DNA of 64,000 bases from an aff. Roholtiella sp. LEGE 12411 (lineage in GTDB: Bacteria > Cyanobacteriota > Cyanobacteriia > Cyanobacteriales > Nostocaceae), in assembly GCF_015206995.1 (NCBI RefSeq), contig NZ_JADEXR010000002.1, positions 1 to 64,000 of the forward strand, given 5' to 3'. Positions 1 to 64,000 of the stretch are shown one piece after another. Positions within the stretch are counted from its first letter, which is position 1. Each line of letters opens with the position of its first letter. The notes below the pieces were generated by a model. That model did no database searches, was not told the DNA's origin, and worked only from the letters and a program-made list of their open reading frames with translations. The position numbers and the translations under genes were made by a program.

Positions 1-27
1 TTTCCTTTTATCAGCATTGACCAATTT

Positions 28-58
28 GTGGTCAGTTCAACATTGCTGACCACTTTTT
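28..58 (+). terminator. Intrinsic terminator of a gene left of the window
   Basis: A perfect 8-bp stem (GTGGTCAG at 28-35, CTGACCAC at 46-53) with a 10-nt loop is followed directly by five Ts and a T-rich stretch. The form fits a rho-independent terminator for a plus-strand gene ending before the window. An overlapping hairpin (TGACCA at 18-23, TGGTCA at 29-34) would compete with it. Confidence 0.65.
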
Positions 59-309
59 CTTTTCAGTGACTTTTCACCTGACCAGATATGTCAATTTTTT
101 ATCCATACTTTTCTAAGTATTATTTTCCGCTTGCTTATTTTTAGTCTAAACTCCAGTTAGTATCCAAAGCAGCGATAATTTTTACCTGTGCTTTAATTAC
201 TGGAGCAGTGGGATCTGCGTAGTGCATCTACCCAAGTACTATGCCGAAACAGATTGCGATCGCTAACGACTTGAGTCCAGAATAATTGTTAGTTGATTAT
301 CGTCAGCAA
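59..309. other. Non-coding stretch before the first gene
   Basis: AT-rich sequence after the terminator. I see no reading frame, repeat or RNA gene I can support. It holds one HIP1-like GCGATCGC octamer near 257. Confidence 0.5.
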
Positions 310-933
310 TTACCGATAAACAAGCCCTAGCCAATGAGGATAAGCATAAGAATCAGCAGCTACCAATCTTGACCCCCGATAAGTATTGAATATGAAACTG
401 GCTGTAGCCTGAAGATTATTCATTAGGTGCATATCCTTGCCAGAAGCTTCAAAGCCAATACTCCACCAGGTATTTTCCCTAATCACCAGATGGGTGATTT
501 CCACAGTACAAGAGTTATCCATATTATCATTACTTACAACTGGTTGTACTGAAAAGTCAGGCAAGACTTGATAAAGTTGTGAATAGCGAACTTTCTGCAC
601 ACTCACCCACGAAGCTTTGTCTAAAACCGTTGCAGGCTGGAAACTCTCTCCTGTGGAATCGCAACACAGCCACTTACCCCATTTTTCTGCCCTACCCTCT
701 ACTAATTCCCCAAAGCGCACTAAGTTTAATTCGGCTTGACGCCATTTAACCTCCAGCCTTCCTTGCCGCAGTTTTATCCCTAGATAATCACACCCTGGTG
801 AGTGGAGATATAAATCTTCTCTTGACTCTGGTGGTTGTAATGGGTCAACAAGACAGTTTTGCTGAAACCAAAATTTAATGCTTTGCGGGATTGTGCCAGG
901 GTAGAACCAGCGCAATTCGTTAGTTATCAGCAT
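310..933 (-). CDS. Conserved hypothetical protein, possibly CYTH-like
   Basis: This 207-residue soluble protein has no signal peptide or membrane segment, and I cannot name a family with certainty. It has alternating charged beta-strand-like stretches (YLGIKLRQGRLEVKWR at about 50-65, CTVEITHLVIRENTWWSIGFEA at about 142-163) and several Trp residues. Paired Glu/Lys/Arg on successive strands is reminiscent of a CYTH-type beta barrel that binds a phosphorylated ligand, but this is inference only. It starts at an ATG (complement of 931-933) and stands alone, with a heptamer-repeat tract just upstream. Codon use and the uninterrupted frame support a real gene. Confidence 0.7.
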   Translation of the reverse strand: MLITNELRWFYPGTIPQSIKFWFQQNCLVDPLQPPESREDLYLHSPGCDYLGIKLRQGRLEVKWRQAELNLVRFGELVEGRAEKWGKWLCCDSTGESFQPATVLDKASWVSVQKVRYSQLYQVLPDFSVQPVVSNDNMDNSCTVEITHLVIRENTWWSIGFEASGKDMHLMNNLQATASFIFNTYRGSRLVAADSYAYPHWLGLVYR

Positions 934-941
934 AATTTGTT

Positions 942-981
942 TAGTTAAAAGTCAAAGGTCAAGGGTCATGAGTTAAAAGTT
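942..981. repeat. Degenerate heptamer repeats (AGTCAAA/GGTCAAG type)
   Basis: Successive units such as AGTCAAA, GGTCAAG, GGTCATG and AGTTAAA form a short tract of the short-tandem-repeat class typical of heterocystous cyanobacteria. It lies between the unknown gene and CyanoP and has no coding role. Confidence 0.7.
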
Positions 982-1128
982 ACGAATTCTTCCCATGCTT
1001 CACCTGCTCCTCTTATCTTCCCATGTGCCAATCTAGTGCGTCATCCGAAGCGTCCCTGATGATGGGAGAATAAAAACGATAAATGACGCTGGCATTGTGT
1101 TGCTTCCAGCCCAAAGGAATCTATAGAA

Positions 1129-1674
1129 ATGTGGAAACGAATTGCATTGATTTTGCTATTAGTGTTGAGCTTCAGCTTAAGTAATTCTGGTGTTGCGGCT
1201 GCGGCTGGACTCAAAAGCTTTGTAGACACTAGTGATGGCTATCAGTTTTTATATCCTAATGGCTGGGTGCAAGTTAAGGTTGCTAACGGCCCAGATGTAG
1301 TATTTCACGATTTGATTGAGATATCTGAAAATGTATCTGTGGTGATTAGTCCGGTTCCAGAAGGCAAAACTTTGCCAGAACTAGGGACACCAACAGAAGT
1401 AGGATATAAGTTGGGAAAAGCTGCTCTGGCTCCTCCTGACTCTGGTCGCTCAGCTGAGTTAGTCAACGCCCTTGAGCGAGAAGTTGAGGGTAAAACATAC
1501 TACCTTTTAGAGTATGAGGTCAAACTTCCTAATCAGCAACAACGACATAACATCGCCAGCGTCGCTGTTAGCCGTGGTAAACTTTTTACCTTAAACGCCT
1601 CAATCCCCGAAAGGCGTTGGCAGAAAGTTAAACGTATGATTGAGAGTGTTGTGAATTCTTTTTCTGTTTATTAG
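1129..1674 (+). CDS. psbP: CyanoP, PsbP-family photosystem II assembly protein
   Basis: The 181-residue protein has a Sec-type signal peptide ([15 protein letters not shown]) and then the typical PsbP opening [20 protein letters not shown] at about 28-47. The family acts on the lumenal side of thylakoids in early photosystem II assembly or stability. Many cyanobacterial CyanoP proteins are lipoproteins with a lipobox Cys; here the signal region ends [10 protein letters not shown] with no Cys, so cleavage by signal peptidase I after AAA is more likely. The C-terminal part ([35 protein letters not shown]) matches the PsbP fold. The gene is monocistronic in appearance, with maf 150 bp downstream. 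Confidence 0.88.
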
Positions 1675-1823
1675 TTAAGGTTCAACAGACGAGATTATTC
1701 TCTTACCAGAAGCTGCTCTTTGAGCGTCTACGCGTCTTTACAGGAGTCAAGGATCAAGAGTCATTTGTCATTAGTTATTTTCTTCCCTGCTACTTTATCT
1801 GTCTCATCTCGCCCTGCTTGTTT

Positions 1824-2417
1824 ATGGGAATTCCACCCTTTATACTCGCTTCTGCTTCTCCAGCACGACGCCGTTTGCTGCAAACTGTTGGCATTGAACC
1901 GATAGTCAGACCTAGTGATTTTGATGAGTCGCAAATTCAAGTAAATGAGCCTGCACAATTGGTCACAACCCTTGCTCAGTGCAAAGCGGAAACTGTGGCC
2001 CCGCAGTTTGAATCAGCTTTAATTATGGGTTGTGATTCAGTTTTGTCACTCAATGGTGAGATTCATGGCAAACCAGCAAACGCCTCAGAGGCGATCGCTC
2101 GTTGGCAGGTGATGCAAGGTAGCTTTGGCGACTTATACACAGGTCATGCCTTGATTGACCTTTCCCAAAACCGCACCATAGTTAAGTCTCAAGTAACAAG
2201 GGTTTATTTTGGTCAAATGAGCGATCGCACAATTGCTGCCTATGTGGCCACAGGTGAACCCCTCAAGTGTGCTGGAGCCTTCGCTCTCGAAGGTTTTGGT
2301 AGTCTATTTGTGGAAAAAATCGCAGGCTGTCACAGCAACGTGATTGGACTCAGTTTGCCCCTGCTGCGGTACATGCTAGAAGAACTGGGATACGATGTCA
2401 CAGATTTCTGGGGATAA
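1824..2417 (+). CDS. maf: Maf-family nucleoside triphosphate pyrophosphatase
   Basis: The 197-residue protein hydrolyses non-canonical or house-cleaning nucleoside triphosphates to monophosphates. The N-terminal [16 protein letters not shown] (phosphate-binding S-x-x-R-R), the central [23 protein letters not shown] with the catalytic Asp, and the C-terminal [32 protein letters not shown] are all family hallmarks. A TTG at 1818 opens the frame slightly earlier, but the ATG at 1824 gives the usual [13 protein letters not shown] start and is preferred. Its 3' end overlaps a possible minus-strand gene. Confidence 0.93.
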
Positions 2418-2677
2418 TTATTTGTCATTTGTCCAAAGTTAATGACTAATGACTCGTAACGAAATTGCCTAGTATGTAGTAGTGCTTCCTCATAATCTGG
2501 AATCCAAACTAGCCAATCATCTTCAGAAACCGGACACAATAAAAGTGCTTCGTCAAAACTGAATGGGTTGGGAAGGTGCAAAAGCTCTACCCAAGTAAAA
2601 GCTTTTAAGTGTTTGCTTATATTGCAAGCCAGAGCAGGTAGGGTACGGCAAGCTGTAGACTGGCAACTAGATAACAT
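2330..2677 (-). CDS. Small conserved-looking protein with a repeat-derived tail
   Basis: This is a 115-residue reading frame. Its first 75 residues look like a genuine small cyanobacterial protein, with an acidic, Trp-rich segment ([32 protein letters not shown]) that I recall seeing in unnamed cyanobacterial proteins. After about residue 76 the frame runs through TCATTAGTCATTAAC-type heptamer repeats and then antisense to the 3' end of maf, so the C-terminal 40 residues are probably not ancestral. The start lies only 13 bp from the pcyA start on the other strand, so the promoters must overlap. No function can be given. Confidence 0.5.
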
Positions 2678-2690
2678 TTCTCAGTAGAAC

Positions 2691-3428
2691 ATGTCATTTA
2701 CTTCTATTCCCTCACTGCGTGAGCAACAACATCCCCTAATTCGTCAGCTAGCTGATTGCATTGAGGCAGCTTGGCATCAGCACCTGGATCTGTCGCCTTA
2801 CCAGTTGCCTGCTGAGTTAGGGTATGTGGAAGGTAGACTAGAGGGCGAAAAACTAATTATTCAGAACAGCTGTTACCAAACACCCCAGTTCCGAAAAATG
2901 CACTTGGAATTGGCAAAAGTAGGAAATATGCTGGATATTTTGCACTGTGTGATGTTTCCCCGTCCAGAATACGACCTGCCGATGTTTGGTTGTGATTTAG
3001 TTGCGGGTAGGGGTCAAATTAGTGCAGCGATCGCAGACCTTTCTCCTGTTCATATAGAGCGTGCCTTACCAGAATCTTATACTTCTGCGCTGACGGCACT
3101 ATCAACCCTTAACTTTTCCCAACCTCGTGAATTACCTGAATGGGGAAATATCTTTTCTGATTTTTGTATCTTTGTGCGCCCCGGTTCCCCAGAAGAAGAA
3201 GCGATGTTTCTCTCCCGCGTACATGATTTTTTAGACATTCATTGCACTCAGGCGATCGCCTCTAGTCCAGTTTCGCCTGAACAAGTAACACAAAATCTCG
3301 CTGGACAACATAACTACTGCACCAAACAGCAGCAAAACGATAAAACCCGCCGGGTATTGGAAAAAGCCTTTGGCTCAGCTTGGGCAGAACATTACATGAG
3401 CACAGTTTTATTTGACCTCCCAAAATAA
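2691..3428 (+). CDS. pcyA: Phycocyanobilin:ferredoxin oxidoreductase PcyA
   Basis: The 245-residue soluble enzyme makes the four-electron reduction of biliverdin IXa to phycocyanobilin using reduced ferredoxin, supplying the chromophore for phycobilisomes and phytochromes. The active-site residues are in place: Glu73, His85 (in [20 protein letters not shown]) and Asp102 correspond to Glu76, His88 and Asp105 of the Synechocystis enzyme. Length and the ferredoxin-dependent bilin reductase signature are complete. The start is the ATG at 2691. It is divergent from a small minus-strand frame and stands 465 bp before devB. Confidence 0.95.
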
Positions 3429-3893
3429 TCATCCTCCTATCTCTGCCTCCCTCATCCTCCCCATCTGTAGGCTCTGTTACGTTTTCCCGTAACTGATGAA
3501 TGTAGAATTCATTCAACGAGAGTTTGATGGAGTCCCAAAACAGCAGCAAGGTTTTTGGAGCAAATAGCCAAAGATGGTCTATTGCTTTGATAGATATAAG
3601 CGCCCAACCCTGCTAACAGGTTGACCAGAAAGTTAAGGAAACTGTGATGTTAGGAATACTCAAGTTGACAGACATTTTTTAGTTGGTTTCTGACTTAACT
3701 AATGGCAATACCTTTCGGTTCAGGGTAAAGGCTGAAATTTACCTTAATGTTCAACCTTTTCCCAGTCCACAAAGGTGATTCAGAATGCTTATTAAGGGAA
3801 AGTATTGATGCAGCTGGCTGTTTACTAAAAACCCTTTTTGACTAAACTTTTTTTACTGCCATCACCACAATTCAGATAAATAGGCAACATACC
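3429..3893. promoter_or_regulatory. Long leader region upstream of devB
   Basis: This 465-bp gap holds no supported gene. It starts with C-rich CTCCCTCATCCTCCCC-type sequence, common after genes in this window, and then becomes AT-rich toward devB. In Anabaena, devBCA expression needs NtcA and HetR. I looked for GTA-N8-TAC and did not find a convincing copy, so the promoter is placed here by position only. Confidence 0.4.
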
Positions 3894-5318
3894 ATGTCAA
3901 GGGTGACTGAGAAGCCAAAGCCAAGCGAGCAGCCACTTAATCATGAACAAGCGAAGATTTGGTGGGGCATTGCTGTAGCCGTGCCGATAGTAATCGCCGC
4001 CGGGATACTAGGTACAGCAAAAATCGAGCAGTTAAGAAAATTAACTACGCCCGTACCCGTAGCGCCAGTTGCTAACAGTATTAGTGCTGTTGGGCGTTTA
4101 GAGCCACGGGGAGAAGTCGTTAAACTGTCTGCCCCCAGCGGCGGATTGGCAGCATCGTCACGAATTCAGCAACTCTTTGTGAGAGAAGGAGAGCGAGTAA
4201 AGCAAGGTCAAGTGGTTGCGATTTTGGATAACCGCGATACCCAAGTAGCAGCAGTGGAAGAAGCAAAGGCCAAACTGCAAGAATCCCGTGCGAATTTAGC
4301 GCAAGTAAGAGCCGGTTCACCAAGAGACATTCAAGCTCAAAGAGCAGTCATCGCTCGCTTACAAGCCGAGTTAAGTGGAGAAAGGGATGCTCAGCAAGCA
4401 ACGATCGCTCGGATCGCCGCCCAGTTAAGTGGGGAAAAAATCGCTCAACAAGCAATGGTGAATCGCCTAGAAGCTGAACTGACTGGGCAAAGAGATACTT
4501 TAAGAGCGACACTTACAAGGATCAGAGCCGAGCAACGCAATGCCCAAGTCGATGCTGGACGCTATGATATGTTGTACCGTGAAGGTGCGATTTCTCAACA
4601 AGAACGGGACAGAAGACGCCTAAGTGCCATAACTTCCAATCAGCAGGTTGTCGAAAGCCAAGCCACCTTAAGGCAGACACTGGCAACTCTACGACAACAA
4701 CTTGCCGAAGCTAGAGCCAATCAGATAAAAAATTTAGCAACTTTGCAACAGCAGCTGATCGAAGCCAGAGTTAACCGCGACAAAACTATAGCAACTTTGC
4801 AAAGACAAATCGACGAAGAAAGAGCCAAACTAAGCAGAATCCTCGATGTGAGTCCTACCAATATGCAAGTGGTGCAAGCTCAAGTTAGCAATGCGATCGC
4901 AAATGTCAGAAAAGCGGAAGCAGAACTGAAGTTGAGCTATGTTCAAGCACCAATCGCTGGAGAGATTTTAAAAATTCACACCAAATCAGGCGAAACCATA
5001 AGTTCAAATGGCATTGCTGAGATTGGACAAACTAATCAGATGTTTGTGATTGCTGAAGTCCCTGAAGACGGTATTGGTAAAGTACGTGTCGGTCAAAATG
5101 CCACTATTACCAGTGATAATGGCGCGTTTAACGGTGAATTAAAGGGAACTGTCACTGAAATTGGCAGAAAAATTGGCAAAAAAGACGTGCTAAATACAGA
5201 TCCAGCCGCAGATGTAGATGCCAGAGTTGTAGAAGTTAAAATCGCTCTATCTCCAGAAGATAGCCAGCTAGTTTCTGGTTTGACCTACGCTAAAGTAGTT
5301 GTTGAAATTAATATCTAA
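3894..5318 (+). CDS. devB: DevB-like membrane fusion protein of a DevBCA exporter
   Basis: The 474-residue HlyD-type periplasmic adaptor has one N-terminal membrane segment (about 22-44), then a DevB-typical SISAVGRLEPRGEVVKLSAP and a lipoyl-like half ending VREGERVKQGQVVAIL. A long coiled coil with many Gln, Ala and Arg residues (about 110-330) follows, then a second lipoyl/beta-barrel half (LSYVQAPIAGEILKIHTKSGE). With DevC and DevA and an outer-membrane TolC partner, the family exports heterocyst glycolipids to build the laminated layer that keeps oxygen out. Internal repeats in the coiled coil (ARLQAELSGERDAQQATIAR) are seen. Several DevBCA paralogues exist in such genomes, so the exact substrate is inferred. 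Confidence 0.88.
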   Translation: MSRVTEKPKPSEQPLNHEQAKIWWGIAVAVPIVIAAGILGTAKIEQLRKLTTPVPVAPVANSISAVGRLEPRGEVVKLSAPSGGLAASSRIQQLFVREGERVKQGQVVAILDNRDTQVAAVEEAKAKLQESRANLAQVRAGSPRDIQAQRAVIARLQAELSGERDAQQATIARIAAQLSGEKIAQQAMVNRLEAELTGQRDTLRATLTRIRAEQRNAQVDAGRYDMLYREGAISQQERDRRRLSAITSNQQVVESQATLRQTLATLRQQLAEARANQIKNLATLQQQLIEARVNRDKTIATLQRQIDEERAKLSRILDVSPTNMQVVQAQVSNAIANVRKAEAELKLSYVQAPIAGEILKIHTKSGETISSNGIAEIGQTNQMFVIAEVPEDGIGKVRVGQNATITSDNGAFNGELKGTVTEIGRKIGKKDVLNTDPAADVDARVVEVKIALSPEDSQLVSGLTYAKVVVEINI

Positions 5319-5509
5319 TCAAGTTATGGGTGAGCAGTAATGACATCATTTTATCTGCAATACTTGTTATTATTTATCATCCAGTTAATCAGAATCACTA
5401 ATTAAAGTTACCAATTATCCATCACCATAATAGATTAATAAACTAATTATCTAGAAATTAATATAAGTGATTTTTTTAATTAGCTATTAACTGCTTATAA
5501 ACATAGAAA

Positions 5510-6664
5510 ATGAATCAAAAAATACCTTTGTCTTGGCTACAACTGACAAGAGAAAAAACTCGTCTAGCCGTGGCTTTAGCAGGAATTGCCTTTGCGGATA
5601 TTTTAATGTTTATGCAACTTGGTTTCCGTGACGCTCTTTATTATAGTAACGTTCGGTTACATACCAGCTTGCAAGGCGATATTGTTTTAATTAACAGCCA
5701 ATCTAACGCTCTGTTGGCGATGAAAAGTTTTTCTCAACGACGGTTATATAAAGCTTTAGATTTGCAAGCAGTACAATCAGTACATCCTATATATTTGGAC
5801 TATACAAGTTGGAAAAATCCTGTAACAGGTCGTCCTCGTAATATCCTAATTTTTGGCATTAACCCGGAAGTTAACCTGTTAAACTTACCTGGAGTTCAGG
5901 AAAACTTAGATAAAGTTAAATTACCAGATGTCGTTTTATATGACCGTTCTTCTAGGGTAGAGTATGGCCCAATTGCAACTAACTTTGAGCAAGGAAAGAC
6001 TGTGACAGCAGAGGTCAGAAGGAGGCAAGTTAAAGTAGGAGGACTATTTACACTAGGCGCATCATTTGGGGCAGATGGTAATTTAATTACGAGTGATGTT
6101 AACTTTCTACGGATATTCACCAATCGTCAGCGAGGATTAGTTGATATTGGACTAATTAGATTAAAGCCAGGAGCTAATACTACAGTTGTTGTTCAAAATT
6201 TACGGAAATATTTACCTCAAGATATCAATGTTTTAACTAAGCAAGAATTTATTGATTTTGAGCGGAATTACTGGGCAAGTGGTACGGCTATTGGGTTTAT
6301 TTTCACGTTAGGGACAATCATGGGTTTCATTGTGGGAACTGTAATTGTGTATCAAATACTTTATACAGAAGTTACGGATCATTTAGCTGAGTATGCCACT
6401 CTCAAAGCAATAGGCTATACACAAAAATATTTGTTAATTGTGATTTTACAAGAGGCTTTGTTGTTAGCCATTTTAGGATATGTTCCTGGATTTACTTTTA
6501 CAATGTTTCTTTATCAAAGGGCTAGAGAAGCTACACTTTTACCAGTTTTTATGAGTTTTGAGCGCGCGGTGATGGTCTTAATTATGACTATTGTAATGTG
6601 CTTTATTTCTGGTGCTATAGCTGTACGAAAACTACGTTCTGCTGATCCAGCAGATATTTTTTAA
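5510..6664 (+). CDS. devC: DevC-like ABC exporter permease
   Basis: The 384-residue FtsX/MacB-type inner-membrane permease has one N-terminal membrane helix (about 18-38), a periplasmic domain of about 200 residues (ISVHPIYLDYTSWKNP, GIDP-like IFGINPEVNLLNLPG) and three C-terminal helices (about 262-285, 310-335, 350-372). The start MNQKIPLSWLQLTREKTRLAVALAGIAF is the DevC family signature. It lies 191 bp after devB and 159 bp before devA, all on one strand. It forms the membrane channel of the glycolipid exporter. Confidence 0.88.
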   Translation: MNQKIPLSWLQLTREKTRLAVALAGIAFADILMFMQLGFRDALYYSNVRLHTSLQGDIVLINSQSNALLAMKSFSQRRLYKALDLQAVQSVHPIYLDYTSWKNPVTGRPRNILIFGINPEVNLLNLPGVQENLDKVKLPDVVLYDRSSRVEYGPIATNFEQGKTVTAEVRRRQVKVGGLFTLGASFGADGNLITSDVNFLRIFTNRQRGLVDIGLIRLKPGANTTVVVQNLRKYLPQDINVLTKQEFIDFERNYWASGTAIGFIFTLGTIMGFIVGTVIVYQILYTEVTDHLAEYATLKAIGYTQKYLLIVILQEALLLAILGYVPGFTFTMFLYQRAREATLLPVFMSFERAVMVLIMTIVMCFISGAIAVRKLRSADPADIF

Positions 6665-6823
6665 TTAAAGCTTACCAACAATTTTTATTTGGAACATTGT
6701 GAATTAAAAATTAATTATAAACAAATATTATAAGGTCGTGATTCATGATTTATAGTTGAGAGATTATAAATTCTCACCCTTGCTAAACCATCTCAATAAA
6801 GCTAACTTTTAGCTACCAAATTT

Positions 6824-7531
6824 ATGAATAGAAAAGAACCAGTAATTACCATTAAAAATCTGAATCACTACTATGGCAAAGGCGCACTAAAAAGACAAAT
6901 TTTATTTGACATTAACCTAGATATTTATGCTGGAGAGATTGTAATTATGACTGGGCCATCAGGGTCAGGTAAAACAACATTACTGAGCTTGATTGGTGGT
7001 TTGCGGTCAGTACAAGAAGGAAGTTTGAAATTTTTAGGTGAAGAACTATTTGGTGTCAGTCAGAATAAGTTGGTGCAGATGCGACGCAAAATAGGTTATA
7101 TTTTCCAAGCTCATAATTTACTGGGGTTCTTAACTGCTAGACAAAATGTACAAATGGCGGTGGAGTTGAACGAAAATATTGCTCAAACTGATGCAGTAGC
7201 TAAGTCAGAAGGTATGCTAGGGGCTGTTGGTTTAAAAGAACGAATTAATTACTACCCAGACAATCTTTCTGGTGGACAAAAACAAAGAATAGCGATCGCC
7301 CGCGCCTTGGTGAATCGTCCCCCACTGGTGCTAGCAGATGAACCAACAGCCGCTTTGGACAAACAATCAGGACGCGATGTTGTAGAAATAATGCAGAGCC
7401 TTGCCAAAGAGCAAGGAACTACTATTTTGTTAGTGACGCACGACAACCGCATTTTGGATATAGCCGATCGCATCGTAGAAATGGAAGATGGTCTTTTAGC
7501 CCGTAATTCCCAAAGTGCAATTATTAGTTAG
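6824..7531 (+). CDS. devA: DevA-like ABC exporter ATPase
   Basis: The 235-residue ATP-binding subunit of the LolD/MacB type has Walker A GPSGSGKTT at 44-52, the Q-loop in GYIFQAHNLL, signature LSGGQ at 148-152, Walker B LVLADEP at 168-174 and H-loop His206. All motifs are intact, so it should be active. It ends the devB-devC-devA run and powers glycolipid export. The three genes have gaps of 150-200 bp, larger than usual for a tight operon, but share strand and order. Confidence 0.9.
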   Translation: MNRKEPVITIKNLNHYYGKGALKRQILFDINLDIYAGEIVIMTGPSGSGKTTLLSLIGGLRSVQEGSLKFLGEELFGVSQNKLVQMRRKIGYIFQAHNLLGFLTARQNVQMAVELNENIAQTDAVAKSEGMLGAVGLKERINYYPDNLSGGQKQRIAIARALVNRPPLVLADEPTAALDKQSGRDVVEIMQSLAKEQGTTILLVTHDNRILDIADRIVEMEDGLLARNSQSAIIS

Positions 7532-7610
7532 GCTTCTAAAGCCAGAAATCAGCGAACCTACCGAAATAACGTATAACTCGTAACTATATATCTGCACCCT
7601 GAAGCCACAA

Positions 7611-8432
7611 TTATTGTCTAGCCGAGCCTGATTTTTTCATTCCAGACTGCTGAGGTTGAGTTGGGGCATTTGGTTGGCGGCTTGTGCGAAAAGTCACATT
7701 CACGCCTTCATTCGATTGTTCTAGCACCAGCAGAGGCGTAGGCTTAGCTTTTTGATCCCAATGCATGGTAGCAATCCGTCCTTGAATTGTTGGTTGCCAG
7801 GTATCTTCGTTTTCTATTGGACTAAGATAAGTTTCAATACAGTCAATAATTTGGCTAATAGTCGCAGAAGTTGCTTGCGTCGGCAACTTCATTAACCGGA
7901 TTTGAATGCGAAACAGTACTCGCTTAGCAGAGATCTCTGGACTACCAGTTTCATACTCTACATCAAAAGTTTCATCCACTTGTCGTCCGGCGCTATTGGC
8001 AATTCCTAGTGTTCCTTGTTGAGCTTGATTTGGACGCAGAGCTTGAGAAATTTTATCTTTGACTTTTATCTTAACTTGATTCAGGATCGCAAAATGAAAT
8101 ACCTCCTCTGACATCCGCATTCGCAAATAATCTAAGTTAAAGTCCCGTGAGTTGACTAAATCTGGATTAGTTTCCATTTTGCGAATTGTTTCCAGCGCCA
8201 GCTTAAACTTTTTATCTAGTTCTCGCACGCGGAATTTTTCAAACCTGATTTTTTTCTCCAGCTGATTCATCTGAAGCTTGCCATACACAATCAAAGCAAT
8301 TACCGTTAAAGCCAGTCCTCCAGAGGTTATCACCAAAAAAGGTGGTGTTTGGGGATCGCTTGCTGGCACTTCCTGAGATGCCTTTTTAGTTTTTAACCCT
8401 GGGGATTGGGCAAGAAACATCGAAGTGAGCAT
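7611..8432 (-). CDS. Conserved cyanobacterial protein with one membrane helix
   Basis: This 273-residue protein has an N-terminal membrane helix (about 34-55, FLVITSGGLALTVIALIVYGKL), then a charged helical stretch (MNQLEKKIRFEKFRVRELDKKFKLALETIRKMETN) and a mixed alpha/beta domain. I do not recognise a named family. The C-terminus is Pro, Gln and Ser-rich. A TTG at 8441 would extend it by three residues; the ATG at 8432 is used here, and the ATG at 8420 is also possible. It is convergent with devA and divergent from the HAD phosphatase gene. Confidence 0.75.
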   Translation of the reverse strand: MLTSMFLAQSPGLKTKKASQEVPASDPQTPPFLVITSGGLALTVIALIVYGKLQMNQLEKKIRFEKFRVRELDKKFKLALETIRKMETNPDLVNSRDFNLDYLRMRMSEEVFHFAILNQVKIKVKDKISQALRPNQAQQGTLGIANSAGRQVDETFDVEYETGSPEISAKRVLFRIQIRLMKLPTQATSATISQIIDCIETYLSPIENEDTWQPTIQGRIATMHWDQKAKPTPLLVLEQSNEGVNVTFRTSRQPNAPTQPQQSGMKKSGSARQ

Positions 8433-8536
8433 GGTTAACAAACTGAAAAACTTGACTCCTGATTTTTAGGATGCCCAAATCTTGAATGCCATCTTGCTGT
8501 ATCATTAATGTTTTTTACAGCTTTTTTAAACCGTAT

Positions 8537-9382
8537 ATGTCCAGACACTTGAATGTCACTGCTGGAGGTTCAAAAGACCCAAAGCCACTATCTGAGATTT
8601 CATTCAGTTGCTTGAGCAATATTCGTCTTGTTGCTACAGATATGGATGGCACTCTCACTAGACGAGGAAAATTTACTGCTGCACTATTGCAAGCGCTGGA
8701 GGATTTGGCCGCATCTGATATCAAGGTACTAATTGTCACAGGACGTTCAGCCGGTTGGGTAAGTGGACTAAGTAGCTTGATGCCCATCGCCGGAGCCATA
8801 GCAGAAAACGGTGGTTTATTCTTTCCATCTGGGAACCAGAAACCAGTAACCTTAACACCTATTCCCGATTTAGTTAACCATCGCCAGCACTTAGCTACAG
8901 CTTTTAGACAATTACAAAAGAAATTTTCCCAAATCCAGGAATCTGCTGACAATCGCTTTCGCATCACCGACTGGACATTTGATGTAGCTGCTTTGAATCC
9001 AAGTGAACTACAAACCCTCGACAATCTCTGTCAGCAGATGGGTTGGGGATTCACCTACAGCAATGTGCAGTGCCACATTAAACCCCAAGGGCAAGATAAG
9101 GCTGTGGGCTTGTTACAGGTATTGTGCGAATACTTACCCAAGTACTCATCAGAGCAAGTTGTTACCGTTGGCGATAGCCCCAATGATGAAAGTTTATTTA
9201 ATCAGAGTTATTTTCCGGTTTCTGTGGGCGTAGCGAATGTGCTGGAATATATGAATCAGTTGCAGTATCAGCCTGCTTATGTAACTACATCTGCTGAAGG
9301 TGAAGGATTTTGTGAGTTATCTAGTTATCTTCTAAAAAGATTGGAAATACCCAAAAGTCAAGCAGTGCCAGACTTGCTCTAG
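8537..9382 (+). CDS. HAD-superfamily hydrolase, Cof/IIB type
   Basis: A soluble phosphatase of about 281 residues. Motif I VATDMDGTLT carries the nucleophile Asp35 and the acid/base Asp37, motif II is LIVTGRSAGWV, and the C-terminal motif is VVTVGDSPNDESLF. A cap domain lies between about 100 and 200. The IAENGGLFF segment places it in the Cof-type IIB group, which acts on small phosphorylated sugars or similar metabolites; the substrate cannot be read from sequence. An in-frame ATG at 8486 gives 17 more residues, but these are poorly hydrophilic and unlikely; the ATG at 8537 is preferred. Confidence 0.85.
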   Translation: MSRHLNVTAGGSKDPKPLSEISFSCLSNIRLVATDMDGTLTRRGKFTAALLQALEDLAASDIKVLIVTGRSAGWVSGLSSLMPIAGAIAENGGLFFPSGNQKPVTLTPIPDLVNHRQHLATAFRQLQKKFSQIQESADNRFRITDWTFDVAALNPSELQTLDNLCQQMGWGFTYSNVQCHIKPQGQDKAVGLLQVLCEYLPKYSSEQVVTVGDSPNDESLFNQSYFPVSVGVANVLEYMNQLQYQPAYVTTSAEGEGFCELSSYLLKRLEIPKSQAVPDLL

Positions 9383-9570
9383 AATGGGTTGGTAGCACTG
9401 AATTTATAACGATGACAGTTATTCTACCTATAGGTATCGACAAGGTTGCGATCGCTCGGTGTTGACTTTGATAATACTCACTGATAAATCATAGAATCAG
9501 TAGCCGTCTAACTCCAGGGTAAGATTTTGGTTTGGGGTTTTGCTAGTTATTAGTGCGATCGCTATATTTG

Positions 9571-10227
9571 TCAGGGATTAGATGAGCTTACCCTGCTAAG
9601 AGTAACAGCTAATTTATCAGCAATTCCTCTAATCCAGTTTTCATCTTGTTTACTATAACTACGAGGAGCATTAGCTGCCAAAATTAGGACACCTTGATCG
9701 CCAAGTGGTTGACAAATTACACCTTGAGTATTCTCTGGCAAATAATCAAATTCAATCCTGCCTGGATACACATACAACGCAACTAAATAAATCGGTTTTT
9801 GTGTTTCCAATACCCGTTTTAATATTGCTCCTGGCGTTACTTCAGATTTAGTACCCAGAATACCGCGACGTAACAAAACTTTACCTTGATAAAAGACTAC
9901 CAGCGATCGCGTAACTGTATTAGTCAATAATAAATGAGAGGCCCAGGCTAGTTCTGTTTTCACGGCTTCTGGTAAATCTGTGGCTAGTACAAAACCTTCT
10001 TCCCCAATTAGGTCTACAGCATCAGGCGATCGCGGCTGTACTTGTTGCCAAATTAAACCCGTTAAAATTAGCACCGCACTCAAAATCACACCAACCACAT
10101 CTCCACGCGCTTGGGATTCGGTAAGTTCGGGTGTCAACAAACGGTTAATCAACAGAAGTACAGCACCCAACCCACCGACGACAATGGGCAGACGCCGCAA
10201 AACTCTATTAGGATCAGGTTTAATCAT
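9571..10227 (-). CDS. CCB-type cofactor assembly protein for cytochrome b6f
   Basis: This 218-residue protein has two membrane helices near the N-terminus (about 11-30 and 44-62) and a soluble C-terminal domain. It resembles the CCB2/CCB4 family (cofactor assembly of complex C, subunit B), which helps attach heme c-i covalently to cytochrome b6 on the stromal side. Telling segments are VDLIGEEGFVLATDLPEAVKTELAWAS and LVVFYQGKVLLRRGILG. The first possible start is a TTG at 10248 within repeat sequence; the ATG at 10227 is better. It lies downstream of rpaB on the same strand, separated by heptamer repeats. Confidence 0.78.
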   Translation of the reverse strand: MIKPDPNRVLRRLPIVVGGLGAVLLLINRLLTPELTESQARGDVVGVILSAVLILTGLIWQQVQPRSPDAVDLIGEEGFVLATDLPEAVKTELAWASHLLLTNTVTRSLVVFYQGKVLLRRGILGTKSEVTPGAILKRVLETQKPIYLVALYVYPGRIEFDYLPENTQGVICQPLGDQGVLILAANAPRSYSKQDENWIRGIADKLAVTLSRVSSSNP

Positions 10228-10230
10228 TAG

Positions 10231-10270
10231 TTCAAGGTCAAGGGTCAAGGGTCAAAAGTCAACGGTCAAG
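10231..10270. repeat. Heptamer repeat tract (AAGGGTC type)
   Basis: Tandem TCAAGGG-type heptamers with variants (GTCAAAA, GTCAACG) fill the start of the rpaB-CCB gap. They are followed by C-rich CTCCCTCATC sequence to about 10335. Confidence 0.8.
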
Positions 10271-10338
10271 ATTTATTTCTTTATCTCCCTCATCTTCTGC
10301 GCTTCACTTGCTCCCCTGCTCCCCATCTCCCCATCTTT

Positions 10339-11067
10339 TCATTCCTCCCCTGGTTCAATAATCCGCTGAAAAAGATAACCAGTACCTCGTGCTGTCAGAA
10401 TCAATTCTGGGTTGCTGGGGTCATCTTCTAACTTTGCCCGTAAACGGGAAATATGCACATCTACTACACGGGTATCCACATGGCGTTCTGGCGTGTAACC
10501 CCACACTTCCTGCAAAATTTCTGAACGAGAAAAAGCTTCTCCAGAGCGGCTTACTAACAACTCTAATAAGCTGAACTCCATACCAGTCAGCCGAATGCGC
10601 TCATCGCCTTTATAGACTTGCCGTTTATTCGTATCGATTTTGATATTGCCAACATGGATTACCCCTGAACTGGGAATACCAGAAGCATTAGTTTTGTCTA
10701 CCCGCCTCAGCACAGAGCGGATTCGAGCTTCTAGCTCCTTGGGAGAAAATGGTTTAACTACATAATCGTCAGCGCCCAATTCTAGCCCCGTGATCCGGTC
10801 AGCTACATCCCCCAAGGCTGTTAGCATAATAATGGGGACATCAGATTCCTTTCGTAATTCTTGACACACACCGTAGCCATCTAGTTTTGGCATCATCACA
10901 TCCAAAACTACTAGGTCAGGATCGGCTTTACGAAAAGTTTCCAAAGCCTCTTCTCCGTCGCCAGCTGTTACTACATCGTAGCCAATCATGGAAAGGCGCG
11001 TCTCCAAAATCCGGCGAATGCTGGCTTCGTCGTCTACCACCAGGATTTTTTCTTTATGACTTTCCAA
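10339..11067 (-). CDS. rpaB: Response regulator RpaB (Ycf27), OmpR family
   Basis: The 242-residue OmpR/PhoB-type transcription factor has a receiver domain (acidic pocket VVDDEAS, phospho-acceptor Asp in LVVLDVMMPKLDGYG, Lys in VVKPFSP) and a winged-helix output domain (about 135-235, VVDVHISRLRAKLEDDPSNPE). RpaB is an essential regulator of high-light, photosystem and redox genes, paired with the kinase Hik33/NblS. It is nearly invariant in cyanobacteria. No ATG exists near the start: the family's MESHKEKILVVDDE opening corresponds to the TTG at 11067. A TTG at 11076 is the alternative. It is divergent from radA. Confidence 0.93.
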   Translation of the reverse strand: MESHKEKILVVDDEASIRRILETRLSMIGYDVVTAGDGEEALETFRKADPDLVVLDVMMPKLDGYGVCQELRKESDVPIIMLTALGDVADRITGLELGADDYVVKPFSPKELEARIRSVLRRVDKTNASGIPSSGVIHVGNIKIDTNKRQVYKGDERIRLTGMEFSLLELLVSRSGEAFSRSEILQEVWGYTPERHVDTRVVDVHISRLRAKLEDDPSNPELILTARGTGYLFQRIIEPGEE

Positions 11068-11237
11068 GTTTATCAACGCTCCTTCACTAAAATTTTACAT
11101 GATTAATTTTTAATACCATAATATTAAGATATCATTCCATCAATTGATTTGGAAAAAGCTCTAATTACTACTAATATTAGATTTTAGTTCTCTCCAAGAA
11201 TTAAATAATAATTAAGATTATTGAATAAGATTTAAGA

Positions 11238-12761
11238 ATGGCAAAGCCAAAAACCTTTTACGTTTGTAATGATTGTGGAGCAGAATCGCCTCAGTGGTTT
11301 GGCAAGTGTCCAGCTTGCGGGACTTACAATTCTCTAGAAGAACAGATTGCTATCCAGTCCTCCGTAGATATACCAAGTCGGGGAGGAGTGAGTAGTTGGC
11401 ACGCTACGCAAAACAATGGCAAATCCGCTGCTAAAACGCCTAAACAGCGAGCTTCTCTGACATTCGAGCAAATTAGCGATCGCCAAGTAACACGTTGGGA
11501 GTCCGGTTATGGAGAACTGGATCGAGTACTTGGTGGTGGGATTGTTCCCGGTTCGATGGTGCTGATTGGCGGCGATCCTGGAATTGGTAAATCTACTTTA
11601 CTACTGCAAGTATCGAATCAACTGGCACAAAAATACCGTATTCTCTACATTTCTGGAGAAGAATCAGGACAACAGATTAAATTAAGAGCTTCTCGGCTGG
11701 GAGTATCAAAACTCCTAGATGTGGTTGTTAATGGAAATAGTAAAGTATTAGAAGATACTGTTAAATTAGAAACACCTGAAAGTATAGGCGCAGATTTATA
11801 TGTATTGCCAGAAACAGATTTAGAAGAGATTCTGCGGGAGATAGATTCTCTTAGACCGAATGTGGCGGTGATTGATAGTATTCAAACGATTTTCTTTCCG
11901 GCTTTGACTTCTGCGCCTGGATCGGTAGCGCAGGTAAGGGAATGTACTGCGGCTTTGATGAAAGTGGCAAAGCACGAAGACATTACAATGTTGATTGTAG
12001 GGCACGTCACCAAAGAAGGAGCGATCGCCGGGCCCAAAGTCTTAGAACACTTAGTTGATACTGTGTTGTATTTTGAAGGCGATCGCTTTGCTTCTCATCG
12101 GTTATTACGGACAGTGAAAAACCGCTTTGGAGCAACTCACGAAATAGGCATCTTTGAAATGGTAGCTCAGGGACTGCGGGAAGTTGCCAACCCTTCAGAG
12201 TTATTTTTAGGCAACCGCGACGATCCTGCGCCTGGTACTGCGATTGTCGTTGCTTGCGAAGGAACTCGTCCTATTGTTGTCGAATTACAGGCCCTTGTAA
12301 GTCCTACCAGCTACCCTTCTCCCCGTCGTGCTGGTACTGGCGTAGACTACAACCGTCTAGTGCAAATTTTGGCGGTATTAGAAAAACGGGTGGGGATTCC
12401 CATGTCGAAATTGGATTCCTACGTTGCTTCTGCTGGTGGATTGAGTGTAGTAGAACCAGCGGTAGATTTAGGAATAGCGATCGCCATTGTTGCTAGTTTC
12501 CGCGATCGCATTGTTGATCCAGGTACAGTATTGATTGGGGAAGTCGGCTTAGGTGGACAAGTGCGCTCAGTGTCACAAATGGAACTGCGATTGAAAGAAG
12601 CAGCTAAATTAGGGTTTAAAAGAGCGATCGTGCCAAAAGGGACAAAATTTCCCGACCTTAATATCGAGATTTTACCAGTATCCAAGGTAATAGATGCAAT
12701 TATCGCCGCCATTCCCCATCAAGAATTGACAGAGGACGATTTAGAACCCGATGAAGAGTGA
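11238..12761 (+). CDS. radA: DNA repair protein RadA (Sms)
   Basis: This 507-residue protein assists homologous recombination, probably as a branch-migration helicase working with RecA. The N-terminal zinc ribbon has Cys10, Cys13, Cys24 and Cys27. It is followed by the RecA-like ATPase (Walker A GGDPGIGKST at about 111-120, Walker B VAVIDSIQT), the RadA-specific KNRFG motif, and a C-terminal Lon-protease-like domain (FLRC-free SYVASAGGLSVVEPAVDLGIA region). The length is slightly over the family norm because of an acidic tail. The start is the ATG at 11238. Confidence 0.95.
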   Translation: MAKPKTFYVCNDCGAESPQWFGKCPACGTYNSLEEQIAIQSSVDIPSRGGVSSWHATQNNGKSAAKTPKQRASLTFEQISDRQVTRWESGYGELDRVLGGGIVPGSMVLIGGDPGIGKSTLLLQVSNQLAQKYRILYISGEESGQQIKLRASRLGVSKLLDVVVNGNSKVLEDTVKLETPESIGADLYVLPETDLEEILREIDSLRPNVAVIDSIQTIFFPALTSAPGSVAQVRECTAALMKVAKHEDITMLIVGHVTKEGAIAGPKVLEHLVDTVLYFEGDRFASHRLLRTVKNRFGATHEIGIFEMVAQGLREVANPSELFLGNRDDPAPGTAIVVACEGTRPIVVELQALVSPTSYPSPRRAGTGVDYNRLVQILAVLEKRVGIPMSKLDSYVASAGGLSVVEPAVDLGIAIAIVASFRDRIVDPGTVLIGEVGLGGQVRSVSQMELRLKEAAKLGFKRAIVPKGTKFPDLNIEILPVSKVIDAIIAAIPHQELTEDDLEPDEE

Positions 12762-12830
12762 CCATCGCTTCCTTTTTCAGTGATTAGGGGAAGCAATACA
12801 GTAAAATATCACACTAAAGGAAAATCCACC

Positions 12831-13556
12831 ATGACAGTTACCCAAGACTACCAAATCACTTGGGAAAAACTACCCGATGATTACAAGCTGCCAGATGATC
12901 CAGTGGACAACATCAACCAACCAGCCTTAGCCGCAGCGCTCACAGAAAGCCTACAATTAGCCGGAAAAATCTTAGCTAACGCACTGACAACAAGCAATTA
13001 CGGCATTTGTGCCACCCTAAACAACAGAATGGTCATTAAAGCCCCTGATTGGGCTTTTATTCCCAAAATTAACGTTAATAGAGAAGAAGTAACACGCAGT
13101 TACACCCCTCAGCTACAGGGTGACATTCCCGTAATTGTGATGGAATTTATTTCCGATACACAGGAGACAGAGTATTCTGTCAAAGCGACATATCCCCCAG
13201 GAAAATGGTTTTTCTACGAACGCATCTTAAAAGTGCCAAACTACATCATCTTTGAGCCAGACAGCGGTAGTTTTGAGATGTATCGCTTACAAACCACAGA
13301 ACAGTACATCTTGCAAGAGCCTGATGAAAATCAACGCTACTGGATAGCCCAAATGAATCTTTACCTTGGCGTATGGCAAGGTACTCGTGAAAACCGCACA
13401 GGAAAGTGGTTACGGTGGTGGGATGAACAAGGAAATCTTCTACTTTGGGGTACAGAGTTAGCCGAACAGGAACGCCAACGTGCCGAACAAGAACGCCAGC
13501 GTGCTGAACGACTAGCAGCACAATTGCGGGCGGCGGGGATTGAGCCAGAAGTGTGA
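12831..13556 (+). CDS. Uma2-family (DUF820) putative nuclease-fold protein
   Basis: This 241-residue protein of the PD-(D/E)XK-like Uma2 family is greatly expanded in cyanobacteria. PDWAFIPK (about 69-76) and VIVMEFISDTQETEYSVKATYPPGKWFFYERILKVPNYIIF (about 104-145) supply the expected Asp, Glu and Lys. The C-terminus is a charged coiled coil with ERQRAEQ repeats and the usual LAAQLRAAGIEPE ending. The biological role is unknown. A GTG at 12780 opens the frame, but an ATG at 12831, preceded by TAAAGGAAAA, is the likely start. It lies 69 bp after radA on the same strand. Confidence 0.85.
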   Translation: MTVTQDYQITWEKLPDDYKLPDDPVDNINQPALAAALTESLQLAGKILANALTTSNYGICATLNNRMVIKAPDWAFIPKINVNREEVTRSYTPQLQGDIPVIVMEFISDTQETEYSVKATYPPGKWFFYERILKVPNYIIFEPDSGSFEMYRLQTTEQYILQEPDENQRYWIAQMNLYLGVWQGTRENRTGKWLRWWDEQGNLLLWGTELAEQERQRAEQERQRAERLAAQLRAAGIEPEV

Positions 13557-13751
13557 CGAAATGTTTTAGGAAAAATTGAAAGCCACTAATCTCCGACTTG
13601 TCAAACAAGCCGAGGATCTTATTTTTCACAAATGATTGAGTAGAGGTGAATACCAGTTGCTAGGCAAGATGAGGGTCATTATTCGCTACTTACTTATAAA
13701 AAGAGATATTCCGATGAAAAACACAATTTAAGGAATACAATACCATCAGCT

Positions 13752-14585
13752 ATGACTTCTTCTCCCCACTATATTCCTCAATCTGATCCGCCGCTTCCTC
13801 CTTGGGAAACTCTACCAACAATGTATGATTTACCAACTGACAACCCAGAGGAACCAGGTTTGCCAGACGATTTTCACTTTTTACAACCCTTACTTTTATA
13901 CTTAACTTTTCAGCCAATTAACTGGAATCCAGAATTAGTTTACAGTGCGGCTGACCTTAATCTCTACTATGATTTACAGCATCCTTTGTGGTACAAACGT
14001 CCAGATTGGTTTGGTGTGGTAGGCGTAGGAAAATTATACAAAGGGCAAGACTTACGTTTAAGTTATGTAACTTGGCAAGAACCAGCTAATCCTTTTGTGG
14101 TTGTTGAGTTATTATCTCCAGGTACAGAAGACGAAGATTTAGGCACAAGAAGAGAAAGTGCAGCAGATAAACCTCCTAGCAAATCGGAAGTTTATGAACG
14201 AATTTTGCGGATTCCCTACTATATTGTTTTTAGTCGCTACACTAATGATCTTCGAGCTTTTCAGTTAGTCGGCGGTCACTATGAAGCAATGAACTTGACT
14301 AATGGATACTTACTAATGCCAGAGATAGATTTAAGTTTAGGTTTATGGCAAGGTTCATTTCGAGATATTGAAAGCTTGTGGTTAAGATGGTTCACCTTGA
14401 CGGGAGAATTAATTCCCGTACCCACAGAAGAAGCTGCTGCTGCAACTGAACGAGCTATGATTGCAGAACAAGAAGCTACAGAAGCGAAACAAGAAGCTGC
14501 TCAAGCCAAACGAAAAGCGGAACAATTAGCAGAACGTTTGCGTCAGGTAGGCGTGAATCCTGATAACCTAGATGGATTATTGTAG
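13752..14585 (+). CDS. Second Uma2-family (DUF820) protein
   Basis: A 277-residue relative of the preceding gene. RPDWFGVVGVG (about 82-92) and FVVVELLSPGTEDEDLG (about 115-131) match the Uma2 core, followed by KSEVYERILRIPYYIVFSRY. The C-terminus is a helical Glu, Ala and Lys-rich stretch (AEQEATEAKQEAAQAKRKAEQLAERLRQ) of coiled-coil type. Sequence similarity between the two neighbours is only moderate, so this is not a recent duplication. Function is unknown; nuclease activity is only an inference from the fold. Confidence 0.85.
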   Translation: MTSSPHYIPQSDPPLPPWETLPTMYDLPTDNPEEPGLPDDFHFLQPLLLYLTFQPINWNPELVYSAADLNLYYDLQHPLWYKRPDWFGVVGVGKLYKGQDLRLSYVTWQEPANPFVVVELLSPGTEDEDLGTRRESAADKPPSKSEVYERILRIPYYIVFSRYTNDLRAFQLVGGHYEAMNLTNGYLLMPEIDLSLGLWQGSFRDIESLWLRWFTLTGELIPVPTEEAAAATERAMIAEQEATEAKQEAAQAKRKAEQLAERLRQVGVNPDNLDGLL

Positions 14586-15135
14586 CTTCAGGAGTCTTTT
14601 TTGCTTTTGAGGAATCATCTGTACTGAAAACTTTAATAGCCGATGCCGAAGCAGTTATCTCATAATCATATTAGTTCTCATAAAGATTAATTTTTGAGAG
14701 CGATCGCACATTTAACACTTGAAATACATATATATTTACCTTTAGAAGTCTATAGCGACTTCAGTTTTTTAGGGAAATCACTTGTCACTTCGTTTTTTTT
14801 GTTACAAAGCTTAGTCCTAATCAGGTTACAACACAAGGATATCAGTAGATTACGAAAAGTGATGACTGAAGCACCCGCAGACATTACCGCAGACACTGGC
14901 TGCGTTCCGGCTGCTAAAATATCTAAATACGAGCAGTATAAAAAAACTACTCAGGACCAAAAATTATCTATTTGGTTACATAACACCATCAACAGATTGT
15001 AGAAAAGTGCATTCTCTCGTCTTGAAGATGGTGCTAACCTCGATTTTAGGGACGATACAAGCTTTTATCGGCTAGAGTTTCTATCTTTCAGCAAACCAAA
15101 TAATCTACCAACAAAATCGCAAGGAGTGCGATGAG
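14586..15135. other. Gap between Uma2 and kinase genes
   Basis: This 550-bp stretch has an open frame from a TTG at 14694 to 15002, but its composition and lack of family resemblance make it a doubtful gene. Just before the kinase there is an AAGGAG ribosome-binding sequence at 15120-15125. Confidence 0.5.
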
Positions 15136-16362
15136 ATGTCACAGTCCGCTTTAACAAGACCAGAAATAGCTCCCGGAACTCTAATTGATAACCGCTATAT
15201 CATCCAAAAACTTTTGGGACAGGGGGGGTTGGGACGAACGTACTTGGCATTTGATACTCGTCGCTTTAATGAAGCTTGTGTTCTCAAGGAATTCGCTCCC
15301 ATTGGTACAGGGGAAAATGGACTGGAAAAATCTCGCAACTTATTCAAAAGAGAGGCAAAAATTCTTCATCAACTGCAACATTCTCAAATTCCCAGATTCT
15401 TGGCTTGCTTTGAAGGAGATGGTCGCCTATTCCTAGTACAAGAGTATGTTGACGGTAAAACATATTCCAGACTATTGGGAGAACTTCAAAGCCAGGGAAG
15501 AACTTTTTCGGAGGAGGAAGTCATACAATGGTTAAAGAATTTGTTGCCTGTGTTGGAATATGTTCACCACCACAACATCATCCATCGAGATATTTCTCCT
15601 GACAATATTATGTTGCCTGATGGCAAAGATATGCCAGTACTGATTGATTTTGGTGTAGGTAAGCAAATTGCTGACCTGAACGAGGGGAGAAATTCTAACC
15701 AAGTAACCTTTGTTGGCAAAATGTCTCTTGTAGGCAAAGTGGGATACGCTCCCCGTGAGCAGATTAGCTTAGGTTTGTGTTCTCCCTGTAGTGATCTTTA
15801 TGCTTTGGGGGTAACAACTATTGTATTACTCACAGGACGAGATCCATCTCTGCTAATGGATCAGTACTCCTTAGAATGGAAATGGCGTTGCTATACCTAT
15901 GTTAGCGACGCATTTGCCCAAGTGCTTGATTGCATGTTGGCAGACACGCCTAACAAACGATACCAAACAGCCAGAGAAGTTATCATTGATCTAGAGCAGC
16001 TTGGAGAACCACAAGTAGAAACACCTATAACAGTTGTTCACTTATCTCCTACTGTATTTATGTCTGAATCTCAAACTATGGCGACCACCTCGCAGTCTTA
16101 CAGCCAATCGGAAGAAACAATATTTAGTGTGCCTGCTAGCCCGCAAATTGACCGAATTGAACAACCTTTACTCAATCCAGTATTTACCAAACGTTGTCAG
16201 CAAGCGTTAGCTTATCACATCGGCCCAATGGCAAACCTAGTAGTAGAAGAGATGTTAGCTGAAAATCCTCACATCTCGCCTTACCAATTTGTTGAACTCA
16301 TAGCTCAAGAAATTCCTAACTTTCAAGCAGCTTTTGAATTCAAAAACAGCCTATTATCATAG
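15136..16362 (+). CDS. Serine/threonine protein kinase with unknown C-terminal domain
   Basis: The 408-residue Hanks-type kinase has a Gly-rich loop LGQGGLGRTYLA (about 27-38), Lys51, Glu73, catalytic HRDISPDN at 150-157 and DFG at 171-173, so it should be active. After the kinase domain (to about 285) there is a Ser/Thr-rich linker and a helical C-terminal domain of about 60 residues (RCQQALAYHIGPMANLVVEEML ... EIPNFQAAFEFKNSLL) found in other cyanobacterial kinases. No membrane segment is present, so it is cytoplasmic. It starts at an ATG after a good ribosome-binding site and is convergent with the heme-protein gene. Confidence 0.92.
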   Translation: MSQSALTRPEIAPGTLIDNRYIIQKLLGQGGLGRTYLAFDTRRFNEACVLKEFAPIGTGENGLEKSRNLFKREAKILHQLQHSQIPRFLACFEGDGRLFLVQEYVDGKTYSRLLGELQSQGRTFSEEEVIQWLKNLLPVLEYVHHHNIIHRDISPDNIMLPDGKDMPVLIDFGVGKQIADLNEGRNSNQVTFVGKMSLVGKVGYAPREQISLGLCSPCSDLYALGVTTIVLLTGRDPSLLMDQYSLEWKWRCYTYVSDAFAQVLDCMLADTPNKRYQTAREVIIDLEQLGEPQVETPITVVHLSPTVFMSESQTMATTSQSYSQSEETIFSVPASPQIDRIEQPLLNPVFTKRCQQALAYHIGPMANLVVEEMLAENPHISPYQFVELIAQEIPNFQAAFEFKNSLLS

Positions 16363-16405
16363 TAGATTTAAACCACTACTTTATTTAGGAATAATGTTTA
16401 ATTTT

Positions 16406-17314
16406 TTAACTACCCGTATTTCCATGAGAGCGCTTAATTCTTTTCATTGCCATTTCTAAACTGAACTGCATTCGTTTAAAAGCTTTAGCTAAACTACCAA
16501 TTTCATCATTGGAAAACTCCTCAAATTCAACGTCCATATGTCCTGTGCTGACTTCCTCCGCTACGCGAGTTATGCGTTTTAGAGGTTTAACAACTTGTCG
16601 ATTTAAGAAAAAGTTAACTAACAGAATAGCTGCTATAAAAACAGTTGAAACAATCAAGATAATTACTAAAGAAGAGTAGTTGGCTTTGTTGATAACTTTA
16701 TTCGCTGGTACTGATATGATCTGAGCACCTATAATTTCATTTAACTTCCACCCAAATCCATTAGCTGTGCCATAAAGAGCAATCATACTTTGAGGTGCGG
16801 CTTCAGGCGTGCTATGACATTTCAAGCAACTTTCTTCAGAAATTGGTAATGGACGAGCAATGTAAAAGATATCTCCACCAGGAATTGAGCGAAATCCACT
16901 CGCTTCTTTAAGATCTGGTTTCTTTATAAAACTTTCTACAAGTTCTGTCTCAAAACTGTCAGCCTTATCCCGCAGATTAGTAGGATTGAGTGTTGCTTCT
17001 TTATAAAAAAAGTCACGGTAATCCGCTGTTTTTCGCAAAATTTCAAAGACTTCCCGTGCTGAGTATGCAGGCACACTTTGCGGCAAAAACTTAGTTGTCA
17101 ACTTATCAGCTAGTTCAGGATTAATTTGAGTACTGGTGTATTTACGAACAGAACTCATCGTTTCCATCAGCATGAGAGCTGTTGAGTCAATATCTTGTCT
17201 AGCATTTTCTCTGAGCAGAGAAGAAAGAGCCAAGCCACTCAAGCTCAAACCAAATACCAGAATTACAAGTAGCAGAATTGTAAATTTTTGTCTCAAATTT
17301 AGATTTTTTAACAT
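16406..17314 (-). CDS. Tll0287-like c-heme sensor protein with HAMP domain
   Basis: This 302-residue membrane protein has helix 1 at about 11-32, an extracytoplasmic Tll0287-like (DUF3365) domain with a single heme-c motif CLKCH at 163-167, helix 2 at about 214-235, and a HAMP domain (about 236-290: VKPLKRITRVAEEVSTGHMDVEFEEFSNDEIGSLAKAFKRMQ). It stops soon after HAMP and has no kinase, cyclase or methyl-accepting output domain. The likely role is redox or gas sensing through covalently bound heme, passing a signal to a partner protein. The flanking Ser/Thr kinases are candidates, by position only. Confidence 0.85.
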   Translation of the reverse strand: MLKNLNLRQKFTILLLVILVFGLSLSGLALSSLLRENARQDIDSTALMLMETMSSVRKYTSTQINPELADKLTTKFLPQSVPAYSAREVFEILRKTADYRDFFYKEATLNPTNLRDKADSFETELVESFIKKPDLKEASGFRSIPGGDIFYIARPLPISEESCLKCHSTPEAAPQSMIALYGTANGFGWKLNEIIGAQIISVPANKVINKANYSSLVIILIVSTVFIAAILLVNFFLNRQVVKPLKRITRVAEEVSTGHMDVEFEEFSNDEIGSLAKAFKRMQFSLEMAMKRIKRSHGNTGS

Positions 17315-18186
17315 AATTCCAAATTACTTGCAATTAGAATCTCTACTACTAAACGGAGTTCAAGTCATTGTTTACTCAGATTAGAGTAAACAACTAAGGT
17401 TTTTAGTGAAAAGGTATATAGGATTCCTATTTGATTTTTGAAAAAACTGCGTACACCTCCATCTCACTTTTTCCTATTCCCCATTCCCTTTCTCTACGAG
17501 TCGGTTCACGAATCAAATCGGATTACTATAGTTGAGTTAAAACTATTAAATTATATCTAAAATATAATCTTGATATTCTTGATGATACCAAGATATTTTT
17601 ACTTACTAAATTGTTTTTCTTGATGTTTGTACAAATAGGAGAGCGAGTTGCTAAAAGGGGATGTTAGGTTAAGCGATCGCTTCTATTTTAACTAAACTTT
17701 TCGACAACGTTTACCCTTCGGCATTTGTGAGAGTTTAAGACAAAATACTTTTTGTCAATTAGTAACTTTGCTGAAAATTTGCTGGAATATTGAGTATTAA
17801 ATAAAACTCAATGTTTGTTTTGAATGCAAAAACGAATGATGCTTTTAAATATGAGGCGATCGCACGCCCAAAAATTCTGTTGATTAGCCCCATTTTCAGC
17901 ATAATTTTAAGTACTATTGCTTATTGACAAAATGTTCATCACCTTAACCTTTCACTTATGACCCTTCGGTAACTTCTGCTACCTTAATGTGTCTTAATAC
18001 AGTATTGTTTATTTATGTACAGTCACTTATTTGCAAACAATTGTTAAATATTAGAATTAATGAAAACTTTCTTAAAGTAACTAGTTTCTATAAATCTATC
18101 GCAATTCCATTTGAGTTATCAAAAACTTGTGTTGGATGTTCTAATCCAGTGCCAACATAAATATCAGCATTTGGCAAGTACTACTA
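17315..18186. other. AT-rich gap upstream of the WD40 kinase
   Basis: This 872-bp stretch contains no reading frame with coding character. It includes the promoters of the heme-HAMP gene (left, minus) and the WD40 kinase (right, plus), two HIP1 octamers (17674, 17857) and AT-rich runs. No repeats or RNA genes were recognised. Confidence 0.5.
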
Positions 18187-20016
18187 ATGGTGTGGAATCC
18201 AGGAAAGCCTTTATTTGGAGGGCGCTACATTATCAACAGACAACTAGGCGAAGGCGGAATTGGCATTACTTATCTTGCCAAAAATCAACGGGACGAACTG
18301 CGAGTGATTAAAACTCTCAAAGAAGAAATCCTCAATCACCCCGCTTGGATACTCCACCGAAACAAATTACGGCAAGACTTCCGCGATGAAGCAGTTAGGC
18401 TTGCTGTGTGTCATCATCCCCATGTAGTGCAAATAGAAACCATCTTCGACGAGGGAAATTTGCCTTGCATGGTGATGGAGTATATTGAAGGCGAAGACTT
18501 AGGTCAGCGTCTGAGGCGGATGGGAGTGCTATCAGAAGCAGAAGCGCTGCTGTACATTCGGCAGATTGGCGATGCTTTGACGCTAGTTCACTCTAAAGGC
18601 TTACTGCATAGGGATCTCAAGCCGCGCAACATCATGATCCGCATAGATAAAGTAGAAGCAGTACTGATAGACTTTGGCATCGCCAGAGAATTTATTCCCA
18701 ATGTTATTCAAAGGCATACAGCATATCGCACTCCTGGTTTTGCCCCACCTGAACAGTATGAATTGGAAGCGCCACGAGGAGAATACATCGATATCTATGC
18801 CCTAGCTGCTACTTTGTATAATTTGCTAACCGCAGTTGTACCCACCAATGCAGATGACAGACGTCAAAACATTCGCCTAGAACCGCCACAATATTTTAAT
18901 CCTAAAATCAGCAACAGAGTGAATCAGGCTATTATGCGCGGCATGGATTTGGAGTCAACGTATCGCCCTCAATCTGTACAGGAGTGGTTAAATTTATTAA
19001 ATTATGATATTGGGAATGATATAGCATCAATAACACCTACAGTAACGATCGCGCCTGAATTCAAATACTACGCACCTATTGTAGTCAAGCAATCAAACTG
19101 GCAATGCATACACACCCTCAAAGGCCATTCCAGCATGGTCAATGCGATCGCCATAAGTCCAGATGGGCAACTTCTTGCTAGTGGCAGTAGTGACAACACT
19201 ATCAAACTTTGGCAACTGGGAACTGCCAAGCTATTGCGTCACCTAGGTCGTTGGTCTTCCGGTCATACCAGCATGGTTCATTCCGTCGCCTTCAGCCCTC
19301 GTGAGCAGCTTCTTGCTAGCGGCAGTTGGGATAATACTATCAAGCTGTGGCACTTACATACAGGCAGAGAAATTCAAACTCTCACTGGTCACGCCAACTG
19401 GGTGAATTCTGTCGCCTTTAGTCCAGATGGTCGGCTTCTGGCTAGTGGCAGTAGTGACAACACTATCAAACTTTGGCACGTACACACAGGTAGAGAAATT
19501 CAAACTCTCACAAGTCATTACGACTCAGTTTGGTCAGTCGCCTACTCTCCAAGAATGGCTGTGGCGAACAGCCAGGATGAACAACTTCTGGCTAGTAGTA
19601 GTGCTGACTACACGATCAAACTTTGGCACGTACACAAAGACAAAGAAATCCAAACTCTCACAGGTCATTCCTTCTTCGTCAATTGCGTTGCTTTCAGCTT
19701 TGATGGTCAACTTCTCGCTAGTGGCAGTGCTGACTGCACTATCAAACTTTGGCACGTACACACAGGCAGAGAAATCCAAACTCTTACAGGTCATTCTAAT
19801 TCAGTTTGGTCAGTTGCCTTCAGCCAGAATGGGCAGCTGCTGGCTAGTGGAAGTTGGGATAATACGATTAAACTATGGCACGTAGACACAGGAAGACTAA
19901 TTAGCACACTTACAGGTCATTCTAACTACGTTAGATCTATTGCTTTCAGTCCTGATGGAAAGACCTTAGCTAGTGGAAGTGATGACGACACCATCAAAAT
20001 TTGGCGACAGGAGTAA
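18187..20016 (+). CDS. Serine/threonine kinase fused to a seven-blade WD40 propeller
   Basis: In this 609-residue protein the kinase domain (about 13-275) has the Gly-rich loop LGEGGIGITYLA, Lys42, HRDLKPRN at 141-148 and DFG at 162-164, all intact. Seven WD40 repeats follow from about residue 305 to the end, each with the GHxxxVxSVAFSP ... LLASGSxDxTIKLW pattern, giving one closed propeller for protein binding. Blade 4 carries an 8-residue insertion (MAVANSQD) absent from the others. The blades are highly alike at DNA level. Such kinase-WD40 proteins are common in multicellular cyanobacteria; targets are unknown. Confidence 0.93.
   Translation: MVWNPGKPLFGGRYIINRQLGEGGIGITYLAKNQRDELRVIKTLKEEILNHPAWILHRNKLRQDFRDEAVRLAVCHHPHVVQIETIFDEGNLPCMVMEYIEGEDLGQRLRRMGVLSEAEALLYIRQIGDALTLVHSKGLLHRDLKPRNIMIRIDKVEAVLIDFGIAREFIPNVIQRHTAYRTPGFAPPEQYELEAPRGEYIDIYALAATLYNLLTAVVPTNADDRRQNIRLEPPQYFNPKISNRVNQAIMRGMDLESTYRPQSVQEWLNLLNYDIGNDIASITPTVTIAPEFKYYAPIVVKQSNWQCIHTLKGHSSMVNAIAISPDGQLLASGSSDNTIKLWQLGTAKLLRHLGRWSSGHTSMVHSVAFSPREQLLASGSWDNTIKLWHLHTGREIQTLTGHANWVNSVAFSPDGRLLASGSSDNTIKLWHVHTGREIQTLTSHYDSVWSVAYSPRMAVANSQDEQLLASSSADYTIKLWHVHKDKEIQTLTGHSFFVNCVAFSFDGQLLASGSADCTIKLWHVHTGREIQTLTGHSNSVWSVAFSQNGQLLASGSWDNTIKLWHVDTGRLISTLTGHSNYVRSIAFSPDGKTLASGSDDDTIKIWRQE
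19557..19573. repeat. Small inverted repeat inside a WD40 blade
   Basis: GGCTGT (19557-19562) and ACAGCC (19568-19573) form a perfect 6-bp inverted repeat with a 5-nt loop. It sits in the 24 bp that blade 4 has in excess over the other six blades. Confidence 0.6.
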
Positions 20017-20023
20017 TATTGAG

Positions 20024-20110
20024 CACGGAGTGGGGGAGTAATTTTAAATTTTTAACTCTTGTCCCCACTCTCACCCTCCTTTACTCTCCCCTTCTAACCC
20101 TCCAGATAGA
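20024..20110. repeat. Dispersed G-rich/C-rich inverted sequence, copy 1
   Basis: Sequence reading GAGTGGGGGAG, then AATTTTAAATTTTTAACTC, then CCCCACTC and CTCCTTTACTCTCCCC. It can fold into a long imperfect hairpin and closely resembles the sequence at 30668-30800. It follows the WD40 kinase stop codon. Confidence 0.6.
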
Positions 20111-20174
20111 CTTGTAATTGTCCAAAAATTGTCACAATAATGACGGCAAACATTATTATTGAACAATTAATTTT

Positions 20175-21068
20175 ATGGGCTTTGGTATTGGTGATTTATT
20201 CTGGATTTTCCTTCTGCTTTCTTCCTTACAACCCATCTGGCAAAGACGTCAAATAGAATATCGGCGCTTGCGTGCTCTAGAAGAATTTCAGCATCAACGC
20301 AAAAGTAGGGTGATTTTACTGATTCACCGCCAAGAGTCCATTAGCTTACTAGGCATTCCCTTATCGCGCTACATTACTATTGAAGATTCAGAACAAATAC
20401 TGCGGGCAATTCGCCTTACCCCACCAGATGTCCCAATTGACTTAATTTTGCATACTCCTGGTGGTTTGGTATTGGCTACAGAACAAATTGCTAGAGCATT
20501 AATTCGCCATACCGCAAAAGTCAGCGTTTTTGTGCCTCACTATGCTATGAGTGGAGGTACAATGCTTGCTCTCGCATCTGATGAAATTATCATGGATGCC
20601 AATGCTGTCTTGGGGCCAGTTGATCCCCAACTGGGCAACTACCCAGCAGCGAGTATCCTGAAAGTGGTTGAACATAAACCCATCGGTGAAATTGATGACC
20701 AAACCTTGATTATGGCAGACCTCTCAGGCAAAGCTATTCAGCAGGTACAGCGGTTTGTGCGGACTCTGCTTAAGGATAGTATACCTAAACAAAAAGTTCT
20801 ACCAGAAAACATCGAACCGATTATTGAAGCCTTGACAACCGGGCGTGTTACCCACGACTATCCCATCACTGTTGAAGAGGCTACAGAAATGGGGCTGCCC
20901 ATAACCGTCGGGCTACCCCGTTGTATTTATGATCTTATGGATTTGTACCCACAACCACAAGGAGGGCGACCGACTGTTCAGTACATTCCTATGCCTTACA
21001 ATGACCGCCGCCCAATTTTACCCACACCGAAAGGTAGACCTTTAGAAGAACCAAATCAGAGAACTTGA
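20175..21068 (+). CDS. SDH-family Clp-fold serine protease
   Basis: The 297-residue protein has an N-terminal membrane helix (about 5-22) and a Clp/crotonase-fold domain of the serine-dehydrogenase-proteinase (SppA-like) family. The oxyanion segment LILHTPGGLVLATEQIA (about 90-106) and the nucleophile Ser126 in YAMSGGTMLALASDEIIMD are clear. VLGPVDPQLG also matches the family. It probably acts on membrane proteins or peptides at the cytoplasmic face. The Pro-rich C-terminus (YPQPQGGRPTVQYIPMPYNDRR) is unstructured. It stands alone, convergent with the peptidoglycan-binding gene. Confidence 0.88.
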   Translation: MGFGIGDLFWIFLLLSSLQPIWQRRQIEYRRLRALEEFQHQRKSRVILLIHRQESISLLGIPLSRYITIEDSEQILRAIRLTPPDVPIDLILHTPGGLVLATEQIARALIRHTAKVSVFVPHYAMSGGTMLALASDEIIMDANAVLGPVDPQLGNYPAASILKVVEHKPIGEIDDQTLIMADLSGKAIQQVQRFVRTLLKDSIPKQKVLPENIEPIIEALTTGRVTHDYPITVEEATEMGLPITVGLPRCIYDLMDLYPQPQGGRPTVQYIPMPYNDRRPILPTPKGRPLEEPNQRT

Positions 21069-21099
21069 AATCTTGAGGTAGTAATTGTTTTGGTAATGC

Positions 21100-21819
21100 T
21101 TAGGGTGTAGTCGTTGGTGTCGGTGTAACTGTCGGTGTAACTGTCGGTGTAACTGTCGGTGTAACTGTCGGTGTAACTGTCGGTGTAACTGTTGGTGTAA
21201 CTGTTGGTGTAACTGTTGGTGTGGCTGTTGGTGTTGGTGTAACTGTTGGTGTTGGTGTAACTGTTGGTGTAACTGTCGGTTTGGCTGTTGGTGTAGCCAT
21301 CGGTTTGGCTGTTGGCTTAGGCGACGGCTTAATTGTAGGTTGGCTTAAGACTTTCTTAGCTTCTTCATTCAGCTTTTGGCGGAGTGCTAAATTAGCAATT
21401 CCAGTTTCTTGCATCTGGTATTTTTTCTGAAATTCCTTTACCACCTCTTCTGTCCGGGGGCCATAAAACTGGTCGCGGGGGAGGGGAGGATTCGGCTTAA
21501 GCACTGCATTTAAATTTGCTTGCAAAATTTTCATGATGTTAGCAGCATAAGCTTGGGTTTGTGGCCCTGCTATTCCATCAACTGGTTTTAGCTTATAACC
21601 CGTCTGGAATTCACGGATTGCTTTTTTAGTTTCCTCATCCGTCAAGGGCGTATTTTTGACCTGGACGTTGTAACCTAATCCCCGCAATACACCACGGAAT
21701 TGCTGTGGCGTATAATTACGCTGAATAGCCGCAAAACTTGTGTTAGAAACTACTAAACTAGCAGTTATCAAGCAGGTCGCAGCAACTGACACGCTTGATT
21801 TTCCAAACTCACACCACAT
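21100..21819 (-). CDS. Peptidoglycan-binding-like exported protein with TVTP repeat tail
   Basis: This 239-residue protein has a signal peptide (about 1-30), one clear PG_binding_1 domain (LRGLGYNVQVKNTPLTDEETKKAIREFQTGYKLKPVDGIAGPQTQ, about 46-90) and a second weaker one to about 145. The last 75 residues are a low-complexity tail of repeated TVTP and TPTP units rich in Pro and Thr, likely to span the cell wall. The tail is coded by a 12-bp minisatellite and should vary in length between strains. Confidence 0.83.
   Translation of the reverse strand: MWCEFGKSSVSVAATCLITASLVVSNTSFAAIQRNYTPQQFRGVLRGLGYNVQVKNTPLTDEETKKAIREFQTGYKLKPVDGIAGPQTQAYAANIMKILQANLNAVLKPNPPLPRDQFYGPRTEEVVKEFQKKYQMQETGIANLALRQKLNEEAKKVLSQPTIKPSPKPTAKPMATPTAKPTVTPTVTPTPTVTPTPTATPTVTPTVTPTVTPTVTPTVTPTVTPTVTPTVTPTPTTTP
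21110..21300. repeat. 12-bp minisatellite coding for TVTP units
   Basis: Plus-strand units GTCGGTGTAACT and GTTGGTGTAACT are repeated in tandem, with the leftmost units identical and the right-hand ones increasingly diverged and mixed with 6-bp half units. The array lies in frame in the gene for the peptidoglycan-binding protein, so copy changes do not break the frame. Confidence 0.9.
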
Positions 21820-22090
21820 ACTTAAAACTCCTTTGGATTAAATCAGCAAGATATAGAGGTCAACAGGTGCATTTTAAGTTTCTTTAACATCTTTTTTCTC
21901 TATTTTTAATGAATTTTGATTAATTTGTGAGATGTTTTCTAAATTCAACAAAGTTTTTATAAAAATATATTTTTGTCATCCACCAATAGAAGTATTTTTA
22001 ATTAAAAGTATTCTGGGTCTGGAAAGACCTGAGATATCTGAGATATCTAAGATCTAAAATATCCCAAATTTGTATAATCTAAAACTAATA

Positions 22091-23539
22091 ATGAAAAACA
22101 CAAAATCGCCCAAGCAGCGTAACCTATGGTTTGAAAGATTGATGGCAATCACTGCCACCGTGAACTTAGGTTTAGTTTTGTTTGATTTAAGCTACGTGCC
22201 TTGGCGGGATTTCTACTTGCGAAGACTTCCCCAAATTACCCAGATTTATGATCCAATTAAGGGTATTGAACCCCATCGAGATACGAACAAATATCTGAAA
22301 ATAGTAGCCGCCTTAGAAGAACAAGTAAGCCAAGTGGGGTTACAGTCGCCTCAAGTAAAAACTAAGCTAGAGGAAATAAGTCGTCTTAGCAGCGAGATGA
22401 TTGACAGCAATCCGTTTGCGGGAGTGGATAAGAGTGGTACTCTGGAAAAAATCAAAAATCGGATGGGCGATCGCACTAGACAAGAATCAGCAAAACGAGC
22501 TTTTGCGACTTTCTGGAGTCAGTCGTATTTATCTCAAAATGGCTGGAAACAAGAAATTAATTTTTTCAACCAGAAAATCCGTCCCCTAATTGCTGTTAAC
22601 TATTACCGCAAAATTGGGGAAAATGGCGAATTTATTGATGATTTCTGGATTATTGACTTACCGTTTGTGATTTTATTTGGCGTCGAATTGCTGGGGCGAA
22701 CCTTCTCTATCAGACGCCAACATCCAGGTTTAAGCTGGTTAGAAGCAGTGTTATGGCGTTGGTACGACTTGTTCTTGCTGATGCCGTTTTGGCGATGGTT
22801 GCGAATCATGCCGGTATTAATTCGCCTCGATCAAGCGCGGATATTGGATCTTCACCTAGTGCAACAGCAAATTCATCTGGGAATTGTTGCCAATTTTGCC
22901 GAGGAAATCACAGAAATTGTCGTGGTGAGGGTGATTAACCAAATCCAGGGTTCAATTCAGCGGGGTGAGCTAATGCGTTGGCTGTTGCAACAAGATAACC
23001 TGCGTCCCTACATAGATATTAATAACGTGAATGAAGTAGAAGCGATCGCGGGTCTTTTGGTGCAAACAATTGTCTATCAGGTACTGCCCAAAATCCAACC
23101 AGAGATCATTGCCATTTTGCGCCACAACATCGAAACTGTCTTCCATCAAGTACCTATCTACGGCAACCTTCAAAATTTCCTTGGCATAGGACAAGCACAA
23201 GCCCAATTAAGCGAACAACTGGCGACGCAAATCACAACTAACCTCTACAGCGCTTTAGTTAGCGCTGTCAAAGATCCTGTTGGTGCAAAACTCTCCAGTC
23301 AATTGGTACAAAGCTTTAGCAAAGCCTTGGGAGCAGAAGTACAGAATAAACAACTACTTTCAGAACTTCAAAGCTTACTTTTTGACTTCTTAGAGGAAAT
23401 CAAGCTCAACTACGTCCAACGTTTATCTCAAGAAGATATGGATCAAATTATCGAACAAACGAGGCATCTACGAACACAAGCATCAATTCCAGCACTGGTG
23501 GATAAAGCTACTGCTCTGCCAAAAACTAGAGAAAGTTGA
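22091..23539 (+). CDS. Conserved cyanobacterial membrane protein of unknown function
   Basis: This 482-residue protein has a membrane segment near the N-terminus (about 15-35), a helical soluble part, then two hydrophobic segments around residues 190-245 (LPFVILFGVELLGRTFSIRR, WRWYDLFLLMPFWRWLRIMPVLIRL). This middle region looks like a voltage-sensor or ion-channel-type helix pair with spaced Arg residues, but that is only a resemblance. The C-terminal half is helical and amphipathic. The frame opens at a TTG (22070); the ATG at 22091 is preferred. The stop codon directly abuts the end of the IS200/IS605 remnant, so the native C-terminus may have been lost. Confidence 0.8.
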   Translation: MKNTKSPKQRNLWFERLMAITATVNLGLVLFDLSYVPWRDFYLRRLPQITQIYDPIKGIEPHRDTNKYLKIVAALEEQVSQVGLQSPQVKTKLEEISRLSSEMIDSNPFAGVDKSGTLEKIKNRMGDRTRQESAKRAFATFWSQSYLSQNGWKQEINFFNQKIRPLIAVNYYRKIGENGEFIDDFWIIDLPFVILFGVELLGRTFSIRRQHPGLSWLEAVLWRWYDLFLLMPFWRWLRIMPVLIRLDQARILDLHLVQQQIHLGIVANFAEEITEIVVVRVINQIQGSIQRGELMRWLLQQDNLRPYIDINNVNEVEAIAGLLVQTIVYQVLPKIQPEIIAILRHNIETVFHQVPIYGNLQNFLGIGQAQAQLSEQLATQITTNLYSALVSAVKDPVGAKLSSQLVQSFSKALGAEVQNKQLLSELQSLLFDFLEEIKLNYVQRLSQEDMDQIIEQTRHLRTQASIPALVDKATALPKTRES

Positions 23540-23574
23540 CGCTCTCCTGCCTAAAGGCGAGGAGATTCTTAAGA

Positions 23575-23650
23575 CTTTGCAGCCCTAATATCCTGTTTGC
23601 ACAGGTTCCCAAACTCACCACGTTTGCTCATAGAGCGTGGTGATACCGCC
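23575..23650 (-). ncRNA. Possible omega-RNA (reRNA) stems at the tnpB 3' end
   Basis: In IS200/IS605 elements the guide scaffold overlaps the tnpB 3' end and runs to the RE. Here the minus strand can form CACCACG/CGTGGTG (7 bp) and CCTGT/ACAGG (5 bp) stems just before the RE hairpin. These match the expected place and kind of structure, but there is no evidence of expression. Confidence 0.35.
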
Positions 23651-23690
23651 AGTTGCTCTACTTGGGGTCTCCCCAAGTAGAGCAACTGGC
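23648..23690. repeat. 43-nt perfect palindrome inside the tnpB remnant
   Basis: The left arm GCCAGTTGCTCTACTTGGGG (23648-23667) and the right arm (23671-23690) are perfect 20-bp complements around the 3-nt loop TCT. It lies in the coding tail of tnpB and resembles the small dispersed palindromic repeats known from Nostoc and Anabaena genomes. Confidence 0.9.
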
Positions 23691-24061
23691 TCACCTTTTG
23701 GACGTTTTGGTGATTAACACCTAGTTTCGCGGAGTCCCCACGTACTATTTCCAAACCTCTATCTCTAATTGTTTTGGCTGCACCGATGTCAGCGTGTTCG
23801 TGATACCCGCATTCTGTACAAATGAACTTCTCACCATCACGATTTGACTTATCAATATGTCCACAATTTCTGCATTCTTGGGATGAATGTTTAGGATTGA
23901 TTTTAATTACGACTTTTCCTTGCTTCTCAGCCAGATACTCAATCTTTAAAATCAACTCACCCCAACTTGCATCAGAGATAGCGCGATTTAAACCCTTCTT
24001 TCTTGATTGCCCGTTCTTTAAAAATCTCCCGGAAGACCCATCAATTTTAACTTTGCAAGGA

Positions 24062-24427
24062 AACGCTATATCACTACTCAACTACCACTTTGTTTTTATC
24101 CCTAAGCGCAGAAAGAAGGTATTGCTAGGTGAAATAGCAGAGAGATTACAGCAAATCATCTGTGAGGTTTGCATTGAAAATAGATGGAAAATTGTTGCAA
24201 TGGAAATTATGCCTGACCATGTTCACTTATTTTTGAATGTGAAACCAACAGATAACCCGTCCCAAATCATGAATAGGATTAAAGGACGGGCTTCTCATCA
24301 CTTAAGAAGAGAGTTTCCAGAATTGCTTAAACTTCCAACTCTATGGACACCAAGTTATTTTGTTTCAACTGCTGGCAATATTTCTACAAAAAATGTAATA
24401 GAGTATATTGCACACCAAAAAGATTAA
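24062..24427 (+). pseudogene. tnpA: 5'-truncated TnpA (IS200-type Y1 HUH transposase)
   Basis: About 120 of some 140 residues remain. The conserved LNYHFVFIPKRRKKVL near the N-terminus, the HUH motif in MPDHVHLFL, and the catalytic Tyr in NVIEYIAHQKD are all kept. The first dozen or more residues and the start codon are absent; upstream of LNYHFVF the frame simply runs into antisense tnpB sequence. There is no good start, so it is most likely silent. Its active site being intact suggests the truncation is recent. Confidence 0.82.
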
Positions 24428-24536
24428 ATCGGAACACCGTAAACGGTGCTACTAGCTTTCATCAAGAGCCTGAAGTACGAGATACGGTGCTTACGCACCT
24501 GTCTCTCAGGGGTTTTCAGCATTTTTCTTATAAATC

Positions 24537-24578
24537 TTGACCCTTGACCCTTGACCCTTGACCAAATGACTCTTGACT
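24537..24578. repeat. Heptamer repeat tract (CCCTTGA)
   Basis: Four tandem copies of CTTGACC-type heptamers, three identical, followed by diverged units. It lies between the IS remnant and the rimP leader. Confidence 0.85.
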
Positions 24579-24610
24579 ATCAAAGAAATGCGCTAAACTC
24601 AAATTAGGGG

Positions 24611-24687
24611 CGAACCATCATGGTTCGTCACAAGACTTCTTGGAAGATATTCCTATCGCAGGAAGTGGGTCGATGCCCACTTTTTTT
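24611..24687 (+). promoter_or_regulatory. rimP leader with hairpin and terminator-like attenuator
   Basis: Two hairpins precede rimP: CGAACCA/TGGTTCG (24611-24627, 3-nt loop) and AGTGGG(T)/(G)CCCACT (24664-24681) followed by a run of seven Ts to 24687. The second has the form of an intrinsic terminator 13 bp before the rimP start. This suggests transcription attenuation of the rimP-nusA-infB operon, possibly by its own product NusA; that is inference. Confidence 0.65.
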
Positions 24688-24700
24688 ATTGAATTCTCGC

Positions 24701-25162
24701 ATGACTCATCCCTTAGTCCCACAAATTATTGATTTGGCGACACCAGTAGCAGAAGAACTGGGGTTGGAAGTTGTTGGTGTAGTTTTTCACACTAACCAAC
24801 GTCCGCCAGTATTGCGGGTAGATATCCGCAATACTCAGCAAGATACTGGGTTGGATGATTGTGAGAGGATGAGCCGTGCTTTAGAAGCCTTCTTAGATGC
24901 AGCGGAAATCGTTCCAGATGCTTATATCTTAGAAGTGTCCAGTCCTGGTATTTCGCGGCAACTAGTCACCGACAGGGAGTTTATTTCCTTTAAAGGATTT
25001 CCTGTAATCATCTCCACTTCTCCACCCTACGACGGACAGCAAGAGTGGATTGGTCAGTTAATTCGCCGAGATGAGACAAAAGTTTACTTAAACCAAAAAG
25101 GTCGTGTAGTCGAAATTCCGCGCTCCCTAATTACTAGGGTGCAGATGGATGAGCGCCGATAG
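24701..25162 (+). CDS. rimP: Ribosome maturation factor RimP
   Basis: This 153-residue protein is needed for maturation of the 30S subunit. The family's N-terminal alpha/beta domain ([23 protein letters not shown]) is followed by [51 protein letters not shown], with the hallmark EVSSPGI(S/D)R at about 87-96, and a C-terminal Sm-like domain. The frame opens at 24620, but that part covers the terminator-like leader; the ATG at 24701 gives the standard length. It begins the rimP-nusA-ylxR-infB operon. Confidence 0.94.
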
Positions 25163-25362
25163 GTGATTTTGGATTTTAGATTTTACGGAAAGTCTGAGCG
25201 TCGGCTTCCTCAATTGGCGCAATAGCTCAACTTTCTAAGACAGATCTTGGATTAAAGGTTGGTGATCTAATTAGGTAACGGTGAATGGCAAATCGAGCCA
25301 CAATTACCTATTATTAATCACCAATCCCTAATCTAAATCTAAAATTTAAAATCCAAAATTAC
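25162..25362. repeat. Nested imperfect inverted repeat between rimP and nusA
   Basis: An outer pair (GTGATTTTGGATTTTAGA at about 25164, complement AAAATTTAAAATCCAAAATTAC at 25341-25362, given in parts) encloses an inner pair (TTGGTGATCTAATTAGGTAA at about 25259-25278 against TTACCTATTATTAATCACCAA at about 25304-25324). Together they could fold almost the whole gap into one long stem. The inner arms look like a short palindromic element. Confidence 0.65.
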
Positions 25363-25397
25363 GCTGGATGCTTACATAAAACGTAAGGAGATTGCTT

Positions 25398-26687
25398 ATG
25401 TCAATGGTTAGTTTACCGGGATTAAAAGAATTAATTGAAAGTATAAGTCGCGAGCGTAATTTACCCCGTCTTGCAGTTCAATCAGCTATAAGAGAAGCAT
25501 TGCTCAAGGGCTACGAACGTTACCGTCGTGCCCAAAATTTAGAACGCAAACAGTTTGATGAAGATTATTTCGATAATTTTGAAGTAGAACTTGATATTGA
25601 AGGAGAAGGGTTTCGCGTTCTCTCCACTAAAACCATTGTCGAAGAGGTCAGCAACTCAGACCATCAGATTTCCCTAGACGAAGTTCAATTAGTAGCTCCC
25701 GAAGCGCAGTTAGGGGACTCCGTAGTATTGGATGTTACGCCAGATCAGGGAGAATTTGGTCGGATGGCAGCGATGCAGACAAAGCAGGTACTGGCGCAAA
25801 AACTACGGGATCAACAACGCCAGATGGTACAAGAAGAGTTCCAAGATTTAGAAGGAACTGTCCTGCAAGCAAGAGTTCTGCGATTTGAGAGACAATCGGT
25901 AATCCTAGCAGTTACCAGTGGTTTTGGTCAGCCAGAGGTAGAAGCCGAATTACCCAAGCGAGAACAACTGCCCAACGACAATTATCGGGCGAATGCCACA
26001 TTTAAAGTTTATCTCAAAAAAGTTTCTCAAGGTCAGCAACGGGGGCCGCAGTTGCTCGTGTCTCGCGCCGATGCTGGTTTGGTAGTTTATCTTTTCGCCA
26101 ACGAAGTGCCGGAAATTGAGGATGAAGTGGTGCGGATTGTCGCCGTAGCTAGAGAGGCAAATCCCCCCTCACGTTATGTAGGGCCCCGGACTAAAATAGC
26201 AGTAGACACTCTTGATCGCGATGTTGATCCAGTAGGTGCTTGTATTGGAGCACGGGGATCGCGAATTCAAGTGGTAGTCAACGAATTGCGCGGTGAGAAA
26301 ATAGACGTGATTCGCTGGTCTCCAGACCCAGCAACGTATATTGCCAACGCCTTGAGTCCAGCACGGGTAGATGAAGTGCGCCTCATGGATCCAGAAACTC
26401 GGCAAACTCACGTACTAGTAGCTGAAGATCAACTGAGCTTAGCTATTGGCAAAGAGGGACAAAATGTCCGTTTGGCTGCCCGCCTGACTGGTTGGAAAAT
26501 TGACATCAAAGACAAAGCTAAGTATGATTACGCGGCAGAAGATGCTAAGTTTGCAGCTGCACGAGCTAAATATCAACAAGAGGAACGAGACGAAGAAGAT
26601 GACATTGATTTTGAGGAGCTAGAAGATGAAAATCAAGAAGAACTAGAATTAGAGGATGATGGTTTTGACACTAACGATGAGGAATAA
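25398..26687 (+). CDS. nusA: Transcription termination/antitermination factor NusA
   Basis: This 429-residue protein binds RNA polymerase and controls pausing, termination and antitermination. It has an N-terminal polymerase-binding domain (SLPGLKELIESISRERNLPRLAVQSAIREALLKGYERYRR), an S1 domain (about 135-200) and two KH domains (ANPPSRYVGPRTKIAVDTLDRDVDPVGACIGARGSRIQVVVNEL and QLSLAIGKEGQNVRLAARLTGWKIDI). The tail is very acidic (EERDEEDDIDFEELEDENQEE), replacing the repeated C-terminal domains of E. coli NusA. AAGGAG at 25385-25390 fixes the ATG at 25398 rather than the TTG at 25392. Confidence 0.95.
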   Translation: MSMVSLPGLKELIESISRERNLPRLAVQSAIREALLKGYERYRRAQNLERKQFDEDYFDNFEVELDIEGEGFRVLSTKTIVEEVSNSDHQISLDEVQLVAPEAQLGDSVVLDVTPDQGEFGRMAAMQTKQVLAQKLRDQQRQMVQEEFQDLEGTVLQARVLRFERQSVILAVTSGFGQPEVEAELPKREQLPNDNYRANATFKVYLKKVSQGQQRGPQLLVSRADAGLVVYLFANEVPEIEDEVVRIVAVAREANPPSRYVGPRTKIAVDTLDRDVDPVGACIGARGSRIQVVVNELRGEKIDVIRWSPDPATYIANALSPARVDEVRLMDPETRQTHVLVAEDQLSLAIGKEGQNVRLAARLTGWKIDIKDKAKYDYAAEDAKFAAARAKYQQEERDEEDDIDFEELEDENQEELELEDDGFDTNDEE

Positions 26688-26834
26688 TTTATTAGCCTCT
26701 TGGAGTTCAAGTAATGTTGAATGCATTCCCAGTCTGAAAGATTACTTTTGGCAAGGTAACTTGGTATAAGTAGAAATTGGCAATAACAAACTTTTTTTAC
26801 AACCAAACTGCTGACATAAGGTAGCAGAGAACCG

Positions 26835-27104
26835 ATGAAACCAAATTATCGGCGCTGTACTAGTTGCCGCAAAGTAGGCTTGAAAGAAGAGTTTTGGCGG
26901 ATTGTCCGCGTCTTTCCATCGGGGAAGGTACAATTGGATATGGGCATGGGGCGTTCTGCCTATATTTGTCCACAACCGAGCTGCCTACAAGCTGCTCAAA
27001 AAAAAAATCGACTAGGGCGATCGCTACATGCATCAGTGCCAGAAGCACTGTATCAAACATTGTGGCAGCGTCTAGCCCAAAACAATACCCAAAATAAAAT
27101 TTAG
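26835..27104 (+). CDS. ylxR: YlxR-family (RnpM-like) RNA-binding protein
   Basis: This 89-residue basic protein of the YlxR/DUF448 family is found between nusA and infB in many bacteria. The start KPNYRRCTSCRKVGLKEEFWRIVRV carries the CxxC pair, and GRSAYICPQPSCLQAAQKKNRLGRSL gives the GR(S/G)AY motif and second Cys pair. Family members bind RNA and in Bacillus the relative modulates RNase P. It is cytoplasmic and co-directional with its neighbours. Confidence 0.92.
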   Translation: MKPNYRRCTSCRKVGLKEEFWRIVRVFPSGKVQLDMGMGRSAYICPQPSCLQAAQKKNRLGRSLHASVPEALYQTLWQRLAQNNTQNKI

Positions 27105-27537
27105 TTGGAACAACTTGGTGGTGGTAATCCAGAAGAGGAATTGTGCCGAAAGCCGAACTATTCGTGCTTTCATTACACCCTCTGCGTTTAGTAGGGTTAG
27201 TGCCAAAATAGTAAATGGGTGTAGTTAGCAACCAGCTCTCCAATAAAAGAGAGGAGCGAAGCAACACTCCCAACAAGATTTACTCAATTGTGTTGTGGAA
27301 GACTCAGAAACACCAAAACAAAAAACTACAAAATGGCAACCTGGTAGCGCTCAAGCGCAGTTTGGCGTCAACCATCTTTCCTAGTGGGGATGCCAGTATT
27401 AAACCGAAACATCTCTCTTTCCTGATTGGAGGCACCGACAAAATCTGAACGGCAACCAAAAAACAGTAATCAAAGGATGGAGATGTCGCAAACCAGGCAA
27501 CCATCCGCTAAAACTGTAAATTAAAGGGGAAGAGTGG
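27105..27537. other. 433-bp leader between ylxR and infB
   Basis: Several short open frames occur but none has coding character. Small inverted repeats are GCGC/GCGC with loop TCAA near 27350 and GGATGG/CCATCC enclosing the sequence just before infB (about 27476-27508). The infB start at 27538 is preceded by AAAGGGGAAGAG. The length suggests a regulatory leader for infB. Confidence 0.5.
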
Positions 27538-30500
27538 ATGAACAACGGCAAAGTTAGAATCTACGAATTATCAAAGGAATTGAATTTGGATAACAAAGAG
27601 CTATTAGCAATTTGCGATCAGCTCAACATTGCGGTCAAAAGCCATAGCAGCACAATTTCCGAATCGGAGGCAGAACGTATCCGTTTGGCTGCGGAAAAAC
27701 TTGCAGCTACCAATGGAACGACCAAAAAAGAATTAGGTATCACCAGTCATAAACCAAATTCGCCACAAAATGGCGGACATAACCGATCTGCTCCACCTCA
27801 CAAACAACAAATTTTGGAAATCCGTAAGCCCAAAATATTGAGAAATCCTACCTCCAACGCCCCAGAGGCGTCAGTCGCTACCAATACCCAAGCTGCCTTG
27901 TCTGAAGCTAATCCTCCTTCACCTCCACGGCCCTTCGCTACACCTGTCTCAATCATGCAGCCGACGGCACCAATTCGACCTGTACCCCGGAATCAGCCTG
28001 AAACCGCACAAAAACCTCCTGTCACTGATGCGGATCAAAAGCCTAATACAGATCAGGCACCGGAAAAAATAGCAGCGGAAAAACCGGAAAAAACAGTTCC
28101 ACCCAGACCCAAACCGGAAAAAACCCCAAAACCGCAATTGGTTGCCCCACCGTCAAGACCATTGACGGAAGAACCGCAGCCAGATGAGCCGCAATCTCAG
28201 GCAGACAAACCGGTACTCAAACGCGATCGCCCACGGCGTGTCGAAGAAGAGCGCGATCAAGTCAAGCCAAAAGTCGCTAAGCTGACAACTGACCAGATCC
28301 CACAAACTGCACCGCCAAGACAGGGTCGTCCCACTCCGCCGCCTGTCAAACCAGAGCATAGGGGTAATAGACCATCAGCACCAGCAACACTAGGAGAAGG
28401 GCAAAGACCCAGACCAGCACGTCCTGGTGAAGCTGTAGCAGCAATGCCAATAGCTACCCCACCAAGACAGATGTCAGGAGTAGCAGCGAAATCTGAAGGA
28501 TTGGGTGATGAGCCAGTTGCACCCGATCTCCTCGATTTGAAACGCCCAACTCCACCCCGTCCTACCAAAGGTGGGAAAAAGTGGGTGGAAGAGGAAATCA
28601 TTGACGAAGTTAAAGAGAAGGCAAAGGCTGGCGTCAAAGGTAAGCGGATCAAGCCGATACTTGATGATGAATTTGAAGAAGAAGATCTACTGGACGAAGA
28701 TGGTCTGGAAATACCAGCTACTGTCCAAGTCAGTCTTTCCATCGCCCGTCCTCCCAAACCCAAAGCTGCCCGGCCTGCACAGCCAATTGCCCCAGTGGCC
28801 GTTAGCATTCCAACCGCTAGGGGTAGTAGAAAATCTAGTTACAGCCGCGACCAAAACCGTCGCCAAGAAACCGAAGTCAAGCGTGAGCGTCCAGAAAAAG
28901 TGGTGGTGACAGGCCCACTGACTGTGCAAGAACTGGCTGACGTTATGGCCGTTGCCGATACAGAGATTGTAAAAATCCTGTTCCTCAAAGGCATGGCGGT
29001 GAGTATCACCCAAAATCTTGATATTCCTACAATTACTCTGGTAGGAAAAGAACTAGAAATAGAAGTTGAAACCGCTGAACCAGAAGCAGAAGCCCGGAAA
29101 GTCACAGAAATGGTCGGTGCGGAAGACTTGGATTATCTCCACCGCCGTCCACCAGTAGTGACAATTATGGGTCACGTTGACCACGGTAAAACAACTCTGC
29201 TCGACTCCATTCGCAAAACCAAAGTAGCTGCGGGCGAAGCAGGTGGCATTACCCAACACATCGGTGCATATCATGTAGATGTCGAACATGAAGGCAAAAT
29301 GCAGCAGGTTGTCTTCCTAGATACCCCCGGACACGAAGCCTTTACAGCTATGCGGGCGCGAGGAGCGCGGGTAACAGATATTGCCATTCTAGTAGTGGCT
29401 GCTGATGATGGCGTCCGTCCCCAAACTGTTGAAGCAGTTAGCCACGCTCAAGCTGCTGGAGTGCCGATTATTGTCGCAATCAACAAAATCGACAAAGAAG
29501 GGGCGCAGCCAGAGCGGGTGAAACAAGAACTCACTCAGTATGGTCTGACCGCAGAAGATTGGGGCGGTGAAACGATTATGGTTCCCGTGAGCGCTATCCG
29601 AGGTGAAAACCTAGATACGCTTTTAGAGATGATTCTGCTCGTAGCAGAAGTAGAAGAACTCAATGCGAACCCCGATCGCTCCGCTAAAGGAACAGTAATT
29701 GAAGCCCATCTGGATAAAGCTAAGGGAGCAGTTGCTACCCTCCTAATTCAGAATGGTACCCTACATGTGGGAGATATGCTGGTAGCCGGCTCCGCCTTTG
29801 GTAAGGTGCGGGCAATGGTTAATGACAGAGGCGCAAGAGTCGATATTGCCTCTCCCTCCTTTGCAGTCGAGGTATTAGGCTTAAGTGAAGTACCAGCGGC
29901 AGGCGATGAGTTTGAAGTCTTCGAGAACGAAAAAGAAGCTCGCTCACTCGCAGCCGACAGAGCCGACAAACAACGTCAATCACGCTTATTGCAAGGACGT
30001 GTTACCCTTACAACCCTGTCAGCTCAGGCACAAGAAGGCGAGTTGAAAGAACTCAACTTAATCTTGAAGGGAGACGTACAAGGTTCGGTGGAAGCCATTG
30101 TGGGAGCGCTCAAGCAAATCCCACAAAACGAAGTCCAAATTCGGATGCTGTTGGCTACTGCTGGGGAAATCACCGAGACAGATATCGACTTAGCAGCTGC
30201 CAGTAACGCTGTGATCATTGGCTTCAATACCACCTTTGCCAGTGGAGCAAGACAAGCCGCCGATGAGGCTGGTGTAGATGTCCGGGAATACAACATTATC
30301 TACAAACTCTTGGAAGACATCCAAGATGCCTTGGAAGGTCTTTTGGAACCAGAGTTGGTGGAAGAACCCTTGGGTCAAACCGAAGTACGTGCCGTCTTCC
30401 CAGTCGGTCGTGGTGCGGTTGCCGGTTGCTACGTTCAATCTGGCAAGCTGATTCGCAACTGCAAAGTGCGGGTGCGTCGTGGCAGTAAAGTGGTCTATGA

Positions 30501-30666
30501 AGGTGTTCTGGATTCCCTAAAACGGATGAAAGAGGACTCGCGTGAGGTCAACGCCGGTTATGAATGCGGTGTCGGCATTGATAAATTCAATGATTGGGTT
30601 GAAGGTGACATCATCGAAGCCTACCAGATGGTGACTAAGCGCCGCACTCTGACATTGACGAAATGA
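27538..30666 (+). CDS. infB: Translation initiation factor IF-2
   Basis: The 1042-residue GTPase brings initiator tRNA to the 30S subunit. The N-terminal IF2_N domain ([27 protein letters not shown]) is followed by about 350 residues of Pro, Lys, Arg and Glu-rich low-complexity linker. A second IF2_N domain precedes the GTPase: G1 GHVDHGKT at 545-552, G2 [11 protein letters not shown]3 DTPGHEAF, G4 NKID. Then come domains II, III and IV with the fMet-tRNA-binding C-terminus. The very long linker is typical of cyanobacterial IF-2. Long antisense frames in this gene are artefacts of biased composition. Confidence 0.97.
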
Positions 30667-30667
30667 T

Positions 30668-30800
30668 CACAAAGGGAGAGTGGAAGAATGGGAGAGTGAG
30701 AAAGTGGAGGAGTGGAAGAGTAATTTTAAATTTTAAACTCTTGCCCCCCTATCTCCTTTTGCCTACTCTGCTTTTCTCCCTATCTTCTCCTCCTCTTGTC
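30668..30800. repeat. Dispersed G-rich/C-rich inverted sequence, copy 2
   Basis: GGGAGAGTGGAAG-type purine sequence, then GAGTAATTTTAAATTTTAAACTC, written in parts, then CCCCCCTATCTCC-type pyrimidine sequence. It matches the sequence at 20024-20110 in order and core. It lies between infB and the following membrane gene. Confidence 0.6.
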
Positions 30801-30802
30801 CT

Positions 30803-31414
30803 ATGCGCTCATTTCGCTCTGAACCTATCTTGTGGATTCACGTTGCCGGCTTGGCAACGTTGCCTATTTTTTTGCTCCTGTGCTTATTGTTCCTATCCGT
30901 CGGTAAGCCACTGTTACCAATGTGGATGGAGTTATTCCTAGTCGCAGCCATTGGTATTTTTCCTCTGCTGTGGATGCAGTTACGCCGTCCTTTTTACATA
31001 TTTGCGATTTTGGGAATAGCTCTAAAACCAGAAAATCTGACTGAGGGACAGCGAAAAATTCTCTGTTTAATTAATACAAAGTTAAATCGGCTGCTGTCCA
31101 TAGGGGCGGCAATATTATTAGTTTTGGTGCTTTGGCATCTTTATCAAATTGCCCCAATGGTAGCCAATGGAGCTAAATTTTTACCACAATGGCGCGGACT
31201 AGGGCTACTCCTTGCTGCTTTAGCTTTTTTGGCAAGCAATCTATTTTTACAAATTCCTGTGAGTGTAGCGCGAGTTTTAGTGACTAATGACACAGAATTT
31301 GCTGCTACAGAACCATTATCTTTAGAAAAGATTAAGCAGAATTTCACAATTTTAGGGGTGCGGGTTAATCGAATCTTGCCCCGGTTGAATCTGGAAGTTA
31401 AAACTGAGGAATGA
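30803..31414 (+). CDS. Low-complexity tail membrane protein
   Basis: The 203-residue integral membrane protein has about four hydrophobic helices (about 13-35, 38-58, 93-113, 131-150). It matches the group of cyanobacterial proteins described only as 'low-complexity tail membrane protein', for instance in MRSFRSEPILWIHVAGLATLPIFLLLCLL. Here the tail is short (LNLEVKTEE). Function is unknown. A small gene follows 6 bp after its stop, so the two are probably translated from one message. Confidence 0.8.
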   Translation: MRSFRSEPILWIHVAGLATLPIFLLLCLLFLSVGKPLLPMWMELFLVAAIGIFPLLWMQLRRPFYIFAILGIALKPENLTEGQRKILCLINTKLNRLLSIGAAILLVLVLWHLYQIAPMVANGAKFLPQWRGLGLLLAALAFLASNLFLQIPVSVARVLVTNDTEFAATEPLSLEKIKQNFTILGVRVNRILPRLNLEVKTEE

Positions 31415-31420
31415 GGAACT

Positions 31421-31618
31421 ATGGCTCAAATTCCAGCTTCTAGCGATCGCAAAATTTCTCCAGATACCGAAATTTGGTATGGTCTCAAATACGCGATCTC
31501 TGCAAGTTCAGGCTTTCAACGCTGGCAACTAGAACGTGATGCTCAATTACAGGGGCTTCGCCTTGAACAGCAGGTACAACGGTATTTAAGAGAAACTTTA
31601 GAGACTTTAGCTTACTAA
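31421..31618 (+). CDS. Small conserved hypothetical protein
   Basis: This is a 65-residue soluble protein (MAQIPASSDRKISPDTEIWYGLKYAISASSGFQRWQ...). It has an aromatic central part and a helical C-terminus (LEQQVQRYLRETLETLAY). No family is recognised. Support comes from its start 6 bp after the preceding stop, the ribosome-binding GAGGAA, and uninterrupted coding character. It carries a HIP1 octamer at codons 9-11. Confidence 0.7.
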   Translation: MAQIPASSDRKISPDTEIWYGLKYAISASSGFQRWQLERDAQLQGLRLEQQVQRYLRETLETLAY

Positions 31619-31698
31619 GAACCAAATAAAACCAATTCGCAATGGGCTAACGCCCCGCTCCGAAGATCGCAATTCGCTGCTTTTCGCAATTAATTCAG

Positions 31699-31722
31699 CC
31701 ACCCACAAGGGGTGGGGTTTTT
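31699..31722 (+). terminator. Intrinsic terminator
   Basis: CCACCC (31699-31704) and GGGTGG (31710-31715) pair around a 5-nt loop, followed by GG and five Ts. It probably ends the transcript of the small gene at 31421 and so the infB-side operon. Confidence 0.65.
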
Positions 31723-31724
31723 AC

Positions 31725-32038
31725 CTACCTTGAGAAACAAGGATTTTTTCGCCCACTAGGGGCGAGGTTTTGAACAACCGCTTTTTCGGATAAATCTTGT
31801 AGGCTTGTTTGCAAGCGGCGAAGTTGACGATAGGCACTCTCCAAGCGATCGCCATCAACTTCGACTTCCTCTGTGGGATTATTTTCAATAATTTCGATTA
31901 ACGACACCTGCCCATCTTGGCTTGCAGAAAGAACTAAAGGCGCACGTACAGCTTGTCGGTCTGCTCTACGAGACGGTGTATGAATAACTTGACGCTCGTT
32001 CGCCTTTGGTGTCGCCGCTTCTTGGGCGAGGACTCGCT
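31725..32038 (-). pseudogene. Orphan reading frame, probably a gene fragment
   Basis: A minus-strand frame stays open for about 104 codons between a stop near 32039 and the TAG at 31725-31727, with no ATG; the first GTG is at 31907. The translated part (ADRQAVRAPLVLSASQDGQV, then SLIEIIENNPTEEVEVDGDR) has the composition of a real protein ending in an amphipathic helix (LESAYRQLRRLQTSLQDLSEK). I cannot name it. The end (NLAPSGRKNPCFSR) comes from repeat sequence. It may be the 3' part of a decayed gene. Confidence 0.45.
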
Positions 32039-32039
32039 A

Positions 32040-32325
32040 CTCGTTTAATCCTTTTGGTATCAAGGTTAGAACGATTCACAGGTTAGTTGTAATCTGGCTA
32101 TTACGTCGCCTAATAGGCAGTAGACTGAGCGCGACTCCTCGTCTGAAAAATACCTCTAGTAAAATTTTCAGAAATCAACAGTATAAGTTCTGTGATGTAT
32201 CTAAGGAATTTAGCTGAATTAGTGCTAATCATCCGGTATAGTTTTGCATGGGTTTTACAGCTATATGGCTGCTATCTTAAACCTTGTTCAACGTACATTA
32301 ATTCAGCACATCACAGACTTTAAAA
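32040..32325. other. Gap upstream of the DUF1565/SLH gene
   Basis: Contains no gene I can support. Sequence such as GTCGCCTAATAGGCAG near 32105 and GCCGCTTCTTGGGCG near 32014 resembles small dispersed repeats. The promoter of the next gene must lie in its right part. Confidence 0.4.
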
Positions 32326-34011
32326 ATGAAATATCGGGGTTTTCACATTTCTTCAGCGAAAAATTTTCGCCTTCTTTCTAGCAATAACTTCAAATTTACA
32401 TTACGTGTGGTAGCCGGACTAACAGCTTTGTTAGCTGTTTCTAGTGGCTCAATGCTACTGTCTGGTAAAGTAAATGCTGGCGCTACTCACCAAGAAACTA
32501 TTGCCCCTACTCTCACAGCCCAAGTTCCTGCAACTGCAACGGTTATTTACGTTAACTCCGCAACTGGTGCAGATACTACTGGTGCTGGTGCAACGGCAGC
32601 AGCACCATACAAAACCATCACCTTCGCCCTTAGTCAAGCCCAACCAGGTACAATCATTCAACTAGCTGGGGGGAACTATAACCAGGAAAGTGGAGAAACT
32701 TTCCCACTCCTGCTTAAACCAGGGGTAACGCTACGAGGTGATGAATCGACCAAAGGTCAAGCAATATTGATTACAGGCGGAGGTTTCTACACTAGTCGCA
32801 CTTTTGCCAGACAAGATATTACAATCCTTGCTGAGCAAGATACTACTATCACAGGTGTAAGTGTTACCAACCCGAATCAGCGGGGTACTGGTGTGTGGGT
32901 GGAATCAACTAATCCCATTATCAAAAACAGTACTTTTACTAACAGTGTAAGAGAGGGTGTTTTTGTCACGGGTACAGGTAATCCCAAAATTGAAAATAAC
33001 CTCTTTGTACAAAACAAAGGCAACGGAGTTTCCGTGGCTAGATCTGCCCAAGGAGAGATTCGGAATAACGTATTTCAGGATACAGGTTTTGGTCTAGCGA
33101 TTGGTGGCACTTCCACACCCCTGATTGTGGAAAACCAAATCATCCAAAACCAAGACGGTCTTTTTATCTCGGAGTCAGCCAAGCCGGTACTACGTAAGAA
33201 TGTTATTCAAAACAACAAGCGAGATGGCGTCGTAGCGACGGTCAACGCTCTACCTGACCTCGGTACTAACGAAAGTCCTGGTAGCAATCTGATTCGGAAT
33301 AACACTCGTTATGACTTGAATAACGCCACCAAAACTAATCAGATTCTCGCTATTGGCAACGATATTGATCAAAAACGGATTTTGGGTTCAGTAGAATTTG
33401 TTGCCGCAACTGTCCCAGGTCAGCCTGTTGCCTTTAAAGATGTACCAGCAACTTATTGGGCAAAAGCCTACATCGAAGCCTTAGCCTCCAAAAATATTAT
33501 TGCTGGCTTTCCTGATGGCAGTTTTAAACCCAACGAACCTGTGACCCGCGCTCAATTCGCCACTATTATTACCAAAGCTTTAACACCACCAGCTAAACGC
33601 GCCAGCATTGAGTTTAAAGATGTAAAAAGCAATTTTTGGGCTTACGCCGCTATCAAATCTGCTTATCAGAGTCAATTTGTCTCTGGTTATCCCGATGGGA
33701 GTTTTAAACCACAACAGCAAATCCCTAGAGTGCAAGCATTAGTTTCTTTAGCCAATGGTTTGGGCTTAACTGCCAACAATCAGAATGTCCTTTCCTTTTA
33801 CACCGATGCTGCCCAGATTCCTAATTATGCGATCGCCCCGGTTGCTGCTGCAACTGCACGGCAATTAGTGATCAACTATCCCACAGCTAAGCAACTCAAT
33901 CCTAATCGTGAGGCGACCAGAGCAGAAGTTGCAGCTTTCGTTTACCAAGCACTCGTTAGCGCCGGACGTGCCCAACCAATTCCTTCATCCTATTTGGTAA
34001 CAGTTCAGTAA
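32326..34011 (+). CDS. Exported DUF1565 beta-helix protein with SLH domains
   Basis: This 561-residue protein has a long signal peptide (about 1-52, with ALLAVSSGSMLLSGKVNAGA) and a DUF1565/right-handed parallel beta-helix domain (about 73-360; YVNSATGADTTGAGATAAAPYKTITFALSQAQPGTIIQLAGGNY). Two full SLH repeats and a third weaker one follow (FKDVPATYWAKAYIEALASKNIIAGFPDGSFKPNEPVTRAQF and its relative). SLH domains anchor proteins to the peptidoglycan or its secondary polymer. It is thus probably a cell-surface or septal protein. Binding of polysaccharide by the beta helix is inferred from family fold. Confidence 0.9.
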   Translation: MKYRGFHISSAKNFRLLSSNNFKFTLRVVAGLTALLAVSSGSMLLSGKVNAGATHQETIAPTLTAQVPATATVIYVNSATGADTTGAGATAAAPYKTITFALSQAQPGTIIQLAGGNYNQESGETFPLLLKPGVTLRGDESTKGQAILITGGGFYTSRTFARQDITILAEQDTTITGVSVTNPNQRGTGVWVESTNPIIKNSTFTNSVREGVFVTGTGNPKIENNLFVQNKGNGVSVARSAQGEIRNNVFQDTGFGLAIGGTSTPLIVENQIIQNQDGLFISESAKPVLRKNVIQNNKRDGVVATVNALPDLGTNESPGSNLIRNNTRYDLNNATKTNQILAIGNDIDQKRILGSVEFVAATVPGQPVAFKDVPATYWAKAYIEALASKNIIAGFPDGSFKPNEPVTRAQFATIITKALTPPAKRASIEFKDVKSNFWAYAAIKSAYQSQFVSGYPDGSFKPQQQIPRVQALVSLANGLGLTANNQNVLSFYTDAAQIPNYAIAPVAAATARQLVINYPTAKQLNPNREATRAEVAAFVYQALVSAGRAQPIPSSYLVTVQ

Positions 34012-34027
34012 AGCCTTAGTTAGCAAA

Positions 34028-34071
34028 TTTAAAGCGCCAAGAATAACAACTTGTTAGTCTGGCGCTTTAAA
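34028..34071. terminator. Bidirectional terminator-like hairpin
   Basis: TTTAAAGCGCCA (34028-34039) and TGGCGCTTTAAA (34060-34071) form a perfect 12-bp stem with a 20-nt loop, 16 bp after the stop of the SLH gene. Confidence 0.7.
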
Positions 34072-34094
34072 CATTTTGAGTGTTTCTTAAATTT

Positions 34095-34177
34095 GGGGTC
34101 TTTAAATATAGCTGACCCTACTTGAATGTGATTAGGTTTATAGTCAGGGTCTTTATATTAGCTGACCCCGTTTGAAC
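34095..34177. repeat. Two tandem hairpin repeats (GGGTC...GACCC)
   Basis: Two copies of about 31 bp, at 34095-34126 and 34146-34177, read GGGTCTTTA(A)ATATAGCTGACCC followed by (T/C)(A/G)(C/T)TTGAA. Each can form a short GGGTC/GACCC hairpin. They are separated by 19 bp. Confidence 0.7.
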
Positions 34178-34365
34178 AATTTCCAGTTTCTCAGAAATTT
34201 TTGCCTTTTGAGATTTCCTAATATTTTTTTTATTTTTTCTCTGTTTAAGGTTTTCAATTTTATGAAAAGTTTAATAAACTGAAAAAATATAAATATAACG
34301 TGAAGAAAAAGTCTTCAAAAAAACTAACATTTAAAGTTTTCCACTCAGAAATTGGTACTCACCTT

Positions 34366-34635
34366 CTAAGGGCGTCTTTGCTGACGCTGCTCCCAGCGCC
34401 AGAGGAATCCCATCAAAGCAACTATTCCTATTTGGAGTGCCAAGTTCGGTAAAGCACTGTCAATATCCCGTCCGGCAAGCAGCCGGAAGAAAAAGGTGAA
34501 TGCGCCGACTAAACCAGAAGCGCCAAAAGCGACGTAGATAAATAGTCGCAATCCGCGATAAGGAGTTGCCATTTCTGCTTTGAGGCGGGCATATTGTTCA
34601 CGGTTCAAACGATTTTTGGGATTTGGTTCTACCAT
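34366..34635 (-). CDS. DUF3493 membrane protein (LPA3-like)
   Basis: The 89-residue protein has two membrane helices (about 30-48 and 60-78) and basic termini. The opening NRLNREQYARLKAEMATPYRGLRLFIYVAFGASGLVGAFTFF is typical of DUF3493. The plant relative is LPA3-like and takes part in photosystem II assembly, so a thylakoid role is likely but not proven here. The start (34635) is 33 bp from the divergent tRNA gene. Confidence 0.85.
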   Translation of the reverse strand: MVEPNPKNRLNREQYARLKAEMATPYRGLRLFIYVAFGASGLVGAFTFFFRLLAGRDIDSALPNLALQIGIVALMGFLWRWEQRQQRRP

Positions 34636-34668
34636 CAGGAAATCATGCTATACTTCTAGATTGTGTAC

Positions 34669-34740
34669 GCCGATGTGGCTCAGTGGTAGAGCAGCTGATT
34701 CGTAATCAGCAGGCCGTGGGTTCAAATCCCATCATCGGCT
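34669..34740 (+). tRNA. tRNA-Thr (CGU anticodon)
   Basis: The cloverleaf is complete: acceptor GCCGATG/CATCGGC (7 bp), D-arm GCTC/GAGC, anticodon stem GCTGA/TCAGC with loop TTCGTAA (anticodon CGT), T-arm GTGGG/CCCAT with loop TTCAAAT. The discriminator is T, and CCA is not encoded. It reads ACG codons. Confidence 0.95.
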
Positions 34741-34764
34741 TTGATAAACGTGCTGCTCAAGGTA

Positions 34765-35808
34765 TCACTCAAATCCAGTTTCGCAAAAGGCTTTTAACAA
34801 ATCAATACAGTTAGCGATCGCTCCTAAATGGGCAATTTCATAGCCGTGTGTATTTTGTGTAGGAAATGCCAAACAAGCAGCACGAGCAACATGACCAAAC
34901 TTCATAGCAATTGATGCGTCGCTACCAAAACCACTTAAGGTTGCTAACTGCACTGGCATATCTAGATTTTTAGCACAATGGCGTAGTTGTCCATTCAAAG
35001 TCTCATCGTAAATGCTATAAGCGTCCTGATAAAGGAGCACAGGACTTTTGCCGTCCTCAATTGGGTATTCGGTTGATAGCGGACAAATTTCTAACGCAAT
35101 CAAAGCATCCAAACGCTGATTTTGAGTAAAAAATAGCGCTCCAATTGCCCCAACTTCTTCTTTTGCTGATGCTACTAGATAAACATCAATAGCTGGTTGT
35201 TTCAGGCTTTGAGTTAAGCCAAGCAGAATCGCGATAGAGGCTTTGTTATCCAGAGTGTAACTAGCAATATGATCTTTTAGCCTAATTGGCAGCTTGCGAT
35301 GCTTGCCAATCACCATTCTTGTTCCAGGTCGAATACCAGCGGCTTCTAGTTCTGTAGTAGAGAGTTTTGTTTCAATCCAGGCATTTTCCCATTTCAGGAC
35401 AGTATCTTCCTGCTGAACTTTTTGGGGGGATTCGTGGGAAACATGGCGTGAACCAAAGCTGAGAATGCCACTAATCGTTTTATGATCTCCGAGTAAATCT
35501 ACAACGCCTTCACCGTAAACCCAAGGATAAGAGCCACCGAGTTTGCGGACTTCGACGCGACCTTCATCGCCAAGAGTTTTGACAATTGCGCCAATTTCGT
35601 CTTTATGGGCTGTAATTGCGATCGCTCTGTATGGATTTTTTCCAGGAATTTTCGCAATGATATTATCAGCGCGATCGCACCAGACTTCTACGCCCAACTC
35701 TGTGAATCGCTGCAACAACAACTGGTTAATTTCCGTTTCTACACCACTAGGAGAATGATGCATTACCAATTCTTCAATAATTTGAAATAAGTGATCGTAA
35801 TCCCACAT
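34765..35808 (-). CDS. M42-family metallo-aminopeptidase
   Basis: This 347-residue cytoplasmic peptidase of the glutamyl-aminopeptidase/endoglucanase M42 family has the typical start MWDYDHLFQIIEELVMHHSPSGVE. Metal and catalytic residues lie in AIAITAHKDEIGAIV (His), SYTLDNKASIAILLGL (bridging Asp), VASAKEEVGAIGA (Glu pair) and FPTQNTHGYEIAHLGAI (His). Members form large tetrahedral complexes that trim peptides. The frame opens 29 codons earlier with a hydrophobic, repeat-like stretch; the ATG at 35808 is preferred. It follows the lipoprotein gene on the same strand, 112 bp apart. Confidence 0.9.
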   Translation of the reverse strand: MWDYDHLFQIIEELVMHHSPSGVETEINQLLLQRFTELGVEVWCDRADNIIAKIPGKNPYRAIAITAHKDEIGAIVKTLGDEGRVEVRKLGGSYPWVYGEGVVDLLGDHKTISGILSFGSRHVSHESPQKVQQEDTVLKWENAWIETKLSTTELEAAGIRPGTRMVIGKHRKLPIRLKDHIASYTLDNKASIAILLGLTQSLKQPAIDVYLVASAKEEVGAIGALFFTQNQRLDALIALEICPLSTEYPIEDGKSPVLLYQDAYSIYDETLNGQLRHCAKNLDMPVQLATLSGFGSDASIAMKFGHVARAACLAFPTQNTHGYEIAHLGAIANCIDLLKAFCETGFE

Positions 35809-35920
35809 TAATATATTGATTTGAAAAATTAATTTGGAGAAATTTTTGATTAGTTTTACTGCCAAGATTAATAGAATTTTTAACCCTTGTGGCAAAGTTA
35901 GGTACGCATAGGAAAAAGAC

Positions 35921-37306
35921 TTAGGTTGGCGATCGCTTTAACTTCAAAGCTTCAGCAGCCGATACACCCTCACCCTGAGTCCCAAAGTACCACAAAGCCG
36001 CAGCAGCTTCAGCGCGATTTACTGGCTTTTTGGGTTGAAACAGCGTCGTATAGCCAAATACCCGCCGAATATTTGATTGTTCACCATTCTGGAAATCAGC
36101 TAAAACTGCTCTTAAAGCCTTGGGGTCAATTTTTCCAGCATCCTGAAAACCCCAGGTTTGTTTAACCGCATCTAAATTGGCAGAGGGTAAAGCTTGGCGA
36201 GTATCCAGGGGTAATTTCCACAGCACCAATTGCTCCCGTGTTAGGGGTGCATCAGGACGAAACAAAACCGTTGTAGAATCTCCAGATAAGGCACTAGGAA
36301 TTAACCCAGCTTCGGCTAATCCCTGAATTAATGGAAAATCAGGGTCTTTTGCCGACACATCACTGAAAGCTGATTGAGTGCTTTCTGATGCTAAACGAAT
36401 TTGCTTAGCTGGATTGCTATCATACATGGCATTATTAGCAGCAACTAGCCAACGAGCGTATTCCCGACGGCTGACGATTTTACCAGGTTGAAACTGGTTA
36501 GTTGTGGCGATATCACTCTTAGTAGGCTGTGATTCTATAGACAAAACACCTAATGCAGCTAAATCTTGTACATGTTGCTGCCATTCTTGTGGTACTTTAT
36601 TGAGATCGTTGAATTTCTGAGATTCAGACGTATCTGTCGGAGTTGTTTTACTACTAGACGTGTTTCCTGGTTGCACTGCCAGATTTGTGGGTGACACTGG
36701 CCCAATGAACTGTGGATCTGCTGGTTTGGGAATGTCGTTAGTAGTTTCGTTAGGATTTGTAGGTTGTAGCGTTGCTGTACTATTTGGTACGTACTCAATC
36801 CGTAATTCAGTGGCTGTTTGAGGTTGATTGGGTGTGGCGTTGGTGACTGATTGCGCCTGAATGGAAACCTTCAACAGCAAATCGTTGCGACGTGCTTCAA
36901 AAGTACCTCCAGCTTCATCTGTTGGCTGTTGCAAAATCTGCCAATTGTTTGTCTGAAATTGGCTGCGATAAAAATCGGCAATAAAATTGCTGGGATCAGA
37001 ACTTAGCCAGCGACTTGATATTCTGTTTTCTGAGCCATTAGCAGGTGTGACTTCCTGTAGCTTGGCATTGGGATATAACGGGATATCTTTGGGAAAATCA
37101 GTCGGTAACTGAACCGTTGATTCGTTTTGCTGTGCTTGTGGTTCGTTACCTTTAGCTTCCCCAAAAACAGGATTGTTTTGGAGCTGCTGATCTGCGGCCA
37201 AAGACTGCTCAATATTTTTGGCAGTTGGACTGTTAGCACAGGCTGTTAACGAAGTGAGTAAAACAGCTAAACTCAGAAATACAGCTGGACGTTTACAGGG
37301 AAGCAC
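35921..37306 (-). CDS. SLH-domain lipoprotein
   Basis: The 461-residue protein has a signal peptide with lipobox LTAC (residues 20-23), so Cys23 should be lipid-modified. A region rich in Gln, Asn, Thr and Pro links a DUF-like domain (LYPNAKLQEVTPANGSENRISSRWLSSDPSNFIADFYRSQF, about 76-116) to an SLH-like C-terminal half (about 240-455: GKIVSRREYARWLVAANNAMY, LFRPDAPLTREQLVLWKLPL, KKPNRAEAAAALWYFGTQ-type repeats). It probably links a membrane to the cell wall. It precedes the M42 gene in the same direction. Confidence 0.83.
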   Translation of the reverse strand: MLPCKRPAVFLSLAVLLTSLTACANSPTAKNIEQSLAADQQLQNNPVFGEAKGNEPQAQQNESTVQLPTDFPKDIPLYPNAKLQEVTPANGSENRISSRWLSSDPSNFIADFYRSQFQTNNWQILQQPTDEAGGTFEARRNDLLLKVSIQAQSVTNATPNQPQTATELRIEYVPNSTATLQPTNPNETTNDIPKPADPQFIGPVSPTNLAVQPGNTSSSKTTPTDTSESQKFNDLNKVPQEWQQHVQDLAALGVLSIESQPTKSDIATTNQFQPGKIVSRREYARWLVAANNAMYDSNPAKQIRLASESTQSAFSDVSAKDPDFPLIQGLAEAGLIPSALSGDSTTVLFRPDAPLTREQLVLWKLPLDTRQALPSANLDAVKQTWGFQDAGKIDPKALRAVLADFQNGEQSNIRRVFGYTTLFQPKKPVNRAEAAAALWYFGTQGEGVSAAEALKLKRSPT

Positions 37307-37367
37307 AGGAAATCACACATTGAGTTTCAATTCCTACCCTAGCGCAGACTGTCGAAATTTAATTTGC

Positions 37368-38483
37368 CTATCTATAAGTTTTTGCTAATACCTTAGGACT
37401 GAGTTTGCAACAAATTTCCAGTAATTGAGTAGCAGCACGGGCTGGAGAAAAGTTCTCGGCGACATATTGACTGGACTGGAAGCCTCGTTTAATTGCTTCA
37501 TCTGGATTATTCAAGCAGTACCTCATACAGCTAGCTAATCCTTCTGCATCTTCATTTTCAAAAAACAGGCTGTGTGGTCCAGCAACTTCTGGCAATCCTC
37601 CCATTTTTGAGACAATGGAGCAGGTTTGAACGCTAGAGGCTTCTAGCACTACGTAACCTGCTGGTTCTTGCCAGCGAGAAGGAGCGGCCAAAGCTAGCGC
37701 ATCCTGAACTTTTACAAGTGCTTCTTGATTAGGAAGTTTACCCAAAAAACTAACGTAGCTTAAAATCCCTAAATCAGATGCTAGCTGTTTCAATTCACTA
37801 GCTTGTATTCCATTACCAATTATTAAAACTTCAAACTCATGATTCTCTTCTTGCAAAATTCGTACTGCTTTTAATAAAATATCAACTCCCTTACTTCCAT
37901 CTAATCTGCCTAGAAAAACAAATTTGTATGGATTAGATAATAGTTTTAGATGCTTTTGCTGGTTTTTTTTGTTAATTTCTATGGGATTATATAAAGTCTC
38001 CACTGACCAAGGAAAGGCACTAGATTCGGCCAAAAAATTACTACAAGCTGTATGATAGTCAGCTATTAGTGCAGTAGAAAGCCGGATAGCTAGTCGCATC
38101 CATTTTACGGCAGTGTGCAATTTCCACTTTAAAGGATAGTTAGCTTTAGGTAATGTGTGTTTTAATTCTGCTTGCAACCGTTTGCCAAATGTCATCGTCT
38201 CATAATTAATATGCGTCGTATGATAAAAAGAATAATGATATTTAATAACTATTTTTTTACCCAACGCTTTGCATAACAGTGCAAAAACTAAGTTATTTGA
38301 ATTCATGTGAACTATATCAGCCCAAACAATATGGTTCAACCATTTCATCAAATTGTCTTGTTTGGTGGAAATAGTTTTAATTTCAATTCCCCTAGTTTCA
38401 AGTTCTGGGATAATAGAATAAATATAAGTTAAAACACCAGCAATTTCGTTCTCAGAATGACGGTGCTGAATTAAAAGCTTCAT
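37368..38483 (-). CDS. Glycosyltransferase family 4 (GT-B)
   Basis: This 371-residue enzyme has a Rossmann-like N-terminal domain (MKLLIQHRHSENEIAGVLTYIYSIIPELETRGIEIKTIS) and the GT4 donor domain VFLGRLDGSKGVDILLKAVRILQEENHEFEVLIIGNG (about 186-222), with the E-x7-E motif in APSRWQEPAGYVVLEASSVQTCSIVSKMGGLPEV. It adds a sugar to a polysaccharide or lipid acceptor on the cytoplasmic side; substrate unknown. It lies upstream of the SLH lipoprotein gene in the same direction. Confidence 0.9.
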   Translation of the reverse strand: MKLLIQHRHSENEIAGVLTYIYSIIPELETRGIEIKTISTKQDNLMKWLNHIVWADIVHMNSNNLVFALLCKALGKKIVIKYHYSFYHTTHINYETMTFGKRLQAELKHTLPKANYPLKWKLHTAVKWMRLAIRLSTALIADYHTACSNFLAESSAFPWSVETLYNPIEINKKNQQKHLKLLSNPYKFVFLGRLDGSKGVDILLKAVRILQEENHEFEVLIIGNGIQASELKQLASDLGILSYVSFLGKLPNQEALVKVQDALALAAPSRWQEPAGYVVLEASSVQTCSIVSKMGGLPEVAGPHSLFFENEDAEGLASCMRYCLNNPDEAIKRGFQSSQYVAENFSPARAATQLLEICCKLSPKVLAKTYR

Positions 38484-38960
38484 GCGTAAATCGACTATTT
38501 AGATATTTTTATTAATAATGTTAAGTTTAATGATTTAATTTAGCTCCCTGGGCATTAGTGGATTGGAGGTTTATACTTAGGTTGATTAATACTTGTCTAG
38601 TTTGCGTAAGTAAGTAGCCTCAGTTATACTCAAAAATTTTCCCTACGGATAAAGTGATCTCTAAAAAAATGAGTAAACGGTAGCTTTTGCTACCGTATTG
38701 TCTTTTGTCTACAGCCATTAGGTTTTGATAATCCCCATGCTTATTTATAGAGTTCCCTAAAATTCTGGCAAAGTAACATTTACAGAAAAAATTATAACTA
38801 AGCCTAAAAGACTCGCCAGGCATAAGTTATGAGGTTTTGGTGATTAAGGTAGGGTTCTTTAAATCTTCATGGGATGCGAAAACTGATTGAAAACTTGCCA
38901 AAGAACGGTGTAGCTGTCATCTAATGCTTAGTAAACTAACTAGAAGCGATCGCCAACTAC
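38484..38960. other. Gap upstream of the GT4 gene
   Basis: Contains no supported gene. A perfect hairpin ACGGTAGC/GCTACCGT with loop TTTT lies at 38677-38696. A 67-residue frame across it (38620-38823, minus) has no coding character. Confidence 0.45.
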
Positions 38961-39288
38961 CTAAAGTGATAGACTGAGAGTAAATCCCCCCTTAGCCTCA
39001 TCCAATGAGGGAAATGGACAACGTTTTCTAAGACTGGCTTGCAGTCGATTCTGGAGACTATTCATCTGAGAATGGTAAGCTGAATAAGGCGATACGCGGA
39101 AAATGCCAGTTTTAGGCAATTCCAGGAACTTAGCGTGAGTTTGCAGTTCTTGGGAATCGAGGTCATAGGCAAAGCGGTCAAGAGTACTGAATGGTTGGTC
39201 ACAAAAGTTTATATCGGCTTTTGCTGTTCTGAACTTCGGTAGCTCAGTACTAAGTTTGGCTAAGGGGAAATGCTTATGGAGAAATCAA
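38961..39288 (-). pseudogene. Start-less reading frame, likely 3' remnant of a gene
   Basis: On the minus strand a frame without an early ATG runs for about 108 codons between a TGA near 39289 and the TAG at 38961-38963. The product reads like a real protein: LAKLSTELPKFRTAKADINF, then CDQPFSTLDRFAYDLDSQEL, QTHAKFLELPKTGIFRVSPY and SAYHSQMNSLQNRLQASLRK. I cannot name it. Lack of a start and of an upstream continuation suggests a truncated, decaying gene between the glycosyltransferase and sasA. Confidence 0.55.
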
Positions 39289-39459
39289 CTCTCAAGGTGC
39301 ATAAAGATATGTTGATGTCAAAAACGCAGATCGGATAAGAGTATGAAGAATCTAAAATAGATATTAAATTGAGAACAAAGAACGACCATCGACAACCGTT
39401 AGTCCATTTTACTTTCCGTAAGCGTCGCCGGGTTGTTACCAGTGCTGAAACACGAATAC

Positions 39460-40647
39460 ATGCCAGTTTCCCAGGATCAGCCTATTTATTCTGAGGCTCC
39501 ACTCCATCTGTTACTGTTTGTTGATGGACGCCCAAAGTCCCGACAACAGGTACAACGAATACGTGCTTACTTAAAAGAATTGCAGGCTGAGTATAGTTTT
39601 GAACTTGAAATCATTGATGTCGGGCAACAACCCTACTTGGCTGAACACTTTAAATTGGTAGCAACACCAGCTTTAATCAAAATCCACCCGGAACCCCGGC
39701 AGGTTTTAGCAGGGAGTAATATAATTGCCCAATTGAAAAACTGGTGGCCTCGCTGGCAAATTGCTGTAGATGCTTACTTAAAATTACAGGAGGATTTACA
39801 AGAACGTGTAGAGGAAAATAGTCGGGCGACATCACCTAAATCTACAATCGCCTCAGTTGCTGTTTCCGCTGAATTGATAAGACTTTCAGACGAAATTTTT
39901 AGCTTGAAGCAGGAAAAAGATAAGCTCCAGGAGCAGCTACAGTTTAAAGACCGGGTGATAGCAATGTTGGCACACGATCTCCGCAATCCGCTAACTGCTG
40001 CCGCGATCGCTATTGAAACTCTCCAATCTAACTACAATTTAGATACAGGTGAGTTTGTGCGCCTCAAACCAGCCATGACGGTGCATTTATTAAAGCAAGC
40101 CCGCAGTCAGACTAAAACTATTGACCGAATGATTACTGACCTTTTGCACGTAGGTCGTGGTAACGACACTGAGCTACCAATCATACCACAAAAGGTAGAG
40201 TTAGGCAAAATTTGCCTGGATGTATTGGAGGAATTGCGCGATCGCTACACCGCCAAATCCCAAAATATAGACACAGATATCCCCAAAGACTTACCCTGTG
40301 TCTATGCCGATCCAGAACGTATACGACAAGTATTGATGAATCTGTTAGACAATGCCATTAAATATACCCCAGAAGGGGGGAAAATAAGCATTGCTGGACT
40401 GCACCGTACTACCCAAAAAGTTCAGTTCAGTATTGGCGACTCTGGCCCTGGTATTCCTGTAGAAAATTGCGATCGCATCTTTGAAAATCACTTCCGCCTG
40501 CAACGCGATGAAGGCACAGAAGGTTATGGCATTGGTCTTTGTTTATGCCAACGGATTATCAGGTCACATTACGGTCAAATTTGGGTAGACACTGCTCCCT
40601 ATGGCGGAGCATGGTTCCACTTCACATTGCCAGTTTACCCATCTTAG
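39460..40647 (+). CDS. sasA: Circadian output histidine kinase SasA
   Basis: This 395-residue cytoplasmic kinase has an N-terminal KaiB-like thioredoxin-fold domain (about 15-103: [28 protein letters not shown]) that binds KaiC, then a coiled coil, the HisKA H-box [17 protein letters not shown] with His172, and HATPase motifs (N box [40 protein letters not shown]). It passes the KaiC rhythm to the response regulator RpaA. No kai genes are in this window. The frame opens at a TTG (39433); the ATG at 39460 is preferred. Confidence 0.94.
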
Positions 40648-40679
40648 TCGAGAGTAAGTCTGACAAAGGATAATTGAAA

Positions 40680-41702
40680 TTAGCTTGAGACAATGCGATC
40701 GCGCCCCTCTGCTTTTGCTCGGTAAAGTGCCTTATCTGCACTCACAATTAAATCGGAAGGTGAAGATTCCCAAGTGGGAATAACAGTTGCCACCCCCATA
40801 CTCAAAGTTACATACTGACTAACGGCAGATCCGTCATGAACAATTTGTAAATCTCTGACTCCTGCTTGCATTGCCGTGGCAACATGAAACGCACCGGCAG
40901 CATGGGTGTTTGGCATAATCACAGCAAATTCTTCGCCGCCATAACGCGCTAGTAAATCTTGATATTTTTGCGCCTTCCGATTTAAAACAGCACCCACCTG
41001 TTGTAAGCAAACATCTCCAGCAGGATGTCCATATTTATCATTATAAAATTTAAAAAAGTCTATATCACACAAGATCAGCGATAGGGGAGATTCTTCCTGT
41101 GCTAGATTAATCCATTGAGTATTAAGATAATCGTCAAAGCGACGACGATTAGCCAATCCAGTTAAGCCATCTACGTTTGCCAGGTGCTGCAAAGCTTGGT
41201 TTGCTGCCTCTAATTGCTTGTATACTTGCGCTTGTTGCAACAGTCGTCGCAACCGCTGGCGCAATACTGGCCAGTGAATTGGCTTGGTGATGTAATCTGT
41301 TGCCCCTGCTTCAAAGGCACGGTCTACGGACTCTTCATCATTTAAACTGGTAATCATCAATATAGGAGTACGCTCCCATAACTTGGAAATAACCGTACTA
41401 CCAAGAGCAGAATCAGTATCAAATGTTGCGAGTGCCGATATCAAATTATTTCTGGCAATCTGGAGCAACTGCTTACAGCATGTAAAGCCATCCATTTCTG
41501 GCATTATAGCATCTAGCAAAACTATATCTGGTTTAACAGTCTCGTAAGCATCTAAACACTGCTTACCATCAGAAACCTCGACTACTCGATAGCCATCTTT
41601 TTCCATAGCTTTACGCAACAGTAGTCGGATGGTCTTGTCATCATCAGCCACTAGAATCACAGGAGGTTGCTTAGAAAGAGGAAATGGGCTTATGCCTGAC
41701 AT
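40680..41702 (-). CDS. PleD-like response regulator with diguanylate cyclase domain
   Basis: This 340-residue protein has a receiver domain (VILVADDDKTIRLLLRKAMEKDGYRVVEVSDGKQCL, phospho-Asp in IVLLDAIMPEMDGF) extended by an insertion of about 20 residues (NLISALATFDTDSALGSTVISKLWER), then a GGDEF domain with RYGGEEF. It should make c-di-GMP when phosphorylated. The inhibitory I-site normally reads RxxD; here it is KYQD. The frame extends to 41828 but MSGISPFPLSKQPPVILVADD at 41702 is the natural start. It is convergent with sasA, 32 bp apart. Confidence 0.88.
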   Translation of the reverse strand: MSGISPFPLSKQPPVILVADDDKTIRLLLRKAMEKDGYRVVEVSDGKQCLDAYETVKPDIVLLDAIMPEMDGFTCCKQLLQIARNNLISALATFDTDSALGSTVISKLWERTPILMITSLNDEESVDRAFEAGATDYITKPIHWPVLRQRLRRLLQQAQVYKQLEAANQALQHLANVDGLTGLANRRRFDDYLNTQWINLAQEESPLSLILCDIDFFKFYNDKYGHPAGDVCLQQVGAVLNRKAQKYQDLLARYGGEEFAVIMPNTHAAGAFHVATAMQAGVRDLQIVHDGSAVSQYVTLSMGVATVIPTWESSPSDLIVSADKALYRAKAEGRDRIVSS

Positions 41703-42739
41703 GAGTTGCGTTCCACAGAAAATGAAAGTATTGAGTAGAGGTAAGCCAGGAAAAACCTTGCCTCCATAACCAAATTGCCTATGAGCAGTAGTTTTATTGC
41801 AGCTATCAGATTCCCACTTGACGGTCAATTTAGCAGAACAGATGTGAACAACAAATGTGTGATGTGTGAAATTAGTAACTTTCGGAACTATCCTAAAAAT
41901 AAGCTGTGCTGCGATCGCATAAAGGTTATTTATTCCTCATAAATGTTAAAACTTGTAGAAAAGGTATGTCTTGCTTCACAAATACCTTTTTTCTGACAAT
42001 AGACTGCTCAAAACAATTGAGCTAAGCAAGCTCCAGATGACTAGGTTTCACAGACAATATATTTAGAATGCAAAGGCAGTTTTTGCTTTTTTTCAATCAT
42101 GGTTATGGTAATGAACGTTAGTTTTATCTTTCCCCAGCGGTAAAGTGAAATGTAATTATTTGGCAATTTTCTTGAAAACTTTAAATGTCCAGCTTAATTA
42201 TTTAGTTATCTAGGAATTTCTGAACCCAAATAAAATAGGGCAAAGCAAATACCACACCGCTACAAACAGTAGCTAATACTAAATGTTACTGCTGGGACTA
42301 AGCTGGCTGTACTCACTCAGAGGATTTGTAAAAGGTATCAGCGTTTAGGATAGTTACATAAAATGAAGACAAGACTGAAAGTGTAACTTTGTTCTCGATT
42401 GATTATAGGGTTAATAGACTAAGTAAAAATCCTTAATTATCTTCAATAAGATATACATATCTAGGGTAAATAAGATAGGCTGCTTTTTTATCCCAATTTG
42501 GTAGTTAAAATAATCTAAAATATAAAAATGCTAAATGAAAATTAATATATTTTACTTATAAGACTATAATTACTTACGAAAAGACATATATAGCGGATTT
42601 CATAAGGATAAAGCACAGTAGAATGGGCATTGCAATGCCCATTCTACAAGCTGAAAGACATATAAAACAGTCCTATTAGTACACAAAAACAACTACAAGC
42701 GCAAAATCAAAATCTATTTACATTTACCAATTTTTTTAT
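41703..42739. other. Gap between the diguanylate cyclase and CRR7-like genes
   Basis: About 1 kb without a supported gene. It is AT-rich, has one HIP1-like site near 41912, and holds the 30-nt palindrome at 42618-42647. No RNA gene is recognisable by eye. Confidence 0.5.
42618..42647. repeat. 30-nt perfect palindrome
   Basis: GTAGAATGGGCATTG is followed directly by its exact complement CAATGCCCATTCTAC, with no loop. It lies 93 bp upstream of the CRR7-like start. Similar GGGCATTGCAATGCCC sequences are, as I recall, dispersed in Nostoc genomes. Confidence 0.9.
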
Positions 42740-43000
42740 ATGCCAGATCCATTAATGTATCAACAGGATGTTTTTGTCGTTCTAGAAACAAACCAACCAG
42801 AACAATTTCTTACAGCATCAGAGTTATTAAAAAAGCTCAAAAAAATTATTCGACAACTAAACTTTCAAGATTTGCCGCCAGATTTACAAAAGTTTGATGC
42901 TGTGGAAGCCCAAGCCCAATATTTACTCGACACTAGTTGCGAGTTAGATATTGGGCCTGGACAATATTTGCAGTGGTATGCAGTTCGCTTAGAAAAGTAA
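42740..43000 (+). CDS. CRR7-like NDH-1 assembly/stability protein
   Basis: This 86-residue soluble protein matches the 'chlororespiratory reduction 7' family: MPDPLMYQQDVFVVLETNQPEQFLTASELLKKLKKII at the start and DLQKFDAVEAQAQYLLDTSCELDIGPGQYLQWYAVRLEK at the end. In plants CRR7 is needed for accumulation of the chloroplast NDH complex, so a role with cyanobacterial NDH-1 is likely by homology. It stands alone, with a heptamer repeat array directly downstream. Confidence 0.78.
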   Translation: MPDPLMYQQDVFVVLETNQPEQFLTASELLKKLKKIIRQLNFQDLPPDLQKFDAVEAQAQYLLDTSCELDIGPGQYLQWYAVRLEK

Positions 43001-43035
43001 TTTTTGAAGTAACAGTCAATTGGCAGCATTCGTAA

Positions 43036-43070
43036 CTATTGACTATTGACTATTGACTATTGACTATTGA
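43036..43070. repeat. Five perfect CTATTGA heptamers
   Basis: Five head-to-tail, identical copies of CTATTGA between two convergent genes. This is a textbook short tandem repeat of heterocystous cyanobacteria. The array runs to within 20 bp of the neighbouring stop codons. Confidence 0.95.
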
Positions 43071-43619
43071 CTCTTTTTGAGTAGTAATCAGCGCCAGTTC
43101 AATTTTTTTTTCATCTGGCTGTGTAATTTCAACCTTTACTCCTGGCCCAAAAAAACTAGTCATTTTTTCCTGCTTTTTTTGCCACATATCAATTTGGATC
43201 AGAGGCGAATCAAATTCTAAAATCAAGATATAAGACCCATTGACTTCCGTTTCTCGTAACCCTGTAACTATAGGTCGTTCTTCATCCGTAGGACTCAGTC
43301 CTAAAAAAGAAAGTGCCGTATCTAGATGAGCATCTTGACCATAGCAATATCGAGTAATGTCTTTGCGGATTTTATTTTGAGTAACAGTTGCTTGCTGCTC
43401 GCGCAGCATTAATATCGACGGTGTTGTAATTTGACTAAAGGGTATGGGCTTGAGTTCATTAGCTTTGAGCGCCAGCCCACCCAACAATAGAGGAATACCG
43501 TAAAAAAATCCTACAAGGTTAAGCGTGGCATTATTCACAGCGTAGGCGACAAAGCCGATGATGGTTAATATGCTGCCGATAGTCAAACCGAGTGTTCCCA
43601 AAGAAATTTGGCGTAGCAT
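43050..43619 (-). CDS. DUF2854 membrane protein
   Basis: This 189-residue protein has two N-terminal helices (about 9-29 and 34-51) and a soluble domain. LGTLGLTIGSILTIIGFVAYAVNNATLNLVGFFYGIPLLLGGLALKANELKP is the DUF2854 hallmark, shared with plant plastid proteins. Function is unknown, though a thylakoid location is plausible. The stop codon falls inside the CTATTGA repeat array, so the last few residues (KESIVNSQ) are coded by repeat sequence. Confidence 0.86.
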   Translation of the reverse strand: MLRQISLGTLGLTIGSILTIIGFVAYAVNNATLNLVGFFYGIPLLLGGLALKANELKPIPFSQITTPSILMLREQQATVTQNKIRKDITRYCYGQDAHLDTALSFLGLSPTDEERPIVTGLRETEVNGSYILILEFDSPLIQIDMWQKKQEKMTSFFGPGVKVEITQPDEKKIELALITTQKESIVNSQ

Positions 43620-43785
43620 GAGCTTAGATTACTATAAATTCTTAATACCTCAGTTTTATTATCATCGGCTATGAGTAACAGATTAGGGAAGGTGTTAGCT
43701 CAAACTACTAGAAAGTTCAGCGCCCAGAGGGTTGGATTTTGAGTTAACTTTAAACTTGAGGGTAGTCAAAGTTTGGAAGTAAATA

Positions 43786-43974
43786 ATGGATATACAGACG
43801 TTAAAAGAACGAATTGCGATAGTACAAAGTAAACGCGAGTACCTGCTGAATCTGCTGGAGCAACCAAACCTAGGAACATTAAAAATTGACGTAGATCAAG
43901 CTCTAGATGAACTGGACGAGTTAATTGATGAATTTAGACGTACTATTCCGCAAACACAAACAGAAGATAATTAA
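43786..43974 (+). CDS. Small coiled-coil hypothetical protein
   Basis: A 62-residue, highly charged, all-helical protein (DIQTLKERIAIVQSKREYLLNLLEQPNLGTLKIDVDQALDELDELIDEFRRT). Heptad spacing of Leu and Ile suggests a coiled-coil hairpin. No family name is known to me. A strong terminator-like hairpin follows. Confidence 0.65.
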   Translation: MDIQTLKERIAIVQSKREYLLNLLEQPNLGTLKIDVDQALDELDELIDEFRRTIPQTQTEDN

Positions 43975-44004
43975 GTCCAATTAGGCACTATCCCGGATAA
44001 TAAA

Positions 44005-44043
44005 TAGCGTCGGTGTAACCGTCTTACGGCTCTACCGACGCTA
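44005..44043. terminator. Bidirectional terminator-like hairpin
   Basis: TAGCGTCGGT (44005-44014) pairs perfectly with ACCGACGCTA (44034-44043), with an inner CCGT/ACGG stem. It lies between two convergent genes. Confidence 0.7.
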
Positions 44044-44108
44044 CTCAATAATGTATAAATAATTCCCAAATCCCCAGAATTTAGCTATGCCTAGATTTTC
44101 CAAGCCAT

Positions 44109-44525
44109 TTATCCTGCAACGGAACCATCTCCTGCACGCTGACCTAATTGCCTGACTAAAGCAATGAGTTCAGTTGTGGACACATCTTTTTTGCAAAAAT
44201 TATCAAAACTAGGCATTGCTGTTGTTTCCTGAATATTTATATCTTCCACCGAGGAATAAGCAAGAATTTGAGTATTTGGAGATATAGCTTTAATATGACC
44301 AGACGCACTCCAACCATCCATGACGGGCATCTGTAAATCTAGAATAATCACATCAGGATGATAACGTTTAACCATTTCTATAGCTTCTTCACCATTACTA
44401 GCTAAACCTACTACTTGAATATTTTCTTGACCAGAAAAAACCAATTGTAAGGTTAAACGAGTTAATTCGTGATCATCAACTACTAAAACGCGCAAGGTAG
44501 AAAGCTCACAGGACAACATTAACAT
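44109..44525 (-). CDS. Single-domain response regulator
   Basis: This 138-residue receiver-only protein has the acidic pocket VVDDHEL, phospho-Asp in PDVIILDLQMPVMDGW, and a Lys in NFCKKDVSTTEL. There is no output domain, although the sequence resembles the receivers of LuxR/NarL-type regulators (VLVVDDHELTRLTLQLVFSGQENIQVVGLASNGEEAIEM). It may act in a phosphorelay or by protein contact. No kinase is adjacent; ppk1 lies upstream on the same strand. Confidence 0.88.
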   Translation of the reverse strand: MLMLSCELSTLRVLVVDDHELTRLTLQLVFSGQENIQVVGLASNGEEAIEMVKRYHPDVIILDLQMPVMDGWSASGHIKAISPNTQILAYSSVEDINIQETTAMPSFDNFCKKDVSTTELIALVRQLGQRAGDGSVAG

Positions 44526-44715
44526 TCCAGGGAAATATAAAAACTACGTGCAGTAATTTTTATAGTTTATGGGAACAAGTGCCAGCCCTAACTCTATCCT
44601 ATGGTTGAATAACTTGTGTATAACCATGATAAATAATTTAGATCACCCGAAAAAATTAAAGTTTTCTAAAAAAAACCAAGTTGAGCTAGTTGTCAAGGTA
44701 GAAACAACTTGTTTT

Positions 44716-46896
44716 TTAATCAATTAGGTTTGAGGTTATGCCAATTGAACGTAATGCCATATTCATCAGAGTTTTTTGTGAATTAGCTTCTGGACAATGA
44801 TCACCAGGACGTCGCTGGATGTAACTGCCATCGGGTTGTAACTCCCAAGCTTGACGGTTATCTGCCAACATAATTCCCATAACTTCTTGCAAATCTTTAG
44901 CAATATCTGGGTCTTTCACTGGGGTAATTACTTCTACTCGGCGATCTAGATTACGGCGCATCCAGTCAGCACTGCCGATATAAATTTCTTCCTGTCCGTT
45001 GTTATAAAAATAATAAATACGAGAGTGTTCTAAAAAGCGACCGACAATGCTGATTATGTGAATATTCTCACTAATGTCTTTGAGTCCTGGGCGTAAACAG
45101 CAAACGCCTCTGATAATTAGGTCAATTTGCACTCCAGCGCGGGAAGCTTCATATAAAGTGGCAATAATTTGTGGATCGACTAGGGCGTTCATTTTGGCAA
45201 CGATACGTCCAGAAAATCCATTTTGAACATTTTCGATTTCGCGGTGAATTAGTGCTAAAAAGCGATCGCGCATATTCACAGGTGCAACTAGTAACTCTCG
45301 ATAAGACTTTTGCAGAGAGTAGCCTGTCAAGAAGTTAAATAGATCTGTGATGTCAGCACCCAATTCTTCACGGCAACTGAACAATCCCAAATCTGTATAT
45401 AGTCTTGCTGTTTTCTGGTTATAGTTCCCAGTGCCAATATGTATATAGCGACGCATCCGGTCTTTTTCCCGTCGCACCACTAAGATGGTTTTACTATGGG
45501 TTTTCAATCCCACTAAACCATAGACAACATGAACTCCGACTCTTTCTAGTCGTCTTGCCCAGTAAATATTATTTTCTTCATCAAACCGAGCCTTTAATTC
45601 CACTAGTACAGACACCTGTTTACCATTTTCAGCAGCCGCAATTAAAGCATTGACTATGGGCGAGTCCCCGGAAGTCCGGTAAAGAGTCATCTTGATTGCT
45701 AACACATTCGGGTCATGGGCAGCGTGGGTAATAAAGCGCACCACTGTTGCCGAAAAGGATTGATAGGGATGGTGTACTAGCAAATCCTTTTCCCGAATTA
45801 CAGCAAAAAAGTCTTTTCCTTCGTCTACTTCGACAACATCCGGGTCTAAACTTGGTTCCCTCAGCCTTTGTAGGCGCAATGGTACAACAGATTGTCGTGG
45901 TGGGTCTTTGAGTTCCGGCAGTGGCAATGCCATAAAGTACATCAAATCCCGTAGTCCCAAAAGACCGTCTACTTCGTAAATATCGTTTTCTGTTAATTCC
46001 AAATCTTGCAATAATCGCGATCGCACTGGTTCCGGAGTCTGGGATTGAATTTCTAGTCGGACTGGACTCCCACCCATGCGCCGTTTTCGCAATTCCTGTT
46101 CTATGGCTAACAACAGGTCATCTGCTTCATCTTCTTCTAGCACCAAGTCAGCGTCACGGGTGATGCGGAAGGGATGATATTCAAGAATATTCATGCCTGG
46201 AAATAGGGATTCTAAATTATGGGCGATCGCCTGTTCCAAGGGTACTCCAGTCCAATGCACAGTTTGTCCATTGTATTTATCTCCTAACTCTGTCGGTATA
46301 GGTAAAAATCGCGGCAGAACGTTGGGGACTTTAACTCTGGCAAAGAATTCTTCTTCGGTATCTGGATTTTTGACTAGAACTGCTAAATTCAGACTGAGAT
46401 TGGAAATAAAAGGAAAGGGATGGCTAGGGTCAACAGCAAGGGGAGTCAAGACCGGAAAGACTTGTTCCTCAAAATAGCCCTCCAGATGAGTCCGCTGTTT
46501 CTGATTTAAATCTATGTAATTCAGGATATGGACGCCGTGATTTGCTAGCAGCGGTCGAAGTACTTGCTCAAAATGTTGGTGCTGTTTCGTTATTTGAGGA
46601 CTGAGGGTAGACCTAATATCGTCTAGCTGTTGTTGAGGCGTGCGACCATCGGGGGTTAACTGACTAACTTTTGCTTCTACCTGTTGCTTTAAGCCTGCAA
46701 CGCGCACCATGAAAAACTCATCCAAATTGGAGCTGAAGATTGCCAGAAACTTGAGCCGTTCGAGAAGGGGCGATCGCTGGTCGCAGGCTTCATGCAATAC
46801 CCTGCTATTAAACTCTAACCAGCTTAACTCTCGATTTATATAATATTGTGGGTCACTCAGATTGATGGGGGTCGCGCTCTTTTTGGATTTTGCCAT
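44716..46896 (-). CDS. ppk1: Polyphosphate kinase 1
   Basis: This 726-residue enzyme reversibly polymerises ATP gamma-phosphate into polyphosphate. All four domains are present: N-terminal (YYINRELSWLEFNSRVLHEACDQRSPLLERLKFLAIFSSNLDEFFMVRV), head, and two phospholipase-D-like catalytic domains with the autophosphorylated His in RYIHIGTGNYNQKTARLYTD and the second His in EHSRIYYFYNNGQEEIYIGSADWMRRNLDRRVE. The start is the ATG at 46896. It is divergent from the histidine kinase. Confidence 0.96.
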   Translation of the reverse strand: MAKSKKSATPINLSDPQYYINRELSWLEFNSRVLHEACDQRSPLLERLKFLAIFSSNLDEFFMVRVAGLKQQVEAKVSQLTPDGRTPQQQLDDIRSTLSPQITKQHQHFEQVLRPLLANHGVHILNYIDLNQKQRTHLEGYFEEQVFPVLTPLAVDPSHPFPFISNLSLNLAVLVKNPDTEEEFFARVKVPNVLPRFLPIPTELGDKYNGQTVHWTGVPLEQAIAHNLESLFPGMNILEYHPFRITRDADLVLEEDEADDLLLAIEQELRKRRMGGSPVRLEIQSQTPEPVRSRLLQDLELTENDIYEVDGLLGLRDLMYFMALPLPELKDPPRQSVVPLRLQRLREPSLDPDVVEVDEGKDFFAVIREKDLLVHHPYQSFSATVVRFITHAAHDPNVLAIKMTLYRTSGDSPIVNALIAAAENGKQVSVLVELKARFDEENNIYWARRLERVGVHVVYGLVGLKTHSKTILVVRREKDRMRRYIHIGTGNYNQKTARLYTDLGLFSCREELGADITDLFNFLTGYSLQKSYRELLVAPVNMRDRFLALIHREIENVQNGFSGRIVAKMNALVDPQIIATLYEASRAGVQIDLIIRGVCCLRPGLKDISENIHIISIVGRFLEHSRIYYFYNNGQEEIYIGSADWMRRNLDRRVEVITPVKDPDIAKDLQEVMGIMLADNRQAWELQPDGSYIQRRPGDHCPEANSQKTLMNMALRSIGITSNLID

Positions 46897-47106
46897 GATG
46901 ACTTAGTGTGAGGCAGATGTAGCCCATTTAGCTGGAGAATATAAACATAGTAAATTAAATAGGGGATGAAGAGAACGTAACTATGAACTGATAAGTGAGT
47001 AAATATAAACAACAAAATGCTGAAGCAACACCAACCGGATATCTGAGCGTGATTTCTTCACCTGTCTAACGCTTGCAATTCATCAAGCAAGCGATCGCCC
47101 TCTTGC

Positions 47107-47250
47107 TCAATTTCCTGGCAAGAACTCAAAATTACAGGCTACTCCTAATTTACTGTAAGCTTCCGTGTACTCTGGGTTAAGTTGTAGAGCCTGCTGGAAT
47201 GCACCCACCGCCTCTTGATTTTAACTACTCAACCCCAAAGCGGTTCCTAG
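47107..47250 (-). pseudogene. Fragment of a TPR protein gene
   Basis: The minus strand encodes NQEAVGAFQQALQLNPEYTE followed by AYSKLGVACN, an unmistakable TPR motif, then ends FEFLPGN and a stop at 47107-47109. One codon upstream the frame has a TAA, before which the TPR-like GTALGLSS can be read. With no start and an internal stop this is a decayed fragment in the ppk1-kinase gap. Confidence 0.7.
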
Positions 47251-47272
47251 TAGAAATAGTCAAGTAAAAAAT

Positions 47273-48703
47273 ATGTTTCAAGCTACTCGTCGCCGTCTTG
47301 CCCTCTGGTACACTGCCGTCACAGCCGTGTTACTACTACTATTTGCCAGTGGCGTATATTTATATGTCCGTAGTACGCTGGTTGAGCGGATTGATGACAC
47401 CCTTAACCATGTGGTGGAAATAGTAGAGAGAGCGTTCATAATTGAGCCAGTCAATTCTAATGCTGACAAATTCCACATTAATATAGAAGCCAGTTTTCGT
47501 GATAACGCTGACACCGTAGAAGATGATCACATCGATTTAGAATGGTTCAGTTCAACTGGTGAATTACTTTGGTCAACTCTATCTGAACCTCTAAATATTC
47601 CCATTCATGCCAACCGTACAGGTGAAACTGTACGTGTAATCAAACAAGAAAGATGGGAAGGGAATAAACTTGCTACTCCCCACTCTCCACTGTTATTACG
47701 ACAAATAACACAGCGTGTAGAAGTTGGACGGCAGGTATTGGGATATCTGCGTGTTAGCCATCCCTGGTTTGAAGTTACTAAACCCAGTCGTCAGTTAATT
47801 TTTGATTTAGCCCTAGGTATTGGGTTAATGCTGCTTTCCGTAGGTGCAAGTGGTTGGTTTCTCTCAGGTAAAGCAATGGAACCAGTCGGCGAGTCTTACC
47901 AACGTCTAAAACAATTTACTGCTGATGCTTCTCACGAACTCAGAAGTCCTATTACTTTGATTCAAACTAATGTGCAGGTTGCCCTTGCTGACTTGGAGTT
48001 AGCGGAGGCACAAACCACTACTTCTTTACACTATCGGCAACAGTTAAAAGTGGTGGAACGCTTAACACAGCGTTTGGGTAAGTTAGTTAATGACTTACTG
48101 TTTCTAGCACGGCAAGATAGCGGTATTACCAAAGATACCTTTTCACATTGTCCGCTTGACGCTTTGCTGATAGAAGTGGTGGAAGAACAACAACTATTAG
48201 CTGTTGAACAAGCAATTACCCTTTCTTTAAACTTAATTGATCCGTCCGCCCAAGAAACCAGCCCTGAATCACTTGACAGTTGGTTTACATTTTTTGGTAA
48301 TTGGAACCAGTTGGTGCGGTTGTTCACAAATTTGATTAGTAACGCTTTGCGCTACACTTCTGCTGGTGGACGGGTGAATGTGGAATTGGCGCGTATCGAG
48401 GGAATAAATCGGATATCTGGACTACGTTACACCAGTGCCCAGTTGCAAATTAAGATCAGTGATACCGGGATTGGAATTCCAAGAGAGGCGCTACCACACT
48501 TATTTGACCGCTTTTATCGGGTAGATCCGGCACGTACCCATACTACTGGGAATACAGCTACAGAAAGCGCTACTGGTTCGGGATTGGGATTAGCGATCGC
48601 TCAAGCTATTGTCGAACATCATCAAGGTCAAATTCAAGTTGAAAGCACACTTGGAAAGGGCACTACATTCATCGTCACTTTACCAATAACTCTTGAGTCT
48701 TAA
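47273..48703 (+). CDS. Membrane sensor histidine kinase
   Basis: In this 476-residue kinase, helix 1 (about 12-33) and helix 2 (about 177-197) flank a periplasmic sensor domain of about 140 residues. HisKA follows with FTADASHELRSPITLIQ (His221), then HATPase motifs N box FTNLISNALRYTSAGG, G1 SDTGIGIP, F box LFDRFYRVDPAR and G2 GSGLGLAIAQAIVEHH. It resembles the RppB/NrsS group of cyanobacterial kinases, but the signal is not clear. No cognate response regulator gene is adjacent. Confidence 0.88.
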   Translation: MFQATRRRLALWYTAVTAVLLLLFASGVYLYVRSTLVERIDDTLNHVVEIVERAFIIEPVNSNADKFHINIEASFRDNADTVEDDHIDLEWFSSTGELLWSTLSEPLNIPIHANRTGETVRVIKQERWEGNKLATPHSPLLLRQITQRVEVGRQVLGYLRVSHPWFEVTKPSRQLIFDLALGIGLMLLSVGASGWFLSGKAMEPVGESYQRLKQFTADASHELRSPITLIQTNVQVALADLELAEAQTTTSLHYRQQLKVVERLTQRLGKLVNDLLFLARQDSGITKDTFSHCPLDALLIEVVEEQQLLAVEQAITLSLNLIDPSAQETSPESLDSWFTFFGNWNQLVRLFTNLISNALRYTSAGGRVNVELARIEGINRISGLRYTSAQLQIKISDTGIGIPREALPHLFDRFYRVDPARTHTTGNTATESATGSGLGLAIAQAIVEHHQGQIQVESTLGKGTTFIVTLPITLES

Positions 48704-48927
48704 ATTTTTAATTACATAATTGTTTCCTGTGATAGATGCTGACGTTTAGGTTTAGACATTAATTTATACTGCAAAGGTTGAAAAATTAACTTACAAATTT
48801 AACTTTTAACAGTTTGATATCCCTACTGCCATGATTATTTTTAGTAAGTAGTCATCCAAACTGCGAGTTTAATTTGACAAAATTTTTCAGCTATGACGCA
48901 TTTATAAAAGTATTTCGGAGGGTTTAG

Positions 48928-49410
48928 ATGCCACCAGTTCCCATAGAAGAAAAAGATACAGTTTTTTTAGAAAAGGTTAAGGCTAAGAGTGGTTTAGCAG
49001 ATCTTTACGATGCTAGGGACTTAACCGAATTAGTATTCCGGGTAATGCGCGACTTGATGACTACCGAAGCTGCTGATCGGGTTGAAGAGGAACTGCACAA
49101 ACCAGCTGAAATCACCGATGATAAATCGCTGCAAATGGAAATTGCAGACCTGTGGCATGATACAAATCCGATTGTGGGATTCCTGAGCCGAGTGCGTCCA
49201 CCTTGGCAAGGCCCTGGTATCTTTAAAATTGATAGCGATCGCTTTTTATTTCGGGTAGCAAATGAAGGTGGAATGCCACCAAATGTAGACCGCGAACAAG
49301 TGGTTAAGGCCGTGTTTTCTGCTACTAAAGACGAATTGTCCTCAGAACGAATCCAAGAAATTGCTAGCTGGTTGCCTGATAGAGTTCGTCAACTTTGGGA
49401 AGAAGCTTAA
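48928..49410 (+). CDS. DUF2267 protein
   Basis: The 160-residue soluble, mostly helical protein carries a DUF2267 domain (FLEKVKAKSGLADLYDARDLTELVFRVMRDLMTTEAADRVEEEL and VVKAVFSATKDELSSERIQEIASWLPDRVRQLW). The domain occurs in bacterial stress-related or PRC-linked proteins without known biochemical function. A ribosome-binding GGAGGG at 48917-48922 supports the ATG at 48928. Confidence 0.85.
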   Translation: MPPVPIEEKDTVFLEKVKAKSGLADLYDARDLTELVFRVMRDLMTTEAADRVEEELHKPAEITDDKSLQMEIADLWHDTNPIVGFLSRVRPPWQGPGIFKIDSDRFLFRVANEGGMPPNVDREQVVKAVFSATKDELSSERIQEIASWLPDRVRQLWEEA

Positions 49411-49714
49411 TAAAGTTTTCAGTTAGGAGTTAGGAAATAATTCTTAACTCTTAACTATAACTCTTGATTTATTTACCCGCTGCTGACGAGTGAAAGATAT
49501 ACTTGTAAATCATCTTTTCTCATCTGTATCGTATGAGATAAAACTTCTTATTTAATTATTAATTTAAAATTAATCATAATTTTATACTTATAAGTAACAA
49601 TGATGCCTGAGTACAGCAGACAAAAGTAGATGAGTTTTCACTTTGCTTAACAGCAGTTGCAATTAAGCAAAGTACTGTAAAGCAGGTTTAAATATATTTT
49701 CCAGGAGGTAAAAA
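49411..49714. other. Gap with Shine-Dalgarno for the next gene
   Basis: 304 bp of AT-rich sequence with degenerate GTTAGGA/TCTTAACT repeats at its start. AGGAGG at 49703-49708 is a strong ribosome-binding site for the ATG at 49715. I see no other feature. Confidence 0.5.
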
Positions 49715-50548
49715 ATGAATAAATATCTAAAGTTACATAAATCGGCTGAGTTATTTGGCACTATTTGTGGGGGATTACTGATTAGCTTGTCAGCAATTCC
49801 TCAAGCAGCATTAGCACAGCCACAGCAATCAACTCCCAAAGTCAACCCTTGTCCAAAAATTTTCTACGAAGAACCACATAACAGTAGGATTTTGGTACCG
49901 CAGGGATGCCCTCCAAATGCTTTCACCCAACAACGACAAGCACAAGGAATAACTTCCAGCCAGGGAATTCCAACTACGACTCAACCACCAGCACCCGAAC
50001 AAGGAGTCCCAGTTAGTCCACAGGTTACAACTACTACCCAATCATCAGCTGCTGAACAAGGAGTCTCAGTTAACCCACAGGTTCCAACTAGAAGAATCCA
50101 GTCATCAGCTGCTGAACAAGGAGTCTCAGTTAACCCACCTACCGCCCAATCATCAGTAGCTGAACAAGGAGTCTCAGTTAACCCACAGGTTCCGACTACG
50201 ACTCAACCACCAGCACCTGAACAACAAGCCCCTAGCACCACGATCGCACTAGCGAATGGTAAACTTAATATCAGGTTAGTAAACGACACTGCGGCTAATG
50301 TAACTTATGAAGTAATTGGCGATACAGCAGCGCGATCGCTAAAAGGTAAATCAGATGTGATGCTGCAAGGTCTAAGTGCGCCAGTAACAGTGACGTTCCA
50401 ACGAGAAGATGGCGGACTATTAAAAGCGACTCCCCAGGCCTTTTCTGAGCCAGGAATGTTAGAACTGAGACTGAACGAAGCAACTGATATTGGCAAAGAT
50501 AGAGGTACGATGCGGATTCAACAAAACGGCGCAGTGTTGTTGAATTAG
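49715..50548 (+). CDS. Exported protein with internal Pro/Gln-rich repeats
   Basis: The 277-residue protein has a signal peptide (about 1-34, cleavage after AALA). Mature residues 35-175 are low-complexity, with imperfect repeats of SSAAEQGVSVNPQVPTT. The C-terminal domain (about 180-277: LANGKLNIRLVNDTAANVTYEVIGDTAARSLKGKSDVMLQGLSAP) is compact and probably beta-rich. It is a conserved type in Nostocales, of unknown function, likely in the periplasm or wall. Confidence 0.8.
   Translation: MNKYLKLHKSAELFGTICGGLLISLSAIPQAALAQPQQSTPKVNPCPKIFYEEPHNSRILVPQGCPPNAFTQQRQAQGITSSQGIPTTTQPPAPEQGVPVSPQVTTTTQSSAAEQGVSVNPQVPTRRIQSSAAEQGVSVNPPTAQSSVAEQGVSVNPQVPTTTQPPAPEQQAPSTTIALANGKLNIRLVNDTAANVTYEVIGDTAARSLKGKSDVMLQGLSAPVTVTFQREDGGLLKATPQAFSEPGMLELRLNEATDIGKDRGTMRIQQNGAVLLN
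50045..50205. repeat. Tandem repeat coding for AEQGVSVNP units
   Basis: Units with the core GCTGAACAAGGAGTCTCAGT recur three times with near-identity, and a fourth, more diverged copy precedes them. The array stays in frame within the exported-protein gene. Confidence 0.8.
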
Positions 50549-50562
50549 TTAGACAAACAATA

Positions 50563-50595
50563 AGATTCTCGACTTTTCTAAGAAGTCGAGAATCT
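50563..50595. terminator. Bidirectional terminator-like hairpin
   Basis: AGATTCTCGACTT (50563-50575) and AAGTCGAGAATCT (50583-50595) form a perfect 13-bp stem with a 7-nt loop between two convergent genes. Confidence 0.8.
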
Positions 50596-50612
50596 AAAGC
50601 TCTTAAATCACC

Positions 50613-51734
50613 TTAACGCTTCTGAATTTTAGCCAGCTTATCCAGTAAAAACACCTCCCGCTTACTGTCTTCCAAATTCCGCGCCAGTGTAATCGCCCTT
50701 TCGTAAAAATTGCGAGCAGTTGGGTAATTACCTAATTGCTCGTACAACTGAGCATAGGACTCAAACGAGTTTAACTCTTCTTGTAGACTTTGTAGTTCGT
50801 TAGCAAGTGTTAAGCGCTGTTCTAGCAAGTCAAAGGCACGCTCATAGCGTTTTACAGCACTGTGAGCTGTAACTAAGCCATCAATTGATCGTAATTGGTT
50901 AGTGCGATCGCTCTTAGTTTTTGCTATCCGCATTGCTGCCCCATAAGTGCCAATCGTATCTAGATAATTTCCAGATGCTAAGTAGGCATCACCCAAATTA
51001 TTCAGGGTATTTGCTTCACCGATAGCATCGCCAGTTTGACGGCGAAAAATTAAAGCATTTTCATAAAGTTTAATCGCTTTATTATAATCTCCTAATCTGG
51101 CAGTTACTAATCCCAAATTGCTCAAAGATAATCCTTCTCCTTCAATATTTTTGACATCATGAGCAATTGAAAGTGCTTCCTCAACAGTTTTACCAGCAGC
51201 AGCAAACTCCCCTTGTTGCAGCAAATATGTAGCGATGTTATTGAGCACAAAAATCTGAGATTGAAAGTCTTTAGTATCACGAGCGATCGCTAAACCTCGC
51301 CGTAAGGCATTATCCGCTTCTTTGAAACTACCTAACTGTACATAAGCCTTAGCAAGCAAATTATAAGTCAGACCTTGTGCTTTAAAATCGCCAATTGAGT
51401 GATATATTTGCTGCGCCCGCAAGCATGACGCAATTGCTTTATCAGCATATCCTGAAGCGTATTGTTGTTCAGCGATACGCAGCAAACTGTCCGCTTCATC
51501 TCTCGATTGTCGCCCAACCGAACTATTTAAAGGGCGGTGGAGTTGTTGGGTAATATCAACTGCGCCTGCTGCTATAGGACTAAGCAAAAAAGTAAACAGT
51601 AAATAAAAGCTGCAAAACTTGAATTTGTCAACCTGGCGTAAGGCATGGGTAACAGCCAAAATCCACAAACCATAGCGTCGGGTTGGCTCTAAATCCAAAA
51701 TGGTCTGCCCTAGGAATACATGCCGTTGTTTCAT
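50613..51734 (-). CDS. Exported or membrane-anchored TPR protein
   Basis: This 373-residue protein has an N-terminal hydrophobic segment (about 41-60, FCSFYLLFTFLLSPIAAGAV), suggesting export or anchoring. It then has about seven TPR motifs (IASCLRAQQIYHSIGDFKAQGLTYNLLAKAYVQLGSFKEADNALRRGLAIA and relatives; several carry the ALANLG-type pattern). TPR arrays mediate protein contacts. The basic 40 residues before the hydrophobic segment are unusual for a signal peptide, so the start could be internal. Confidence 0.82.
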   Translation of the reverse strand: MKQRHVFLGQTILDLEPTRRYGLWILAVTHALRQVDKFKFCSFYLLFTFLLSPIAAGAVDITQQLHRPLNSSVGRQSRDEADSLLRIAEQQYASGYADKAIASCLRAQQIYHSIGDFKAQGLTYNLLAKAYVQLGSFKEADNALRRGLAIARDTKDFQSQIFVLNNIATYLLQQGEFAAAGKTVEEALSIAHDVKNIEGEGLSLSNLGLVTARLGDYNKAIKLYENALIFRRQTGDAIGEANTLNNLGDAYLASGNYLDTIGTYGAAMRIAKTKSDRTNQLRSIDGLVTAHSAVKRYERAFDLLEQRLTLANELQSLQEELNSFESYAQLYEQLGNYPTARNFYERAITLARNLEDSKREVFLLDKLAKIQKR

Positions 51735-51831
51735 AAAACTTATCCCTGAAATTTCGGGTTTAAGTAGAAGGTTTAAGAAAAAGTTTTAAGTTTCTAAATA
51801 AAGACAATTAGCATACGCGTTTATACGTAAA

Positions 51832-52461
51832 TCAGGATTTACCTAAATCCTCGCTAAAGTAAATTGCGCGGATATCTACAGGTAATTTGTCTTCTAGCAT
51901 ACGATAGCCTTCTTGGAGAAAATTTGCTACTTCAATAGGGGCGATCGCTTCTCCTTCGGCTTGTAGATAAGCAGCGATTCTAGTTTCGCTCCAGTGAAAA
52001 GTTTGAGCCATCAACACAATTAATCGCAAAACTGGTTTTAGTTGGTCTAATGCTTGTTCTACATAGCACCATAGTGGCGGAGAAGTCGCCTGGAGAGAAT
52101 AATGAATTGCTTCTGTGGGTGGTAATTTAATCTCGTTAATACAGAAAGCTGTCATATTAATCAACCAATTTTGAATGGTTAAAGCTTCTTCGGCTGATTG
52201 AGCGCTGGTTAAATTTAGTCCACCGAGTTCGTAGTAGATGTGACGCCAAGTAAGAGCAAACAGATAATCTGCCTGCACAGGCGATCGCGCCGAATGCCGA
52301 ATCAAGGTATACACTATTGGGCTATAACGGCAAAAAATCACTGTAAAGTACTTGCCTGCCTCTGGATAGCGCTGAAACAGAGTCAGCAATTCATGGTCAC
52401 TGTGATGAAACAGCGATTTAACTAGTGGGTGATTAGCTTCAGGAAAATGAGGAATTTGCAC
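51832..52461 (-). CDS. Sigma-70-like (ECF-type) protein
   Basis: This 209-residue protein is arranged like a two-domain ECF sigma factor: a region-2-like part (LLTLFQRYPEAGKYFTVIFCRYSPIVYTLIRHSARSPVQADYLFALTWRHIYYEL, about 26-80) and a region-4-like part (LDQLKPVLRLIVLMAQTFHWSETRIAAYL ... VANFLQEGYRMLEDKLP, about 138-195). The DNA-recognition helix is poorly conserved, so it may act through protein contacts. No anti-sigma factor gene is adjacent. Confidence 0.68.
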   Translation of the reverse strand: MQIPHFPEANHPLVKSLFHHSDHELLTLFQRYPEAGKYFTVIFCRYSPIVYTLIRHSARSPVQADYLFALTWRHIYYELGGLNLTSAQSAEEALTIQNWLINMTAFCINEIKLPPTEAIHYSLQATSPPLWCYVEQALDQLKPVLRLIVLMAQTFHWSETRIAAYLQAEGEAIAPIEVANFLQEGYRMLEDKLPVDIRAIYFSEDLGKS

Positions 52462-52659
52462 AAGCCTTTCGGTTGATAGTTGTTAAAATATCTTTGAGGC
52501 TCATAGCCTCGTAGTTAAAAGCATAATATCTTGGTGTTGCTCAGTTTATAGCTGAGACTCACATTAGTTGAGTATTGATAAACTAAAAACAAAGACTTAA
52601 TTTTAGTCTTAATCGACAATCATAAAAAGCGATTCCCTTATACAATCCTTGATTTGTTC

Positions 52660-53256
52660 ATGGTTATAGCAGCTAGTGTGATATCGTTCCTGTTTAATCC
52701 TGTTACTTTAGGCTCTTTTTTACCTTCCCTGCCCTTGGATAGCTTGTTCTCTACCCAAGGCATTATGGTAATACTGCTGGCGGCGTATGCTGGAGCCATG
52801 TGGATGTTCCTTACTAGTGCCCCAAAAGTACACACCGTTATGGTGTCGGATTTGGAGATTGCACGACAACTGTATGAAGGTCTGCTAGATTTACCAGCAG
52901 CAGATGTGCCCTTACATTACTACTACAACTACGAACAAACTCTCGGCGCAACTGGGATTGATCCACTTTATATGTCCACAAGTCCCACTTTGTCAGGCAG
53001 AATGATGAATAATGCCAACGATGGGCTGTGGTATCAATTGAAGAAAAACACCCAGCTACACGTTATTACTGGTGCTAGTTTAGGCAGCAAAAATCAGCAA
53101 CGCCACGTTTGCTTTGAGCGTGACTGCCTGGAAATGATTTTAATGCGAGTTGAAACACGCGGCTTGAAGTTCAAGATTCGTAATCAGAAGCCCCTGAATT
53201 TTTTGGTTAAGGATTATGAAGGACGTGTTGTTGAACTGGCTGAAGTTGCAAATTAG
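52660..53256 (+). CDS. Membrane-anchored VOC/glyoxalase-like protein
   Basis: This 198-residue protein has two N-terminal hydrophobic segments (about 1-20 and 32-52) and a soluble part that begins KVHTVMVSDLEIARQLYEGLLDLPAADVPLHYYYNYEQTLGATGIDPLY, recalling the VOC (glyoxalase/bleomycin resistance) fold. The expected metal-binding His/Glu set is not clearly conserved, so catalysis is doubtful. The frame opens at a TTG (52654); the ATG at 52660 is preferred. It is conserved in cyanobacteria as far as I recall. Confidence 0.7.
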   Translation: MVIAASVISFLFNPVTLGSFLPSLPLDSLFSTQGIMVILLAAYAGAMWMFLTSAPKVHTVMVSDLEIARQLYEGLLDLPAADVPLHYYYNYEQTLGATGIDPLYMSTSPTLSGRMMNNANDGLWYQLKKNTQLHVITGASLGSKNQQRHVCFERDCLEMILMRVETRGLKFKIRNQKPLNFLVKDYEGRVVELAEVAN

Positions 53257-53266
53257 TCATAAAAAT

Positions 53267-53294
53267 GGTGCGTTAGGCAAAACCATAACGCACC
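53267..53294. terminator. Bidirectional terminator-like hairpin
   Basis: GGTGCGTTA (53267-53275) and TAACGCACC (53286-53294) form a 9-bp stem with a 10-nt loop between the convergent VOC-like and lysS genes. Confidence 0.7.
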
Positions 53295-53319
53295 CCACTG
53301 TTGAATGGCACTTACTGCC

Positions 53320-55005
53320 TCAACTCAATTGTTCATACTTAAATTTCCCTTTAATCAACTTGTTAAAGTATTGACCTTTGGACGGTGCATTGTCTAAGTC
53401 TTCCTTGACACTGGGAGGTACTTTGAAATACTCGTAAACACTTCCACTATCAAATTCAACAGTCAGTGTTTGAGTTGTTGGATCATAGCTAAATTCCTTA
53501 ATCACGCTGCTTTCAGGCTTCAGTAGAGGGAAGGCGATCGCATCTCGAATACTGGCACAATCAGTTAATAACATTACTAACCGATCAATCCCAATACCTA
53601 AACCACCTGTAGGTGGCATTCCATACTCAAGAGCAGTCAGAAAATCCTCATCTACACCTTGCGCTTCCAAATCACCAGCGGCTTTTCTCTGTGCTTGTGC
53701 TTCTAAGCGCTCTCTTTGGTCGATGGGATCGGTAAGTTCTGAAAAGCTGTTAGCAGTCTCGCGCCCCACTATAAATAACTCAAATCTCTCCACTAAGCCA
53801 GGCTTAGAACGGTGGGGCTTTGCTAAAGGCGAAATTTCTACAGGGTAATCAATTACAAAGGTAGGTTGAATTAAATTAGCTTCTACCTTTTCTTCAAAAG
53901 CTAAATTCAGTAACTTACCAATTGATTTGGCTTCATCTACACCAGGAATACTAGCATTTTTGCTTGCTGTTTTTGCTTCTTCCAATGTTTGGAAAGAATT
54001 GAAATCTAAGCGTGTAAATTCTTTGACTAAATCGTGCATTGTTACCCGTCGCCAAGGTGGTGTTAAATCTATAGGTTCCCCTTGGTAGGTGATTTGCAAT
54101 GTGCCGAGTACATCTTGGGCAACAGTGGTAATAATCCCCTCAGTTAGCACCATCATATCATTGTAGTCGGCGTAAGCTTGGTAAACTTCAATCGTTGTAA
54201 ATTCAGGATTATGGCGAGTCGAAATTCCCTCATTGCGAAAAATTCGTCCCAATTCAAACACCTTTTCAAAACCACCCACAATTAACCGTTTGAGATGGAG
54301 TTCTGTGGCAATTCGCAGATACAACTCCATTTCTAAGGTGTTGTGGTAGGTGGTGAATGGACGTGCATCTGCACCTCCAGCTTCACTTTGCAAAACTGGT
54401 GTTTCAATTTCTAGAAAATCCTGCTGTTCTAAATAACGGCGAATACCCGCAGTAATTTGGGCACGACGGCGGAAAGTTTGCCGCACTTCCGGGTTAACAA
54501 TCAAGTCAATGTAGCGCTGACGGTAGCGCTTAGCAACATCCGTTAATCCATGCCACTTGTCGGGTAGGGGCAAAAGGGATTTAGTGAGGATGGTGTATTG
54601 TTTGACGTAGACAGATAACTCGCCCTTTTCAGTCCGTTTGATAGTGCCTTTTGCTCCCAGGATGTCGCCGGCATCTGTAAGTTGTTTCAAATGATTAAAA
54701 GCATCGGCATCAATATCTGTCATGCCTTCTTGGATGCGATTTTTATCTAAATAAAGCTGAATTGTGCCGGTTTCATCTTGCAAGGTGAAGAAAGCCAGTT
54801 TACCGAAAACGCGACGCGCCATAATGCGTCCAGCAATGGCAACTTCTAAATCAACTTCTTCACCATTGGGTAAATTGGCAAATTGTTCTTGCAATTGCGC
54901 TGCATGATGGGTAGATTCCCAACGATAGGCGTAGGGATTGGTTCCTAGCTGCTTGAGCTGGTCTACTTTTTCCAGCCTGGCGGCACGGATATCTTCTTCC
55001 GACAT
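53320..55005 (-). CDS. lysS: Lysyl-tRNA synthetase (class II) with C-terminal KTSC domain
   Basis: This 561-residue enzyme charges tRNA-Lys. The N-terminal OB-fold anticodon-binding domain (about 55-140; [32 protein letters not shown]) is followed by the class II core: motif 1 [21 protein letters not shown], motif 2 [15 protein letters not shown], motif 3 [14 protein letters not shown]. Residues 499-561 are an extra KTSC domain ([33 protein letters not shown]), a small fold named after its place at the end of some lysyl-tRNA synthetases. The role of KTSC is unknown. Confidence 0.95.
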
Positions 55006-55155
55006 AGTAACGAACTAAATAGGGCAAGATTAATTATAGATGCTGCAAAAGTTGGCAGTCAGAGATATTTACGCTTTGCAGGCTACTTTCAGAATGCCAT
55101 GCACAGACGCAAAGCGTTTTGTCGTCAGACATCGCCGCTAAAGGAAATGCATAAT

Positions 55156-55560
55156 TTATATGCCTGAAATTTCTTTCATCTTCAAGTTAGTAAATTGTAC
55201 GATCGCATTTACAAGGTCTTGCTGGTTTGATTGCAACTTCAGTGTTTCTAAAGCTTGATAGATATTATTTCCAGAGCGCAGTTTTTGAGCAAGTTGAGCA
55301 CGTTGAGAGGAGTTTAAGACTGCATTAATTTCCCTGTTCCTGCGTTGACGCACAGCCTGTAGTTGTTGGCGTTGTTGCGGAGTCAGGTTAATCTCAGTAA
55401 TTGAGGTGGAGTATTTTACAGGGTTAGCAGCTTGGGCAAAAATAGCACCAGAATTGGCATAGAGTTGGACTGGCGCAGCCAAAGTAATTCTAGGCAAGAA
55501 GAGGAAAATGCCAAGAATAGTAGATAAGACAAATAGCCGTTTTGTCAAGTGAGTTGTCAT
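55156..55560 (-). CDS. Small exported Spy/LTXXQ-like protein
   Basis: The 134-residue protein has a signal peptide (about 1-28, cleavage near TLAAP). The mature part contains an LTPQQRQQLQAVRQRRNREINAVLNSSQRAQLAQKL segment (about 58-92), resembling the LTxxQ motif of periplasmic Spy/CpxP chaperones. It is helical and basic. A role as periplasmic chaperone or sensor is inference. Confidence 0.75.
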   Translation of the reverse strand: MTTHLTKRLFVLSTILGIFLFLPRITLAAPVQLYANSGAIFAQAANPVKYSTSITEINLTPQQRQQLQAVRQRRNREINAVLNSSQRAQLAQKLRSGNNIYQALETLKLQSNQQDLVNAIVQFTNLKMKEISGI

Positions 55561-55592
55561 ATTGAGAAATTGTTAAATTAAATTTCAGTCTA

Positions 55593-55627
55593 GTATGGTA
55601 CTTAAGCCAAGCCTTAACGTACCATAC
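55593..55627 (-). terminator. Terminator-like hairpin after the M48 gene
   Basis: GTATGGTAC and GTACCATAC form a perfect 9-bp stem; inside it TTAAG and CTTAA can extend the pairing. It lies 24 bp beyond the M48 stop on the minus strand, before the Spy-like gene. Confidence 0.65.
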
Positions 55628-55650
55628 CAAAATTTACTCAGCATTCAAGC

Positions 55651-56613
55651 TCACTCTGACCTTTTCATTCTCTCAATTTCTTGTTGTAATTTTTCAATTT
55701 GACGGCGCAAAGTTTCAGCTTCGTTTTCACTAGTCTGGGCTGCAACATCTACTGCTCCTGAAGCAGGCGATCGCTGATAATTTCCTCGGCGAATTTGCTG
55801 ATATTCTTCTGATACTGCCCATTGCCGTAGATAGTGTAAGCGTTCTACAGCAAAAGGATGGCTCAGCATCGTTCCTTGTATGCCACTGTACATCAAGAAT
55901 TTGTACACTTGATTCAGTCCATCTTCATCCAGCGCTTGATAACTTTCTGACTGGCGAATAAACTCCTGTAAACTACATTCATTGGCGTATTTGATACTAC
56001 CGCCAGATACTTTCATCATCAAAGACATCACCGGGTTCAAGTCATCCATCACCAACAGCGCAGCACGATCTGACGATAACTCGGCTTTCCGTCGCCATTC
56101 AAAAAAGGCATAAATCAAGCCCTGACTCAGGAAATTTCCGATGCCAAAGGTTAATTCCCCGAAGGCAGATGCAGCACTCATCGCCCACATCGCCATTTGA
56201 ATTAAAATAGTATGACCACATTTAATATGCCCCAGTTCATGGGCCAGCACCGCCCGAATCTCAGCTTCGTCTAGTAAGTCTAGTATCCCTGTATTTATGA
56301 CTATGTAAGGATTCTCTTGCCCCAAAGCATAGCTATTTGCTTGGGGATTTTGTGAGACAAACAGTGCTGGCTCTGGATAAATGTCCAAATCCCGCACACA
56401 TTCCCGAAACATCTGGTAAATAGTGGAATATTGGCGCGGCCCAACTTGGATGGTGTTGCCCATTAGATAGACTAATTGAGGGCGTTCGTAGACAAATTCC
56501 ACGAATTTACGAGCGATTAAATCAAATCCTGGTAAGTTTCGTAAAGCTTGCTCGGCTTGGCGATCCAGTGGATGCCTGAAGGCTTCGCTGGAAATTCCTG
56601 TGTAAGTTGGCAT
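55651..56613 (-). CDS. M48-family metallopeptidase
   Basis: In this 320-residue protein the zinc-binding HELGH lies at residues 125-129 (AVLAHELGHIKCGH), with the third ligand Glu in RRKAELSSDRAALLV about 50 residues on. Two hydrophobic segments around 135-175 would hold it in the membrane, as in HtpX/M48 proteases of membrane quality control. The C-terminus is a coiled coil (EAETLRRQIEKLQQEIERMKR), probably for self-association. Start at the ATG at 56613. Confidence 0.9.
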   Translation of the reverse strand: MPTYTGISSEAFRHPLDRQAEQALRNLPGFDLIARKFVEFVYERPQLVYLMGNTIQVGPRQYSTIYQMFRECVRDLDIYPEPALFVSQNPQANSYALGQENPYIVINTGILDLLDEAEIRAVLAHELGHIKCGHTILIQMAMWAMSAASAFGELTFGIGNFLSQGLIYAFFEWRRKAELSSDRAALLVMDDLNPVMSLMMKVSGGSIKYANECSLQEFIRQSESYQALDEDGLNQVYKFLMYSGIQGTMLSHPFAVERLHYLRQWAVSEEYQQIRRGNYQRSPASGAVDVAAQTSENEAETLRRQIEKLQQEIERMKRSE

Positions 56614-56626
56614 AATTTACGGGGAT

Positions 56627-56706
56627 TTGGTCAAGGGTTAAGGGTTAAGGGTCAGGGGTCAAGGGTCAAGGGTTAAGAGTCAAGAGTCAAGGGTCAAGAG
56701 TCAAAA
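56627..56706. repeat. Long heptamer repeat array (TCAAGGG type)
   Basis: About ten tandem heptamers of the TCAAGGG/TTAAGGG/TCAAGAG set fill the gap between the divergent M48 and DinG-like genes. It is the longest such array in the window. Confidence 0.9.
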
Positions 56707-56813
56707 TTAATTACTCTGGACTTTTGACTTTTGACCCTCGACTTGCAAAGCAGACAAGATAATAGAAATGGAGCTTTGTAAGTAAAAATCACTTTGTATG
56801 GGATTAAAAGCGT

Positions 56814-58370
56814 GTGATTGAGGCAGAAGTTCATTTGTCACTACATAACTTTTTGCGATCGCAGGCGGGTTTCCCTTCCTGGCCCCATCATTTGACGATG
56901 GCACGGTTGGTAGCACGCGCCTTGCGCTTAGGACGTAGCGCCTTAATTCAAGTAGGGGCAGTTTGTGGTTATCAAGGGCGCTATCGTACTAGTTTTGTCG
57001 CATCAGCATTGATGTGGCATGGGCCTGTAATTATTGTTGCTCAAGAAGTAGTGCAGCAACGCCTGCTGCAAGTGGAAATTCCTCGGCTACAGCAGTGGCT
57101 ACCAGCCAACAAACCGATTAGGACAGGTGACGCCTGGCCTGGTAGTGAGTTCCAAGGACTACTGTTGACTACTCCAGAAGCCTGGTTAAAAGGTCAGTTG
57201 AGTGAGGGCGATCGTTTTCCTCACGGTATTCCCACAATAATTGATGGGGTGGATGATCTGGAAGATTGGGTACGTCATCAGCTGACTCAAGCTATTCAAC
57301 CGCATGACTGGGATCAACTTATGCTCGCTTGTCCAAACCAAGCTGAAGCAATTCGCTCTGCACGGGTGCAACTGACACACGAACTGTTCCAGCATCCGAC
57401 TAATCCTTATGAGTGCTACCTAATTTCCCAGCCCGAAGTAGAGATTTTAAGCCATCTTTATTTAGTATTGGAGTCAGCCGATATACCTGATGTCTGGAAA
57501 CAATTTTGGCAACAATTTCAATACATAAATGAAAATATTTCTCTGGCCTTCTCCCCTCCTCTGTTCTGGGCGACAATTGCCCGTCGTCAAGGTTTATTTT
57601 CTTTGCACTACGCCCCAATCGAATTAGCGGAAATACTTTCGCCCATTTGGCAGCATCAACCTGTGGTTTTAATTGGCAGCGCTTTAGAGTCGGAAACAGA
57701 GGCTCCACTTTTCCGTGAGCGCTTGGGTTTGGACGATTTAACTTGCTTAAAATTTTCTTCAGATAGCCAAGCGGAAGCAATTCAACTGTATGTACCCTAT
57801 AAGTTACCCCTACCTAACACGCCAGAATTTCAAGCGGCATTTATTCACAAAGTCCGCACATTAGTTTGTCTAAGTGCTACATCACCAGGATTAACGGTTG
57901 TGTTAGTGGGAGATGTGCCACTCAAGTCTCAGGTAGGGGCGATTCTGGCCTCAGAGTTTGGTTCGCGGGTGCAGGTGGAAAAAACTTGTTTGGATGAAAA
58001 TGGTATTTTGGTCACTGGTTGGGAATTTTGGCGAGAACATCAAACAGTCTTGCCAGCACCTCAGCTGTTAATCATTGCTACTTTGCCCCTGCCATCTTTG
58101 GAAAATCCTTTGGTCGCTGGTAGGGTAGCTCACTATAAGCGATCGCATCAAGACTGGTTTCGTTTATTCTTATTGCCAGCTGCCTTGAATGAATTGCAAC
58201 GCGCGATCGCTCCGGTGCGAGAAAGTCAAGGTATCGTTGCTTTGCTTGATAGTAGAGTGGTTAACCGTAGTTATGGCGCTCAAATTCTTGCTGCCCTTAG
58301 TCCTTTAGCACGTATTAACTATCTTGACCCAAGTCTGTTTTCTAATAATAGTGAGGAAAATTCGGCGTAA
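56814..58370 (+). CDS. DinG-related helicase-like protein with degenerate motifs
   Basis: This 518-residue protein follows the layout of DinG-type superfamily 2 helicases and is usually described as a helicase C-terminal domain protein in cyanobacteria. The N-terminal part (LHNFLRSQAGFPSWPHHLTMARLVARALRLGRSALIQVGA) and the C-terminal LNELQRAIAPVRESQGIVALLDSRVVNRSYGAQILAALSPLARI align in order with DinG. The Walker A region reads GAVCGYQGRYRTS, the DEAH position IIDGVDDLE and the motif VI position LQRAIAPVRES, none canonical. It starts at a GTG. ATPase activity is doubtful; a structural or regulatory role is possible. Confidence 0.7.
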   Translation: MIEAEVHLSLHNFLRSQAGFPSWPHHLTMARLVARALRLGRSALIQVGAVCGYQGRYRTSFVASALMWHGPVIIVAQEVVQQRLLQVEIPRLQQWLPANKPIRTGDAWPGSEFQGLLLTTPEAWLKGQLSEGDRFPHGIPTIIDGVDDLEDWVRHQLTQAIQPHDWDQLMLACPNQAEAIRSARVQLTHELFQHPTNPYECYLISQPEVEILSHLYLVLESADIPDVWKQFWQQFQYINENISLAFSPPLFWATIARRQGLFSLHYAPIELAEILSPIWQHQPVVLIGSALESETEAPLFRERLGLDDLTCLKFSSDSQAEAIQLYVPYKLPLPNTPEFQAAFIHKVRTLVCLSATSPGLTVVLVGDVPLKSQVGAILASEFGSRVQVEKTCLDENGILVTGWEFWREHQTVLPAPQLLIIATLPLPSLENPLVAGRVAHYKRSHQDWFRLFLLPAALNELQRAIAPVRESQGIVALLDSRVVNRSYGAQILAALSPLARINYLDPSLFSNNSEENSA

Positions 58371-58599
58371 GCGACAGTTGTCAGATTGTTTCTTTTTTTC
58401 TGATGACCAACGACTATTTACGTTTTGTCAACCGAAGCGCGATCGTCTCATAGCAAGCGCTATTATCAGTTTGATTGGACATTCCAAGTTTCATCAGCTT
58501 GCACTAGCAATAAAATTTACAACGGCTGTCGTGCAAGTAATAAATCTGCCAGTATGAACTTAGAACCTACATTGAATTTTAAATTTTGAATTGCCGATT

Positions 58600-58815
58600 A
58601 TGGGTGAAGCAAAGCGTCGTAAAACCACACTTGGAGAAAAATACGGTCAAGAGACTCGGTTCTTGTCTTGGGTTCCCATCACTAAAACCCAAGCTGAACT
58701 ATTTGTCGCTTGGACTACTCGTGGTGCCTGGATAGGTATTGGTCTTATGGTTGTTGCGTGGGTGACTATCCGTTTTATCGGCCCAGCTTTTGGTTGGTGG
58801 CAAGTAGTCTTATAA
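58600..58815 (+). CDS. DUF2839 small membrane protein
   Basis: The 71-residue protein with start MGEAKRRKTTLGEKYGQE, a family hallmark, has one C-terminal membrane helix (WTTRGAWIGIGLMVVAWVTIRFIGPAFGWW). DUF2839 is conserved in cyanobacteria and has no known function. An earlier in-frame TTG at 58591 is rejected in favour of the ATG at 58600. Confidence 0.85.
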   Translation: MGEAKRRKTTLGEKYGQETRFLSWVPITKTQAELFVAWTTRGAWIGIGLMVVAWVTIRFIGPAFGWWQVVL

Positions 58816-58826
58816 GTATTTATATT

Positions 58827-58871
58827 TATTTATGAACGATGACGCTGAGGAAGTGTAATCGTTCATAAATA
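58827..58871. terminator. Terminator-like hairpin after DUF2839
   Basis: TATTTATGAACGAT (58827-58840) and ATCGTTCATAAATA (58858-58871) form a perfect 14-bp stem with a 17-nt loop, 11 bp after the stop. Confidence 0.75.
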
Positions 58872-58973
58872 GACTTTTATCAGAAAAACTGGCGGTAGTG
58901 TGGAATAACAGAATTGCAAGTTAGTTGTTAATTGTTAGCAAATAAGTATTGATGAGTAACTTATAATTAATAA

Positions 58974-59885
58974 CTATTTTTTGTTGTTAGCAGTCAACTT
59001 TTGGTCTGTATCTTGTATTTCTAAAAGTTCTGGAATAGTTACAAAACGGTAGCCTTGCTTTCTAAAGTTACCAATAATTTCTGGCAAAGCTTGCACGGTT
59101 CTGGAACGATTACCACCACCATCATGCATTAATACAATCCCACCAGGTTTTGAATCTTTGATTACGTTATTGATCAAGTGTGGTACAGTTGGCAGCTTGT
59201 AGTCTATGGAGTCAGCTGACCACATCACTACAGTATATTTTTGGTTTTTTGCATAAGCAACTAATCCATTATGTAGAATCCCACCGGGAGGTCGGAACAG
59301 AGTTGTTTTAACACCTGTAATTTGATAAATTAGGTCTGTCGTCCGGTCAATTTCAAAAGCTGCTGCTTGTGGATTAAAGAAATGATACCAGTGATGCCAA
59401 GTATGGTTAGCAATGACGTGACCCTCAGTTACAATTCGCTTCCCTAATTCTGGATAATTTTTCAGGTTCTGCCCAACAACAAAAAATGTCCCTTTAATAT
59501 TATTTGCTTGGAGAATATCTAATACTTGGTCTGTGGTCTGAGGCCAAGGGCCGTCATCAAAGGTGAGGGCAATTACTTTTTGACCATGAGTGAGTTTTGC
59601 AGACTTAATTATTACTCCTTGAAAGCTCGATGGTACAGAGTATGAAAGTCCCTTTGCTTGCGCCTGTTGCTGCCAACTTGTGAGCATGGCTGCTTTTAAT
59701 CCCTCAATGCGCTGCTGAGTACCTATTTTTGCTGCTATATCGGTTACATATATATTCTGTCTATTCTGAGCCTCAGAGGAAGTTGGTTTTACAAGCATCA
59801 TGAAACCAAGGCTCAAAGTTCCGCATAAGGCAAGCAATGCAATTAATATTCCTTCCGGCCAAAGAAACGACTTATTGTTTTCCAC
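58974..59885 (-). CDS. Polysaccharide deacetylase (NodB homology)
   Basis: This 303-residue protein has an N-terminal membrane anchor (about 10-32) followed by a NodB domain: motif 1 LTFDDGPWP (catalytic Asp pair), motif 2 HTWHHW (metal His pair), motif 3 RPPGG, and motif 5 region IVLMHDGGGNRSRTVQALPEII. All metal ligands appear present. It would remove acetyl groups from peptidoglycan or an exopolysaccharide outside the plasma membrane. The gene lies alone between the DUF2839 gene and a long gap. Confidence 0.92.
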   Translation of the reverse strand: MENNKSFLWPEGILIALLALCGTLSLGFMMLVKPTSSEAQNRQNIYVTDIAAKIGTQQRIEGLKAAMLTSWQQQAQAKGLSYSVPSSFQGVIIKSAKLTHGQKVIALTFDDGPWPQTTDQVLDILQANNIKGTFFVVGQNLKNYPELGKRIVTEGHVIANHTWHHWYHFFNPQAAAFEIDRTTDLIYQITGVKTTLFRPPGGILHNGLVAYAKNQKYTVVMWSADSIDYKLPTVPHLINNVIKDSKPGGIVLMHDGGGNRSRTVQALPEIIGNFRKQGYRFVTIPELLEIQDTDQKLTANNKK

Positions 59886-61113
59886 TTCATAGCTCCTTCA
59901 AGGGTCAAACCATCGATTACGATTCCGACGGTACGTTATGGGACATTTTTTCTAGATACTCAGATACGCAGTTACTATCTAATAATTATGAAAAATAGAG
60001 TATGGATTAACAGGAATTAAAAAATCGGAAAGCAAAACTATACAAGTTTAATCGAAGCCTGAATTATTTGGCTTTGGACGTACGCTGACCATATAATAAT
60101 TGGTACTATTTAGGTTCAACTACCGCCCATAAGAGGTAAGGTTTGCACTTGCACACTTCCACCTAGGTTAAGGAATGAGCGTAATTGAATGATTCCTAAT
60201 CTCAACAAACTATGTTACTAAGAGTCAATTTATAACTCTTGTCTTTCATCTAACTCGCTAATTGCTTGTAGACAGGCTATCCGGAAGCAAGTAGCGTTCC
60301 GGTTTGGTGCCTTAGCAAATGAGGTAAGCTAGTGAATTATTTGATTAATATATATAATTAATCACAAGGAGCGGAGTAACTACCTAGAAAGAATCTAAGG
60401 AAACTAACAGTTTATTCTTGCTAATGTATATTCTACTGCCTACGACTATTGCTTCCTTTTTAAGAAAAAGTTAAATTTTCAACCTGCTGAATGTTGCCTT
60501 TTGCCTTCTAGGAAACACATAGACGCAAATCAACTTAATATAGTTTCTCATTGCCAAGGGGCAGTTATTCGTTAATTTAGATACTTCTGACTCATTCACT
60601 AAAAATAATTTTATCAGCAGTTCGTTTGATTTTTGATGCTGAGATATCAGCCTAAATTACTTCAAACTTTTTGTATACTACTATTTACCTCAAGCTCAGG
60701 AGGTCAATACATTATTAATAGTACAATTAAATATATAATGTTACCGTATTTATACGGTAGTTGACAGCATTTTTACGAGAAAAATGTTAAAACTACATTA
60801 GCTATTTTATATAGCTATTACAGCATCAAATATATCATAGAAATTTCAGGTTTTTTAATGATTATCCTAAATAAGGCTGGAATTTATGTGTTTAAAAATA
60901 CATCTAATTTGAGTCAAATTTTATGTAAAGTTACTTAACAAAACCTCATAAATCAGACTGGAGGTGAATCGAACTAAATCATCAGGTGTTGTCTGACAAG
61001 AAGCCACCCTTTGGAAGTTAAGGCATTTACATACTTGCTAGAATATTAGCTAGACAAAACAGTATACTTGAGAGCGCTAGATCAAGAATAATGCTCCAAC
61101 ACAAATATCAAGC
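59886..61113. other. 1.2-kb gap without a recognisable gene
   Basis: This is the longest non-coding stretch. It is AT-rich, has short inverted repeats (CCGGAA/TTCCGG around 60280-60301; TACCGTA/TACGGTA with loop TTTA at 60742-60759), and a GC-richer patch at about 60070-60330 that may be an RNA or a decayed gene. TTGACAGC follows the second hairpin at about 60761. No reading frame looks coding. Confidence 0.5.
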
Positions 61114-62076
61114 TTATTGATCTGGCATTTCCGATGTTTTAGTAAATCCCCCAGTTTCCTTCAAAGTATAGATAGGACGACCTTTTACTTCTTCATAAAT
61201 ACGTCCAATGTACTCGCCTAAAATACCAATACAAAGTAATTGAACAGATCCTAAAAACAACATAGCAATTGTAATTAAAGTGAAGCCGATTAATGGAGAT
61301 ACAGGATCAAATAAACGCCAATACAATACTAGCAATATCATAAAGATGGCTACACCAGCTGACAGCAATCCTATATAAGTTGCTAGCCTTAAGGGAACAG
61401 TTGAAAATGAGATAACTCCGTCAACTGCTAAAGCCCAAGACTTACCAAAGGTATACTTGACTCTACCAGCAAAACGAGGGTTTCGCTCAAAATGTATGGC
61501 TGTTTGACGGAACCCTATCCAAGCTCGTAAGCCGCGAATGTAGCGGTTGCGCTCAGGCATTGCATTGAGAATATCTACTACTTGCCGATCCATCAAGCAG
61601 AAGTCTCCTGTATCAGCAGGTATCTCTACATTAGCTAACCGCTGGAGAATGCGATAAAAGGCATAGGCAGTGAAGCGTTTTAGCCAGCTTTCCTTTTTGC
61701 GAGATAAACGCTGGGCATAAACTACTTGGTAGCCTTGTTGCCATTTTTCAATCATCTTTAAAATTAGTTCTGGAGGATCTTGGAGATCGGCATCCATGAC
61801 GATGATACTTTTGCCTTGAACAAAGTTTAAACCAGCTGTGACTGCGATTTGATGGCCAAAATTCCGAGCAAAACTTAGATAACGTACACGACGATCGCAA
61901 TGGTGGAGTTCGCGAATCATACTTAAAGAGCGATCGCGACTACCATCATCAATCAAAATCAATTCTACTTCACCATCTAACTGTGCTGTGACATTAATTA
62001 GACGCCGATACATTTCAGTAATATTTTCTTCTTCGTTATAAATTGGGATTACTAGAGAGTAGATTGGCTTAGTCAC
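61114..62076 (-). CDS. GT2 glycosyltransferase (dolichyl-phosphate-sugar synthase-like)
   Basis: This 320-residue enzyme has GT-A domain motifs: [29 protein letters not shown], and the metal-binding DXD in [15 protein letters not shown]. Two C-terminal membrane helices (about 228-250 and 262-285) place it among the GtrB/DPM-like enzymes that move a sugar from a nucleotide to polyprenyl phosphate. It is divergent from the GT39 gene, whose product would use that lipid-linked sugar. Confidence 0.92.
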
Positions 62077-62234
62077 AGTTATTATCTAATTTATATAATC
62101 TGCAATATTTACTGTAAAATCGTTCCTGTCATCTCTCATACAAGTATAAAATTCTGTGCAAATGAATAGAGAAAATTATATACAGTTATGGGAATGAATC
62201 AATTTATTATCAAAGGATTATCTAGATTTTAGAT

Positions 62235-63785
62235 ATGCGCCCATTCCGACAAAAAGAATGGCTATTGAGCTTGCTCGTGGGATCTCTGTTTCTATGGCTA
62301 ATATTCTTGGGAAACTCCCCCTTACGAGACTGGGATGAAGGTACTGTGGCACAGGTTGCTCGTGAAATTTGGCGTGCTCCAGTTGGTTCAATGCGTTGGC
62401 TTTACCCTACTTTAGGAGGCGAACCTTATCATAATAAGCCGCCCTTAATTCACTTGCTAATTGCTTGGACTTACTCGATTGGAGGCGTAAATGAATGGAC
62501 AACACGCTTACCTGGTGCAGTTTTAACTGCTTTGGGAGTGCCTTTGCTTTACTTGGTAGGGCGCTTGCTTTTTAACCAAAGTTTACCAGCTCTGTTTGCT
62601 GCTTTAGTTTACCTGACAATGTTACCCGTGGTGCGTCACGGACGACTGGCGATGTTAGATGGTACGACTATTACTTTTTTCCTACTGTCGTTGTTTTGTC
62701 TTTTAAAAGTACGTCATAACCAACGATATGCTCTAGGTATAGGATTTTGTTTTGGGCTAATTACTCTGACTAAGGGAATGATAGTTTTGCTATTAGGAGG
62801 TATTATTTATTTATTTATCATACTAAATCGACAATCAAGTTTGTTGATAAGCCCCTATTTATGGGTGGGTATGTTGTTAGGAAATACTCCGGCGATCGCT
62901 TGGTATGCTGCCCAATGGCAACATTATGGAGCTAGTTTCTTACAAGTTAATCTTCAAGCCCAGACTTTTGCTCGCCTCGTGCAACCTGTTGAAGGTCATA
63001 GCGCACCTTCTTGGTACTATTTAATTGAGCTACTTAAATATGGTTTTCCCTGGCTGTTATTTTTACCGGGAGGTTTTTATCTAGCTTGGAAAAAGCGTCA
63101 AACTACTTGGGGTTGTCTAATTATTATCGGCACAATTATTTACTTAGGAGCCATCTCTTTAATGAGAACCAAATTGCCGTGGTATATCATGCCTGTTTAT
63201 CCATTTTTAGCTTTGGCAATTGGCGCTGAACTTAATGAAGTTTGGCAAAAACGTCATTTCATAGCACCAATTTGTGCAGTATTATTGGCTGTTATAGCTA
63301 TTGCTGGTTTAGGAGGAGGTGTTTACTTTGTCACTGCAAACCCTCAGCCTGTTTTAATCGTTATGAGCATAGTTTTGACAATAAGTATGGGCATTGTAGC
63401 ATGGCTGATTAAACAGCGCGATCGCTATTTTATTCCAGTTTTATTTACTGGAATGTACTTAGTTTTAGCACTGTTAATGAGTTCAGAATCTTGGATTTGG
63501 GAATTAAATGAAGCCTTCGCAGTCAAGCCAGTTGCTACATTAATTCGCAAACACGTCTCACCAGGAACAACAATTTACACCTCTTTTGCTTATAGTCGTC
63601 CTAGTTTAGATTTTTATTGTGATTGCAAAGTAATTCCCCAAACTTTGCCAAATTTACAACGAATGTGGTCAAATAAATCTTATTTACTGCTAGATAATGC
63701 AAGTTTGCAGAAAATAAATTTACTAGGTAGTAAATCTCTTGGTACTGCTGAAGATTTTACTTTGATTCTGCCAGAGATTAATTAA
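62235..63785 (+). CDS. GT39-family (ArnT-like) glycosyltransferase
   Basis: This 516-residue polytopic membrane protein has about 11 helices and the early periplasmic-loop motif LRDWDEGTVAQVAREIW with the catalytic-type Asp-Glu pair (about 31-47). It belongs to the PMT/ArnT superfamily, which transfers sugars from polyprenyl-phosphate donors to lipids or proteins outside the membrane. The C-terminal soluble part (about 430-516) is probably extracytoplasmic. Divergent from GT2, with 158 bp between starts, it likely forms a two-step pathway with it. Confidence 0.9.
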   Translation: MRPFRQKEWLLSLLVGSLFLWLIFLGNSPLRDWDEGTVAQVAREIWRAPVGSMRWLYPTLGGEPYHNKPPLIHLLIAWTYSIGGVNEWTTRLPGAVLTALGVPLLYLVGRLLFNQSLPALFAALVYLTMLPVVRHGRLAMLDGTTITFFLLSLFCLLKVRHNQRYALGIGFCFGLITLTKGMIVLLLGGIIYLFIILNRQSSLLISPYLWVGMLLGNTPAIAWYAAQWQHYGASFLQVNLQAQTFARLVQPVEGHSAPSWYYLIELLKYGFPWLLFLPGGFYLAWKKRQTTWGCLIIIGTIIYLGAISLMRTKLPWYIMPVYPFLALAIGAELNEVWQKRHFIAPICAVLLAVIAIAGLGGGVYFVTANPQPVLIVMSIVLTISMGIVAWLIKQRDRYFIPVLFTGMYLVLALLMSSESWIWELNEAFAVKPVATLIRKHVSPGTTIYTSFAYSRPSLDFYCDCKVIPQTLPNLQRMWSNKSYLLLDNASLQKINLLGSKSLGTAEDFTLILPEIN

Positions 63786-63839
63786 AGTTTCAACATCATT
63801 ACTCTTATCTATATAATTATTTATGAGATTTTATATGTT

Positions 63840-64000
63840 TTAACCAAGCCATTTATCCTGGCCATAATTAATCCATTGTTGAACTAGGGCAATAGCAGAA
63901 ATAAAAATTATCCACCAGAGAGTATGGTACTTTGTTTTCCCAGGAATACAACGATATAAATATCCTAAAGCTAGGAAAAAGAAGGGAACTGCAAATATAT
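63840..64000 (-). CDS. Partial membrane protein (C-terminal end)
   Basis: Only the last 53 residues lie in the window, reading leftward from the right edge to the TAA at 63840-63842. They include two hydrophobic segments (IFAVPFFFLALGYLY and TLWWIIFISAIALVQQWI) and end NYGQDKWLG. The family is not recognisable. Its convergence with the GT39 gene suggests it is part of the same envelope cluster, but that is weak. Confidence 0.6.
   Translation of the reverse strand, partial: IFAVPFFFLALGYLYRCIPGKTKYHTLWWIIFISAIALVQQWINYGQDKWLG

Follow-up and report, generated by a model that had tools for sequence, protein, structure and literature searches.

The gene at positions 56814..58370 (+) of the window, the 64,000-nucleotide stretch of cyanobacterial DNA analysed here, encodes a helicase-like protein with degenerate ATP motifs, and it raises the question of where such a protein came from and what it is kept for. 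The missing ATP site is already published for the ortholog in Nostoc 7120: Cheng 2025 (PMC11981726), in the portion of the article available, named this type sDinG and reported it from three orders.

Loss of the motor motifs from a gene under constraint

The sDinG gene was defined by ORF calling, Pfam and NCBIfam models, and hhalign. It starts at GTG and encodes 518 aa on the plus strand; the initial annotation, which had described the frame as intact, was right on this as well as on coordinates and strand. A query of the genome of origin with the protein returned one place, this gene, and a search of the same genome for Helicase_C_2 likewise returned only sDinG. Helicase_C_2 was also the sole Pfam match (residues 417-497, 27.5 bits, cut-off 25.3), and the top NCBIfam match, YoaA, scored 80.7 bits, below the cut-off of 680. 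Among the best 80 of 200 matches, the closest named relatives were from Komarekiella and Nostoc, at 94-95% identity. Selection was assessed in 25 genes, comprising the window copy and 24 of these best-80 relative loci (300 pairs), and the median dN/dS was 0.10 (range 0.04-0.19). Purifying selection acts on sDinG. The lowest values were 0.013 at the former DEAH motif, 0.030 at the N-terminus, 0.032 at the former Walker A loop and 0.038 at the C-terminal block. The Arch region, which is shortened in the structural model and together with its linker spans residues 151-245 (57264..57548, +), had the highest (0.172).

The sequence surrounding the gene was also searched. No match to a LexA-like box consensus lay near or upstream of sDinG, and the window as a whole held 22 such boxes against 23 expected. 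Promoter and terminator scans gave numbers at chance level. About 11 heptanucleotide repeats (GGTCAAG) lie at 56629-56704, just upstream of sDinG. A reduced number of synonymous changes in the first 45 sDinG codons was considered as a special signal and set aside as probably ordinary, since a similar dip is present in the neighbouring M48 gene; in lysS the dip is confined to the first 15 codons. The lysyl-tRNA synthetase encoded at 53320-55005 (-) carries a C-terminal KTSC domain (PF13619, 83.8 bits).

The Walker A, DEAH and motif VI positions had been described initially as non-canonical, and alignment to canonical relatives bore this out, with all three strings falling at the canonical motifs. 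Residues 48-60 (56955..56993, +), once the Walker A loop, read GAVCGYQGRYRTS and lack the lysine of that motif; the former DEAH motif (residues 142-150, 57237..57263, +) reads IIDGVDDLE, and the former motif VI (residues 461-471, 58194..58226, +) reads LQRAIAPVRES. The canonical motif IV region is replaced by an sDinG-specific stretch, LVGDVPLK...EFGSRVQV (residues 364-388, 57903..57977, +). Motifs were counted in 176 sDinG sequences (an initial 157 plus 19 added later, a few of the total being partial) and in 20 canonical relatives. The Walker A pattern [AG]xxxxGK[ST] was found in 0/176 sDinG versus 18/20 canonical sequences, the two canonical exceptions being fragments, and motif VI in 0/176 versus 19/20. 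A DExH/D string was present in 3/176 sDinG versus 18/20 canonical sequences; two of the three were 'DEAD' at the motif II position and one was an unrelated 'DEGD'. Over the three motifs, the canonical exceptions were two fragments and one truncated row. When 62 sDinG rows were aligned with 11 canonical rows, the P-loop lysine was absent from all 62, and so were the iron-sulfur insert and its conserved cysteines. A scan of the window sDinG for a canonical ATP motif elsewhere in the protein found none. Because the pattern is kept across the whole class, the motif loss is not attributable to chance or sequencing error. Gloeobacter-like sDinG proteins carry faint traces of motif II, such as DGAH or DEAQ, as expected for decay from an active ancestor, and the former Walker A loop varies in length and sequence between sDinG lineages.

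On these alignments the ATP site of sDinG is judged to be dead. In E. coli YoaA, residues K51, C168 and D225 are needed in vivo, according to the available text of PMC8378479, and sDinG should therefore not manage the job of YoaA in the way that YoaA does it. The strong conservation of the former Walker A (dN/dS 0.03) and DEAH (0.01) segments among close relatives is what a cryptic ATPase, whose degenerate motifs bind or hydrolyse nucleotide non-canonically, might be expected to leave. Such an enzyme would, however, have to work with the P-loop lysine in 0/62 rows, with a loop that differs in length and sequence by lineage, with motifs I, II, III and VI gone together, and without the three residues that YoaA requires, and we consider it very unlikely.

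Descent, fold and distribution

A profile of 57 sDinG sequences was aligned by hhalign to 13 canonical YoaA-like proteins with a probability of 100% and an E value of 7.9e-46 over 470 columns. By this measure sDinG and canonical YoaA-like proteins are homologous and collinear over their full length, and the profile comparison shows that sDinG descends from a YoaA-like helicase of the DinG/YoaA/XPD family. The initial annotation had held that both length and overall order were kept; the order is, as the collinear match indicates, but the length is not (518 aa versus 636 in E. coli YoaA and 716 in E. coli DinG), since sDinG lacks the iron-sulfur domain and has a short Arch region. Against solved structures, the sDinG profile matched E. 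coli DinG with an E value of 9.2e-07, and the matches that followed were not significant.

An AlphaFold2 model of sDinG had a mean pLDDT of 60 and was usable over approximately residues 30-314, apart from weak loops at 48-54 and 242-245; residues 315-518 fell below 50. The area of the ATP site was modelled as the low-confidence loop 48-54 and a helix at 54-67, which may be compared with the published extra helix alpha3a that fills this site. Foldseek ranked the DinG structures of S. aureus and E. coli highest (6fwr, 8zef and 9ii8, E values 6e-13 to 2e-10). Whole-model TM-scores against DinG structures were low, at 0.35-0.40, because motor domain 2 was unmodelled. With residues 1-314 alone, VIA-align superposed 301 residues on 6fwr with a Z score of 15.9 and an rmsd of 6.1, and in the model motor domain 1 and the Arch thus match the fold of E. 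coli DinG. Motor domain 2 matches by sequence profiles, and a model of that domain alone had a mean pLDDT of 36.7.

These results agree with the conserved non-catalytic helicase fold proposed at the outset (hhalign probability 100%, Z 15.9, catalytic motifs lost, dN/dS 0.10, gene kept in 346/388 class genomes). The comparison with DinG structures that had been suggested gave a strong match for residues 1-314, the model of motor domain 2 being of low confidence, and the suggested survey across cyanobacteria found the motif loss throughout (Walker A and motif VI, 0/176 each). A canonical motif elsewhere in the protein and a poor match to DinG had been named as findings that would speak against the proposal; the former was absent and the DinG match was strong. 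We infer that the fold serves a different role, a possibility that the initial annotation had raised.

The PADLOC model typeIV_DinG (PDLC01439) gave sDinG 181.5 bits, as it might for the CasDinG of a type IV CRISPR system. CasDinG, however, keeps its ATPase; 7xf0, which was among the Foldseek matches, is an ATP complex. The same model gave E. coli YoaA 588 bits and E. coli DinG 515 bits; as both exceed sDinG, PDLC01439 is a general DinG model and can flag an ordinary DinG as type IV. Nine other window proteins were scanned and matched no Cas model; what they did match was a TPR model at 60.7 bits, DrmC at 17 bits and two PDC models. A CasDinG identity is disfavoured and appears exceedingly improbable. 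One scan for viral relatives returned six pattern matches, and none was confirmed by tblastn.

An initial search matched 99/194 genomes of the phylum: 88 of the 89 class genomes, and 11 from outside the class whose matches were canonical YoaA-like proteins. A subsequent profile search placed sDinG in 346/388 class genomes, and the smallest genomes, of 1.6-1.7 Mb, were among those that keep it. Of the 42 genomes without sDinG, 38 belong to family f26, which to judge from size and tree position may be Pseudanabaenaceae; no f26 genome was seen among the sDinG-matching rows of that search. The other four misses (G220, G364, G370 and G393) were drafts 83-91% complete. Helicase_C_2 was found in 7 of the 42 sDinG-miss genomes searched, over the cut-off in 4, in ORFs of 653-1173 aa. 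The lost catalytic motifs, the one family without the gene, and an internal stop in a few distant matches (G133 and G123, and four loci in another search) are features of a decaying relic or a pseudogene in progress. The median dN/dS of 0.10, the absence of a stop from most listed matches, and retention in 346/388 genomes, the smallest included, argue against decay, and we disfavour this explanation as highly improbable.

Canonical YoaA (>170 bits) was found in 9/194 class genomes and was not seen in the remaining 185, so where a cyanobacterial gene is annotated as a 'DinG helicase', the activity implied is likely to be wrong. Eight of the nine carriers (one with a fragment) belong to families f44, f51 and f52, which look Gloeobacter-like in size and tree position, and the ninth is G205 of family f47. 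All nine also matched in the sDinG profile search. The G205 gene (G205:C27:242834-244765, 430 bits), which is canonical YoaA-like and lies outside the Gloeobacter-like families, was perhaps acquired by transfer.

In a tree of 59 rows, 41 sDinG rows formed one clade (100/100, stem 2.18), within which 34 core sDinG rows also formed one clade (100/100) with the Gloeobacter-like sDinG at the base. Canonical Gloeobacter-like rows and canonical rows from outside the class formed separate clades. The tree gave sDinG no clear canonical sister, and the Gloeobacter-like sDinG rows were not clearly one group. A single duplication, with a single loss of catalysis in the duplicate, probably preceded the radiation of the class, since sDinG forms a class-wide clade and the early-branching Gloeobacter-like lineages hold canonical YoaA together with the dead copy; the long stem and the unusual composition of some rows call for caution here. 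The simplest reading is that the canonical copy was then lost in most lineages and sDinG was lost in f26. DinG and XPD proteins are studied as motors, yet cyanobacteria seem to have given up the motor early in their history while keeping the protein.

Retained residues, gene neighbours and a possible function

Because the parts needed for ATP hydrolysis were lost and yet nearly all sampled photosynthetic cyanobacteria keep the gene, sDinG probably has a job that does not involve motor activity. The columns that survived the loss of catalysis are pointers to residues worth mutating. Columns invariant in canonical proteins were scored as kept if present in at least 80% of 76 sDinG rows. By this measure 0/23 were kept in motifs I, II, III and VI, 1/10 in motif V, 2/27 from motif Ia through the iron-sulfur domain, 0/5 in the Arch, 5/13 from the start of motor domain 2 to motif IV, 1/7 in the region before motif V, 7/15 in the proline-rich/WF block and 6/10 in the C-terminal block. 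The ATP motifs (0/23) differed from the proline-rich/WF and C-terminal blocks combined (13/25; Fisher p = 3.3e-5), with the blocks picked post hoc and the columns non-independent. The end of motor domain 1 together with motor domain 2 covers approximately residues 246-505 (57549..58328, +), as delimited by sequence with poor models. The retained elements of motor domain 2 are a proline-rich stretch with DWF and LLP (residues 424-455, 58083..58178, +), which is taken to be the P-motif, and LLDxRxxxRSYG near the C-terminus (residues 478-488, 58245..58277, +).

Residues invariant in a set of 57 sDinG without Gloeobacter-like rows were E3, H7, R31, P334, N335, A379, G383, V386, P425, W448, F449, P455, D479, R481, R485, G488 and P497. 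Some of these positions, P334, N335 and V386 among them, are variable in Gloeobacter-like sDinG rows; P425, W448, F449, P455, D479, R481 and G488 were complete in all 76 rows. At the N-terminus (residues 1-46, 56814..56951, +), where the AlphaFold2 model places helices at 2-16 and 24-38 with low to modest confidence, W23, H25, L27, T28, R35 and R38 were additionally conserved in at least 90% of the 57, as were D367, L370 and R385 in the former motif IV area.

The explanation that we favour, and that could well be correct, is that sDinG is a pseudohelicase able to hold on to single-stranded nucleic acid, or to a partner, with no need of ATP. In this mechanism motor domain 2 would use the proline-rich stretch and the neighbouring W448/F449 to keep a static grip on single-stranded nucleic acid. 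The N-terminal helices, conserved and basic, would bind a partner, for which an SSB tail is one candidate, and sDinG would serve in replication or repair as a clamp, or as a platform for recruitment, that sits at single-stranded DNA independently of ATP. A static clamp or adaptor is favoured by the proline-rich block, W448-F449, the conserved N-terminal helix pair and an SSB of the same genome that ends in DDIPF, and by recA close by at 12 of 56 loci. This genome has two SSB genes (L200 and L201), with products of 120 aa lacking an acidic tip and of 188 aa with the DDIPF end.

In E. coli DinG, as described in the available text of PMC11981726, ssDNA crosses both motor domains and is held by two iron-sulfur-domain arginines. 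The P-motif and Y636 of motor domain 2 shape the ssDNA 5' end, the contacts with ssDNA in this domain coming from the P-motif and an aromatic residue before helix 5. The same text describes a predicted SSB-tail pocket in the N-terminal helices, with residues unconserved among DinG homologs, and an AlphaFold3 prediction for the Nostoc ortholog that placed ssDNA partly, on motor domain 2 only and with poor scores. Equivalence of W448 to Y636 in DNA stacking is only possible, since in the alignment Y636 falls on D447, one residue before W448, and a proline occupies the W448 position in both E. coli proteins, DinG and YoaA. Against a clamp, sDinG has lost the iron-sulfur-domain arginines that contact DNA, recA is near in one family only, f26 lives without sDinG, no LexA-like box lies upstream, and what motor domain 2 has retained may be no more than scaffold.

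The gene directly downstream encodes a DUF2839 protein (PF10999; 58591..58815, +; 74 aa from TTG, or 71 aa from ATG at 58600) that, to judge from a hydrophobic stretch, looks membrane-bound. DUF2839 was present in 88/89 class genomes sampled, two of these being weak, broken matches. In 49 of the 87 genomes holding both genes, DUF2839 starts 38-285 bp downstream of sDinG, directly behind it and in the same orientation; in 2 it lies within 5 kb (3-5 kb) and in 36 elsewhere. Direct linkage extends from family f23, with genomes of 1.6-3 Mb, to the family of the window itself. The one f26 genome examined for it, G193, lacks sDinG and retains DUF2839. The DUF2839 neighbour and the sDinG-less family give direct tests of function.

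The linkage in 49/87 genomes is also what a protein-only scaffold would predict, one that works, for example, with the DUF2839 protein and makes no contact with nucleic acid. Around the lost motif IV, the invariant A379, G383 and V386 and the positions conserved in at least 90% (D367, L370 and R385) suggest a new surface that such a scaffold could use. A part of these new conserved positions is, however, variable in Gloeobacter-like rows, 36/87 genomes hold the two genes apart and 2 more at 3-5 kb, DUF2839 persists in G193, and the proline-rich and DWF columns are retained. We regard it as a close rival of the clamp and a tentative explanation.

Other neighbours were surveyed at 56 loci with a 3-kb flank, each cluster being named from one member. 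A divergent prephenate dehydrogenase gene lay beside sDinG at 16/56 loci, divergent Psb28 at 12/56, and recA, downstream and convergent within the flank, at 12/56, all in family f23. These neighbours are lineage specific, and no firm function can be drawn from them. A functional tie to DUF1815, found near sDinG at some loci, was rejected, as DUF1815 is absent from several genomes that keep sDinG. An RNA-binding pseudohelicase in ribosome or RNA metabolism, like yeast Utp25, would fit the near-universal, housekeeping-like retention, including in genomes of 1.6-1.7 Mb, and a ribosome-assembly pseudohelicase with dispensable motifs is known (PMC9539457, in the text available). The detectable homology of sDinG is nevertheless to DNA helicases, and no RNA-linked family was recognised among the five identified neighbour clusters; we consider an RNA role unlikely.

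Returning to the ATP-free clamp, a more speculative overall picture is that sDinG could be a class-defining pseudohelicase of oxygenic cyanobacteria: a YoaA copy that dropped ATP hydrolysis before the radiation, outlived its active twin in almost every lineage and became indispensable in a role without ATP, possibly as a single-strand clamp tied to the membrane through DUF2839.

Relation to known systems

In the open-access literature we recognised nothing on experiments with sDinG, nor on its spread, its origin or DUF2839. The window protein shares with the sDinG subgroup of PMC11981726 a short three-domain form, a short Arch, the lack of an iron-sulfur domain and of ATP-binding residues, and occurrence in Nostocales. 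That report, in the part available, covers three orders and gives no origin; new relative to it are the class-wide spread, the probable single origin, with the tested rows in one clade, the early coexistence with a canonical YoaA paralog, the absence from f26 and the linkage to DUF2839.

YoaA is the best NCBIfam match of sDinG (80.7 bits), and the homology to YoaA-like proteins is collinear, but sDinG differs from it in lacking the Walker A lysine, DEAH and the Fe-S cysteines, and it scores far under 680 bits. Chi (HolC, PF04364) was not found in the genome of origin at E 0.1, which is weak evidence, as chi may also be missing where other phyla have canonical YoaA. The DinG proteins of E. coli and S. 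aureus are the top structural matches, but their helicase domains are canonical and they carry an Fe-S or an exonuclease domain. The D. radiodurans PriA pseudohelicase, as described in the available text of PMC4504706, is a replication-restart helicase that has lost its ATPase and kept DNA binding, a precedent for the clamp proposed for sDinG; it belongs to another helicase family, however, and its DNA binding was measured, whereas that of sDinG is a proposal.
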